From: Amblyomma americanum
Taxonomy: Eukaryota > Arthropoda > Arachnida > Ixodida > Ixodidae
Length of the DNA stretch: 64,000 nt
Assembly (NCBI RefSeq): GCF_052857255.1
Contig: NC_135497.1
Location: 345,749,751-345,813,750 of the forward strand
Reading direction: 5' to 3'
A program made the translations under genes and the position numbers. This document shows, piece by piece, positions 1 to 64,000 of the stretch (the first letter of the stretch is position 1; each line of letters begins with the position of its first letter). The notes under the pieces were generated by a model. It was not told where the DNA came from. It did no database searches and was given only the letters and a program-made list of their open reading frames with translations.

Positions 1-2090
1 GTAATGTAGGTTTCTATTCAAAAATTACGCCTAAAAATATGCTTTCTTGTTTTACTGGTAATACGGTTTAGTTCAAGAACAGGATGGTGTCGGTCTGTAA
101 GCCTCGTCTGAGCAAGAACTGGACAGCTACTAATTTTTTTGTGGGAAAAAAATTGGAATACATTTTTCTTTATGCAATTAGCCAATTTATTCATAGTCAT
201 CTCTATCTGTCTATCAAAGGTTGAGACGCTAGAGAACATGTAGTCAATTTACAAGTCATCAACATGAACCGAATACATTATGAACTTCGGGATTATATTA
301 GCTATGGAGTTTATTGTTACTATAAAAGGTGCAGTGCTTCAAATAGACCCCCGAGGTACACCGTTCTTCTGGACGAAATTCATTGAAAAAGTGGTACGTA
401 GGCGCACTTGGAATGCGCGGTCGGCTAGGAAGTCACTACCATACTGCCGCGGATGCCTAGCTATGTCTCCTAGGTCGCGGAGTATGCAGAACCTGCAGGT
501 GGTGCCGCGCCCTTCTCCACTCCATATCTAAGACCCTAATACAGTGTTGTCTGAATACTAAGGCCTCCAGAACCCTACTTCCAGATGGAAAAGGTGATGT
601 GTGGTCGCACATGCTTTTTGAAACCACACTGACTGATGTATATCGAGAAGTTGATGCTATTCAAGAACAAACAACGCTTCAAATGATTTTGCAAGGCAAC
701 TGGTAAGTATTATGGGCCTGTAACTACCAGGATTTGATGATAATGTTCCGGTTTTGATATGAGGTACTATGACGGCTTTTTACACGCTTCAGGTATGCTC
801 CCTGAAGCCCAAATATTTAAAAAGAATTCCGAGTACCTCGGATAGATACAGAAGCATTGTGCAGAGTGTATTAATTGGGCCTGGTGCTCTTTATTCAGCT
901 ACAGAAAGAGTTTTATCTACTCCCTCTAGTGTAAGTGGCCTGTTATAATCTTGGCTCGTGCCTGCTCTCGTGGGAAGCTTTTGTTTTTATACTATGAATT
1001 TTGTACTCTTGGAATGTATCTACGTGGTGTGACAAACAGGAAACAACAGAGAAATGTTCACCTAATTTATTGGCTTGTTCTTCGAAGGTTGTCTTTGTAC
1101 CGGGTGTCGACAACAGAAGAAACGCGAAAGGAGATTAGTTTCAATTGAACTTACTGACCTTTCCCACAATTTCTTTCTGATAAACTGAACCATTGATCGA
1201 AGGCACATATTGCTGCCAATAGTTTTTCTCAGCCTTACTACGGATATAATGTGCTTTGACCCTAGGTTTTTAAAAATCCCTAGGTTTTCTCCAGTGGGAT
1301 ACCTATGGAAAACACGCAACGCTTTGTTTTGCTGCTTTTTTGGGACTCTGCATTCTGGTGTCCATCATGCCTTTTGTTTTCTTCGTACGAGTCCCCACGT
1401 TAGAAGGATAGCTATTAGTGCTGTAGAAATTATGCAATTAGAATGTTTTTCATTCAATCCATTTGCTCTGAGCTCTTCACACAGAACTTTATCCTATGCA
1501 GTATGGGCTGTAAAGAGAGAACAGCCAGCGAGATAAATTCCCAGTGCCGTGGCCTTGTTTGGATAACAAGTGTTGAAAATGAAAACTGTATCGCTATCAG
1601 CAGATAACTTCCTCGGGCATCGTCTAAAACGGTCCATTTAAAATAATTCAAAACTGAAGGTCATGTGAAGGTCAAACCAAGGCAGCTCATTTTACCTGGG
1701 CTTTGGCAACAATAAATGGCCTTTCCAGTCTTCAGTAAGCATGTGTTGTCAGACCGGATAAGGATGAAATCTTCAATTGCTTCTCTCCCAGAGTCAGTCT
1801 CCGCGCTTACCCAAAAACGAGAGAGCATTAAAATCACCGACTACCAAATATGGTTGTGACACCTGTGTGAAAAGGTAATCTATTTCCAAGACTAAGTAAG
1901 GTTCTGAGGAATGTATACACAGTGTATCTGTCCGCATTCTTCATTGAGGGCGATTGGCCGAAGCGGGAAAAGAGCCATAAAACGTATTTGTTGTCCGGCC
2001 ACAGTGGCAGCACGGGGACGGGAAAGGAACCTAAAGGAAAAAAAAAAGACTCCTGCCCACGCCAGCTGTATGCCTTAACTATAACCAAAT
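1..2090 (-). mobile_element. Jockey-like LINE, endonuclease and RT, decayed and cut by the window start
   Basis: Minus-strand reading gives endonuclease fragments such as QPYLVVGDFNA (~1850) and FKWTVLDDARGS (~1630). These are followed by RT fragments, including NGVPRGSI (~335), INSIANIIPKF and the active-site variant SVHVDD (~255). Downstream to position 1 comes the thumb region (RLTDRHHPVLELN). Stops and frameshifts are frequent; the codon right after the VDD-L is TAA. Nucleotide similarity with 62600-63870 is visible by eye across nearly the whole RT, so both are copies of one family. The 5' limit is uncertain. Confidence 0.75.
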
Positions 2091-2159
2091 ATGGCGTAAC
2101 GCAGAGTACTTATCCACAAAAGGTGAGCTCTAGCCTCCGTGAATAAAAAAAGAAGAAAA

Positions 2160-2495
2160 AATGAGGAGAGAAGAAAGTTGCGAGAATAGGACAGTGAAAG
2201 ATGAAGAAGAGGACAGGAAATGCCGAGTTTCTCAAGTCGAGTCAGCCCGGGGGTGCCGCCTATGGGAAATGGGGGCCAAAGTGGCATGCTGCCTAAGGCG
2301 AAGGGCCTTAAAGGTCCAAGCATTTGGCGTCGGCTTAACGACCAGAATCCTCTTTTCCACGCACACGGCCAAGTGCCACGCTCAGCTAAATGTGGGTGGG
2401 CGGAGCCCACATCTGCTAGAAAACCCGCGGTGTCGCAAGCCACCATCATCTGCAGGTTACAGATACCGCTGCGGGGATGCTCTGGGCTAGTTAAA
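2160..2495. other. GC-rich block next to LINE, possibly its 5' UTR
   Basis: About 335 bp that are much richer in GC than the flanks, with segments such as GTCAGCCCGGGGGTGCCGCC and GGCGTCGGCTTAACG. Open frames exist on both strands. It adjoins the 5' (endonuclease) side of the minus-strand Jockey-like LINE, so it may be the GC-rich leader and promoter of that element. The 3' exon of Frq was looked for here and not found. Confidence 0.35.
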
Positions 2496-2696
2496 TATCA
2501 CTCTGCGGGAAATGATTTACGCTAATTACTCATCGTAATCTGTTCTAAAGCAAGATCATTCAACTCGCCATTGGCAAAGATACGTTCCATAGAGTAGCTT
2601 TAGCAGAGATGGGAAATGAATTAACTCCAAGTTGCGAAGTGCAGTTGAAATGTGCAAGCATATAAGAGGAACCTGCATAGAAAACAAAAGTCCTAC

Positions 2697-2774
2697 CTTG
2701 TCCAATTGGTCGAATATCTTGTCAACTCTTTCCTGGGGGGATTCCTCTTGTTCGGACTCTTTCGTCTGGTTTCC
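2697..2774 (-). CDS. Frq: Frq exon: EF3-EF4 linker and start of EF4
   Basis: This 78-nt exon is 26 codons, phase 0 at both ends, between the acceptor CCTTTCCGCAG and the donor AAG|GTAGGA. It begins GNQTKESEQEESPQERVD and ends KIFDQLDK. The first part is the acidic, variable EF3-EF4 linker. The second is the EF4 entering helix and the first calcium-ligand positions (D-x-x-D). The family normally has Met where this has Leu in FDQLD. The rest of EF4 and the C-terminal tail should be in a further exon downstream on the minus strand. No such exon is recognisable in 1-2696, which holds LINE and GC-rich debris, so it is presumed to lie outside the window. Confidence 0.93.
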
Positions 2775-4941
2775 CTGCGGAAAGGAAAGAAATCAAATAG
2801 AAGTAAAAACACAACCTTAAGAATGAAGGGTCACTGAGCGCACGCTTCGAGTTCAGCAATACCAACGCTCAGTTACGTGGGCTCCTTCTTCGAGTTGTGC
2901 CTCCTGAGAGTAAGTTACAAACCAAATAGAATCACTACTGAACGTCCCCTGACGTGAAGGGACCGGTCTTCCTAGATTCAATTAGAGCTGCACGGTAGGT
3001 ACCATTCAAATGTAATGACTTGGAGACCACGTTTTTTTACCCCTTTTCCCGAGGAAGAAAGAAGGAAAAACTTCCAAGTAGAGCGACGATCTAGCACCGA
3101 AGAAGCGCGGTTGAGCACGGCTTAGTTTCGTGAGCGAAAATGAAAGAAACTAAAAAGATCGTCTGCTGGAGGTAGCCGAGCCGCCAGGGAAATGGCGCAA
3201 TCCAAAGGGTTAGAAAATAAAACTTTTTGGTGGAAATAGATTTACGAAGTAAGACCGTCACGACTAGATGTAATACGTCAAAGATACAAAAAAGAACATT
3301 GAAGCATTGCGAAAAAGGACAAGAAATTGACGCAATGACCAGCCCGAAGTGAGGACACTACGACACGCAACATCAGAGATTCTCATCGCGATCTTGCACC
3401 ACTAAACATTGCGGCAACTGAGAAGCTGCTACAGTAACATTTAGCCTTGGCAATAGAACTGAATTAGAATGGCGGTTAGAGACATGAGTGGTGTGTCAAA
3501 GGACGAACGTTACAACTGCGTCGCGACGTCGCTCTGCTGTGGTGCTGCGGTGCTGCAAACTTGTCAGGAAGACAACGTACAAAGAAGCCTTCATTATCCT
3601 CCTTTTTTTCACGGGGATGCAGGCAGCATAAAAAGGCTGTCATCTTTTTCACAATCGCTGATAAAGGATGCGCATAAGTCTAACGAAAAAACAGACGCTG
3701 AACTCGGTGCAACTGTTTTCTGCGGCTTTATCTGGCGGATATTTTTTTTTTTCTGTCGAGACGTTGTCCTCGACGTTTCGTCAGAGTGTAAGCTCCAAGG
3801 AGAAACATTCGCCCGGTCCATCTTGAAGAGTGTAAAGAAAGAACAAAATTGCTTTGCCAGTATTGCCTTTTGAGAACGAAATAACTCTGCGATGATGAAA
3901 CATAATCGTGCGCTCAGTCGAGAATATCCCCAGCTCAGGATCTACGACGTCCTGCAATTTCATTCCGAACACAGCACGAAATCAGTATATGCTGTTTAGG
4001 ATATTTTTTTTCCCATAACTCCTCGCTTGCGTCGCGATGACGGCCAAAACGTAGCAAACTACGACTTGTAAGCTAACGAACCGCAACCGTCATAGCCCGC
4101 TGACGTGTTCTGAAGCAGACTTTTTAGTCTCATTGCGTGGTAGTTGCTCCTACCCAAGCTTACATGTCCTCGTGGGAAGTTGTACATCTTGTCCTCGGGA
4201 AAGACAACAAGAGATGAAGTCACATCTGTCACAGGTACTTTAAAATGCTGCGCAATCGACTCGTGCCATCAGCATCAAAACGTGGTAATGCACGAACCCT
4301 AATATATCTGACAGCAGTGCGACAAGCGCTGTACTGAGCTCATTAGCGGACTGCTCACATTACTCTCACAAACATGCATGAGAGAAAATGAATAAAAGTG
4401 AACAGGCTCAAGATGACATTCGGCGCAGCCTCTGCGTTATCGCAGAGAAATTTAGCAAGAGCAAAAATTGACAGTCCCAGAGACGGGCCATTCCTAAACA
4501 AGCCGGACAGTACAAAAGGAATGAGACGTGGAGCAACCACAGGCCGGCCGCCCCTGTTCCGCTGTTGCGCAGCGCATTCGCTGCTTAATAGCCATGCAGC
4601 AAGCAGCCCCAATGAGCACCGCCCGCCGCATCCGTCATCCGAGGGCAGTCCACATAACTCGAGCACCCCTAGCACTTCCTTGCTAGACGTCAGCTCGAAA
4701 CGCCAACGTCAGTCAATGCTGCCCGGCTGAGACACCACGGCCCTTGCGAACAACGGTCATCGGCGGCCGGCGGCGACGGGGGCTGATTAACGAGGCGCAT
4801 TTGTTGCGCGAATCAAGCCAGCGGTCTCTCTCCACGAGCCCGTCAAGGAGCGCTGCGGGGGCGGATGACTAACGTGCAGTGCCGCGAGCGGCGAGCTAAG
4901 GAAGAAGAAAAAAAAAAGCCGCCAGCGACTTCTTTCCTTAC
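2775..4941. other. Frq intron, 2.2 kb
   Basis: Bounded by GT-AG sites. I see no mobile element or coding exon in it. A GC-rich segment at 4520-4860 has open frames on both strands without recognisable content. Confidence 0.7.
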
Positions 4942-5030
4942 CAGCATCTGATAGATGGCGTCTACGATGTTGTACATCTCGTCTCTCGTGATGAATCCGT
5001 CGTTGTCGACGTCATACAATTTGAAGGCCC
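4942..5030 (-). CDS. Frq: Frq exon: EF3
   Basis: This 89-nt exon is two bases plus 29 codons, ending in phase 0. It lies between the acceptor CCTCGCAG and the donor CTG|GTAAGG. It encodes (W)[17 protein letters not shown] followed by [12 protein letters not shown], a complete EF3. The loop [12 protein letters not shown] has acidic or amide ligands at positions 1, 3 and 5, Gly at 6, Ile at 8 and Glu at 12, so it should bind calcium. The family usually has Met-Val where this has Met-Leu at the exon end. The next exon at 2774 continues with GNQTKESEQEE. Confidence 0.95.
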
Positions 5031-5867
5031 CTGCGAGGCGGTGGCGACACGGGAAGAACAAAAGGGTGGATTGAGACGCTGGCCACATGTTCACGGTGCA
5101 TCGCATTAGAGTGACAATGCTAGTTAGCGGGGAGGAGCAACCTCCTGACCAAGGCATACCACTGCGCGACCTTTAGGTCAGCCAGCAGAAACAGAACCGA
5201 GGGAGTCTAGTTATGGCTGTCCTCTGTAGAAACGAACAACCCCGAAGGGAAATCGGCCAAATACCAGAGGGAATACGGCCTACAAAGTGACGTCTTTTTT
5301 TCTTTGTGATATTTCCTTCTAGAACACTGTACAGGTAAAGATAGAAAACCTGCAAGTTCTATAAATTAGCTTTGAGCTATATTTTCGGTGAAAGTAGAGC
5401 AAAGCAAGCTAACAAAACGATATATCGTCACGTTCATTTCCGAAGCCCGCGATGCCTTTTTTGGTAATTTGGCCCAACCGCTGGTGTTGGGCTAATATTG
5501 CCATAGAGACTAAACGCCTGCGTTTTTTCATGCCTTGCTTATCTGATTGACCTGGGTGTCGATTGTCTAGGCTCGGAATTACACACGACGTTCTAATACT
5601 GAACCTCATCAGACACCTTGTACTGCTACGCTCACTCGCGGGAGCAACTCACAGGATCCGTGTTTTGCCGTTAACAACCACGCCCACCTCTGAAAGCGGA
5701 ATAATCCAACCACGCCCACCACTGAGTAGTTACTCGATCGCAGCAGTTTTTATCGAGTTAGTGAAAGAAACTTCTTGTTCTAACTTAGATCACAACGTCT
5801 GAGAGCCTGCATAACTGAGGCCGTTTCCCGGAGACTAGGAAGGACGTTTCGCACCGCTTGCAAGTTG

Positions 5868-5913
5868 AGGTGTTTAGAGCGTTCTTTGTTAGGTGTTTAG
5901 AGCGTTCTTTGTT
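5868..5913 (+). repeat. Perfect tandem duplication of 23 bp
   Basis: AGGTGTTTAGAGCGTTCTTTGTT occurs twice without a gap (5868-5890 and 5891-5913). A partial match (GTGTTTAGAGC) lies at 6115. Confidence 0.97.
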
Positions 5914-7817
5914 ATTCATATCTGTGACAGGCAAACTTTCGCGTTGATATTGATTTGGCATTTCAGCGATTGCCCAGTTGCTGTTTGAAACTAGAGAATT
6001 ATCGCTAGGAAGAACATGCCTCGGCGCATGACATCCTTGTTTCCTCCTTATATCGGAGGTAGTTTGAAGATAACGTTCAAAACACGATCGCCATTCGCGT
6101 AACTTGCTTTTGTAGTGTTTAGAGCAGGCCACTTTTGCCAAAGGAACGTCGCTGATTCATTCAAGATTCGAACCAGTGACACCGATTTACTTTGTTGCAT
6201 TTATACAAATAATCTGAAATGCGGTAAGCTTATGTGAATCTAATTTTCCAGCAGTAAGCCACAAATAACAGCATCTACTAGCAAATATAAGCCGATCACG
6301 AGCGGGCGACTTGAACATGAATAGGCACAAGTATTTCGTGGTAAATTGATAAATGCACACATGTGGTTTCACGTTTCAATGCTGTAAAGGCTCATGATAA
6401 GAGTAAATGCCAATTGCGACAAATCTAATGCTGGCTACCGCAACACGATAGATTTTATTACGCGCATCTCAAGAAAGCGGATGTTTTTATTTTTAAACAA
6501 TAAGACGCCACAAAAGCTTTTCGCTCTGTATGCTTTAGAGACGAGGCTATGTTTCGCTTTTCGAGAAACGCTTTCGATTTTCGATTAGCTCAGGCCTTGC
6601 GAACTGCCTCCATGAGCATCAATCCCGCGGGCCATTAAGCTTAAATGCCAAAGGCAAGATTACAACAACACGCGCGTTCGTACGAGCACTGGTTGCACGC
6701 AAAACCACCGAAAAATAAAAGAAGACCTTTAAAACCCCTTTTTGTTTTGTGCGGGAGTTTCGGCTTTCTGTATGCGCGTTCTTACGTTCCACGTTCCACG
6801 CCCTCACCTTTCTCCTGCAGGTTTAAAAGTTTGCCTTAAGCAGAATAAATTTTCAGCGGTTAGTCAGCGACCTTTGTTGTCGGCCTCTTCTAGCCTCCTA
6901 TGTCAGCCCGCTGTTCTTCCATCCCGTTCTAAAATCTGCACAACCTAGTCCAACTGCACTGTGTCGACATTGGCAGACAGGTCGCTGCGAACTGCGCAGA
7001 AGGCGCGGTTGCGAAATGCGCCATAGCTGGCGAAGAGGACGTGCCTGCCAACAAATTAAAAATTGGGCAAGCGCAGACACACGTCAGTAAGCCAAGGATG
7101 AAGTGCGGGGTGCAGGGAAATCAAATCTTAAAATTTAAAGTAACCCCCATCGGTTTAATCTACCGTCGGCCGAAAACTTCACCGCAGACGATATCGCACT
7201 GGCGTCGCCTGGTGTTCACGGCACTAAATTTTGCGAAATCACTTCGCTAGTCAGCGAGGCGACCACGTAGTTACAATCCCGAGCATTCCTCTCTATTTTG
7301 GGCAAGTTCAGAAAAATAGCGCATTTTTAAGGACGTCAGAAGAGAAACACACGCGGAAGATAAACGTCTGCTCCGTTTTTCTGAATATGATCCAGCAAGA
7401 GCTGTATTGCAACTCCAAATTACCGTTCTGCACCATTGCCGCGTACTGCCAGATACGTGGCTCCTTACAGACCGTTCATTTGTTTCCCCGTTATACCTGA
7501 CTGCCACCATTCATATCACAATTTTTGTTTATTATTCCCGTGCTTTAAATCAAGGACAGTAACCATAAGGTACGTTGTCAGCAAAAAATGTCACGACAGA
7601 GCAAAACGGGGAGAAGAAGCGGACAGTCGACCGCTATGGACTCTTCCAGCCCGGGCACTTCGATAAAGGGAGACAATCTGTCTCTATTTCAGCAATGTTG
7701 TGATACGCCTGCGAGGTTGCAACGCATAACAGTGAGTCACTATCTGGGACCGGACAGCCAAGAGAGAGAGAAATAAGAAAAATATGAAGCGACTGCGAAA
7801 TAATTCCAAGTCAGTAC

Positions 7818-7837
7818 GGGGGGGGGGGGGGGGGGGG
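7818..7837 (+). repeat. Poly-G tract (20 G)
   Basis: A run of about 20 G. On the Frq coding strand it is poly-C. Length in the assembly may be unreliable. Confidence 0.95.
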
Positions 7838-9344
7838 TGTAAAGAAGTGGCTGCGCTCTGCACTCTCCAGGACACGTACTTCGGTTCTGCCGCGTGTGAA
7901 GTGCACGCACAAGTAAGAAGATTTGAGGCTTCACTCCGCGATTAAAGCAATACGATTAAAAGAAAAAAATGGCCCACGAGTCTTCTGCATATGTGGATCC
8001 CACATCGTGCTCTCTTGTTTCGTGTTTACATGCGATATAAAAGTACAGCTCGGGAAACAACTTGCTGCTGCAAACTTGAGAACCCCACGATAGCAAGACG
8101 GGCGAGTTGGTGATACATACTTCTGGAAAAATAGCGCAGAAGACGAGGACAGCAAAGAAAGGTAACAACAGGACTCCCATCAATATGGCAGCTGTTAAAT
8201 TGACAGCGCATCGCTTAATTGCAGCTTTATTGTGACTACGGCATTGTACTGTAGGTTGCCGACTTATGTTCGATGCACCAGGTTTTTGCTGAGCGCGTCT
8301 AGAGCACGGTTAACAAACGCTTCCGTCTTTAACATCGCATCACAATATTGAACGTTTGTAAGCCTATGGTTGACGTGGAGTCCAGTTTATGCGCCAACAC
8401 GACGTCTAAGGAAGGAAAAGTGCGACGTGCAAATGTGCGATCTGTATTTCCTGGGTACAACCCCACGCAAATGATCTTTACACAGGTATGCCTCATTTCT
8501 GCTATCTACTGATTTCTTTCCAGCGCTGCGCAGTTCGTGGGATGAAAAAAATAGGGGACTTTGCGAGTTTATTGACAGTTGCTCAACTTTTGATACAGCC
8601 AAGTTTAATCTAGATGCCGTTTTTGTGCGCCTGGCACACAACCTCTTTATTAAAACTATCGCTACTTGAAACTAGCGCAAAGTGCCCTGTTAAGATGTGC
8701 CATAAGGGATAGTGGTTTATGTTGCCACCTTATATTAAAAAAAATAAAAGTCAACAACATCAAATGCGGCTGGCGCACACGCTGGTCAAACTCAGGAGAA
8801 ATGGCTGATGGCCAAGCTTAGCGCACTACATTGCGTAACTAAGAGAAACGAGATCCGACTTCGGCGGATATTTCGAAGAGCGAACTCGTTTGGGGAGCGT
8901 TACGAAATGGGGCAGTTTTGCGTAACGACTGCTCCGAGTTCTGCATTATAGAGTGCCTAATATTTCCGATTAAAAAGTTTACCCGCCTAATTGTTTGTAT
9001 TCACGAGAAATTACCGTTAGCGCTTTGTGGGCGCCTCGCCGTAGGGGTCGAGTCTATGCACCTGCTATAACCATTGTTTGAATTTCGTACAGTTAAACTC
9101 TTAATGTCTTGAGTGAGAATTGCAAGCTGGGCTGATCGGTTTGGCATTGCTTTTACGAGTAAACAGTATGAGAAAGCCCTGGGGACATACAAAAGACAAC
9201 ACATCAATATCTTCAACACATTTACTCGGGTAGGAGTTGAAGATAATGATTTTTATTTTCGCCAAAGCAGCACAGTGAAAGTCGACCCACACCGTAGCGG
9301 AGGGCTTCGGTTCAGTAAAGGCCAATTGGGAAGTTTCTAAGCCC

Positions 9345-9465
9345 ACTGCGCAGGCGTTTGTTCCGTTTCCCTCAAATGTGACTGCGCGAACCTGGGTCGA
9401 ACCGGAGAGCTCGGGGTCAGCAGCCGAAGGCCATATTTTCTGAACGGCCACGGCGGATCATAACC
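9345..9465 (-). mobile_element. Decayed tRNA-derived SINE fragment
   Basis: On the minus strand the segment CGGCTGCTGACCC and a B-box-like GGTTCGACCC align with the SINE head, followed by a weakly matching body. Divergence is high and both ends are uncertain. Confidence 0.5.
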
Positions 9466-10778
9466 TTAGGGGTAACGTACAAAAGTCGGCGTTCTTTTTT
9501 TTTAATATTTGTGCCGCCCTGCACCGGGACACTTATCAGAAATGAGCAGCACTAGATGACGCAACACAAGGTACATGCGGGAGGAAAGCTTCCAGCTCTA
9601 TCAGAGCATTATTGGAAATGAGCCATGCCTCTCTTTCGAGAAGCAACACCGGCGCCTGGCACTGCGCCACGAAAACATAAGGCAAGAAAAAAAGAATAAA
9701 GTAACCCGGAAATGCCAAACGCGTGATCAGCGCGCTTGGCGCTACGCCAGATAGAATGTGATACTGTCCGGAAGGTTCCAAACAACGGCGCCAATCCAGC
9801 CTCCCATTCGGTCCGAATGCGTGCCCTCCCTGAGTAATGATGGCACCGGACCACGCGATTCGCGGCTCACTGCCGAACACGGGAACAGACGGCAGTTCCC
9901 TGATTATTGTTCTGACAGCGGAAACGTCCGTAATAACGCGGGCCAGAATTGGGGAATAAAAAGAGAGAGAAGGATGGGAGCAAAAAAAAAAAGTAAGGGA
10001 GGAAGCCAGGCGCCCGTGAGCCACATTACCATGCATTACCATATCACGCACGCGCTCCCCGAATGGATCAGGGTGCCTAATGCCCGGGGCAAACTCTGTT
10101 CTCCGCCGCTCCGTCGATCGCATACTTATTTAATGCGGAGGCGTCGCAGTACGCGCACAGCCCGCCAACAGCCCCATTCTTACGCACTCGCAGAGGCGCG
10201 CGCGATCCGGCTTCGTTTGGCCAGGAAATGTAACTGCGCCGCGTCGGCGCAGTGATGCAAGCTAGCTGCTGCGCCAACGGTGCCTAGATAATGCAAGGCG
10301 GACCCATGTGTGCGTGTGTGTATCCTGGCACCCGCCGCCCTTGCTTATCCGCTGCCAGTGCCGGGCAATGGTGCGCTAACGCTTATTGATTGGCACCATT
10401 TAGATTCCGGCGATCGGGAAACCTGAGCGGCCGCGTCCCGAGGGGCACGCACGGGCCTCCGCATTCCCTTCTGCGCGCCCATTGCAAGCTGTACACCTAC
10501 GCGCTGCCGGTCGGCGAGGCGAAAAGAAATAAAGAAATGTGACAATGAGACAAAACTGAGCTTGCTCGCTTCGGCGTCAACGTAAGGGCAGAATGCACGT
10601 AAAATCGCCTAAACGTGTGCACTACACCGGGCAGATGCAAAGTAACATTAAAGCCACAGCCACTTCTTGGACCAATTCAATTTTAGTGAAAAGAAGAAAT
10701 TTTTTTTTATCAGCTGCGAGGCAACTGAACGCCGCTACAACATTTGGGCGACAATGAAAGCAAGGAAACAGAAGTACG

Positions 10779-10855
10779 GAATGAATGAATGAATGAATGA
10801 ATGAATGAATGAATGAATGAATGAATGAATGAATGAATGAATGAATGAATGAAAC
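10779..10855. repeat. (GAAT)n microsatellite
   Basis: About 19 perfect units, ending roughly 40 bp downstream (on the minus strand) of the Frq exon donor at 10896. Length change here could affect splicing of that exon. Confidence 0.97.
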
Positions 10856-10896
10856 TTCATCGTACATGCAAACATAAATTCACAGGTTGTACTCAC

Positions 10897-10975
10897 AGAC
10901 TAGCTTTTCGTCGAGACTGCCTCGTGATGTCACCGAAAGTGCACGAATGAACTCCTCGAACTCGATTGAGCCGTC
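10897..10975 (-). CDS. Frq: Frq exon: EF2 loop and EF2-EF3 linker
   Basis: This 79-nt exon has 26 codons plus one base. The acceptor is CTTTACAG and the donor is TCT|GTGAGT. It reads DGSIEFEEF then [10 protein letters not shown] and ends SLDEKLV. It completes the EF2 calcium loop ([12 protein letters not shown], with the invariant Glu at position 12) and the strongly conserved ALSVTSRG linker. The trailing T combines with GG from the next exon to give a Trp codon (V-W-A-F), as in other frequenins. A (GAAT)n microsatellite lies immediately downstream in the intron (10779-10855), only about 40 bp from the donor site. Confidence 0.93.
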
Positions 10976-12084
10976 CTGTAAAGAAAGACGGAAGCAGAAA
11001 GGGATATAAGTTGGCAGATCAGCTCCTCTGATGAAAGTCTATGGTAATGACAGACGAGTGGCCTGATGCGCACAAAGCGAGAGGTAGGTAGACATTTTGT
11101 CAATCTTGATTTTGAAAAAAAAAAAAAATTGCTGGACAGGCACTACACCGCAGACATGAAACAAAGAGTTGAAGAAGCGGAGCGTAAGCATTCAAGTGTT
11201 TACATATTTACAACACACCATTGCGACAACATTATTTACAAAAGATCATCGTTGGGCCGTCGAGAAGACGCGGTCGCACATTGTGGCTCACAAGATTGAA
11301 CGCCTGTATAGCCAAGATCGTAGCGCGTGGAGCACGTCCAAGGAGCTGCTACTTCGCCGCGCGTCGGTGCGTGGAATAGAACGCGACAGACACGGGACAC
11401 AATCATGAGCTCGAACAAACGTGTGGAAGTCTGCCGGCCAGCACAATATGGAGGACTTCGCGTCGCGGCTGAAGTAAGATACTTAAGAACTGTTATTACA
11501 CATTGTGATTAAAAAAGAAAGGCCCCGTCGTTTCATCTTCAATGACTCAGGTTTAATACTTTTGGGCCTGTGTTTATGTAGTTACGCGTTCATTTTTGTC
11601 CACGATAGTACCCGTACATGACGAGAAGGCGAATGTAGGACCTCTAGAATATACCCCTCTTGACAAAATATTGCGTACTCAGAACTCTTCTATAAGAAAA
11701 ATCGTGACTGCTTGACCAAACTGGCGGAGGTCATACCCGATTTCCAGTGAATGCGTGACCATAGCATCGACACACGAGCGGGCGAGAGAGCTCGTGCCCT
11801 CAATGATTTTCTAACAAAAAAAAACGGGATACGAAGTAATGAAAACGGTTTCGTTCAGTACCCAGACAAAATCTATGGCTCAGGCTTGCGTTCTCGCTCT
11901 TTGATATACGCACCATGATTACTCTGCACCGAACGTGTCGCATAATTTATTTACTATGTGGTGGCCGCTAATAGAGAGTGCAACTGCGAATTCGGACAGC
12001 CAGAACCCTAAAAAAAAATTAGTCTGCAAAAGAGCAAAGTAACATTCGGACACTTTCCCAAAGATGACAACGTAGCAAAAGTCA

Positions 12085-12235
12085 AACATGGCGCCTTTCC
12101 TGCTTCTCATAAAAATCGAGACACTTGCACCTGGATCGCACAATCCCCACCAGCGGCGGCACCTGCCATCGCAGGGCAGTGGCGCATCGCTTAACCGCTG
12201 CACCACTGCGGCAGGATTGGTACGAGGACTGAACG
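12085..12235 (-). mobile_element. Possible second tRNA-like SINE
   Basis: The minus strand reads CCGCAGTGGTGCAGCGGTTA, an A-box-like start, and about 60 bp later GATTGTGCGATCCAGG, a degenerate B box. A body with GAAAGGCGCC follows. Part of the body recurs 275 bp away at 12369-12404. The sequence differs from the main SINE family. Confidence 0.4.
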
Positions 12236-12404
12236 TGAAGCAGAGGCCAATTCCGCATATATGGGCATTGACCGATTAACGCTGAAGCGTCATATCCTTA
12301 AGGCGGAGCTTAAGTGCCCCCTCCAATTCTTTTCTCCAATAACGGGAAAGCATAAGTCGAATAAGGAACCTTTCGTGCTTTTCATAAAAAGCGAGACACT
12401 TGCA
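12094..12404 (+). repeat. Direct repeat, 36 bp, 275 bp apart
   Basis: 12094-12129 and 12369-12404 match at 33 of 36 positions (CATAAAAA-CGAGACACTTGCA block), with weaker similarity extending about 20 bp to the left. One copy is in the possible second SINE. Confidence 0.85.
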
Positions 12405-12797
12405 TTTCGTTCCAGCTCTAAAAAGGGCAAAAGATATATGGTCTAAAGACGTATTCCGTACATTCCTGCAGGGTCGCTAAGACCCCGCGAACGACATTTA
12501 TTGCCCAAAACTCGCACCATATACGGCGAGCATACCCGGTAATTACGAATGAACCACTATAAAACATTTTCTGCTTGCAGACAAATACAGCAGTGAGGTC
12601 ATCGTTGTTTATTATGTGCGTACAGTATTTTTTCATTTTTTGTCCTCGTTCTGGTAAATGTACTGGTTCGTGTGCACACACCACAAGTAGCTTTTCGTTG
12701 CCTCTGTTCTGTCGCTATCTGGCGGTCGGTGCCAGTCAAGCCAACCTCTGGCTTTGGTCGGCCCGAACTTGTGCCTTTGAAAGACGATAATGAAGGC

Positions 12798-12798
<1 letters not shown>

Positions 12799-12891
<93 letters not shown>

Positions 12892-12893
12892 TT
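12799..12893. repeat. (ATT)n microsatellite
   Basis: About 31 perfect units. The sequence before it (GACGATAATGAAGGCC) could be the end of a LINE with an (ATT)n tail, but no coding remnant is visible upstream. Confidence 0.97.
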
Positions 12894-13144
12894 GTGCCGT
12901 CAAAATGCAGCTCCCCGGGGTGACATCGCGTTTAGCAAGCCTTGACGCAGCGCCGGATTCTTAGACGACGCTCGCAGGGCTCACCAGCCTTATCAAAAGA
13001 GAAAGTGCTTAGAACACTTTTTTGTTTTTTTTGTATGTACGCATTACGTTTTCTATTCTTTCCTACTTTATTCGCTTCCCTCAAGTATCTTTCTTCTCCC
13101 GAGCCTTTCCTGGCTGACCTTCCGTGTTTTTCAATCTCTCTTCT

Positions 13145-13163
13145 CCCCCCCCCCCCCCCCCCC
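13145..13163 (+). repeat. Poly-C tract (19 C)
   Basis: About 19 C followed by (TCTC). On the minus strand it is a G-run in the Frq intron. Confidence 0.95.
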
Positions 13164-13199
13164 TCTGTCTCTCTCTACTCAGCCTGAACCTCAGAATCT

Positions 13200-16100
13200 G
13201 GCACTCGTGTCCGCATTTCGGTCAGGGCGTGTGGAATAGCTGTTTGAATCTAGCATTTTTTGAACTCAAGTTAATGATCGTTCACTTTTCAAATTCAATG
13301 CGTGAGCCGTGCGCTTTATGGCCTACATTTCGCCTACATGCACTTACGAGTAAAAGCGCCAACCGCGGGTTCCCTGCCCAACACGCGAATGGAAGAAATC
13401 TCCATCCATTTGCAGCGGATTTACGGCCGTGCGAGGAGCTCACGGAAGTGACAGTGACGCTCGCACTAGCACCGTCACGAAAGGAACGAAACAAGCAGCA
13501 TTCAAGCAAGTACCCTATAGCCTGACACCGCTGCTCTCCGTTAAAATCCGCACAGCGGCAATGGCAAAACCTTTTCGACAACCTTTTGTGTGGCATGACA
13601 AGTGATGCCCCAAGACAGGGAGGCGCCATTCACCATGTGCTGATCACACAATTAAGCTAGTGAAACTCAATAATCACACAAAACAGCAAAAGGAACAAAC
13701 TTCCACGGAGCTTTAGCCTTTATTGTTAATAGGTCAGCGGTTGAAGAATGAAGTTTTTGAAAATAGCATAACATGAAATTGACCCACAGCAGAATTCAGA
13801 CATGCTCGTCGCTTCGAATTACGCAGTGTTTCCGAACAACTCCACCAGAAGTGGAAAGCTGCAACACACACACACACAGAAAAAACATTTTGCCCACTGC
13901 TTCGGTTACACACAATGTTCACGACGGGAAGAAACAAATCCTCCATCTTGTTGAGTAATTGCGGCTCATCGCAACCTAAATCTGCTTTTCTTTGAGATCC
14001 CTCCATGCCATATCGCTAAATAATGGGAAAACTTGCGAGAGTACGAGCCGAGGCAGATGTCAGTGTCGGCAATTTAAGACAGAAGGGCCTTAGGTTGAAT
14101 AAAGTACTTTTATACGTGTCGATAATAGCTGGTCATCAAGGCAAGCCTGCGAGCTAGAGAAATACAACAGAGCAAGGGCTCACAAACCGGGGCGTGTGGC
14201 GAAAAGAAGAAAACGCTCGTGTCTATACAAGAGGGCCCAATTTTAATAACTGGGAGAAATCCCCATTCCTCTCTTTACGCCCACAGGGTGTAATATCGGT
14301 AAAACCGAGGCATGACACTACGTGGCGGTTTCCGGGCATCAAGGAAGGAGCGGTACACGAGCAACAAGTTTGGCGCATGGATTAGCTATCCCTTTTAAAA
14401 TAATTTTCCTGCTGATCTCATCTGATTTGCAAGAAACTGCATGTATTTCGCTAAAATGCGCAGTGGTTGCAAACGTCCGGCGGTCATTGAAATCGTCTCC
14501 GAAGATAGGATGCCTCGAGTCCCCCCCCCCCCCTCCTATATGCTATATATTGTTTCTTTGATAAGCCACAGTCACAGCTATAAGTGACCATTGCGTTCTT
14601 ACGTGGGCCTCTTATCCTTACAAGCGGCAGACTTCGAGTTCGCAACCCACTTTTTCCTAAGCATTAAAGGTGGTGTAAATCTATTTTCGGGGTATGAAAC
14701 CTTCAGTCATGTGCGTACTGTTTTCTTTGGGAACTCCTCGGTCCAACCGAGCAAACGGAGGGGCTTCTAAAGGCGCCAAAATTTCCCCACTACGCCGACG
14801 TCGCGTTACACGTTCATGAATACCCGTCAATTTTAGAGCATGAGTGCCTTTAACGGCTGCACCGACGCAATTTTAGTGCGCTGGATTTCGTGCAGCGGTC
14901 TCTCCGCACTGGTGGGCTCGCAATCTGTGGCCACAAGGCCACGGTGGACGTCACGTTGAGCGCCATCACGGCCCGGTGGGGGAGCCATTATAACCCTAAC
15001 TCCGCAACGCAAACTTAACGGCAATGATTTACGCATCATAACGTATATAAAACGACGCTAAAGCCGGAACAGTCCTACAGATCAAGCCGCGAAATGCGCA
15101 TGCCTTACGCCGATTTCAAGTCGAGCGTATTTCAGGCATGTACTGTCAGGCCGGAATAAAACACGAACAGGCCATGGTGGTACTTTTTTACTTTGCAGAG
15201 AGATATTCTTTTAAAAGCGGATGATGAATATGTGCTGCTGGTAGACCTTTAACTAAAAAAACATGAATCAGGAGAGTTGCATCCTACAGCTGAAAGCACA
15301 CGGGCAGAATAATCTGTATTCTTCACAGGCGCTGTTCGCGTTTCATTCCGGCCTGCCTGTACATGTCATGGTTGAGGAGAAAGGGAAAAAAAGCCGCAGA
15401 ATAGCTGCTTGACGCTGCTCCCTTTTCCTCCAGCGCAGCGGACAATACACTGGGGCATTTTCATACTGCAAGATATTTTTTTGTTCCCTGAGAAGGTCTA
15501 CGGCATACTTGACAAAAAGAAGCACGATCGGCTCAAATTTCTACGTCTGAGCTCTTGGCGTCAGGAATGAAACACAGCAGGGCAAATAAGAAATCATCCT
15601 AGAAAATGACACTGACGCTTCAGAAAGAAAAGGTGGAAGATACGACACAGTTACAAAAGTGACAGCACAAAACAAGCAAGTATTAAAATACCTTCCCCTC
15701 TGAAGGTACAGTAACTAAATAAATACTAAACCAAATACTTGCCGTTGTTCTGACCGAAGCAATCAGCTGTAGCAGTTGGACGGCTTATTTATCAGGTGAA
15801 TAAGCAGAGGTTAAAAAAAAAACTTTTTCTTCGACGTGCACGTAATGAGCGATTAATCCTTTCTCATGCAGACGGCCTAAGCCTGTTTCACACGCAAGAG
15901 AAAATGCCAGAGAATCCTGCCGCCGCGGCGGCAAAACCTGTTTTGAGTCGCCGCGGCGATAAGCGGCGAGGTTCCGACACATTGGAAAGTTTCGCTGCGA
16001 CCCGCCGCTCAATCGCTCAGTCGCTTGCATGTGAACCAGCATTTAAGTGCCGCATTCCAACGACAGCAAAAGTTTAGGCATGACGCTGATCACCATCGTT

Positions 16101-19100
16101 GAATGGAGATACCAATGGGAGTAGACATAAAGAAACAAACAGGAAAAAGTTATGGCCAAGTACGCACAACGTTACGGTACTAACCACACCTCATAGCGTT
16201 CGGAGCCGGAAAACTTCTCGCAGCATTTCTTGATGCACTTGTTCTCTTTTCCCGCCCATTAGGATTCCGCGAAGGAATACACGCGTGCGCTCCTGAGCTT
16301 CAGATCAGGTTAGGGTTCTTATTCCATGGCACCGGTAGAAATCCTCCCCGCATCTCGTTTCGCATTCCGTGCGGCTCTAATATGCATGGATTCGTTTACG
16401 AAGAAGCGCGTTGTTTCTTTCCTTCCCCTTATGTCCCCGGTTCCTTTTCCCCGGTTTCTGAACCTAGGCACGTTTAGCCGCGTCCGACCAAAGGCGAGCA
16501 CCGGCCTCGAGTTGGACAGCACAAGCACGTTCAATAAATTAGTGCCTGCGTCGCGCGAACCAGGCCGCCTTTTGTTCCCGAGCGCCGCAAACTCCACTCG
16601 TTCCCCACTGTGGACATTTTTGCATTTTACTCCCGCTACCATCGCAGATTAAGTACGCAAAGTTTCAGCCATGTGCGCGCTCTGCTGCCGTGAATTTTGT
16701 TTTTTCCAAGTTTGTTCGTTATCCCGCACGACAACTAAGAAGCCGTGAGCGAAAGAGCTAATACATACCACGTCAGAATAAATGAGGCGGTACATTTCAA
16801 TTTAGGCTCGTGAATATTGCAGGCTTGAGGGAGATGTCTCGCGGCTTCGACCTGGAGCAAACGTAATTTTCTCGACTGGGTCGCGCGGAATGGCCCCGAG
16901 CGTCCATATATTCGTTTTGCTTTTTTTTTCGTGTATAGGCTCCACTGTTTTGTCAACCTCATTATTCCATTCGATTTATTTGAACATTCTCATCAGCTAA
17001 GAGGAGACCTCACAGGTAAAGATGCGGAGGCTTAGATTTTGGCTAAAAAATAATTAAGGAGTGCATGAATATTACACGAATCTAGGACACTCAGCCACTG
17101 TTCTGTACGGGGCACGTGGAAAATTTCGATTACTATTATGCCCAACTAAAGTCTGCCCACTCCTGCGCCAAAATCAGGCCCAGCCAACATTCCGATTAAG
17201 GCCCACCAACTCTTTTGTTACTAACGCACTTGCAACGGCACAGAAGCATGCATTTTCCATAGCTTCCGAAAGGTATAGTCCTCGCGCGAATTGAACCTTA
17301 TCGCGTTGGTTCGGGGAAAATTGGACGAAAAACATTTTCCTGGGGTGACGGTCTATTAAACCGCAATAGAAATGAGGCGCACGTAAGAGGAATCCTTCGG
17401 CTAGCTAAACTAATATATTCTCTCAGCCTTCTTGCTACGATAAACTGCGCAAAAGCCCTTCAATCCGAGTGTGTTAAGTCTGAAGCGATCACATTGAAAT
17501 TGCTTCAGACTGCACCTTTGCCAACATTAACGTTCCGATTGTTCGCTTTTTGCGCATAAATGGAAGCATAAAGCAATCGGTATCTGGAAGGAATTACAAT
17601 GCAGAATGTGAATGGGGAAAGCGGTCAATGAATACGCCCATGATTGCTTATAAAGTGTGGTTCAGTGAAGCCCGTCAGTAAGATTGAAAAATAGGCTTAC
17701 TGACATATACGAACGGCATTCTCCGGCGCAGTAATACCAGTGGCGGTGGACGTAAGCAAATGTGCTAATTTTATGAGAAACCGCTCGGCTGCGGAGCGCG
17801 CTCAGCCACACCCACCAGTTCACGTCGCATGAGCTTCCTGTTCGACCTGGGCTGGGCGGCTTGAGCAGCGAGCTGTGGCGAACTCAGCAGCAGCTTCTGG
17901 CTCTCAACATTGCGCGCACGCAATTTTTAGCATGAACATAGGCCAATTTGGAGTGAAATTGATAAATTAATCAATGGCAATTAAGCATAATAAAGAAGAT
18001 TTTATTATGCTTTTTTACACGGCGTCGCTGCATACGCATTATGGCGATTAGCAAAATGGCGTTTTTACTTTTGGCTTTACTTAAGTGTGTCATCTAAAAG
18101 TAAGTATATCAGCTTCAGTTTTCATCGTCTGGGTGGAAATGAGAGACAGAAACGTATGAACTTGGTGTGCGGCGAAGATCAGCCACTTCTAAGAGCCGGT
18201 TTTGCGCCCAGTGGGGGCCCATGATCTAAACATTGCCTCCTGATCCCAGCACGTGCTCTACTAAAGTACATTTTGTTATCCGTACTGTCAAACCAGCAGC
18301 CGTGCCGCTGCCAGCCATTATTTGTATATCTTGCCTTCAGCGACGAGGTAAAATGAAGCGCATGCTGGCGGGTCCATCTTTTCAGGATAAACTATATAAG
18401 CCAGTGCATTGAATTTCGCGCTGTAGACCCAATCGCCCGATATTGGAAATGGTTTGTTCCACACTGGTCCTTCGCAGGACCGGCCTTTGCCCATGCGTTC
18501 CCAATATTGGCCCCATTAACTGTGCTGCCTGGGCGGGTGACGGTGCAAAGCTTCGCCGGCGAAATTTTTTTTTTGATGGTATTTCCTGCGCTCCCCTCAT
18601 GTGCTGTATTTAGCTTTTGCGCTGAAAGAGCTTGACATATTCTCGTGGTGCGGCGCTAATGATATGGATTTTAATTTGGGCTTCGAAAATTGATACGGAT
18701 CGGTTTGTCTGTTTACAAACATCTCATTGAAAACGCCAAACAAAGCGTACGCAAATTGAAAACATTTAGAGAGGGTAAAGTTTGATTCTTTGGGTAACTA
18801 GTGGGATTGTTGAAATGACTAACACACGCCGTAGCTGGAAGTTTGCTCAGGCGAATATTACCTCCTTTTCAACGACCTTATTTTTTGACACAGCTTAAAC
18901 GGCGCTGAGACACGAAGCATACAGGATTTTTACAGCGTTAGTCGTGTAGAGGAAAGCATCCCGACCACAGCCAGAAGCTAAGCCCAGTTGAAAAACATGC
19001 GCGCTTGCAAGAGCATCTTCGTTTGTCCCTATGCAACGTACTGATCTCTCCCGTGGTGACGTTGCAGGTCAGCCCAGATCGCTGGCCAAGAGCCCTTGTT

Positions 19101-21700
19101 TGAATATATGATATATTTATTTCTTTATTTCTGGCTGGGTTCCTACAAAGTCTTGCGACTTCTCGTCGCTAATAAAAAAAAAGGGTCAGAGTGCTATTTC
19201 TTAAGATCGGCTTCCTTCTACAAAGCTCATTTTGCGCTTGCAAATTCTTTCCATCGTTCTTTTCTATGCTAGCATTCACTGTCATTATCATGCTTAAAGC
19301 GTAGAAGATACACAGAAGAGGAAGACAATTCGTTGTCATTCCCATCCTGATCCAGCATCCTACACGTCAACTTGCGGAATTCCTTGCACGCATTTTCACG
19401 CGAAGGAATCAAGTGCAGTGAAGGAATTACGGACCGCGCTAGAGAAATTCTGCCTGCGAAGGAATGATTATAACGATGGTGCAGACATAACGCAAGCTTC
19501 AAACCGTCGCGCAGTCTACACATCACATTCGGAGATAGCAAGAACAGCGAAGAACATGACGTATACACGTTGCCGAAGTAGGCCGAGGTATAAAAAACGC
19601 CAACGCATTCCAGTAGACCATCGCGAGCCTCGCGGCGAGCTTCCGTTGAAAAACAAAACGAAATGAAAGGCCTGTCAACATCGCCTATCACTGCATGATG
19701 AACTATCGCGATCAAAATACTGCGGAGCGAGTATTCTCGAGAAAAAAAATCATTCCAGCTCAACCTCGCAACCTAGTCGAGTGGTATTGTTACCAGTGGA
19801 TAGAGCATGCATTTCTCTTCATACACTGACACATTTCAGGCCACTGGATTACGGGACCGCGCCGAAAACAAATTTTCTTCCGCACGCTCACGTCCCGTAA
19901 ACTTCTGAGCGTGGTAGTACACGAGCTCAGCAGGACTCTGCAAAAACGCTTCGCTGAAGGCAGTTGTCGTAAATCGGTGGATTTGTATCCAGGAAGTAAG
20001 TATTTCATCGACCAAAAAGTTGCGCCATCACATAGAGAAAAAAAAAATACTCATACGCCGCTTCAGAAACGAAACCAGAGCTCAAACTCCCTCTGAAACC
20101 GACCGTGTAGGCGGTCTCATGCGGCTAGCCAGACTCGAGTGATTATGAAATTACCCAAACGCGACCTAGTTGCGCCACGCAAGGGAAACGATTACAGCGC
20201 TAACTGAAGCCGCCGTTTCACAGCGCGCGGACCCGGTAATCAGTTTAGCCGCGGTAATCCACCGCGTACACGGTTTCACCCGCGACGCATAACACACACT
20301 CTCAGGATGCGTGCGTGTATGCCCCAAATTTTGCAACCCGTAACGCAAAATCAAACTCGTTGCGCTACACGCGGAGACATTTTGCAGCGAGCGCTCGCAT
20401 GATATCGAATGAACGCAGGCTTGCGCGGTGTCGCGTTGGACGCAAGCGGTCTCGGCACTACCGCGGCAAATGTGGACATGTGGAATATAAGCCTGCCAGG
20501 TCGCTGGGGGTACCAAGGCCGTTGGTCCGCATGCGTGCATCGAATGACTCTGGAAGTCAGTGAAGGTGGAAAGAGCGACGCGCATAAAACGTGCATTAAG
20601 GACTGGTGATGTTTGAAGACGGCTAGTATAGAGGACATGTTTTCTTCGGTCTGCCTAAATGAATAAAATGCAATAGATCACTTAAATTACGGTAGTTAAG
20701 CCTGAACATATCGCTTTCATATATATTTTCACTGTAGAGGTTTCTGCAGTAGTTTTCGAAGCACGGAAGGCACGAAAAAATTGAATTTCTTCTCTACTTG
20801 GAGGCGCTCTTTGCAGCTAAAGGTTGCACTCTGGAGGCCACGCAGGAAGTTCAAAGCACACCCCTTCAGTTCACTACTGCACGTTTTGACTGTAGTTAAA
20901 TTAAGTTTCTACGTCGCTTCCTTGTGCTGACAACATCTGAGGGAACCTCTACACTCGCAAGCAACGTGAAAGATGAAAGGAAACACTTCATTGGCAGTAA
21001 AGATCCGGTCTTTTTACGTATGCACAGAATTTGAGAAAGCAGTCCGGGTAAACTTGGTAAAAAAATATTTGTGATGAAAGCAGATCATGAAACCTCTCCT
21101 CTGTTTTTGAGATACGCTATCGAGACTGCCGTTTCTTAGCCTCATGGGGCCTAGAAATTAGATGCAGAAACTCAAAGCAGACCTGAGTATAGGTTTTTAA
21201 GGTTTGCCGCGGGATTTTCTGTATAATTGGTTTATCCGCTATGTAAATTTAAAGTTCACAGTCCTTTGCGTTTCATTTATTTAACATGTTCTTTGTTGTC
21301 GAGGCGTTAGTGCGACGTAAAAGTGAGACTGTGTTGATTTCCTCTGAAGTAAGGTCATAAACCGCATTTTTTTCACTCGCGAGGGTGGCGACGATTTTCT
21401 TCAGTCAATTGTGTCTCCATGTGAGGTGAATTTGGTTTAACGATTTCAGGAGGCTAAAAAAACGTGCTGTAAGGGTAAGTGGCCTACCAAACGCTAGGCA
21501 CAAAAGCATCAGCAGTGAAGTTTGTGAGTGTGGTTGGCAGCTGGCATGGACATCAAGCCTCAGCTTTGGCTGGGAAAAAGTGTTGACATCAACTCCGGCG
21601 CCGAATGACAATGCCTATAGCGCTCTAGGCAAGCACACACAGAGCGGTAAAAAAAAACAAAAGCACTAGATACGCAGGGAAATTGTGGCGGTTATCGCAG
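13200..21700. other. Large-intron stretch without recognisable features
   Basis: Only minor items are seen: a poly-C tract, an (AC)n run near 13865, a 10-bp stem with 15-nt loop at 17477-17511, and a CpG-richer stretch at 20150-20540. No exon, RNA gene or transposon was identified. Confidence 0.6.
14521..14533 (+). repeat. Poly-C tract (13 C)
   Basis: Thirteen C, again G on the Frq sense strand. Confidence 0.95.
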
Positions 21701-21705
21701 AAAGG

Positions 21706-21950
21706 GGCCGCCGCAGTGGCTCAGTGGTTATGGCACTCGGCTGCTGGCCTGAAAGACGTGGGTTCGATCCCGGCCGCGGCGGTTGAATTTCGATGAAGGC
21801 GAAATTCTATAGGCCCGTGTGCTGTGAGATGTAAGTGTCGTTAAAGAACCCCAGGTGGTCGACATTTCCGGAGCCCTCCACTACGGCGTCCCTTATAGCC
21901 GAGTCGCTTTGCGACGTTAGCCTCCCATAAACCATAAACTATACCATAAA
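21706..21950 (+). mobile_element. tRNA-derived SINE (Ruka-like), full length
   Basis: The copy starts GGCCGCCGCAGTGGCTCAGTGG. It has a pol III A box (TGGCTCAGTGG, 21717-21727) and a perfect B box (GGTTCGATCC, 21761-21770). A tRNA-unrelated body follows with conserved blocks CGAAATTCTATAGGCCCGTG, CCCCAGGTGGTCGA and ACTACGGCGTCCC. It ends in ATAAACCATAAACT. The same body recurs at 22366, 28616, 48297 and 62709, which defines the family internally. The name is from recall of an ixodid SINE family and was not checked. Confidence 0.85.
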
Positions 21951-22365
21951 GGGGGCAAGTAGGCGCCAAAAATTACTACTTAGATTAAGACACTGAACAG
22001 AAAAAAGCAAAAATAAAGTGATAGAATCTTACGTGCACAAAATGCACTTGAGCGTTCGAATTTCTACCACTCGGTGTGCTTCAGTGTCCACCGAATTTTG
22101 GTGCAGAAGCTTTCAACGAAAACGCGGTCAGCGTGGCAAGAAACTGAACGAGCGAACTTGAGCTCAGTATAGCAGAGCGCGTTTGGCGCCGAAGCTTCCG
22201 CGATGCATAGATCTAAGTGCGCGAATTCAGTTCTTTATAATGTACACCACATAACTACATTACGGCTGCGGAACGCAGGCAATGCGAAATCGAGGTTACA
22301 TTTCGCAAATTCCGCTTAGGACAAAAGTACACTTTCAGTTTCTGCCCTAATGAACTCAACCATTG

Positions 22366-22554
22366 TATGGTTTGGTTTGGTTTATGTGGGTTTAACGTCC
22401 CAAAGCGACACAGGCTATGAGAGACGCCGTAGTGAAGGGCTCCGGAAATTTCGACCACCTGGGGTTCTTTTACGTGCACTGACATCGCACAGCACACGGG
22501 CCTCTAGAATTTCGCCTCCATCGAAATTCGACCGCCGCGGCCGGGATCGATCAA
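22366..22554 (-). mobile_element. tRNA-derived SINE, 5'-truncated
   Basis: This minus-strand copy runs from the 3' end (TGGTTTGGTTTATG on the plus strand) through the shared body and stops inside the B box at about 22554. The A box half is missing. Body blocks match the 21706 copy, which lies only 400 bp away in the opposite orientation, so the pair forms an inverted repeat. Confidence 0.85.
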
Positions 22555-22729
22555 CCATTGCATGGAGCTTAACGTTTAAGTCTACGAGCTACAGAGCTTA
22601 GAGCTTTTAATCGCGTGCATGAGTCCTTTCTCCAAAAGCGGGTTTTGATTGCTCAATGTTGTGAAGCTTCAGCTTACTTTCAATTGGAACGCTTGAAAAA
22701 AAAAATTAATTGGGTCTGACTCAACCACA

Positions 22730-22733
<4 letters not shown>

Positions 22734-22762
<29 letters not shown>

Positions 22763-23310
22763 TGTATGTATGTATGTATGTATGTATGTATGTATGTATG
22801 TATGTATGTATGTATGTATGTATGTATGTATGTATGTATGTATGTATGTATGTATGTATGTATGTATGTATGTATGTATGTATGTATGTATGTATGTATG
22901 TATGTATGTATGTATGTATGTATGTATGTATGTATGTATGTATGTATGTATGTATGTATGTATGTATGTATGTATGTATGTATGTATGTATGTATGTATG
23001 TATGTATGTATGTATGTATGTATGTATGTATGTATGTATGTATGTATGTATGTATGTATGTATGTATGTATGTATGTATGTATGTATGTATGTATGTATG
23101 TATGTATGTATGTATGTATGTATGTATGTATGTATGTATGTATGTATGTATGTATGTATGTATGTATGTATGTATGTATGTATGTATGTATGTATGTATG
23201 TATGTATGTATGTATGTATGTATGTATGTATGTATGTATGTATGTATGTATGTATGTATGTATGTATGTATGTATGTATGTATGTATGTATGTATGTATG
23301 TATGTATGTA
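22734..23310. repeat. (ATGT)n microsatellite, about 144 units
   Basis: About 577 bp of uninterrupted TATG/ATGT repeat. A transitional block of CGCA/CGTA/TGCA units (23311-23351) joins it to a (ATGG)n array. Because the unit is 4 bp, all plus frames and two minus frames stay open as MYVC or YIHT repeats; none is a gene. Confidence 0.98.
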
Positions 23311-23351
23311 CGCACGCACGTTACGTACGTACGTACGTATGCATGTATGCA

Positions 23352-23431
23352 TGTATGGATGGATGGATGGATGGATGGATGGATGGATGGATGGATGGAT
23401 GGATGGATGGATGGATGGATGGATGGATGGA
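23352..23431. repeat. (ATGG)n microsatellite, about 20 units
   Basis: This is a perfect GGAT/ATGG array directly beside the 3' end of the minus-strand LINE fragment at 23432, where it would be the (CCAT)n tail. Confidence 0.95.
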
Positions 23432-24000
23432 TACGGCTGAACCCTTTAAATCGGGCGGTGGCTCAAGCCACCTAGCCATGACGTATGAAATTTTACTCTT
23501 CTCTTGATTTTAGCCACCAATCAGATAACCTTCGCTTGGTTATTTCTACCCGCTTAAAATCTGCTTTCCCTTCACTGTCCTTAAACCCCAATGCCTTGGG
23601 TAAGTCAGCCCCGCTGCCTTCCACTGCAGGGTGAAGCCCTTTACAGAAAAGTATCAAGTGTTGAGCCGTTTCCTCCTCCTCTCCGCACGCAACTCACAAT
23701 GTGTCTATCTCATGGTACCTGACTCTATATGTCTTAGTCCGTAAAACTCCCGTCCTGGCCTCAAACAACAAAGAGCTTCCCCTACAATTATCATATTTTC
23801 TTTGGCAATTTCCTGCTTAGAAATCCTGTATGTTCCCCGTGCTGATTTCGTCAGCATCCCTGTTTAACACAGAGCTCTCTCTGTTTCTTTAACCTTTTTC
23901 TTAACCAATAATTGCTGATTTGCCCCCTACTGCTGTCCACATTCACTGACGGCAGCGCCATCTCCTGCCTTTCTAGATTATGACATAACGAACGTATACG
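23432..24000 (-). mobile_element. LINE 3' fragment with C-terminal Cys/His motif and (CCAT)n tail
   Basis: On the minus strand, just upstream of the (ATGG)n repeat, a decayed frame reads CGEEEETAQHLILFCKGL, then DLPKALGFKD and RRLSDWWLKS. The C-x-E-x3-T-x2-H-x4-C arrangement is the zinc-finger-like end of many LINE ORF2 proteins. The coding fragment stops about 70 bp from a (ATGG)n array (23352-23431). On the element's own strand that array is a (CCAT)n tail, the expected 3' end. Internal stops show it is dead. The upstream boundary near 24000 is a guess. Confidence 0.6.
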
Positions 24001-24583
24001 GCTCCCCGGCAATCACCGGACCTGCCGAGGACTTCTATCATAGCACGGAATGTTTCTTTTACACTCTTTTCGGTTGTCTCCTGCCCTCCACCGCACAAGG
24101 TCTCGCGTTTTCGAGTGCAGCGAATGAATCGGAGTAGGCTGAACACGCCATGAGCTGAACAGAAAACCGGTAGTCCGTTATGGAATGGAACCTGTAACCA
24201 TGCAGGGGACATGGATCTGGCGGATTCTCAAGGATGGGGCAAGCCACTAATGGTGGAGGAAAGGTTAATTAGGACTTTGGAGGTGGCCGCTGTCTCATAG
24301 TGGGTGTAACTCAGCTAATTACGATATTGATGACAATGGAAGCAGGCTACAGTGAGTGATGCAGTCGTATCCCGTTACATGTAATAATAGCAGGCCTAAT
24401 TTACTTGTTTACTCACTCAATTACCGACATCGTTCTACTTCATTCATTATACCCTCAGCGGCACAAAGGCATTACGACGGCTCTGCTTAAGGAAAAAGTT
24501 CCTGAGTATATGTTAGCTGATTATTGCACACGACGGTGGTGTAAATACTCTGATATGAGGGATTTCACATCTCAAAGCTCCAC

Positions 24584-24728
24584 TTGTGTTATGAGAGAGA
24601 GGAGGGATTCGATTCAATGTCGATCACGTGGTGTTTTTAAACACGTTCTGACATCGCACGGAGATTCTATCTCACAACTTTGGGCTCAGCAGCCGAACGC
24701 CATAGTCAATGAGTCACCGCGGAGGGTT
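24584..24728 (-). mobile_element. Decayed tRNA-derived SINE with internal deletion
   Basis: The plus strand shows TCTGACATCGCAC, then CAGCAGCCGAACGCCATAG and GAGTCACCGCGGAGG. These are the body and head of the minus-strand SINE with the part between them, including the B box, mostly lost or scrambled. Confidence 0.6.
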
Positions 24729-24729
24729 T

Positions 24730-27700
24730 TTCACATTGCCATGACCTTGAATTGTGACAATCTGTGTGGGGCGGTGCTTCCATTCTTGGACTGTTCCTGT
24801 TAAGAATGCTTTGCTTTTGTATGGTGAAGCGCCTACTTTGCGCATATGACCCAATCCTTGTGAAGTGCAACTTTGGCGAGAGATTCATTTATCGCGGAAT
24901 TGGGGGGAGGGGGAGAGGGACAATATCCTCGCCCTATATTATCCTCTAGATACGGCTGTTAAGCGCATGACATCGCCCATGGTAGACGAGGTCGCGTCGG
25001 TCGTACTGAAGCCACCCGATGTTTTCCGTTCCACCTCAGCACCAAAATGAAGATGAGCAAAACTGTCGAAGCCGCTTAGCTTTCTTCCAGAAAGCTAGCC
25101 TCGGCAAAACAATTCTTATATCGTGCAACTCTTGTAGCCCTATTGCATTCGCTTGCTGCAAACCTCCTGTACACTTAAATGCCAAACACCCAATTCAATC
25201 CAAGCTTCAATTCATCCATCCTGGGGAGCAGCTCCTCTACAAATACCCACGTCAGCAATCTGCTCAAGGACCCATAGCTAAGAGACGGCAGTGCGATCGT
25301 TGGCTCAAACCCCTGCACCTGCTTTGGGAATCCTGTCGGGAGCGCGGCAGTGATTGCTAGGTTTGAAAAGAGGAGCGAGCGCTCCTGTCTGACGATCGCA
25401 AGGCGAAAAAAATATTTTGTTTAAAAGCACCGCGTACACTTGCGGAGATACGAGGTAAGGGAGCAGCACGACACCCATTAATACTTGCGTTCGGGGTGCC
25501 GCTCCACACGCAGAGAGTGCACCCATTCATCGACAAATTGCCCCCTTCCTTCCCCCCCCCCCTTCCCACGCATGGCGCTCTTAACGAAATATCGCGGAAC
25601 GGCTGTGAGCCCAATTTAATATCCTCCCCACGAAGCGGAATAATTTGGCTCTCGCACGTGTGAAACTTAAATCACCGCACGCGTATGTAGAAGTTCCATA
25701 TTATTTTCGTTGTCGGCGCAGCACACTTATTTTGCGTGAAGTGCGATAAAATGTCGCGAGGTAAGAAATTTAATCTTTGCATGTAGAGTGCACATGCCTT
25801 CTTCTCTTACATTTTCGCTCGAAGAATTCTTTCGAATACAGCATCTACCTGTCTGGTCTCTTAAGCGGCGGCAGACGTAAAGAGAGCTATCCTATGACTA
25901 GTGCCACGCACGGTGGTAAAAAAAAAAAAACGGCACTGTGCCGGGCAAATTTTCCCTGAAACTTAAAATAAACCGCGGAATAAAACGCGGCTAACACTGA
26001 GCTGTTCAAGTGTTCGCGCACAGTATGTTGCCCGGCTCAAAAATATAAGCGAAACTAATCTGTCGGCGAAATATAGAAAAATAATTCTCGCTTGCCAACG
26101 AATCCCGCGGTTCCTCATGCTTACAGAAAGGCTCAAATTAATTTCAACTTTTGTACTGAGAGAAAATTTTAATCGTTACTCGTTAGAGCCAGCGCAATGT
26201 TCTGAGTTTTCTTCACACTGCTCTCACTTCCTTGCTGTGCCCTCCCTGTTTCAGCACGCGGAGCTTGCTCGCAGTTCAGCTCTCGCGCCTAAAGATCTCG
26301 GGACCGCGCCTATCTTACCCCCTGGCTTATCTTTCGGGATAGACTGCGATATGTTCGCGTAAAATGACAGACAAATTGCGGCACGGCAGGTTTGGCAGGA
26401 GAAAAATATGGCTTTGGGAAATATGCGAAGAGCGGCCACATCCGTAAGTTATAGTCGTCGTTTCGTGTCTACTTTCTTTTGTCTTTTACAAACATCCGAA
26501 AACACAGCAAGGACCAAACCAACGGCCACGTGTGTACAGTACTCACGGATTGAAATAGGACATTCGGAGCGCGTGGCCGTCGCTTCATGGAGCGCCGCCC
26601 GTAGACGCTCATGGAACCAAGGTGGTGCATTGTGGTATGGCGCGAGAGGGAGAACATCTACAAAGCAGAATTGTTCCTTCCAGTAGCCAATGAGCCGGCC
26701 TGTGGCTTACCACATGCCTGCGTGGCACTGCAAGGCTAGCGCTCCGAATGTCCTATTTCAATCCGTGAGTACTGTACAGTCAAAGCATCCTGTTTTTCTT
26801 CATCCCGCTAACGTTGTGACACCGCTATTCAGGCATAGCGTCGTCCTCATTTAATTAGGCAGGCCGACGGAGAAAAACAAACAAAATGCAACATGTCTAT
26901 CCCTTCGCCGACAGTAGAAGAGAAGCTTGAATCTTGAGCCTTCGAAAATCAAATAGAACAAATAGCCGCAGGCTAACATACCCACCGTGGCTACCCACGG
27001 TGGCTACTCACATACCAACGGTCCATCGTCTATCACCACAGCGCCAGCACGCTATATGCTTTCAGTTAAGCTTGAAATATTCGCCGCTGCCGATGCCGCT
27101 TGTGAGCGGCGACGCTATAGCACAGAATAAAGCCTCTCCCTAAGCAACCTCACGCGCCATCGAGCTAATCTCTTTATGGCCATCGCTTCATCTCTCCAGT
27201 CCATTCCGAGCCTGACGTTCAGTTACAAAAATGTGCCGTCCAATAAACTGAATTATTTGCACAACTTTTACTTGGTTTCTATAGGACTTTGATCCAAGCA
27301 GTTTCGCAACGTCGATCTGAATGCGCAGCCTATTTGCTCTGTTCCACGCTTGTTATTCAGGCCGCTATCGGAAGGTGTTTATGCTCTGCATTGCGGGCCA
27401 TGCACGTGTTCTTCAGCTCAGTTTGTTCCAGGCGTCGGTTAAGATATTCCAGCCGTCACCCAGTTTAACGTTGCCGCCAATCTGTCTGATCCGGGCGCTA
27501 AGCATTTAACCGGACCGCCAACTGATTTAGTCTCCGGACTAGAGTCATTAATACATGCGCCAGGTAACGCAGTCAGCTCGTGTAAACGAAATTGTGAACG
27601 TGGCTGGAAAACACATAACTGACGTGAACTAAGTAAGAAAGCACAAATTTTTACCACCATATTTCAGCTTTGCCTCATGGCAAGCTTGTTTTCTTTTCTA

Positions 27701-28600
27701 TTCTATACTTTAAATTGTATGTAGTATTCAGCAATCTCACTATGTTACAGCTTGCTTGCAGCAATGAGAGGGTGAAAACACAGAGTAAATTAATTCGAAA
27801 CATCTGCATTCTAAAGAAATACGGCTTACGAATGGAGCATCTAGTGCGTCTGTTAACTATCTTGTAATCCACTGTTATCAAAAGAAGACAGCCGGACTTT
27901 TTAACATCATGCCCTAGCTAAGTGGTGTACGCATAACCGTCAATGGCTGCGCGCTCAACCGACTAGCAGCACCACTTGCGGCATGAAAAAAAAAAAGCTA
28001 ATTTTGGCAAGAACGCTACTTCTATCAAAGAACTTACCTGCGGAGTGACGAAGGTGCCATCGTCTCTAAAATTGAGCCTCAAATGTGAAGCATGACTGTT
28101 AAAATGGGTTTAGTCAAGCTTAACTAATTCAACATGGTTATAAAAGTAAGCTTTTAAGGGGTGTTGTTTTTCTTGCCTGAAAACTGCGAATTAATTTACA
28201 GGAATAAATTATTTGCCTCACTCGTGATACAGCTGAAACGAGAAGGAAGTCGATTGACTTCAAAAAAGTTACCGAAATTACAGCGGGATGCAAGGAATTC
28301 TGTATATAGCCGCCAGTGTCTGAGAGATTCTGAAATAACAAGCGTACAAAAAATATTAGTGAAGATTTATTGTCACAACCACAGGGAATTACATCAATCA
28401 TGGATAATGCCTTCGATCAAGGTGCCTTGCAACCGGACAAAATAGGCATAAATTGTGTTTCTATGCATTTTTTTTAGATTTGACATAACATGTTTTCAAA
28501 ATAGAGGTAAAGTTAGTTCCATGACTCGAGTAAGTTTTATAACACATCCCTAATGAGCAAACGCCTGAATAAAAACAAAGAGAAGCTACTAAGCATGCAC
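24730..28600. other. Large-intron stretch, mostly unassigned
   Basis: Apart from the mariner-like MITE, nothing is recognised. A donor-like CAG|GTAAGT on the minus strand at about 28035 follows a short open frame but has no family match. Confidence 0.6.
26537..26774. mobile_element. Mariner-like MITE (238 bp) with 36-bp perfect inverted repeats
   Basis: Arms 26537-26572 and 26739-26774 are perfect reverse complements beginning CAGTACTCACGGATTG. Both ends are flanked by TA (26535-26536 and 26775-26776). TA duplication and a CAGT start are typical of Tc1/mariner elements. The 166-bp interior has no coding capacity. The lack of any arm mismatch suggests a young copy. Confidence 0.82.
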
Positions 28601-28615
28601 ACAAACTCAGCGCAA

Positions 28616-28856
28616 GGCTGCTGCGGTGGCTCAGTCGTTATGGCGCTCGGCTGCTGACCCAAAAGACGCGGGTTTGATTCCGGCCGCGGCGGTCGCATTT
28701 CGATGGAGGCGAAATTCTAGAGGCCCGTGTACTGTGCGATGTGAGTGCACGTTAAAGTACCCCAGGTGGTCGAAATTACCTGCAGCCGTCCAATACGGCG
28801 CCCCTCGTAGCCGAAGTTGCTTTGGGACGTTGAACCCCTATAAACGAAACGAAATG
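28616..28856 (+). mobile_element. tRNA-derived SINE
   Basis: The A box region reads TGGCTCAGTCGTTATGG and the B box GGTTTGATTCC has two changes from the consensus. The body has CGATGGAGGCGAAATTCTAG, CCCCAGGTGGTCGAAAT and TAGCCGAAGTTGC. It ends CCCCTATAAACGAAACG. An ORF across it (28626-28961) is chance coding in the SINE. Confidence 0.85.
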
Positions 28857-28859
28857 AAG

Positions 28860-31750
28860 CTCAGCTTAAGAGAGTGCGTGCGCTGGAAACGACGGGGAGT
28901 ACACGCGATTCGACTCAGCTCACGCCTTCAGAGTGGTACGTGGCGATGCGGCGCTGGGTAGATGAGCACTCAAGCACTATTATCTAAATGGTCAATGTGG
29001 ACACGTGTACACCGTGTGTGAACTATTATGCTCCCCCGTCCAGACGTACCTAAACATTCTAAAAGAACCGCGTGGTCTCTTTACTAGAAAGAAGTCCCTA
29101 TTCTCAACGGCTTATCTAAGGAGACTGATGAAACGAAGAAAATGCTCGTCGCCTTCAAGCACATGGCTCCGTTGGTCCATTATAACACAAACGCAAGAAA
29201 TCATGCTATGCGGTACAGATATAAACATACAGCATAGCAGTATCCCATAAAACATCGTGAACAATGAATGGTTTTTGACACCATGTAGAGCAAGAGTTCC
29301 CGGGGCCAAATTTCGTGCACAGCCTGCGAATGTGTATCCATGTGCGAAAGTGTATCACAAAGCAAGGAATATAGTCACTGCCTTCCGTTCTATTTATATA
29401 TATGACTCAATTAAAAAGAATTGGCGGCTGATCAATGGGCCGACCCGAAGAAAATGAACGGCATTAGACTTTCATTCCCCTTCGCATGACACATTACATC
29501 ACGTATATTTCTGTACACCTATCTTCTTATAACACACTTAGTCTCCTTCGTACTTCTTTACCCTGTCATGCTTCTACTTGTTTCCCCTCTAGAGCAGGAT
29601 CTGCCATATGCGGCGGACGTGCTCTTCGATGGCCTTGCTGTTGGGCTCTCCGCAGATCTTCGTGCGCTGCTCGTTGAAGGTGCCATGAGACCCACTCACG
29701 AGCACAGCACAGCGCCGCCAATCCGTCAAGGGAAGCTCGCACACTGCCACTTCAACGGAAAAATGGCGTCCGGCGCGCGCTCTTCTCACCCTCCACCTTT
29801 TACGGTAGCCACCCGCAGTGCTCATCCCGTGGCAACCACGCTCAGGTTGCGCACTCCTCCGCCTGTGTCAGAGCTCACTCCGTCCACGGCAGCCACCTTC
29901 CGGCCCCTCCCCTTCAAGCGGAGAGGAGGGTTTCCCTCTTTCCGCTTTTCAACTGCCAACCATGGCAGGTGGAGGCTTCAGAGCACGACAGACACTTTTT
30001 CCCCACGCATGGGTTCTAATGTCATCGCAATAAAAAGTCATTAATTCAAACAAGGGAGCGCCTGCAGACGTTCATCATAGTCTTTACGGACGAATGTTTC
30101 AAACAAACGGTGTACGGTGTATAAAAAGAAGGCTTACAAATCGCAGTATTTTTTGTTCTATTATAACGATTGTTAAAGGACGGCCAGAACTATCCTTTCT
30201 GCGCAGCGAACGCAAGAAATGCTAGAAGACGGGTGGTACTTCAGATACTACGCAAAAGAATTAGTACTGGAGCCGTCGTGTCTGCTGTAAACGGCCGTCG
30301 CAAGCAAATGAAGCGAAATAATATTAAAGAAAGAGGCTACCAGTCGCGTCAAATGCAAGGTTGGGTAGATGCGCCCCTTCAATGGGGAGAGCACCGATAT
30401 GACGTTTCTTTGGCTTGAAACAATTCTTTTGTCCCTTTTATGGCTCTGTGCGCACGCAGTTTGGCTAGATCATGCCAGGTAATGACGGCAAAGAACGTTT
30501 CGCGAAGATGAGTACAAAGCCTTTCCCGTAGAGCCTACTGAGGTTTCCATGGGAAAGCGTAGGTCGTGTGATGTACGTGTCAAAACGTCTACTTTGACGT
30601 GAAATCCCTTTGGCGAGAATTTTTGGAAATTCTTTTGCTCTGCGCAGAAGCAAGCACCGTTCTTGGGGATCGATATCTGTGGACGAGAGGCTGAGGAAGT
30701 TTGAAGCCTAGTTATTAAGCTCGAATTCGAGAGAAGTAGCCACCATAGAGTTAGCGTTTTTTTTTCGTTGTTTGCACGCCCATTTGGACGTGGTAGCATC
30801 CTTGAATTGAAAGAGACGTTCACTGAAATATTACTCGATACGCTGACTTAAACATGCGATGTTTGATATAGTCCTAACGGGGACGACCTTTGTGACGTTA
30901 TCGCAGGGGCAGTAGCGCAAACACTTCTGTTTTGCAGAACTGCAACACCATATTTCAAGACTGACGTTCTGCTACTTATGCTCCCGCTAGTTATTTTAGC
31001 GAGCATTCGCCCAAACAATACGCTGGCCAGGGATTACGTGCTAGTGACACCCATCTTAGCAGGCAGTACTCTTTCAGCCGCGTTAAAGTAAACACACGCG
31101 ACCAGACTCGGTGAAGTTTTAAAGAACGGCGACTTTCCATCATCCAGAGCTATAGTGAGGCGCAAAGTGATTCTACTTTTAGTCAGCGGCTCTTTCAGGA
31201 GACGTGGGGATGAATATTCATGACGCGGTGAGCGGATCGCGTGCCGCTATAGAGGATGGTTCTGGGTGCGAGTGACACGTGACGAACGGTGCAACACGCA
31301 GGGTGTTCCACGTAAACACGAATGCGGCGGTCGTAGCAGGAACGCCCTGGATAGCTGGGGTGCGTCCCTTCCTTTCTTTGTTTTTTTAGAATGGCACGGC
31401 AGAAACAGCGCCAACGCTCGACATAACCGAGTTTTGCGAGACGCCAGCGCAGAAACAAAAGAAGCCAAAATCAGTGCTTTATGATGAGATAGCTGTTTTC
31501 GTAAAAATAGCAAAAAAAGCACAGCAGCGAAAAAGCTTTGCACAACATGACAACAGCACAAAAACATGGTTTCTCTCGTGCACGAATAAACTCTGAATTT
31601 CCTTCAGATATGAATTTAGCGTGCGTCTAACCAGCACACGCAGCAATCCCAAAGCTGCGTTAGCTTTGAGGCAGCATATTGCGCCCATCATCTGTTATAA
31701 CGACAAAACCTTCCCTGTAGCAGCGTCTCTAGACTTACTTCGTGTTGTTT
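28860..31750. other. Large-intron stretch around the candidate orphan exon
   Basis: Except for the candidate exon near 29.6 kb and its GC-rich surroundings (29.6-30.0 kb), no gene or element is recognised. Confidence 0.6.
29589..29755 (-). CDS. Candidate terminal coding exon, function unknown
   Basis: The minus strand has an open frame reading VEVAVCELPLTDWRR, CAVLVSGSHGTFNEQ, RTKICGEPNSKAIEEH and VRRIWQILL before a TAG at 29591-29589. Third positions are strongly G/C and the codons look selected, unlike surrounding intron. Three cysteines in a short basic domain would suit a small secreted protein, but I do not recognise the family. A possible acceptor (GAAGTGGCAG) precedes the first Cys codon near 29742. 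The opposite strand competes: it has a strong acceptor (TTTCCCCTCTAG, ending 29592) and an AATAAA at 30029-30034, which would suit a plus-strand last exon. Either could be a nested gene, a retrocopy or a repeat fragment. Confidence 0.35.
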
Positions 31751-31754
31751 TTTT

Positions 31755-32510
31755 TTTGAAAGAAAGAAAGAAAGATTTATTTCAGCAGAGCAGTTACAGC
31801 ATCTGCTGCAGGGGCAGAGGCTAAAGGCTGTGGCGCCTGACGAGGCCTCTGTCCCTCTGCAGTCGACGGAAGTGCAATACAAATTTGAGCATAACAAGAA
31901 GGTAAGTCACATAATTAAAACAGATGTGGGTAAATTATGCTATTATAACCACAACATTAACACAATATGATAAGTACAAAAAAAATGCAAGGATATTATA
32001 CAGAGATTTTGTTCAGTAGACAATACATTGAAGGAAACTTATTACAAAAATAAAGTGAAAAACCATAGTACAAAAGAAGAATACATCCTGAGTATGCATG
32101 TCATATGTACTCGTCACTCCCCGTACAAAATACCTGATATTATTAGGACATCTTTAATGTGCTTTTTGAATGTGCTAATATTAGATGCGAAATTCAAGTT
32201 ACCTACAAGTTTATTAAGAATCGAAGCCATTTGATAAGGAACTGTTTGTTTACCGTAACTGGTTCTAGTTTTTGGTATGCGTCTTTTATTGTGTCGGAAA
32301 GGATAAGTGGAGTTTTCTTCCCTGTCACAAATGTGCAGCTTCCGGAGTTGTACGAACTGAAGTAGTTTATAGTAGTATGGCTGATCAGTCCTCAGCATTT
32401 TATATTTTAAGAACAAAGGAGAAGTTTGTAGGAGCTGGTAACGTCCATAATAATTTTCATAACAACGTAATATCTTTATTACGTTGTTCAAGAATATGTA
32501 CTACAGTATT
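31755..32510 (-). mobile_element. 5'-truncated CR1-like LINE 3' end
   Basis: The minus strand from 32491 to 32114 encodes 125 residues resembling the C-terminus of a LINE ORF2. It contains an arginine/lysine-rich segment RTSYGKQTVPYQMASILN and then FKKHIKDVLI, comparable in layout with the tail of the CR1-like copy at 36914-37258 (TNYGKKMRNYYVPAVFN). A 3' UTR of about 350 bp follows and ends in (CTTT)n, seen as (GAAA)n at 31759-31776 on the plus strand. A short 5'-truncated copy with a simple-repeat tail is the usual product of target-primed reverse transcription. Confidence 0.65.
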
Positions 32511-33076
32511 CGTTCGGTCATTCGTTTTTTTTTGTTGTTGTTCATTACTTTTCGTCTATATGCGACTGAACTGACATAGCACACCGAGACTGCCAACTGC
32601 ACTGTCAATAGGTTAATGTCCGTGATACAGGGGTATTTTAATGGCCTTTCGAACAAGCCTGCGTCGAGGTGGCTAGTGAACCATAGCTACATAGCCAGCT
32701 TCTGTTACAACAGAATACAATGTGCGCCCAGCATGGGCATCCAACTGCCCTTGAGGTTTCGACAGGCACCGAAAACTGCGGTCCACGAAACGGGCCGCGT
32801 TCTTCCAGCCATCAGCCGCACGCCGCTTAAAACGCAATTTGTCGCGATCGCTGCACTTTCCGCTCAGCACATCGGCAGGAAATGGTGCTGAAGACAAGCC
32901 TCCTCTCGCTTCACTTGGCTTCGCGAAGTACGGGCGTTGTGGTGTCTGTGCTGTTCCCGAAAGTCTCCTCGTTTTAACCGGCTCTTCAAGCCAAAGACAA
33001 ATGCGGCCTCCAGTTGCGAAACCGGGAGGCTGATGTTTTCCCTGCTATGACTATTTCGAAGCAGCAGTCAGAAGGA

Positions 33077-33330
33077 TAATTCTTGTCCTGTTACTCTTAG
33101 GCGCCGACGTGTCCCTTACTGGTCCGATGATCCTGATGCATGGCCGGAGCGTGAAATCAAGATAGAAGCACCAAAGCAACGACAGATAACTTCGCCGTCA
33201 CCGCCTACTGTGCAACTGACGTCATGGACTACGGGATTTAGGCACTACAAATGGAAGCAGCAAAAGGCGACATTCGGCAGTCCGGTGGAGTATCGAATGT
33301 TGTGCTAATTTTTGTCCTGTTACTCTTAGG
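33077..33330 (+). repeat. 25-bp direct repeat in the CR1-like LINE leader
   Basis: 33077-33101 and 33306-33330 share 24 of 25 bases (core CTGTTACTCTTAGG). The copies are 229 bp apart. The second copy is followed by TAAGC, so AG|GTAAGC reads like a splice site. Confidence 0.85.
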
Positions 33331-33401
33331 TAAGCGACACGTTTGTTTGTTCTACGCTCCACTGGACTGCACCTTTTTTGTGATCTTCTCTGCAGTCAGC
33401 A

Positions 33402-34374
33402 ATGGCTCCTCAGCAGTGTTTCTCTTGTTCGAAGGGTTTTGGGAAAAAAACTATGTTTTTAACATGCAGTAACTGTGAAAAGTCTTCACATTGAATGCTC
33501 AGGTACAAGTAAATCAGCTCTTAAGGACTTAGGTTCAAGCGAATTATCGGTCTGGAAGTGTGTTGACTGCACGGAAACAAAGTATACTGATGATGATAAA
33601 TCATGTAGCGAAAATGATGAGAAAAAGCAGAGTAGTAGGCCCACGTCTGCCAAAACAACCGCTATGAACACTCCGATTGAAGGCTTCAGCCAGAAGCTTA
33701 CAAACATTTTGAGATGTCTGGAATCGCTTGAAAACAAGGTTGACAAACAGAGCGCTATCACACAGGCAGTACAAAAAGCAATGGAAATGCTTGCTTCCAA
33801 GTACGACGAACTCTTGTCAAAGATTACCAGTCATGAAAACGAGATAGCTAAACTAAAAAAAAACAACTGAAGAACTGACTGAAAAATTTTCTGAAAATAG
33901 CACTGAGCTTTCCAGGCTGAAAGATTGTGTTGAAAGCGCTGAGCAGTACACAAGGCGCAGAAACGTAGACATACACTGGATAGCTGAATACCCTAATCAG
34001 GAAATTTACCAAGTTCTGACTGACATCAGTGCAAATTTGAAGGTACAGACACCGGACCGGAGTGACAGAGTATAGAAGGGATGCATCGACTCAAGACACA
34101 AAAAGATAAGATTCCACCGATTATTGTTCGCTTTGTGAACCAAGCCGCGCTGGACATGTGGCTGGCGAAAAAGCGAGCGCTGCAAACAGAAAAAAATCTA
34201 CGTATATACGAGACCAGAGCTAAAAAAATGCTGCTTTCGGATTGCAAGAAGCTTGCGAAAGATCGAAGGTTCAAATTTGTCTGGGTGAGCAACGGAAAAA
34301 TTCTCGTCCGAAAAAGTGGAGGTGCATTGATCATTAGTATCAACTCTGAGAGAGATCTCGAGAAACTAACGTAA
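33402..34374 (+). pseudogene. CR1-like LINE ORF1 (zinc-finger/coiled-coil protein), frameshifted
   Basis: The ATG at 33402 starts MAPQQCFSCSKGFGKK and runs into a PHD/RING-like cysteine cluster: CFSC, LTCSNCEK, then HIEC and VWKCVDC. A 2-nt loss near 33485 moves the frame, so the rest of the finger continues at 33475. After it comes a Gln/Glu/Lys-rich segment with a coiled-coil pattern (~33690-33870), a second frameshift in the A-run at 33854, an RNA-binding-like region (RRRNVDIHW...YQVLTDISANLKVQ), and a C-terminal part (34081-34371) with FVNQAALDMWLAKKRAL. ORF1 proteins of this form are found in CR1/L2-type LINEs of arthropods. The TAA stop (34372-34374) overlaps the ATG of ORF2. At least three lesions make this copy non-functional. 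Confidence 0.8.
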
Positions 34375-37258
34375 TGATTTCCTTTGACTCATTTCGCGAG
34401 TGGAACGTTCATGTTAAAACTGCAAAAAGCGATGGAGATTGGAACCACAGAATCGGTTTGCTGCATGTCACTATTAGAAGTCTGAATAGATACTGGGATG
34501 AATTAGGATTGATTTTAAAGACTGTGGTGGTTCCTTTTGATGTTATTATTCTCACTAAGTTTAATATAGATGTGTCGAGAAAATGTGCATTTGTATTTGC
34601 TGGGTACACTCAGTACACATTGTGCCGTGAAAACCGTAAAGGGGGCGGTGTTATGCTGTTCATAAAAGATGAGTGGGTGACGAATAGAATTGACGTCAGC
34701 TTTATTCACGCAGAGGCGGTCACTCTCTCTACTTCCAAAGGAAATACAGATTATACTTTATGTGCAATATACAGGCCACCAAATTCGAATGCCAGTGCAT
34801 TTCTAGATGAGCTGTATACCTTTTTTTCATAAATACATGAATGAGAAACACTTCAATATTGCAGGGGATCTAAACATAGACATTATGAAAGAGACAAAAG
34901 GTATCACAGCAGGTCACCTCAATTTGCTTGCAGAATTTGGACTTGTGAAAGTAATTAATGGATACACGAGAGAGGAATACTTAGGTGCTAATATTACCAA
35001 GTCATGCATTAACCATATAATTATTCGTTTGCAAAACCAGCAATATGTTTCGAGAGTTATAAAGCAAAAACTAGCTGATCATTACTTTGTAACGGTTAAA
35101 ATTTTGCTGACGATCATACAACTAATCGAGGCGTTATTACAGGTTCTGTTGTAGATAACAGAAAAGTAGACCAATTAGTTCGTAATGTTAGCTGGAGTTT
35201 CTTTTTAGATTTAGATCACATCAGCTTATATAACAAAACTGTTTAAATCTTTCGCAACGTCTATGCACAGTCAACTAAATCTGTTAACATCAAAATAAGG
35301 AAAACAGATAAGAAGTGGATAACTCATGAGATAGCAGAGTTGTGCTGCGTGAAAGATAAAGCATGGCTAAAATTAAGGAAGCAACCTGAAGATAAAGCTT
35401 TAAGAGATGAATATCGCGCATTGAGGAATCGGGTAACGGCGAAAATGCGACTGGCGAAAAGATCTTTTTACGCACGACAGTTTTCACTGAACGAACATGG
35501 CGGAAAGAAAACGTAGAAAATTGCCAATGAACTGATGGGTAGACCGAAAAAGACTTCCGTTGATGAAGCAGTAAAGAAGAATTTTCCAAAGAAGAACGTG
35601 AAAGTGCTCTGTGATAAATTTAATGATGTGTTTGTAAACACAACAGAAAAGTTGCGAAATATAGCAGTCAGTAGGCCTGTACCACATCGACCGAAACGGG
35701 CATGTGTACATACTGCATATCTGCCTATGATAACAGTTGACGAGCTATGGAGCATTATATGCGGAATGAAGCAGTTCAAGCCACCTGGATATCATGGCAT
35801 TCGTCTAAGGGATCTTTACAGAAATTTTGACGTTTTGAAAGACGTGGTTATGAACATACTGAATGGTGTATTCGAAACTGGTGATATATTTCAAGAACTT
35901 AAGATATCTTGTCAGGCCGATCTAAAAACATGGGAAGAAAGGTGATTGTACAAATTATAGGCCAATCGCAATACTTTCATCAATAGCACATATTATGGAA
36001 AAGCATGTTGTGTATGTTCTGCAATCATTCTGTGAAAAATATTCTTTGAACAATGCTGAACAATTTGGCTTCACAAGGAATAGAAGTACGACTACACTTC
36101 GTGAAGATTTTTCTGACTATGTTTATAATGCACTATGAAATCAGCACATTGCGTTAGCCTTATTTCTGGACTTAACTAAAGCATTTGACACAGTAGATCA
36201 TACGCTATTACTCATAAAATTAAGCTCACTTGGTTTTCGCGGTCATTTTAACAAGTTTTTTGTCAATTAATTTACAGATACGCTGCAGTGTGTGGTGCTT
36301 GGTAATATGCACGGAGATTTAAAAAAATGTTAAATTCGGTGTACCACAAGGATGTACACTTGGCCCACTGCTTTTTAATGTATATGTATCTGATTTGGGT
36401 TTATTGCAGCTTAAGTCAAACGTTTTTCAATACGCTGACGATAAAGCGCTAGCACTTGAAGCTACTGATTATCGTAAATGCGTGGAATCATTTCAAATAG
36501 ATTTAAGTGGAGTCGTTAACTGGTTCTCGCAAAATTTCATTTTTTTAAACGTTAACAAAACAAAACTGATATGCTTTAAAAACCTTCATAAAATTGTTAC
36601 TTTAAACCAACCACTGCATCTTCACACATCCCACTGTTACCAGCGTAAATGTAAATCTATGCAAATAGAGAGACCAGTTCTTTATCTGGCCATCCACTTT
36701 GACCAACACCTTACATAGAGCGACCACAACGTCTACCTCTCTAGAAAGATAATGTACATTGCGACTATCATGTATCACCTTCGTGGCAAATCTCCGCTTC
36801 ATCTTAGACGACTGATCTATATTAGTAGAACCTGTTTTAAAGGACGGCATTACTGTATATGGTAACTGCTCCGAATACAAGAAAAAACATTAAATGCTAT
36901 CCTAAAGAGAATAGTGAACACTATATCTTACGCCACTAAACTACACTCGGTTGATATGAAAGGAAAATACGATGAGTTAGGCATCCTTCAGATTCGTGAA
37001 TTCTTTCACTTTGTTGTGTTAACACGGTATTATTATTCAAATGAATATCAGACTCCCGTAATAAAAGATGTCACCTTGAGAAAAACGGAATGTTTTGTTC
37101 AGCCACAGGTTTATACAAACTATGGTAAAAAGATGCGCAATTATTATGTACCGGCTGTATTTAATAAAATTCCCGATGATCTATGTATTGCAAATAACAA
37201 GCGTAGGATGATGAAGGACATAAGAAATTGGTGTGCAAATGTATTGCCTTCTGTATAG
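34374..37258 (+). pseudogene. CR1-like LINE ORF2 (endonuclease-reverse transcriptase), multiply disrupted
   Basis: The frame opens at the ATG overlapping the ORF1 stop. The apurinic-like endonuclease is recognisable from IRSLNRYWDELG, VVPFDVIILTKFNI, RKGGGVMLFI and AIYRPPNS. After a frameshift in a T-run near 34825 it continues with AGDLNIDI, YTREE and VIKQKLADHYF. Reverse transcriptase motifs follow in shifting frames: RPIAILSS (~35960), ALFLDLTKAFDTVDH (~36150-36200), GVPQGCTLGPLLFN (~36338-36380) and the catalytic YADD at 36431-36442. The C-terminal 115 codons (36914-37258) are open. Several stops and frameshifts mean the copy is dead. Catalytic residues that remain visible are otherwise conserved. 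Confidence 0.9.
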
Positions 37259-37670
37259 CTTGAGTTCTTTCGTATGTGCTATTTGGTGTTCACGGACTTT
37301 TTTCACTATGTTAGTATAACTGTTTAGACAAGAAGTGTATGCATATAGACTTATTTCTCCACCCGCTGCCTGAGCAGCCAACAAGGAAAATGTGCTTAGG
37401 CAGATCAGAATTTATGAATGTGCACGCATAAAGACGAATATCAATTACAGCTGCTGCTGCAGTTCAGGCAAATCTGCTGGGAGGTAATGGGCTCTCCTAT
37501 TTATCTCCAATTAGCCTTGTCCTGTGCCAGCTGCGGCCACCGCTTCCCTGCGCATTTCCTAATCTCATCTGCCCGCTCCTCTCTGTCGTCCAGTTTTCCT
37601 TCCGTTGGAATTCAGTCTGTCGCCCTAAGCAACACCCTCTCAATGCTAAGGCCTCTCCACCGGCCGCGTG

Positions 37671-37696
37671 ACGTCACGCCAAGGGACCGTGCAGGC
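37671..37696 (+). repeat. Left terminal inverted repeat of P-like transposon
   Basis: The 26 bp match the reverse complement of 41681-41706 at 22 positions, the first 13 without a mismatch. The outer 8 bp (37663-37670) are the candidate target-site duplication. No equivalent pair was seen elsewhere around the transposase gene. Confidence 0.7.
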
Positions 37697-38305
37697 CCCG
37701 CGCTCCGCGATTTCAGCGCGCCGCGCCCGTCTGCACTATTCGGGTACTGCCGTACGTAGCTGCCTTATAAGTGATTCCTTCATTTTCATTTTTGTCGTTG
37801 CTGCAGAAAAGAAATTCGCTAGTTTGTGCGCGCCTTAGGCTATCATTTTATCTGCTTTATATATTTTTTTTATTGCAGAACACCTTATTGTCAAGAAAGT
37901 TCGAGCTGCTAATACAGTTTTTTATAATAAACAATTTAGCATACGGCCGCCAATTTCGCATTATTGGTCATTATAATAAAAAATTGATTAGTTAATTTCA
38001 ATTAATCATCTAATTATTAGGTTCTATCACGTACATGATGTCTGCCGTGCGGTAAAATCCATCCGCACAGACCGCACATGCGTATATCTAGTTGTTAAAG
38101 TAGAAGTTCGTGAACATTGAAAAAAAAAACACCGTCTACTGCGCATTGTGTTAGTTTTATTCTGTATTGTGTTTTGCTTAAAGCTTTCACACACAGCAAT
38201 AATGACACTCACAATAATGTTGCGCTGTTGAGTATTTGTACAGCTAATCTGACCCTTACAATAAAAAACGACGAGACACCAGCAATGAAGTGTGCGCAAA
38301 GCATT

Positions 38306-38311
38306 TTTATT
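38306..38311 (-). terminator. Polyadenylation signal of the P-like transposase
   Basis: An AATAAA hexamer on the minus strand lies just past the TAA stop at 38329-38327. Its position fits a short 3' UTR ending inside the transposon. Because it has the same orientation as Frq, it could also act as a premature poly(A) site for the host transcript. Confidence 0.55.
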
Positions 38312-38326
38312 GCTTGGGAATAAAAC

Positions 38327-40987
38327 TTACTTCTTCTTAAGCGTTGCTGCTTTCCGGGCTGCGGCCTTCTGCTGCGCATTGTCTTGTATGGCATCATTTC
38401 TTAGTTTGCAAAAGTTGTTTAGAACAACGTTGGTTGCAACGCGTACTACCAAGCGCAGGAGAGTTTGTGCAGTGTGGCCATTTTCACATGTCTCAATGTC
38501 GTGTTCGTCCAGGAGGGAAATCGTCTGTGAAATCACGACACCACGTTGATTTCTACAGGAGAGAAAATCTTCCGCGGTTGCTCCAAAAGACAACTTCTCT
38601 GCAACTAGTTTAGTCATCAGTACCATGTGAACTGTGCATGGCTGGGGAAACTTCAGCCCTCCTCTCGACAGGTTAGCTATCATGGCAGTATTTTCCGCTT
38701 CGATCTCTCGATTTTCAATCACCAATGTGCTGAAGCAAGCAGAACATGAAAGCTTCTTTAAAGCAGCATGAGCAGCGTATCCTGCAATGTAGACAATAGC
38801 ATCCATGTCAGAGTGGGCGTGTGTAATATCGTCGTCGCTGACAGCCACAGAAAAGTTGCATGGGACAAGATCCTCACTTACGTCTTCAAACTCTGTTTCC
38901 TCGCGTGGAAATGTCAAAAGTTTTTGAAGACGAAGCTTCTTCTCACATTCGTAGAGCTGACGCACGGAAATGTGGTACTGTGATCCTGCCAGCTGGCGGT
39001 AACGGCCGAACCGGTCTTCTAGCGCATCCGTCTGAAATTTGCCCAGCAGTACGTACTTGAAGTGAAGTTCTTCTAAGCAGTAGCGCGAGAGTTCTACCAG
39101 AGAATAGCATGTCAGTCGCAAAGCACTGTGAGTCTCTTTCGTCAGCGAGCCACTGGTGATGTTTATTCTTGCCCAAGCGTCCAACCAGTCCACAACGCCG
39201 CTCAGGAAAGCTAACTGTGTGTCATCAACAGACCTTACAGGGTCTTGCATGCTGTCCCTTAGCCTCTGGCCTTTGCAAGGGGTCTTAACATTGACTATTT
39301 GCCACCATGTGAGGATAACGTCAATGAAAAGAGCAGTCGACTCAGCTTGAGGAATCTTGAACGCGGAACCATGTGTCCTGAGGGCATTTGAAACAAACTG
39401 ATTAATGACGTCGAGAGCGAGCTTTACATTTTGCCGCTCCATTGAGGTTGGATTCACGGCTTTTGCGTTCAGTCTGTAAGCAGCCTTCACAAGCGACGTC
39501 TTCTCTGAAGAATAAAGCTGCCGCACAGCTGCGAAAGAAGCAGCTTTCATACGAGGAGGCCCTTCGGGCATTGCTCCACTCAAGTCCATTTCAGGGAAAT
39601 AGAGGCATGTTCCAGGGTTTTTCTGGTTAATCCAATTGTTCCTAATGCACTTCAAGAGATGCACAGGATCGACCACGTAGAAAAGAGGGCGAGCGTTATC
39701 GGCTGGATGGGGATAGACAATGCTCACCTGAGGACTTGTAGCAAATAACGACATCATCTTGCGGTTCAGAGCATTGTTGTCCGTTATCACAGCGATAATT
39801 TTGAGCCCCATTTTCTCAACATTAATGATTATGTTCTTAGCATGCTCGTGCAAAATTTCTGCGCTCAGTTTGCTCACAGGTAATATGTGAATGACGTCCT
39901 TGTTTGCAGAAAGGAGTGATTGTACCATGAACACATGGGCTGTTGTTGCTGGTTCCGTTGAATGAACCGACGATCCTACTATTGTGCCCCCTTTGTAGTC
40001 GAAGTATGGTTTTATGTGGATCTCATCGATCATCAGGGTCACTGTCTTCTCGTGGTCTTTCATTGATTTGACTCGTTCTCGGATGTAGGAGAGACAGTGC
40101 GGTTGATTTTGCTCCACAAGAGGGTCAGCTTTGTAATTTGAGCAAACACGGCGCAGTGTGGAAGGATGGGGCAGAATGATTCTTGATGCAGCTCTTGTGA
40201 AGTGATATGCGTGAGGAGAAATTGAATTCAAAATACTGGCGAATACCAGCAGCTCTGCGCTATACACATGCTGTTTCGCGAGGAGAAGCTCTATCTGCTC
40301 AACCAGAAATTTCAGCAAAGAAGACTGTTCTTTCGTCGTATCACTGTCCTCAATGAGGTCTGCAAGCAGTGAACCGACAAACTGCAATACTTTAGTATGT
40401 TTCGACTCTTTCGTCACCTCAGGTATATTATGCAAGCCTATCTCGAGTTCTTCTAGCAGCAAGGACAGGCTGGAGGTGTCGCATACTTGAGCTGGCAGAA
40501 TCCTGCCTGAAGGAAGCGACAGAAGCTTCACTCCATTCAAGAAAACAGAAAGTGACAGATCAGGGAGAACTACCAAGGCGCATTTCACATTAGGTGAAGG
40601 ATCATTCTCGATGAGAAGGAACCTAACGCACTGCTCATCGACAGAAACGGTCCAGAATTTCGTGTTGCAGATTCCAGGCAACTTAGATTTGAACTCCTCG
40701 TAAGATGAAACTTTGTTTCTTTTCTGTTCAAGCTCATTAGACTGAAGTGACTTCCTCATAGCCTCCTGCAAAGCAGCGTTTTCCCTTCTTGCTTTTTTCG
40801 TCTCTGGCGATTCACTCCGTCCAGGCGTTGAGGACAAGTATTTTGGGCAGTTTGGAAAAACAGAAGGCGCAGCATCAATCTTCAACTGTAGCCTGTCACG
40901 CTTCACCTCTATTATTTTCCCTGTCAGTTCATCTTGGTGTGACAACGTCGTAATGAAGTCGCCTGCGTGGAAGTGCAGTTCACACAC
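38327..40987 (-). CDS. P-like transposase exon 2: RNase H-like catalytic core, insertion domain and C-terminus
   Basis: One uninterrupted frame of 886 codons follows the acceptor TTCTCGTGCAG and starts VCELHFHAGDF, the second half of the THAP finger. The full protein would be 936 residues. In order it has the THAP finger (to about residue 95, ending APSVFP), a charged helical/coiled region (~105-150), and an RNase H-like domain with MIDEIH (Asp371) and VITDNN (Asp453). Next come a region with VVDPVHLLKCIRNNW (~488-502), typical of the GTP-binding insertion domain, then TDALEDRFGRYRQ (Glu707), the likely third catalytic acid, and a C-terminal IAGYAAHAALKKL-C-x2-C segment. This order is that of THAP9 and Drosophila P transposase. 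A minus-strand AATAAA lies about 15-20 bp past the stop. An in-frame ATG at 41014 is inside the intron and is not the real start. Confidence 0.9.
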   Translation of the reverse strand: MCELHFHAGDFITTLSHQDELTGKIIEVKRDRLQLKIDAAPSVFPNCPKYLSSTPGRSESPETKKARRENAALQEAMRKSLQSNELEQKRNKVSSYEEFKSKLPGICNTKFWTVSVDEQCVRFLLIENDPSPNVKCALVVLPDLSLSVFLNGVKLLSLPSGRILPAQVCDTSSLSLLLEELEIGLHNIPEVTKESKHTKVLQFVGSLLADLIEDSDTTKEQSSLLKFLVEQIELLLAKQHVYSAELLVFASILNSISPHAYHFTRAASRIILPHPSTLRRVCSNYKADPLVEQNQPHCLSYIRERVKSMKDHEKTVTLMIDEIHIKPYFDYKGGTIVGSSVHSTEPATTAHVFMVQSLLSANKDVIHILPVSKLSAEILHEHAKNIIINVEKMGLKIIAVITDNNALNRKMMSLFATSPQVSIVYPHPADNARPLFYVVDPVHLLKCIRNNWINQKNPGTCLYFPEMDLSGAMPEGPPRMKAASFAAVRQLYSSEKTSLVKAAYRLNAKAVNPTSMERQNVKLALDVINQFVSNALRTHGSAFKIPQAESTALFIDVILTWWQIVNVKTPCKGQRLRDSMQDPVRSVDDTQLAFLSGVVDWLDAWARINITSGSLTKETHSALRLTCYSLVELSRYCLEELHFKYVLLGKFQTDALEDRFGRYRQLAGSQYHISVRQLYECEKKLRLQKLLTFPREETEFEDVSEDLVPCNFSVAVSDDDITHAHSDMDAIVYIAGYAAHAALKKLSCSACFSTLVIENREIEAENTAMIANLSRGGLKFPQPCTVHMVLMTKLVAEKLSFGATAEDFLSCRNQRGVVISQTISLLDEHDIETCENGHTAQTLLRLVVRVATNVVLNNFCKLRNDAIQDNAQQKAAARKAATLKKK

Positions 40988-41262
40988 CTGCACGAGAAAA
41001 TGAAGCAAGGCCATTCGCCATGACTCTCCATTGCCTAAAACACTAAGTAAAAAGAGTCTGAATAGTGAACAGCTTTTACATATTTACACAGCTTTTACAC
41101 AAGCCTTATGCACATCCACAGAACTAAATGCTTCCTGGACAATTCATACATAAGTGTAAGAAGTGATATCATTGCCTACAAAGACAGCATGCCTTTCCGG
41201 GAGCGACAGCTCACAACTAAGATAATTACCAGCGCCTATTAAGCAATATTTCAGAGTCTTAC

Positions 41263-41412
41263 CCTCGAATGCTCTGTAGGTGTGAAATCCTTCCGTGGAA
41301 TGGCTCGCAACCAGGCTTTTCTTCGTACTTCGTCTCTTGGGAAGCAATAAACACGTACTTTGGGACCATTCTGGTAGTTCCCGCGGCACCCGGGAACACA
41401 GCACCGGCCCAT
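41263..41412 (-). CDS. P-like transposase exon 1: start of THAP zinc finger
   Basis: This 150-nt exon encodes 50 residues. The ATG at 41412-41410 is preceded in frame by a TGA two codons upstream, which fixes the start. The frame reads MGRCCVPGCRGNYQNG, then a CFP motif, AWLRAIPRKDF, and ends TPTEHSR. It ends at a good donor (AGG|GTAAGA) in phase 0. With exon 2 it completes the C2CH THAP signature: C4-x4-C9, then 42 residues to C52-x2-H55, with the expected Phe-Pro and Trp. THAP domains bind the subterminal DNA of P elements. The exon lies hidden under a longer, unrelated frame on the same strand and needs the 275-bp intron (41262-40988) to be spliced. Confidence 0.85.
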
Positions 41413-41680
41413 GTTTCACGAAGTTGCACTCGCTACACGGCAGGCAATCAGTTTCCCATTCGTGCGCTAGCACAGGTACGCACGCCACACAAGAAACGGC
41501 CACACGAAACAGACACAGCCGTGCGAGGAGCGAACGGAAATGCACCCAACGCCAGGCTGAAAGACTCAAGCAGCAGCTAGACGCTCACTGCAAGACTGCG
41601 TTCGTGTCTGTGCTTGCCCGGGCAAGCGCGAGCACATCGAGGGAGACAACCGAGCGGAGCGGAGCCGCGCTTGGTGAGCA

Positions 41681-41706
41681 GCCTGACCGGACACTTGGCG
41701 TGACGT
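41681..41706 (-). repeat. Right terminal inverted repeat of P-like transposon
   Basis: This is the partner of the left repeat. It lies 269 bp upstream of the transposase start codon, so the promoter must sit in this short GC-rich leader. The following 8 bp (41707-41714) match the left flank at 6 positions. Confidence 0.7.
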
Positions 41707-41714
41707 AGCGCGTG

Positions 41715-44700
41715 TGGAAAGGAGGGCCTGGAGAGGCCTGAAGAAAGTATTTAGAGGGTGTTGCCCTAAGGGACCACCGGCTCTTCGCAGTGCATGTCCG
41801 GCCGAGGTCTATTTCCTGTTTTGGATTACAGTGATGACATCATTAACAAGTGTTCGCTATCAAACCCATGCTGTTTATTCTTGTCACTTACTGTTGTTCC
41901 TGTCATATTCCTTTCCATAGCTCGCTGTGCAGTCCTTTCTTTAATTCCATGCCTTTTTGTTAACGGCCAAGTTTCCACCTCATACAGGTGAGTTTAGTAG
42001 CAGGATAAAACTATGAGAGTATTTCTTTTCAGGGGACCTCATTAGCTGCTAGCTGTGACCAGAGAATTCCTGCTAAATGCCCTACTCCGCCTTTTTATTC
42101 CCCCGGTATTTTTCTTGATGTCCGGATATGCGGTCACTGCACCTGGCATCACCTTGTATTCCCTTATCCCTTTTAATACCTCCCGGACTACAGCTAACTG
42201 TTGATTTAAACCCGGACAACTGGAAATTAGTTTTCTTCATACTGCGCTGAGGCTTACCGTTGGGCTTTGTGCGGCCTCAATTATGCGTCGACATTAGCTA
42301 ATTTTCTCTCATTTAAAATACTGAAGTCCGATCTGAAATAAAACTACCGCAAATAATATCAATAAACTAAGCATATTACAACCAATGATCATCAGAGTTA
42401 TTACACACCCGCATTACGATTGTAATGTCGACACACAAATGCAAAAACCTTGTCACAACACGTGTTGAAAGCAATTGCAATTGTCATCTTTGCCTTGGTC
42501 TAATCAGAGAACGAAAAGCGAATTGCAATATTTTAACAAGCATAGCGAGCAGACCATTAAAGAGTCAACACGTTACTCCGCACGCAAAATCGTGTTTTGG
42601 GAAGTGCATCCCTTCCTTACTAATCACGCATTCCAAAAATTACAATAGCAAATTCTTGATCAACCGAACACGTACCTAAACAACAAGATCGATATCTGAA
42701 GTCTTAACCCAAATAAACTGAAATGTATGTTCGTCTAGCATACTGTTTTTTTTATTCTAACATACATACTCCGAGCCTGATGACGGACAATGATAAACTT
42801 TTTTTTTTTTCAACATGCACCTCCCTAGAATGATTTCGTTAAATCTGCACAATATGTACCACTGTATCCAGCGTTCTGTGTGACCTATGTGTCTTGTGTC
42901 TTCTTTTCATTGTTCGTTGGATTTGAATAATTTACAGGTTTTAGGGCTTTTCTGCGCAAATATTCTAGAACTAATTTATTTTTTACTTTGAAAGCTTGTA
43001 TATTGTTTTTCGCATGGAAGCTTCTGCGCTCAATGTATATAGCTTTGCTTGATACGAATTTATTCTTTTGCGTATAAATTTAAATTCTGCAAGGTGTACA
43101 TTTACCATTGCTAATATTAATATTATCATCCCTACGATTTTGTGCTGCTGCTGCCTTCTAGGGGACGAAGACTATTTATTGTCAAGCTCGCCTCCCCCAT
43201 CCTTCATGGAAATAAAATTAAATGAAATGGAAGCGAAGGAAACAAGCAGGCAAATGATTAGTATGAACCCGTATATCGAACTTGCCTTTTACAACACAGG
43301 CGAGTATCAGTTCAATATCAGTACACTATTTACTCCATTGCTCGACCGTCGTGATTGCCGATTCCTTATCCCATGGAATGTAAAATAAAACAAAGTTGAG
43401 GCTGAAGTGCGTTCAGGCTTTCAAATGAAAGACTGAGCCCCCAACGTGAGATTAAAGCGACCGGCATGGCGTATCGCAAATCGCTGATTCAGCGGCGCCG
43501 GGAGAAACATGACACCGGAGACTGTGCTGCATGTGCTCCCAGCACGAGGACGAGCGTAAGTGCGCGATATAGACAGCGCCAGAGAATGCGAGAAAGGACA
43601 TGCGTTTTTTTTTGTTTTGTTGTAGAGAGCGTATACATCCGCAGCGTCCCCGATGTGCGTTAACGGCAGAAATATATCCAACAACGAAGCAGATATAAGG
43701 CGAATGCGTAATCGCCGAGGCGACGGCACGACGCAATTCAGTGTTAATCGCGGTATCGGCCTTCTGTCGGAATCTTTCGGAGCTCTCTTCAAAACAAGGG
43801 CTGCATTGAAACCTTTTGCGCAGTAGCAGCGGTAACAGCTTTCCTAGTTGGAGAGCGCTCGAAGGCAGCTGCAAGAAAAAGCTCGCCGCATTGGGATCGA
43901 TTGCGCCGCCGTCTCCCTTTGTTTTCTACATTTGCAGCCGGATTCCCGCCTTGCCCTGACCGCCATTATTACCTTTAGTCGAAAAAATCTCATTTTCCTG
44001 CTAAATCCTAAAGTTCCCCGAAAAAAAGAGAAGGTTCTCCAATTGAACACCATTGTGTGCCTTTAGTGCTATTAAGCCAGTAATAAAGGTAATTTTGCAA
44101 TAAACGGAAGAAGTGTGTTGTGAGATGCGGTGCCGAAAGTTTATTTCGACCGAATAACTAAGGACTCAATGTCTTGAGAATTCCACGCACTATACTCAAG
44201 AAATGAAGCACGAACAAAAATACTTAAGAGCCAACACAAAGACATGAACATATTACCTCTAGAACAGGAAATGCAGGTGAGGATGATTAACACTTACAAA
44301 GAACCTTTGCGCTTCCGTAGTGAAATTAAGCTCCTCTTGGCGTCAGCTTCCCCGGGCTAAGATTTTCTCATTTTATTCGTGTATTAATTTACTTGTTCAC
44401 GTTTCATTAGTTTAGTATAGTAGAGCCATATCCAGCTTTGCATTTGCACGCCACAGTCTTATACCCATCGAAAAAATTTTATTGTGCACCAAAACAGAAT
44501 TAGGCTTCCCAGCAAACTAAACAGTGAAAAGGTGCCTTACACTGAACGTTCTGCACATTTTGTGCTTTCTGCGATTTTAGTTAAGCGGTACTTACACGCT
44601 TTCACAGCGTCAGAACCTGGTTTGCTGTGCCTCATAAAAGAGGCTAGTTTCTTCGAGTGTTACAGTGGGCCGCTTTCTGAACGCGCTGTCGTAAGAAATC

Positions 44701-45170
44701 CAAGGAAATGTCTTTATACCCTCAGGAAGCGGATTTAACTGTAAATTCTCACTGCATAATAAGAATAAAACAAGATAACGTTAGTGTTTCTTAAGAGCCA
44801 ATGCAAAACCAAAAAGCTGCGAATGCTTTTCTGTGGTTTACTGTCAGGTCACATGGGTACGAGAGCGCATGTAGCCAAGAGCCACGTTTTTTAAGCCGAA
44901 TGAGGGCACAGATTCCATCACCTGTAGCGGTTGTATTTCATTAGTTCCAACACAAAGCCCATGTGGCAGTTCGCGGGAAGCTGTACCTGAAACGTGTCAT
45001 TGTGTTCACTGGCTTGAGAACTAGTCCTCTAAAAGCACTAACAGGATTTATGCCAGCATAGACACTGTGCCTATCGCAAAAGCTAGTGTTGATAAAGAGG
45101 CTTCGAAGGGTACGATTTCAGAAACCGCTAAACTGATCGGGAACAAACCAGGTAGTAGAGAACATTGACG
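41715..45170. other. Large-intron stretch without recognisable features
   Basis: AT-richer DNA with scattered chance frames of up to 140 codons. No exon, transposon or RNA gene was identified between the P-like element and the AT-rich block. Confidence 0.6.
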
Positions 45171-45174
45171 TAAT

Positions 45175-45480
45175 CTTATAAATTGCTGTGTAAGTTGCAG
45201 TAACGTTATACGTTACATTGAAAAGTTGTGATAATCTCAAAAATTAAAAAAATAATGTTATATATAGCTTGGTAAACATTACTTTGACATATTTAAACTG
45301 AACATTATACTAATAATGTGTTGTAAGTGTAATTTAGATGTTCTAATCGTATCTATAGCACCACATTACAAATTATAATGTTACTTTAATGGTCTAATCA
45401 TAACCATTAAGAAACATTACCCGTATTTTCATGGAATGTATCTAATAATGCTTCACATTGTGCAGTAATACCGTTCTTCA
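45175..45480. other. AT-rich block with repeated TAATGTTA-type motifs
   Basis: In about 300 bp, AACATTA or TAATGTT-like heptamers occur in both orientations at least eight times (for example near 45195, 45256, 45279, 45303, 45318, 45379, 45412, 45447). No coding frame. The cause is unknown. Confidence 0.5.
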
Positions 45481-45847
45481 ACCAGAAGAACGTTGAAGGT
45501 AAACATGTCAGTGCCTGCCATAGATGGTGCCTGCCACACATTGCATGCACAACACCAAAACTTAATTAGAACGCTTTCGATATTACTCATCCCCCATACT
45601 CACTTATGACGCCCTTTGCGGTTGGCTATATACGCTTAAGGCCATGCTTTGCGTTAGAAAGTGAGTCTGTGACTTCCGTGTATTGGCTGTTGCGCGTGCC
45701 GTCTTTGTTGACCCTTGCCGCTTGCAAAGTATTGATTGCAATTGTGGTGGATCACAATAAGCGAGTCTGGTCTTGCAAAGTTACTTTACTATTCCACCTA
45801 ACGTTACATATGTGCAGAATAACAGATTATTTGGCGAGTTGGTGCAT

Positions 45848-46130
45848 GACGCAAGAGAACGGAGGCGCAGCTGTGACGGCACAAGAAACAGAAGAGAGTT
45901 GCTCACACTACAAACTGTTTATTTGACAGAAAAGAAGCTTATTTAAAGCACCGAACTCAGGCACGTGGCACACCGCTGGCTGTGTTCTGTGCGATCATGC
46001 GATGTGTGACGTTCCTGAGTTCGGTGCGTTAAATAAGCTTCTTTTCTGTCAAATGAACAGTTGGCAGTGTGAGAATGTGTCGTTCTCTTCGTTGTCCTGT
46101 CACAGTTGCGCCGCCGCCCTTCTCTTGCTT
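45848..46130. mobile_element. Fold-back (palindromic) element centred near 45988
   Basis: The core arms 45911-45961 and 46014-46063 are about 50 bp with roughly 95% complementarity, sharing GACAGAAAAGAAGCTTATTT. Weaker complementarity continues outward (CTGTGAC, CGCAAG blocks) to about 45848 and 46130, and inward almost to the centre. No clear duplication or coding frame is seen. Confidence 0.65.
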
Positions 46131-46483
46131 GCGTTGCATATATGCTGTTTAAATGGTTATGAAAAAAATTTTGTAATTTATATTGGCAACGTTTCAGTAA
46201 CATTACAAAAGAAGGACATTAAGCACAATGTATGAACGTTTGACGAAAACAAAGAAGTGACATTGTTCTAACATTTCGGTGCTACCTGAAAACGGATTCC
46301 AAAAAGTGAATGCAAGGTGCTAAAGACGCTTTGTAATGGCACTCGTTTCAACAGTCTATAATGCCGCCACATGTACAGACATCGAGTCACGATCATGCGA
46401 CTCTGATTCGAGCAGCGAACAAGTTACTGCGCAAGGCGCTGGCGGGGCATCAAGTACTTGACAACTGAGTACAAGTAGTGAGT

Positions 46484-46516
46484 TGTGTTGTGTTGCGTTG
46501 TGTTGTGTTGTGTTGA
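46484..46516. repeat. (GTGTT)n microsatellite
   Basis: About six TGTTG units with one GCGTTG variant. On the minus strand it is (AACAC)n, the same kind of tail as that of the Jockey-like LINE at 60873. Confidence 0.85.
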
Positions 46517-46696
46517 ATAGCGGATAAGCGTCTGCGGCTATCATTCGCCAAGCCTAGGGCATTGTACTACATGTAGTGTGTATGCCACAAGCGCTTTCAG
46601 TTGTGCATAGAAACGAAAGAGTCCAGACTGGAAATTCATTACGATAGAGTGTACAGCCTTTGTCAAAAGTGTAGAGCAAAAGAAGTTTCCTTCTAA

Positions 46697-47185
46697 GGCC
46701 CGTTTCACATGCATGCGATTTTCTCCTGCGACACTGCGACTTCCGTCGGTCTGCGACTGGGGAGGGCAGTCGGCCTAGTCGCAGACGGCTTGCGATCGAG
46801 TTCCGTCCGGTTGGAATTCAGTCGCAGCGTCGGTGTGTTCGCTCTGCGACTGACCATTGGGGAGCGCCGAGACGGCGTGGGACGTGGTGTCACGTGGGAG
46901 CTATTGCCGCGGTGGAAGCAAAACTGTTTATTCTAATCAAAACATGCGAAATATTGCCTTGCATCTAAAAATACGCTGGTCATAAAATCATCAACACGTT
47001 CCGTGTGACATTTCTGTCGCGTTTAATAATGGGTTGCCTATGCAAACATCAAGAAACCTTGCCTCTGCCTCCGACCGAATTCGTTGTGTCGGTGTTGCAT
47101 GTGAAAGCACTGACCGAAAATAGCACTGCGGCCTCACCGACTACACCGGATATTTTCGGTCCAGTCGCAGCATGTGAAACGGGCC
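46697..47185. mobile_element. Harbinger-like MITE (489 bp)
   Basis: The ends are a perfect 16-bp inverted repeat, GGCCCGTTTCACATGC (46697-46712 and 47170-47185). A TAA sits directly outside both ends (46694-46696 and 47186-47188). A 3-bp TWA duplication with a GGC-starting repeat is the known PIF/Harbinger pattern. There is no transposase frame. The interior has many TGCGAC/GTCGCA copies, mostly at 46720-46860 and again near 47163, which may be transposase binding sites. Confidence 0.8.
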
Positions 47186-47649
47186 TAAGCCGTGTATGGA
47201 GGCTCCTGTAGTATTCCTGACAGTCGTACTTGCTGGTGTAGGTAAGACCGAAAATCATCTTACCTTCCGGAGATTTTGGTCACTAAGGATGCATTACACG
47301 CCACACGGTGGGTGTGGCTCAGAAGTAAACACCTTGGGCTCTAAACACTTGACAAAAGGGGTTACGTATATATTTGCAATATAGGATCGAACAGTAATGT
47401 CACTATGTTAACAAAACCTGTGGTCAGTTACGAAGGTAAAGCGTGTTTCGTGGGCCCCGAGCTGCACCGTTTTTTTTTTTTGGTCTGCCCAGCTGACTTG
47501 TTTCCGGCACGAAGTATGCCTTGCGTTATTTACTCTGCGCCGTGTCGCAGCGCGTATGCCGCCCCCAAATTTCCCAGGAATGCTCGCAGTACACAGCAGA
47601 AGCAAAACTCGCTGACTCTAGCTGGACACTTTGAAGAAGGGATTCACAT

Positions 47650-47760
47650 TTTACGAGAGAGAGACAGAAGAAAGGAAAGGCCGGGAGGTCAACCAGGCAG
47701 TGCCCGGTTGCTACGTGGCGTGTGGGGAGGCAGATAGAGGGAGCTTGTGCAAAGAATAGA
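47650..47760. repeat. Possible interspersed repeat fragment
   Basis: The purine-rich stretch followed by GCCGGGAGGTCAACCAGG and GCCCGGTTGCTACG resembles a repeat I recall as common in hard-tick genomes. No second copy exists in this window, so the call rests on memory. Confidence 0.3.
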
Positions 47761-48296
47761 AAAGCGCGAGCACAGATGAATGAGATAGCATGCACAAATA
47801 TAAAATTGACGGTAGCGCAATCGGTGACAACACTTTTGATAGCCATACACAGGACGTTTACGTTTCTATGCTGTACGTTTAACGTGGTGGCACTGTTCGA
47901 GAGGTACATCCATTCTTATTTGCACGACTTGTGAACGGATGCCAAGAAGTCCAAAATATAAGCGGGATTCCGGACTCGCTCAGCCCAGCGGCACAAAACC
48001 GGCGAGATCTTTTCCTGCTTGAAAGAACACAAAATAGGGTATCGTGGAACAAAACATGCGCAATAATACGAAGCTCCCTGAGAAACTCCATCATTGCAGT
48101 TTAACGCGAATGTAGAGAACGGCCTGATCTACGGCATCGCGTGCGCTCAAAAAATATAACAAGCAATTCTTTCTGCGCGCATTGCAGTTTACTGCTGCTT
48201 CGCTTCATTACCGAGCAGACCGCGCATTTTTTGATTGGCCCTCTTGGTTTTGTTCGCATATCGCTACCAGCGCCGCCATTTGAGATTTACTTTTGG

Positions 48297-48538
48297 CTTG
48301 TGGTTTATGGGTTATGCCGGTTGAACGTCCCAAAGCGACTCAGGCTATGAGGTACGCCGTAGTGAACGGCGCTGCAAATTTCGACCACCTGGGGTTCTTT
48401 AACGTGCACTGACATCGCACAGTACACGGGCCTCTAGCATTTCGCCTCCATCCAAATTCGACCACCGCAGCCGAGATTGAACCGGCGTCTTTCGTGTCAG
48501 CAGCCGAGAGCCAAAACCACTGGGCCACCGCGGCGGCT
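48297..48538 (-). mobile_element. tRNA-derived SINE, full length
   Basis: The minus-strand copy starts at CCGCCGCGGTGGCCCAGTGG (48538 down) and ends at about 48297 in a CATAACCCATAAACCAC-type tail. The body is close to that of the other copies. The motif TTACTTT occurs at both borders (48286 region and 48538-48544), a possible short target-site duplication. Confidence 0.85.
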
Positions 48539-48539
48539 T

Positions 48540-51500
48540 ACTTTAAGCATTCACGCGTTTTCTTTCTTCAGCTTTACTCGCAACGACTGTGCGACCTTTA
48601 GTTCCGACGAGGCCCCAGTGCAGTAGTGATGCAACGAAATCTGTTCCCAAATCTGCCGGCCAGCTTCTCCGACTCGCAGCAGCCAGACTACACCGCTCCA
48701 ATGAAGGGGCCATAGTTTTTCCCAGTTTCGAAACGCGCCTGCCACTAGTGGAAGGACAAACAAAACGGTTCAATTACGCGAGTACGCTTTTTCGAATCCG
48801 AACCAGAGGGAGCTGCGAACAGCAACACAGGCAGCGGTGTCGAACAGCGTTTCGCACCGATTGCCGGTCGCTCTCGCTGCACTCGTGACGCACAACGGGA
48901 CAGGCTGCGTGCGGTAATGGCGCATTTCGACATCATTGCCAAGGAGAACGGACGCGTGAGTAACTCACGTAAGAGGATATCAGCGAGGAGGAGGTGCGGA
49001 CGCTCCGCGAGCCTCCTCGAACGGGCAACTCTGCGCACGAGCCGAGCGGATCAAGCACTCTGTCGCTTCCCTGATCTCCCACGGTAAGCAGCTTTTCGAG
49101 CGATCGGCACAAGTATATATCTTCCCTGGTGCAAAAGTCCGCCGTTTTTTTCCGGTACGAGACCACTACAGCCGAGTGGCTCTCAAGAAGCTGCCCAAGC
49201 TGCTAAGCGGTTATTTGTACGGCTGTAGTTTCCCCCGTTCCCTACTTTTATCACGAAAACATATCTTTTCCCTCTGTTCCTCTGTTTTCTCGGCTGACCT
49301 TCGACGCACTAGAAGGCCAGGAAGAAAACGTGAAATAAATTTTCGTGAGCACTAAGTGAAGCTTAAACCGCCAAAACCTCTTATACGTGCTTCGTCAAAT
49401 ATTTTTATTCGCGCCTGCAGAGTTCAGGCATTTTGCTCGGTGAAAGGACGGCTCAGCTTTAAATAAAAATGAGAATAAAAAATCCTCGCCTAAACCCTCC
49501 ACGAAGTTTTCGTCTTCCGTTGCGAAGTGCTTCTATTTTTTTTGTTTTCATTCATCTTTCTTCGAAATTTACCGCACTATTTTCAGCTTCCTCAGGATTA
49601 AAAAACCGAAAAGGAATTCGCCGTGTGGCTGATATTGCGGCGCGGCCGAATATTTTACAACCCTGGAAAAATGAAAGCAACTGACTGGTATGAGCACGCA
49701 AACACACGCGACCCTACTTGTGGTCAAGTGAACCTCCTCAACGTCGAGAATAGTGCGTTCTTTACGAAGACGGCCATCCCGCGGATATTCTTGATGGCAG
49801 CTATAAAGCTGGCGCCCTCAACGTCTAATAAAGCGTTCAGCGGTTTAAAACGTGGGCAACCTCGGGTTAGCAAAACATGGCGACCAGGCATACTGGCAAC
49901 TCCCCCGACCGTAAAGTCTGGCCACCAAGGACGAGAAACAACTAGGGGCGCCCACTGTGACCCTGCAGTGTGGAAATAAACGGAAGGTTAAGTAGAAATG
50001 CAAGAAGTACGCTTCAAATGTGGACAAACAATTAACACCTACGTCCCTGACTCTCTGTGCAAGAAACACCATGGTAACGCTTTCCAAGTGCCGGTTTAAG
50101 TAAATATGCCCCAAAATAAACACTCCCAAGGTTTGTCACCACAGTAAGAGCTTTTTTGACAAAATGCCTGGCTGTATAGTATACTTTATAAGTTGTCAAT
50201 GTCTTCTTGTGCATACAGCTTCCTCTTCCCTTCCGTCCCATTGTCAAAGCATCTTCATGCCGGTCTCGTACCCTTGAGTTTCACTGCAGAAGTTTTAACA
50301 CATGGTTTTCGAGCCCACTATTAGTCTTCTGTAGTGCACCGCAGTTAATAACGTGAACTTTCATGCGTAGTCAATCCGTGTTCGCCTCCCCCTCCACCCT
50401 GTTGTTTCCAAACTGGGAAACGAGAATGAAAAGAGTAATATTTTCATAGAGAGAGTCCGCAAATTTCATCCGGGGTCAGACTTGCTAAGTTTCCTCACGA
50501 AATTCGCGCAGTCACACTAAGTGAACATCAGGCCATATACCGGGAAGTCCTGCCGTGTGCCGTTGACACGGCAGTAGGAGTCCCTATATATCAGCAAGCA
50601 GTCGTTACATCGGCTGTACTGGCAATTTTATGGCTGAACATCCGGAACTTTTTCACTGGCGACAGGCTGTCGCATGTGACGCAATAAACCTAAAGGTTTA
50701 AAAGAATAATGGCGCGTACGCGTGCTACAATGAATCTGAAAAAAAAGAGTTTTGTATTGCAGATAAGTCGATTTGATCTTCACTCTGAATGAATAGTTTA
50801 CCATTATTAGTTTGCATTTGATCAGGCTGCTAAAGGCATTCGGCTTTCATTACAGAGCAAGCAAAGCGAACTGTTGCCACGCAACCCTATGCAGTGCTGC
50901 ACTGACGTGGCTGGTCATTCGCTCACCATTTAAACTCGGCTAACTGATTCCAAGACGGCATGCTGCAGTTTATAAATGTTTCTCGGACATTTTCTGGTTT
51001 TTTAAATTTCGTGCGGGAGTACTTAGAAGGGCCCCAATGGTTTAGATTGCCATGACTTGAAGATTTTGGCACACGTAATTGCGACTCAAACACCTAAGCT
51101 TGCTATGCATTTAGCTCGCGGTACAAAATTGTGAAAAGCTGTACTTGGTAAAAAAAAAATCACTTGGTTGTTTCGAGAGACGATGCACTTTGCTTTCGAT
51201 GACTCGTGAATGCTGCGCGTGGAAAGCACTTGTCGCAGCGACGAAGGCTGCGAAATAAACCTGGTTGCCTGCGCATGAAACGTATTTTGGAGAAGTTATT
51301 GTTACATACGGCACACTATTGCAAAAAGTGATGGAGACCACAAAATTTACAAATGTTTTTTTTTCTGCTTTATAACACAGGCCAAAATACACATTTAGTG
51401 ATTAAGCTGTCCGGTGCCAGTGCCGCAGACATGCATTGGCGAATTCATTCATAAAACTAAACATCAATATTACTGTTCAATGATATATTTTCAAATAATT

Positions 51501-54450
51501 TCATTTCATTTAATTTCGTCGAAGACCCCTTCGAAGAGGAATTGCATAAGGGCAGAAATCTGTAACAAAAATTTCAATGTGTCGTTGTCACATATATGTT
51601 TTATCTACAATGGTATTTATATTTTCGACTACCGGAAATTTATTTTCAATGCTCGTTCTAAATGCCACGCTAAATAATAAATGTAATGATAAATGGCTTC
51701 AATACTAATTTCCCTCCTTCCCTTTTAGACTTCGTCCACTTGCTCACGGGCCCGGCCTGATTAGGGTGTCCGACGGCAGCTTCCAGAAGGGCTCGAAAAT
51801 ATCGATGCCGAAGAACGAAGCACGACTGAGTCGGGCAAGGCAGAAACGCAAGTAAATACTGTGTATCAGCGCTCGATTCGCGCGGAGTCCAAAGCGCATT
51901 CACCCAATAGCAATCGAAGTTCTGCGCGGTGAAGGTGTAATGGGTACCTCACATTCCTTCGGCGCAACTTTTGTCTCAGCTCCCGGCGACACGAAGAAGG
52001 AATAAGTGCACGTAAGCGCAAGAACACCGCGTTTACAAAATTTCATGAAAGAAGAGCGCGAAAGACCGAATCGAGGGCCCACATTATAGTGCGCACCAAA
52101 GTACGCGCTCTCGAATCACACCGCAAGCTAATCTCAACGGCACGGGGCCGGGCCAGAGAGGCCGAAAAATGGGCGGAAAGAGAGAGCGGCGGAAAGCAAA
52201 ATTCCCCGCAGAGAACAACGCGGAGGCATTTTTAAAGACCCTAAGCGGATTCACGAGCGCGCACGAAGAGAGCTCGGCCGCCCCCGCTCCGAAAGCCGGA
52301 GCAATCGCCGGTCCCGGCTGCTGCCCCCGGCGCCGCCGATCTGTGCGCTTATCCTGGCTCTCAAACCCCGGTACTGTACCCTCAATTGGCGTTTTAAGCA
52401 ACCAAGCTCGCTCTATAGCTCTTTCGCTCGCACTGTACGAGAGCTGCACGGCCGTGCGCGAGCCGGCAACCGCCAAAGGGTGCGCCGGGACGCCGAAGGA
52501 AGCAGGTTGCGAAGAAGGTTGCGCCTTTATAACAATAGGGCAGCAGCCAGCAGGGCTGTAGCCGACGAGGAATCCGCACCACCAGAGCCGTGAAGCTCTC
52601 CCGAGCCCTGGAAACATGCACCATTAGCTGAGGGTGTGCACGCGTAGAAGCCCAGATTACGCGGAGAGTCCCGCTTCGGCGTTTTTCGCGAAATACCTTT
52701 TTTTTTTTTCGTGAACGGAGAGGATGGCGCCAAGGGGTTATGCAGATATTGCCACGGCTCTTCAATCGCCGGAGTTTGGCGAGGCTTATGCATGCGCGGC
52801 GAATGAATTGCTCGGGACGCGCGGTATATTGTCGACGGTGCCTAGCCAGGTAACGGGAAATTAAAGGTGCTCGACCAGCAACAGTTGCCCTACAGAATGG
52901 CGGATAAAATATTTCAATTAACTTAAGCCCCCAGCTGACCGAGTTTTTTTACGAGTGCGAGGAGGCCCTTAACGTGCATTGTGCGAGAGCTAGGCGGCAT
53001 ATATGAACCCGCTGTATCACGAAGTTTCCTTTAAATAAGTAACTTTGAGTATCATTGCGTGCTGCGCTGCATTAGCGCAAAGTGCGCGTGTATACAAGCT
53101 CAAGGAAACGCCAACTGCACGTTGAAAACAACAGGAAAATTAAGTGACGAAGATACAAATGCAGCACGGTGGGGGCATTGTATGTGAGAACCGTACTGAT
53201 TTTCAGCGCCACTACGTTGCAAATGCGACAGACGTGTTCCATACACTTCCGAAAATCGTGCCAGGCTTTCAGCTGAGCAAATTCGCCAATCCGAACGCGT
53301 ACAGAGAATTTAGCGCTGCTGCGAAATACATAGCACGTTTCAGACCTATATTTCTGTTTTCTTCTGAACTTAGCTCCCCGTCAAGCTGCCCGCATTGCAG
53401 CGCTGGTTTTCGCACATGCTCACCATCATCTGCTTCAAGCTTAGCGGGCAGGAAATGCTCTGATACGGTGATCTAGTTCAGACAACGTAACTTGTGTCTT
53501 GCTAGTGCAAGTTCCCAGTGATAGCGACAAAGTTGACCTCCCTTCGTCCTCTTGAGTGCGCGCGAGTGCATGGAGGTACTACTACCGACAGACGTGCCAG
53601 TCGACTGCGTCCCGTGATGTCGCTACGGATAATGTCACTTTCCGGTGTTTGTGTTGGAGCCCGACGTGCAATGGCAGGCGGCCACTTTAGTTTGTTCCAT
53701 AAAGCATCCTACCCCTTCCTTAAATTCAATTCCGTGCACCTATGTGTGCTCCACGAGAACAAAAAAAAAGGCCCGCAAAGAAGAAGCAAGAGAAGCAAAT
53801 TTGAGCAACATCCACAAGTTTGCTTCAATTTTCGAGAGAAAAAATGAGCTCGCGGAAAGTTTTGTTCTGGATTGAAGCTTTGAATTTACTGGTTGGGTCC
53901 AAGTTAATTTCAGTGCAAAGTGTGATGGAAAAAAAATATCCAGCGGGTGATCTTTAAACTCGATCTTCATGAGGTAGCAAGCATAAACTCAGAACCCTGT
54001 AAGTCAGAACAGTTCTCTTAGATGGAACAAGAAAATAAGTTATTTCTCGTGATATAACCATACAAATCTCAATGCTATGACAGCGAATGTTCCGTGTTAG
54101 TACTATTCGCCCCAACATGGCTGTTTAAAAAAGATCTACACGGCTAACATCAACATAACCTACGTGTTCGTTGCAAGACTACTTTTACAAACGCTCCTTT
54201 ACTTTCTCTGCTAAAGAAAAGCAAACCCAAGCAGAGCCCAATGGTTATAATGCTGTAGATTAGGGCTCAAAATTCTGAGTTCGCAAATTTAAGTTAATAA
54301 AGGCTTCATACACTGCAAAGTACTGAATAACGACGCCCACAATTGATGAAAGTAGCTAAGGTCGTCTTCCACCCTTCTAAGAAAACTGAATTACGAAGCA
54401 GGAAGCACGCATGCGGCAGATGCCGCTAACGGGGAGGAAATATTTGTCTT
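48540..54450. other. Large-intron stretch near the 5' exon
   Basis: Contains the GC-rich block at 52.1-52.6 kb. The rest shows only chance frames. GC-rich sequence at 48.6-49.1 kb is open on both strands with no recognisable product. Confidence 0.6.
52090..52620. other. GC/CpG-rich block in the large Frq intron
   Basis: About 530 bp with many CpG dinucleotides (for example CCCCCGGCGCCGCCG near 52325), open on both strands but without a recognisable protein. It lies about 1.8 kb into the 43-kb intron on the Frq sense strand. It could be an alternative promoter/CpG island or an old GC-rich repeat. No exon is called. Confidence 0.3.
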
Positions 54451-54452
54451 AC

Positions 54453-54542
54453 CTTATTCTCGTCAAAAACCCGGAAAACCAGCGATGCAAACTTCGAGGG
54501 ATCACCTTGAGGAAAGAATTGCTTGTATATCCTCAGAAAACC
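54453..54542 (-). CDS. Frq: Frq exon: EF1-EF2 (30 codons)
   Basis: This 90-nt exon is exactly 30 codons, phase 0 at both ends. It follows the acceptor ATGTTTCAG and precedes the donor AAG|GTAAGA. It begins [18 protein letters not shown] and ends FRVFDENK. It contains the end of the inactive first EF-hand, the PQGDPSKFA linker typical of frequenin, and the entering helix and first loop positions of EF2 (D-x-N). The EF2 loop is completed by the next exon, 43.5 kb downstream on the minus strand at 10975, which starts DGSIEFEEF. Reading frame and residue identity across that junction (DENK|DGSIEF) match the family exactly, which supports the long intron. Confidence 0.93.
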
Positions 54543-55489
54543 CTGAAACATGAAAACAGTGAGATGCAAGGTGAAACATCACGTATCCAAATCAAACGTA
54601 CCTTTTATCACGCACCAAAGAGACCAAAACTGGTGCAAAACGATCATTTATTTATAAAATCGATTTTGATTCTTGCAGTTGTTCTTGGCGATTGTTTACC
54701 CTAGGCGATAAAAGTGAATTTGTTGCGGCCAAAGAAAAACGAAGGAAAGGGTACTACTGTAATAGCGTTGAATTAAGTACACGTGGGGTAGCAAAAGGGC
54801 ACTGTCGATCACACTGAACTGTCGAAAATCAAGGTACCGCTGTTTTCAGACGTCGCGTTCGATAATTATAGCGGACTGTGATCTGTGGGGCAGTGCGAAG
54901 GTCATCAGTTCTGATAGCGCACAGTATGGGTCAATTTTAAGGCTGACTGGTTCGCCAAGACTTGATGGCAATATGCGGCGAATGATGCGCGCGTACTACT
55001 TATCACAGCAACTGAAACCACTCACTGAGCGCTGCGCCTACCTTGGTCTCAAAGCAGCTAGAAATTGACTGTTTCATTTGTCTTAGACCAACGATAGGGC
55101 TTCCAGGGTACAGAAGACCCTTGCACCTCCAAACATAACAACCAAGGAGGCACACAGCATACGTGTAGTATTTCCATGTGGATAGTGCGTTTATGAAGCG
55201 TTGTTCGTGACCGTTACTTCGCGACTGAACACTCAACTCACTCTAAAATTTAATACTTGATGATTTTTGGACTGAGGAAAAGACAATTCTTGGACGTTAA
55301 CGTTATGTCTCCTCGTCTATACCCAGGGCCTAAAGTCAGGGGGACTCCGTGGGCCTCAGACCACCCTCCAGTTTTGACACTGAGACCCCCCGTACTAGAA
55401 TGTAGAGACTGCATGAATCCGAAGCAGGCAATAATTTTTTATTCTTCTTGTCACTGTTGGCAGGAAGTTTTTCTCTACCGTTTTGAAAA

Positions 55490-56003
55490 TTTCATGCTGA
55501 AGGTAAAAGCGCAAAAAACAAGGACACAGAAGAAGACTGACAACACGAGCGCTCACTTACAACTGATTTTATTTCATGCAAGAAACGGAATTTTATACTC
55601 TCATGAGCATGAGCTCTCATGGCACATGAGCATTCATTGGCTAAAATGAAAAAGCAAAGGAAAAGAGGGTCGTCGTCCTCTTTTTCACAAGTGCAAAGTC
55701 CTTTACGGCAACAAATGTCAAATTACGCGAGAAATTGAGGCTTTGGATATAGCGCGAGGTGGCGATGACTGCGTAAGTTCTCCGTTAATTCTGCTGCCAC
55801 AAAAAGAGATGCCCTATCTTACATCTTTCAAGTGTGACGCTCGATGACTTATCTTTCACCACTCTGTGGTAATGCCTTGCAGGCATTATCGAGAGTATAA
55901 AATTCCGTTTCTTGCATGAAATAAAATCAGTTGTAAGTGAGCGCTCGTGTTGTCTGTCTTATTCATGTCCTTCTTTTTTGCGCTTTTACGTTCAGCATGG
56001 AAA
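55490..56003. mobile_element. Fold-back element with about 112-bp arms
   Basis: Arms 55490-55602 and 55891-56003 are reverse complements. The inner 64 bases, ending TTTTATACTCTC in the left arm, are identical, while the outer part has several substitutions and a 1-nt indel. The spacer is about 288 bp and non-coding. The outer ends contain a GTAAAAGCGC block next to CATGCTGAA. The element lies in the 5.3-kb Frq intron. The superfamily is not clear. Confidence 0.75.
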
Positions 56004-56009
56004 ACCAAC

Positions 56010-59000
56010 TCGCCCAAACGCGGCCATTATCGAAAATATTACCGTTAATTTTCGTAAGAGCCATTAACATGTTTTCAAAAACCCAAGAGGCAGGAAAATA
56101 AAAAGTGCGCAGCACTACACAAAGGCTGAAGAAAAAGGCGAACCCGTGTCCTCGCACCACGAGCTTTCCAGAGCTGTCCACTCAGCTCCAAGGCTACACG
56201 ACAACAAGAAGCATACCTGCAGAGCGTGGGGATCGCTTTTTTCAGGTCTGTGTCAAAAACTGAGCTAACTACGAGCGTTAAAAATGATTTCTCCTGTTTT
56301 ATATAAAACGATGTATAAAACGGTCAACCAGCTGCTTTCCCTCTCTTCCTCTATTTCCTTGTCCACCTGTGCTCAAACCACTAGAGACCCCTCTGCGATG
56401 GAGTCAGGCCTTAAGCACTGCCTATACCCCCAGTACAAAATACCCCATCTAATTGTTCCTCTTCAATTGGTCTAGGGATTCTCTAAACAACACGGACAGA
56501 TCACATGACTTTTGGACCTCACCGCAGAAAGACCGGCCACACCACTGTCGCCGGGAGAATATGCATCGGTATGTTACAGTATGCGGTGCACAGAAAGAGT
56601 TAGCGGTATGCGTATCGCAAATACAGTTTGGTGGCTAGAAAGCATACATTTAGGGACAGTTTTTGCGCCGGAAATTCTGATTTCCTCATTCGTGCCTGAA
56701 ATATACGTATTCTTCTGAAAACACCACAGTCTATCTGCAGTCTTATTTAAATCTCATATGCTGAATACCTGAGGAATCCGCTGCCTCACCACCAATATAT
56801 TAGCAAAAGCTATTGAACTAAGGTTCTGCAAAGGGTTCATAGACATTGTGTCCCGTGGTAGATGTACGCAGGCGAGACCTTTTGAGAGCGTCAGCTCTTA
56901 CTCATCACGTTTCGAGATTTCGTGGGGTCTGCTACTACCCTTGATCACAGCGCCATCTGTGGCAGCAACTACTCATCACGTTCCGAGATTTCGTGAGGCC
57001 TCTTACCACCATGAGATCAAAGCGCCATCTGTGGCTACAACTAGAAAATAGCGCATCGCGCATTGATACTTGTAGCGCCATCTACAATAGCACTGCAGAA
57101 ACAACCACCTGCCGCGTGCCAATAATGACGTCACGGTCCAATATGGTGGATCGAGGTGGAACTATGTGAGTATGACGTCAGGGGACGAAATGACGGTATA
57201 GTTTCGTTTGTCGAATCCAAGATGGCAGCCATTAAAATTGGTTGTGCCCTCTCATCCCTTCCCCCTCTCACCAAAAAATATCCTAAAATGGGTAGGAAAA
57301 CTGCCCCGTTGCGGGAGCGCTGTACATGTATACATTCGTTCCGCTCTATATACTCCGACAACAACGGGCACCCATCCGGGGGCAGTTGTACACCGAGTTT
57401 GGTAGGCAAATAAAATCCTACGGGATGCGGTATAGAAATAAAACCACAATTAATAATAGGTAAACATTGTATACTTGCAATTACTAATTGAACCGTTACC
57501 ATATCGCACCGCAAGCCGAATTCTAGGCTCACCTTGACCCCCCAAACGAAGAAAATTCCGTTTGGGACGTATCTTGAGGGGGTATAACTGGACAACGGGC
57601 GCATTCTTCTTCGCTTTCTTCGTCTAGTAAACCAAACAGTTAACGCTCGTCACTTCAACGTCTTCCAGACTATGGCGGCCTTTCTCTTTTTAAAGCAGTC
57701 ATTGTTCGTGATCACTCACTGAGCCTAGAAACTATTAGAAAGTAATATATGTTAATCCGATAAGGACACAATAGACAAATTTCTGTTCTTTGATTTTTGA
57801 ATAAATCAGAAATACTCGTCCTCAAAATTTCTCCAAATTCTGGTTTATCCGATAGACGCCCATTTTTAGGCGAGTCTGCCGAGAAATATCAAGAACTGTG
57901 CCCTCTCTTTTGCAGAAATTTTGTAACGTACATCTCAATCCGTGCCATCCTGCGACAGGCAGTGCGTCGAAGGGCAAAAGGACAGGGCTAAAACTATGAC
58001 AGTAGTATTTTACCCCAGTTTTAGGTGGGTCACCTTTGTGCTTACTGACCACTGCTCTTCTGTCAGGAAGCCCTATCATGGACTTCATTTCTGGCACTAT
58101 TCCGACTCGCGCATGCCAACATACTGTTGCGCAGGCTTCCGAGATCAGTAGATGAAGAAAGCACACGAGCCAAGAAGGTGGTGAAGATATGCACCACAAT
58201 GCAGCACCAATATGCTGTGGCGTGGCTGAGAAACTGAGCCATATGTTGTCGCATAAAACCTTGGGAGACAACTCTCCTGTCCCTCGTTTAGTTTTCGCGC
58301 TGCTGACATCTTCCCATCCTGCAGGGTACTCCCTACTGCTTCTAGCGCCAGATGCACCAGATAAACACGAACATTAAAAAATGCAATTCTGTCAAATTTG
58401 AGGACTAAGGCGCTGTTTGTTGCCCTCGTTAGACAAAGGAATCATCGCGTCATTTTGCGGGTGAGGTTTTACAAAGTTAATCCTCCAATGTGGCATAGAT
58501 GGCAGAACTTGTATGGTTCTCGCGCATACAAGTCGTGCGACTCATCCGCCCTTTCACGTTACGCTTAGAATTTCCAAGTTTCAGTTGCGCCCAACGGGAG
58601 CGTCGAAAAGGCGTTTTGCTTTGCTTTCAAAGAGAAGGAAATGTCCCTTGCCTTGAGTCGGTAGGAGTCCCTTGATGTCGCATATGCAAACATTGCAATA
58701 TGCTTGAGTATATTAAAAGCTGTACAGTTCCAAGAAACCTTTCTTCCAGTGGCTATCTTTTGTAGCACTACCGAGCTTATGTCTGCTAAAGACTTACCTG
58801 AAGCTTGGAATCAAAGCAATAAAACTCTTGAAACTCGGAATTGCGTGCATTATGAATTGGAAACATCAGAAATGTCCGAAATTATAGAAAAAAAAAAGAA
58901 GTCAAGAAAAAAACCCTGCGCATTTGCTACATATACACCGAAAACGCAGAACCCTTAACATAATTAACCTTGCTCGAGACACACTTGCGGCCTACGAAGC

Positions 59001-59810
59001 AAACTTCTGCAGCAAGGAAATTGAACTTCCGTCTAGCCACTTTGTCGACAAAAAGGAAATGAATGCAGTACAAAGTAAGGCTTTATTAACTGCATCACGC
59101 ATACATGTACGCTCCTCGTCAAAAGAGTTCAGGCCTCATCGTTTATTTTCAGCCCGGCAGTGGAACATTTATGGCACTCTTGAAGCTCTAGATCTCTACC
59201 GCGCAGAGTAGAACAGCCGTACTCATCTTTCAATACGTTTTGGTGTTTAGGAGTGTCGTAGGAATTCTACTATAGTGGTCTAAAGCACACCGTGTGGGCC
59301 GAAGACCTTTGACGTAGGCTATATATTTCTCATACTTATTTAAATCATGCGTTACTGTTGCAAAGCATATTTTTCGCCTGCTCCCAAAGCTATAATTGGC
59401 TTTCAGCGGCTATAGATAAGAGCTTGGTTCAAGTAACATCGTGATACTTCAATGACGATATTTAGAAGCCATCAAGAATGTAATATCAATCTTTGCTCTA
59501 CACCCTCTGGCATAAAAAACCGGCCGTTTGTTTCACAAAAATTTAAAAATTAGCGATAGATGTAATGACGCTTTACATAGCCCTTGACATTTGCGTCTGC
59601 TGCCTTAGAAATAACAATTCGGAATATGAAGTCACCGTCAGCCAATAACCCTCTGGAACATACTTCATACATGGGCAGAAACAATGTTGGCAATCGACCA
59701 CAGTTAACATTTTTTTTTATTCGCTCCCCCCGAGTACTGGAGTTTGGCGGAGAAAGTCCATTAGGTGATTTACCGCATGGGAATGTAACTTTGGATTTTT
59801 TCTTTTCGCT
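56010..59810. other. Frq intron, part between the fold-back element and the EF1 exon
   Basis: Holds the 71-bp tandem repeat at 56.9 kb. A plus-strand frame at 58924-59211 (95 codons) and its neighbour at 58704-58958 match no family I know. Confidence 0.6.
56899..57042 (+). repeat. Two-unit tandem repeat, period about 71 bp
   Basis: Units start at 56899 and 56970. Both contain TACTCATCACGTT, CGAGATTTCGTG and GCGCCATCTGTGG. A third GCGCCATCT occurs at 57073. Identity between units is roughly 80%. It may be part of an older interspersed repeat. Confidence 0.8.
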
Positions 59811-59813
59811 CAC

Positions 59814-59862
59814 CTGTTCTGTGAGTTGGCCATTCGGACAGTCCTTAAGAAATCCCTTGTAC
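59814..59862 (-). CDS. Frq: Frq exon: inactive EF1 region (YKGFLKDCPNGQLTEQ)
   Basis: This 49-nt exon lies between an acceptor (TTTTGCTTGCAG) and a donor (CAG|GTGAGC). Its first base completes a split codon, probably the Trp of the conserved family motif before it, and the next 16 codons read YKGFLKDCPNGQLTEQ. The C-P-x-G sequence is the hallmark of the first EF-hand of neuronal calcium sensors, which cannot bind calcium. The exon ends in phase 0 and joins the next exon at 54542 to continue with [10 protein letters not shown]. The neighbouring 5' exon, which should encode the myristoylated N-terminus, is not seen up to position 64000. It is too short for an ordinary ORF caller, so recognition rests on the family match and both splice sites. 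Confidence 0.9.
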
Positions 59863-60870
59863 CTGCAAGCAAAAGAAAGGATATATTATTCGCACTGCGA
59901 ATGACAACTCGTTGTTTTTACACTTCCCACAGAAAAAAAACTAACAAAAAATCCAAGGCACTGATAGAATGAAACCGAACTTCAAGTATTAAGAAATAGT
60001 ATGACGCAAGACTGCTTCCCCAGTTGCACCATACACTACAGCGGCTGTGATATCGAGCCCTTGCAACACCCTACAAGAAGGTCCCGGTACGGTGGCCACA
60101 GCTTAAAAGGAGCGACAGAAAGGAACGATAAGAAGAAGCGGCAGAAGGGCATGTAACGAGCGAGGGCTTAGTTTCCCGACAGGACCATAATGGCAAGGCC
60201 CAGTTTCGCACTACGATACTCCGCAGAAGTAAATTAAAAACATTTCCACACGCTGAAGATTTATATCAAAATGTATTTGCTGTTTATCGCTTTTACGGAT
60301 AAAGAAGCTGAATATTATTCGAATGAGAATGGAAAAAAGGTTCCATTTTTTCCCGATATTTCGTGCTCACATTAAACAAAAATATAGGGCGCGACTAGTT
60401 TCGAATAAATATAACAGTTCTCATAAAGACGAACCGTCAAGTTTCCCGTTAAACGACTACTGAAAATTATCACTCCATACTTAAGAAAATTTCCGTGCCT
60501 CGGTTTTCATCAAGGGCAATTGCGACGCAGTCTTATTTTTGTTTTCGTTCATGCACTTTTGAAACATGAGGTATCGAATGGTCATCTTTGATGTGTATAC
60601 CTTTCACTTCGCAATGCAGTTTTTTTTTTTAAATCCGATCTTTTACTGAAGCAAGTGATGCGAATGTTTCATGACTCGCGAAATCAACAATGCCACTCAG
60701 TACAGACCGCAAGCCTACGGCGACCACGGCTGTATACGATATACGCATCGAGAGGGATTCAGCTCAAGACTGCAAGAATTTTTTTCAAGCATTTTTTGAG
60801 TGATTCCATGTACTTTAACCGCTAATTATTTCTATGGTAGGTTTGGATTCATATGTCAGACCGTCGCTAT
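59863..60870. other. Start of the Frq intron upstream of the EF1 exon
   Basis: About 1 kb of AT-rich sequence with no recognised feature between the EF1 exon acceptor and the Jockey-like LINE tail. The expected 5' Frq exon (ending in an E-I-R-Q-W-like motif) was searched for and not seen. Confidence 0.6.
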
Positions 60871-60872
60871 AA

Positions 60873-63800
60873 TAATGTGTTGGGTTGTGTTGGGCTGGGT
60901 TTAATGGCACATTATGCAGCTAAGGCCATCGTGCGCCCAGCACAAGGTATAGAAGTTTTCTGCAGAATTATCTAAAAATGTGAAAGGTGATCGGTGGTGT
61001 AGAGGACCTAAAACGTTTATTTTGCTGCCTAGTGGTGACGAAGTGAAGAGATTTTAAAAATGGCCGCTAGTAAAAGCATTGAAGAGGGTCGGGTAACCTC
61101 AGTGACCATCCATGGCGGGGCAAGTATCTCGAGGCTCCCAACCAATCAAGAAAGCCCTCAGCCTTCTTCTCAGATGTGAGAAAGTGGCTGAGGTGTATTG
61201 TAAAATCAAGCGAAGCACTGGGTAAGAACTCACAATTTCTGAAGAAAACCTGATTCTCTTAGAAAGTTAAAAACACAATACATGTCAAGAATTCTATTAT
61301 CACTTAAGAGCGGCGCTGGGTGAGAAGGAATGCATTCGTTATAAAAAAAGACTAAAATACTTCTCCCTAAGATTTTCCAGTTTAGAACATGCCAATAAAA
61401 TATGGTACAGTGTGAGCTCCTCTTCAGATTTTTCACAAACAGGATTGTCTTGTTTCGTCAGTAAGCAGTTACGTGTCAGGTGTGTATGTACCATGCGAAG
61501 GCGACGTACGATTCCTTCAATAAAAACTTTATGGTGTCTGCACGACTTTCATTCATCCAAGGTGGGCTTTATGAACTGTATTTTGTTGTTGAACTCATTA
61601 TACCACTCTTTCTGCAATTTGTTCTTAAATTTATTATGTATCAACTTCATGCCGTCTTTATAAGATATGTTCACATTTTTTATTTCACCACTCCGAGCTG
61701 CTGAGTCAGCTCTCTCGTTACCCTCTATACCGAGGCGGCTCACGACCCGGCAGAAGCTAATCACATGTACTTGTGTGGTTACATTTTCTGTGTTGTGTAT
61801 GATGCGGCCTATTTTGCCTAGAGGCATACTCACTGCATAACATTTGGCAGTAAATATTGATACATAACTTGGCAATCTCACTATTTTTCCCACTTCCCCT
61901 GTGCTACTGCACTTCCAACGTGCGTTGTTTTCGAGCCATCGGTGTAAAATTCTATGTAGCTTGCATATATCTCTTTCAAAGCCAAGTATTCTTGTAGTAT
62001 TAAGTGTTCATGTTGTGTTTGCTTTTTTGCAAAACTGTGTTAGCGTGAAGTCGCACGCAGCGGGAAGGCAGTACCATGGCAGCAATGGATCGTGTCTGGG
62101 GGCAATTTTAGGTAGGGCATCTTGTATTCCAAGTTCATGACATGCATCTTCAAAGCATAATAACAAAGGTCTGATTGTTTGTGGTTTATTATTGAACAGA
62201 GGTCTGGATTTGCACTTGGTAACTGTGGGGTAACAAAGATGTTTTGGTACGGATCTTATTTCCAGTACTTATGCACAGGTAAGCGACGCTCTTTTGCTTT
62301 CAAGGGATGGTTCATTATTTTCTACATATGAACTGTTTATGGGGGTTAATCTGTATGCGCCAGTTGATAGATGCAGACCCAGGTCTTGTACAGGACCTAG
62401 TTTTTTTAGGTATGATGGTCTCGCAGTTCCATGCACAATGCATCCATCGTCTAAAATGGACCATACTACTTAGCGATAAATCTGTAAAAGGCATAACCTG
62501 TCGGACCCCCAGTGTTTCCGTGAGAGTACTTGCAGTATAATTATGGACCGGGAAGCTTTCTTTTTGAGCGTGTTTATGTGAGGTAAAAATTCGAGCTTTC
62601 TGTCTAAATTTATGCCTAAAAATTTGTGGTTCCTGTTTTACTGACAGTGCAATTTCATTTAAATGCAAGGTGGGATCAGTTTGCAAGCCTCTTTTGAGTG
62701 AGAAAAGGTACACTGGTTTACTGGGGTTTAACGACCGAAAGCGACTCAGGCTATGAAAGACGCCGTAGTGAAGGGCTCCAGAAATTTCGAGCACTTGGGG
62801 TCTTTAACGCGCACTGACATCGCACGGTACACAGGTCTCTATAATTTCGCCTTCATCGAAATTCAGCCGCCGTGGTCGGGATCGAACCAGCGTTTTTCGG
62901 GTAAGCAGCTGAGCTCCATAACCACTGAGAAACCGCGGTGGCTAGAGTTAGAGAGTGAGAAAAGGGCAGCAACTGTTTTTTGTGGAAAAAGCTTACACCA
63001 CTGCGGTCTGCTCAAATCTCTTGTTTGTTCAGTGCGAGATGTATCTGTCTCTCGCATATTGATAAGCTGAAAGTTGTGAATGCGATTTGAAGGTCATACA
63101 TGATAGACTTCGGAATTATTTACGATATGGAAATCATTTTCACGATAAAGAGCGTGGTACTTAGAATACACACCTGTGGTGCCCCATCTTCTTGGATAGA
63201 TTTTTTCTAAAGTGTCGCACCTAGGCGTACATGAAATGAACGATCAGGAAGAAAGTCTTGCAAACAGTTAAGCATCCTGCCACGGATATCTAAGTCCACT
63301 AGGTCACGAAGAATCTCATACCTCCAGGTGGTATCATAAGCTGTTTCCAAGTCAAAAAATTCTGCTAGGCAGTGCTGTTTGTCTATGTACGCTTCATGGA
63401 CTGAGTGCGTTTTCAAGACGGACGAGATGGTCATTTGTACAACATGCTTTTTTAAATCCACATTGGTGGACGTCAAGAAGCTTGCGTGATTCAAGGATGA
63501 ACATCAATATAATATTGAGCACACTTTCAAAACATTCGGCAAGACATCTTGTGAGAGCTATTGGCCTGTAACTCCTAGCCGAAGTTGGCGGTTTTCCAGA
63601 TTTATGTAATCGCGCAATCATGGCCTTTTTCCACGCCTCTGGCATTTTTCCTCATTGCTATATTTTTATAAAAATTACAGAAGAGCTTCTACAGCATCTT
63701 CAGAGACGTGGGCAAGCATTTTGTAATGCATTTCATCAGCGCCCGGTGCTGTCTGTTTGCCGGGCGACAGTACTGTACGGATCTCTTGTAGTGTAATTAA

Positions 63801-64000
63801 ATTATTGTAATGTTCATTTGTACTGCCACCTGTCGGCAGTCGCTGATTTTCAGTGGTGTTTTACTTTAAAAATGATTGTGTGCAGTGTGAGGAACTGGAG
63901 ACTAAATAAGTGTTGCTCTAGTTTGTCTGCCTTATGCCATTTGCTTATGCCGCGACAACAAGCAGTGTTTTTGTACAAAGGTTATGGTTCTGCTCAAAGA
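60873..64000 (-). mobile_element. Jockey-like LINE, RT to RNase H to 3' UTR, decayed and cut by the window end
   Basis: Read on the minus strand from 64000 down, fragments of one ORF2 appear in order. They are TAPGADEMHYKMLA (~63720), PEAWKKAMIARLHKSGK and YRPIALTRCLAECFE (~63640-63540), and FFDLETAYDTTWRYEILRDL (~63360). Then come a thumb-like segment around 62690-62600, an RNase H fragment ending SRLGIEGNERADSAAR (~61700), and a Cys/His end with a YHILLAC-like match (~61420). The 3' UTR runs to about 60873 and ends in an ACCCAGCCCAACACAAC-type tail. A SINE is inserted at 62709-62952. Frameshifts are numerous. The family is the same as the copy at 1-2090. Confidence 0.82.
62709..62952 (-). 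mobile_element. tRNA-derived SINE inserted in a LINE, with 13-bp target duplication
   Basis: The copy interrupts the Jockey-like LINE. The 13-mer GAGTGAGAAAAGG flanks it perfectly at 62696-62708 and 62953-62965. The related LINE copy at the window start carries the uninterrupted site near position 110 (GAGCAAGAACTGG). This fixes the SINE ends and shows LINE-type target-primed insertion. Orientation is minus. Confidence 0.92.

Follow-up and report, generated by a model that had tools for sequence, protein, structure and literature searches.

A P-superfamily transposon with an apparently intact THAP9-type transposase in the tick Amblyomma americanum, and replaced GTP-contact residues across its clade

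Within the window, the stretch of 64,000 nucleotides of Amblyomma americanum DNA that was analysed, lies an element of 4134 bp whose boundaries are at 37630 and 41763, with a two-exon gene running on the minus strand from 41412 to 38327. Its spliced product of 936 residues has no internal stop in translation and is identical, letter for letter, to an A. americanum protein carried by NCBI under the name ‘uncharacterized’ (P0001, LOC144094883). The long open reading frame called mechanically on the minus strand extends over 38327-41014; the 886-codon uninterrupted exon claimed in the initial annotation proves to be exon 2 (40987-38327), and the hidden first exon that was said to complete the THAP finger is found at 41412-41263. 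The features, in order of position, are as follows.

37623..37629, no strand: left copy of the target-site duplication CCCTAAG, 7 bp, or 8 bp (GCCCTAAG from 37622) if the right end dropped its last base
37630..37647, plus strand: left terminal inverted repeat, 11 bp perfect, 16/18 identical to the right one
37650..37659, plus strand: left copy of the subterminal repeat GGCCTCTCCA, 20 bp in from the left end
37671..37683, plus strand: left copy of the subterminal inverted repeat ACGTCACGCCAAG, 41 bp in from the left end
38306..38311, minus strand: AATAAA polyadenylation-like signal, about 15 nt past the stop codon
38327..40987, minus strand: exon 2, 2661 bp, residues 51-936 (886) and stop, with the remaining THAP domain, coiled coil, HTH, RNase H domain (D371/D453/E707), insertion domain and C-terminal part
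40988..41262, minus strand: intron, 275 bp, GTAAGA...GTGCAG
41263..41412, minus strand: exon 1, 150 bp, residues 1-50, first half of the THAP zinc finger
41694..41706, minus strand: right copy of the subterminal inverted repeat ACGTCACGCCAAG, 57 bp in from the right end
41729..41738, minus strand: right copy of the subterminal repeat GGCCTCTCCA, 25 bp in from the right end
41746..41763, minus strand: right terminal inverted repeat, pairing with the left one, 11 bp perfect
41764..41770, no strand: right copy of the target-site duplication CCCTAAG, 7 bp, abutting the right terminal repeat

The terminal repeat, CAACACCCTCT, stands at 37630 and, inverted, at 41763, with CCCTAAG directly outside both, an arrangement in which terminal inverted repeats (11 bp perfect, 16 of 18 overall) abut a duplication of 7-8 bp, as is characteristic of the P superfamily. 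Like those of Drosophila P, both ends begin CA. Past 18 bp the left and right repeats diverge by gaps and substitutions. Ends at 37671 and 41706, as initially proposed, were rejected, since the CAACACCCTCT repeats and the duplication lie outside them, the ends found here being 41 bp (left) and 57 bp (right) further out. The 26-bp inverted repeat from which those ends were read (37671-37696 / 41681-41706) is real, but subterminal rather than terminal, and what had been taken for an 8-bp near-duplication, GCCGCGTG / AGCGCGTG, falls within the same imperfect terminal repeat region. The 8-bp GCCCTAAG is present on both sides of the element; a duplication of 7 bp is nevertheless preferred, because on the right the opening G of GCCCTAAG doubles as the final base of the symmetrical terminal repeat; loss of a base from one end would allow 8 bp. 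Inspection by eye for a palindromic target site was dropped, since a single site cannot demonstrate one.

Chance was estimated from 60 first-order Markov simulated windows, in which pairs of an inverted repeat of at least 10 bp with an abutting direct repeat of at least 6 bp, a criterion weaker than the repeats actually found at the element ends, arose at 0.117 per window. By the same criterion the real window holds five matches outside a tandem array and one inside it; the five constitute three structures, and the two besides the element resemble short MITEs.

With tblastn, an NCS-1 query gives exon matches on the minus strand at about 59.86, 54.54-54.44, 10.98-10.88 and 5.04-4.94 kb (E 5e-12 to 9e-5), and a weak fifth match at 2.77 kb (E 2.7). 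Judged by these matches, the host gene of the insertion is a neuronal-calcium-sensor-like gene of A. americanum, the element being in an intron, within the 43 kb that separate the second NCS-1-like exon from the third, and in the same orientation as the gene. Just left of the element, on the plus strand (36323-36715), is a LINE remnant with a reverse transcriptase domain (E 7.4e-11); with this and the MITE-like repeats nearby, the intron collects inserts of any age. No further copy of the element is found by blastn within the 64-kb window, and no related DNA was confirmed in bacterial/archaeal and viral contig collections, a result that is expected for a tick element and uninformative on its copy number.

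Three Pfam domains pass the cut-off in the transposase, PF05485 (THAP finger), PF12017 (P-type HTH) and PF21787 (RNase H catalytic domain), and the THAP finger is complete (E 1.5e-15). The residues put forward as D-D-E candidates, Asp371, Asp453 and Glu707, correspond to fly P transposase D230, D303 and E531 by phmmer and in further alignment, and when the D(2)H motif is aligned with fly P, D490 and H493 are each present in 50 of 51 homologues. The fold predicted for the tick protein, in a structure containing neither nucleotide nor DNA, is that of fly P transposase, insertion domain included. With the triad aligned and no internal stop, the earlier description of a tick P-superfamily element whose THAP9-type transposase is complete and apparently intact is supported. 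The accompanying remark that only in flies have P elements been well studied is justified for mechanism, but related transposase proteins are frequent in databases, from ticks, locusts, beetles, spiders and cnidarians.

The 4134 bp are thus very likely a structurally complete and potentially autonomous P-superfamily DNA transposon in an intron of the calcium-sensor-like gene, autonomy itself being plausible from the sequence. A domesticated THAP9-type host gene, still sitting between old repeats, has nevertheless to be weighed, as DNA-level scrutiny covers one copy. One Dermacentor andersoni protein has 86% identity over 72% of its length, which a slowly evolving gene could also give, and the branch of the tick transposase is short in a quick tree with SH-aLRT support (0.051, versus 0.13 for the Dermacentor protein), as selection on a host gene would produce. 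However, the D. andersoni model is without the THAP finger and C-terminal part, unlike a conserved gene, and its longer branch and missing parts are as a decaying copy would have them; related tick proteins fall into clusters of as many as 65 member sequences (P0027), as in multi-copy families; and among the 120 listed of 157 matches are four other A. americanum P-type proteins (66, 65, 63 and 47% identity). The intact ends, with their perfect 11-bp terminal repeats and duplication, and the occurrence in the species of four or more further P-type proteins are therefore evidence against domestication, which is improbable. Horizontal transfer between Amblyomma and Dermacentor was considered on account of the 86% protein identity.

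Another possibility, though less likely than not, is that of a recent insertion that is already immobile, with its protein intact and transposition not completed. Activity does not follow from an intact coding sequence, the two ends do diverge after 18 bp, and there is a precedent in zebrafish THAP9, which reportedly excises Pdre2 without integrating it (PMC10983969); yet the gene here shows no defect and the duplication is still perfect. For a mobile element, the preferred reading, the repeats, duplication, gene structure and catalytic residues observed here, with the predicted fold, suggest a course of events modelled on fly P. The 936-residue transposase would use its THAP finger and HTH to bind the terminal and subterminal repeats, the spacing of which is unequal at the two ends (41 versus 57 bp); the ends would then pair, and the RNase H triad would excise the element and join it, with a stagger of 7 bp, to new DNA. 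In the tick clade, the step at which the fly enzyme uses GTP is probably altered or absent, as judged from the residues considered next.

Contacts to GTP in fly P transposase are D528, K385, K400, V401, S409, F443, D444 and N447 (PMC7776569). The substitution D444C abolishes both excision and integration in fly P, and D444 is the equivalent of human THAP9 D519 (PMC8230255); for zebrafish THAP9, PMC10983969 reports the GTP contacts as conserved. The GTP-binding insertion noted earlier for the tick protein stands as a domain, by its predicted fold, but five of the eight published contacts differ in it (R555, N570, N579, W612 and Q613), the identical three being V571, N616 and D704. Around D444 the alignment is gap-free, WFDIFNSK in fly P versus WWQIVNVK in the tick protein, with phmmer, profile and MAFFT in agreement.

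Placed among its relatives, the transposase belongs, on its sequence, to a distinct deep clade, arthropod by every name seen, in which several tick families have intact genes. Comparison was made with three protein sets derived from three separate similarity searches, each with a query of its own, and may therefore lack intermediates; rows were picked by hand, mainly for length (38 of 94 fly-P-like, 51 of the 120 listed tick-like and 32 of the 120 listed Hydra/coral-like), and P0213 is counted twice, in the fly-P-like set of the 38/51 alignment and in the Hydra/coral-like set of the three-set tree. In three trees, all quick ones with SH-aLRT as the sole support measure and with a long-branch warning at the clade stem, the tick-like set is separated from all other rows by a branch with support 100. 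The branch holds after eight long rows are dropped and with the third set added; which set is sister to the tick-like clade is unsure (support 94). The stretch from D(2)H to the catalytic Glu is also longer in the tick-like set, with a median of 213 versus 194.

In the joint alignment of the 38 fly-P-like and 51 tick-like proteins, the D444 position is Asp in 35/38 versus 1/51, with Lys or Arg in 32 of the 51. Lys at the K385 position goes from 36/38 to 4/51 and Ser at the S409 position from 38/38 to 7/51, while position 443 is Phe in 36/38 fly-P-like proteins and Trp in every one of the 51 tick-like ones. The fly-P-like exceptions at D444 are P0124 (named Repressor), P0125 (575 aa) and P0179 (Anopheles), and the sole tick-like row with Asp is P0013. 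When all three sets are aligned, Asp at D444 is found in 16/16 fly-P-like, 32/32 Hydra/coral-like and 0/31 tick-like rows, P0013 being absent from this 31-row subset, and Ser at S409 in 16/16, 32/32 and 4/31, respectively.

Loss of activity does not account for the clade, since its catalytic residues are retained, and we infer that a changed or missing nucleotide step accounts for its substitutions: the tick clade probably recognises the nucleotide differently or needs none. That GTP is still bound in the same pocket via other residues, the substitutions being mechanistically meaningless, comes close to having an even chance. The equivalents of V401, N447 and D528 are retained in 46/51, 49/51 and 51/51 tick-like proteins, Trp for Phe at 443 preserves an aromatic ring, the insertion domain fold is predicted to be preserved, and K400 varies among the fly-P-like proteins as well (K in 20, N in 9 and R in 9 of 38), a position that therefore tells little. 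Retention of GTP is harder to square with the D444 position, where the Asp of nearly all fly-P-like and all Hydra/coral-like proteins is so largely replaced, mostly by Lys or Arg, and where a single change to Cys abolished excision and integration in fly P (PMC8230255). Tentatively, and with the balance of judgement somewhat against it, the clade may instead have given up the guanine-nucleotide step, P transposition then proceeding without GTP and side chains or another cofactor positioning the end. The pocket, which in the fly P structure is filled by GTP set against the terminal transposon base, might on such GTP-free transposition have been rebuilt, with Trp replacing Phe443, Lys or Arg in most members replacing Asp444, and Lys385 giving way to small residues, a proposal to be held with similar reserve. 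Searches of the open-licence literature found neither the tick element nor the altered GTP residues described.

Among known systems, Drosophila P (PDB 6p5a, 6pe2; PMC7776569) has in common with the tick element the THAP finger, coiled coil, HTH and RNase H triad split by an insertion domain, as well as terminal and subterminal repeats of unequal spacing at the two ends; the D-x2-H motif is likewise shared. The differences are considerable: one intron before a single large exon in the tick versus four coding exons in the fly, a transposase of 936 versus 751 residues, terminal repeats of 11-18 versus 31 bp, a duplication of 7 versus 8 bp, a D(2)H-to-E spacing of 217 versus 192, and replacement of D444, K385, S409, F443 and K400. 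Galileo, a sister member of the P superfamily from Drosophila that can be likened by its published description (PMC4168063), is closer in duplication size, mostly 7 bp and at times 8 bp, and has a THAP domain, D, D, E and the D(2)H motif, but its terminal repeats are long and foldback-like. Zebrafish Pdre2/zfTHAP9 and human THAP9 are alike in protein plan and catalytic triad, and Pdre2 has short terminal repeats beginning CA plus subterminal repeats, though with an 8-bp duplication; unlike the tick protein, zfTHAP9 is reported to have conserved GTP contacts, and human D519 is aligned with D444 (PMC10983969 and PMC8230255). The P subfamilies of Anopheles gambiae (PMC1562414) are also arthropod P elements, with several subfamilies coexisting, but have terminal repeats of 27-31 bp and 8-bp duplications.

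On its own the element is an ordinary find, its protein being already annotated, if as uncharacterized, and its relatives common in arthropod databases. What is new here, at the level of sequence, is a well-formed P-superfamily member in a tick, its corrected ends, and the replacement of the GTP site across a clade. Fly P transposase is described as the only DNA transposase known with a GTP cofactor (PMC7776569). For the question of why it needs GTP, a clade with the catalytic machinery but with replaced contacts is a natural comparison. Genetic tools for ticks are few and, if active, the element would be a P-type vector native to ticks.

Most of the window is spanned by a neuronal-calcium-sensor (frequenin-like) gene, of which at least four EF-hand-type exons are recognisable.

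Features of the window besides the P element
2697-59861, minus strand: neuronal-calcium-sensor (frequenin-like) gene with EF-hand-type exons
22672-23504: long short-period tandem array, open frames on both strands
26539-26772: MITE-like element, 234 bp, terminal inverted repeats and flanking TGTACA
34350-37255, plus strand: LINE retrotransposon remnant with reverse transcriptase domain
55555-55938: MITE-like element, 384 bp, each terminal inverted repeat about 48 bp long

The LINE remnant is split over several frames and stops near the P element's left end; its reverse transcriptase domain spans 36323-36715 (E 7.4e-11). A weak reverse-transcriptase match, below the family cut-off (E 0.018), is present at 63210-63503 on the minus strand. 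The several open frames of the tandem array carry YVCM / YIHT repeats.

In the shorter MITE-like element the terminal inverted repeats, which start GTACTCACGGATTGAAATAGG, are long and near-perfect, with TGTACA on each side. Those of the longer one start ACTTACAACTGATTTT and are flanked by a palindromic 8-mer, GAGCGCTC. Because its flanks stay alike beyond the 8-mer, in inverted orientation (ACAACACGAGCGCTC at either end), the element may extend past the limits given here.

P0115, a match in the protein similarity search with the tick transposase, is a P-type transposase assigned to a Spiroplasma ixodetis metagenome-assembled genome; its presence there is probably due to contamination from an arthropod host.
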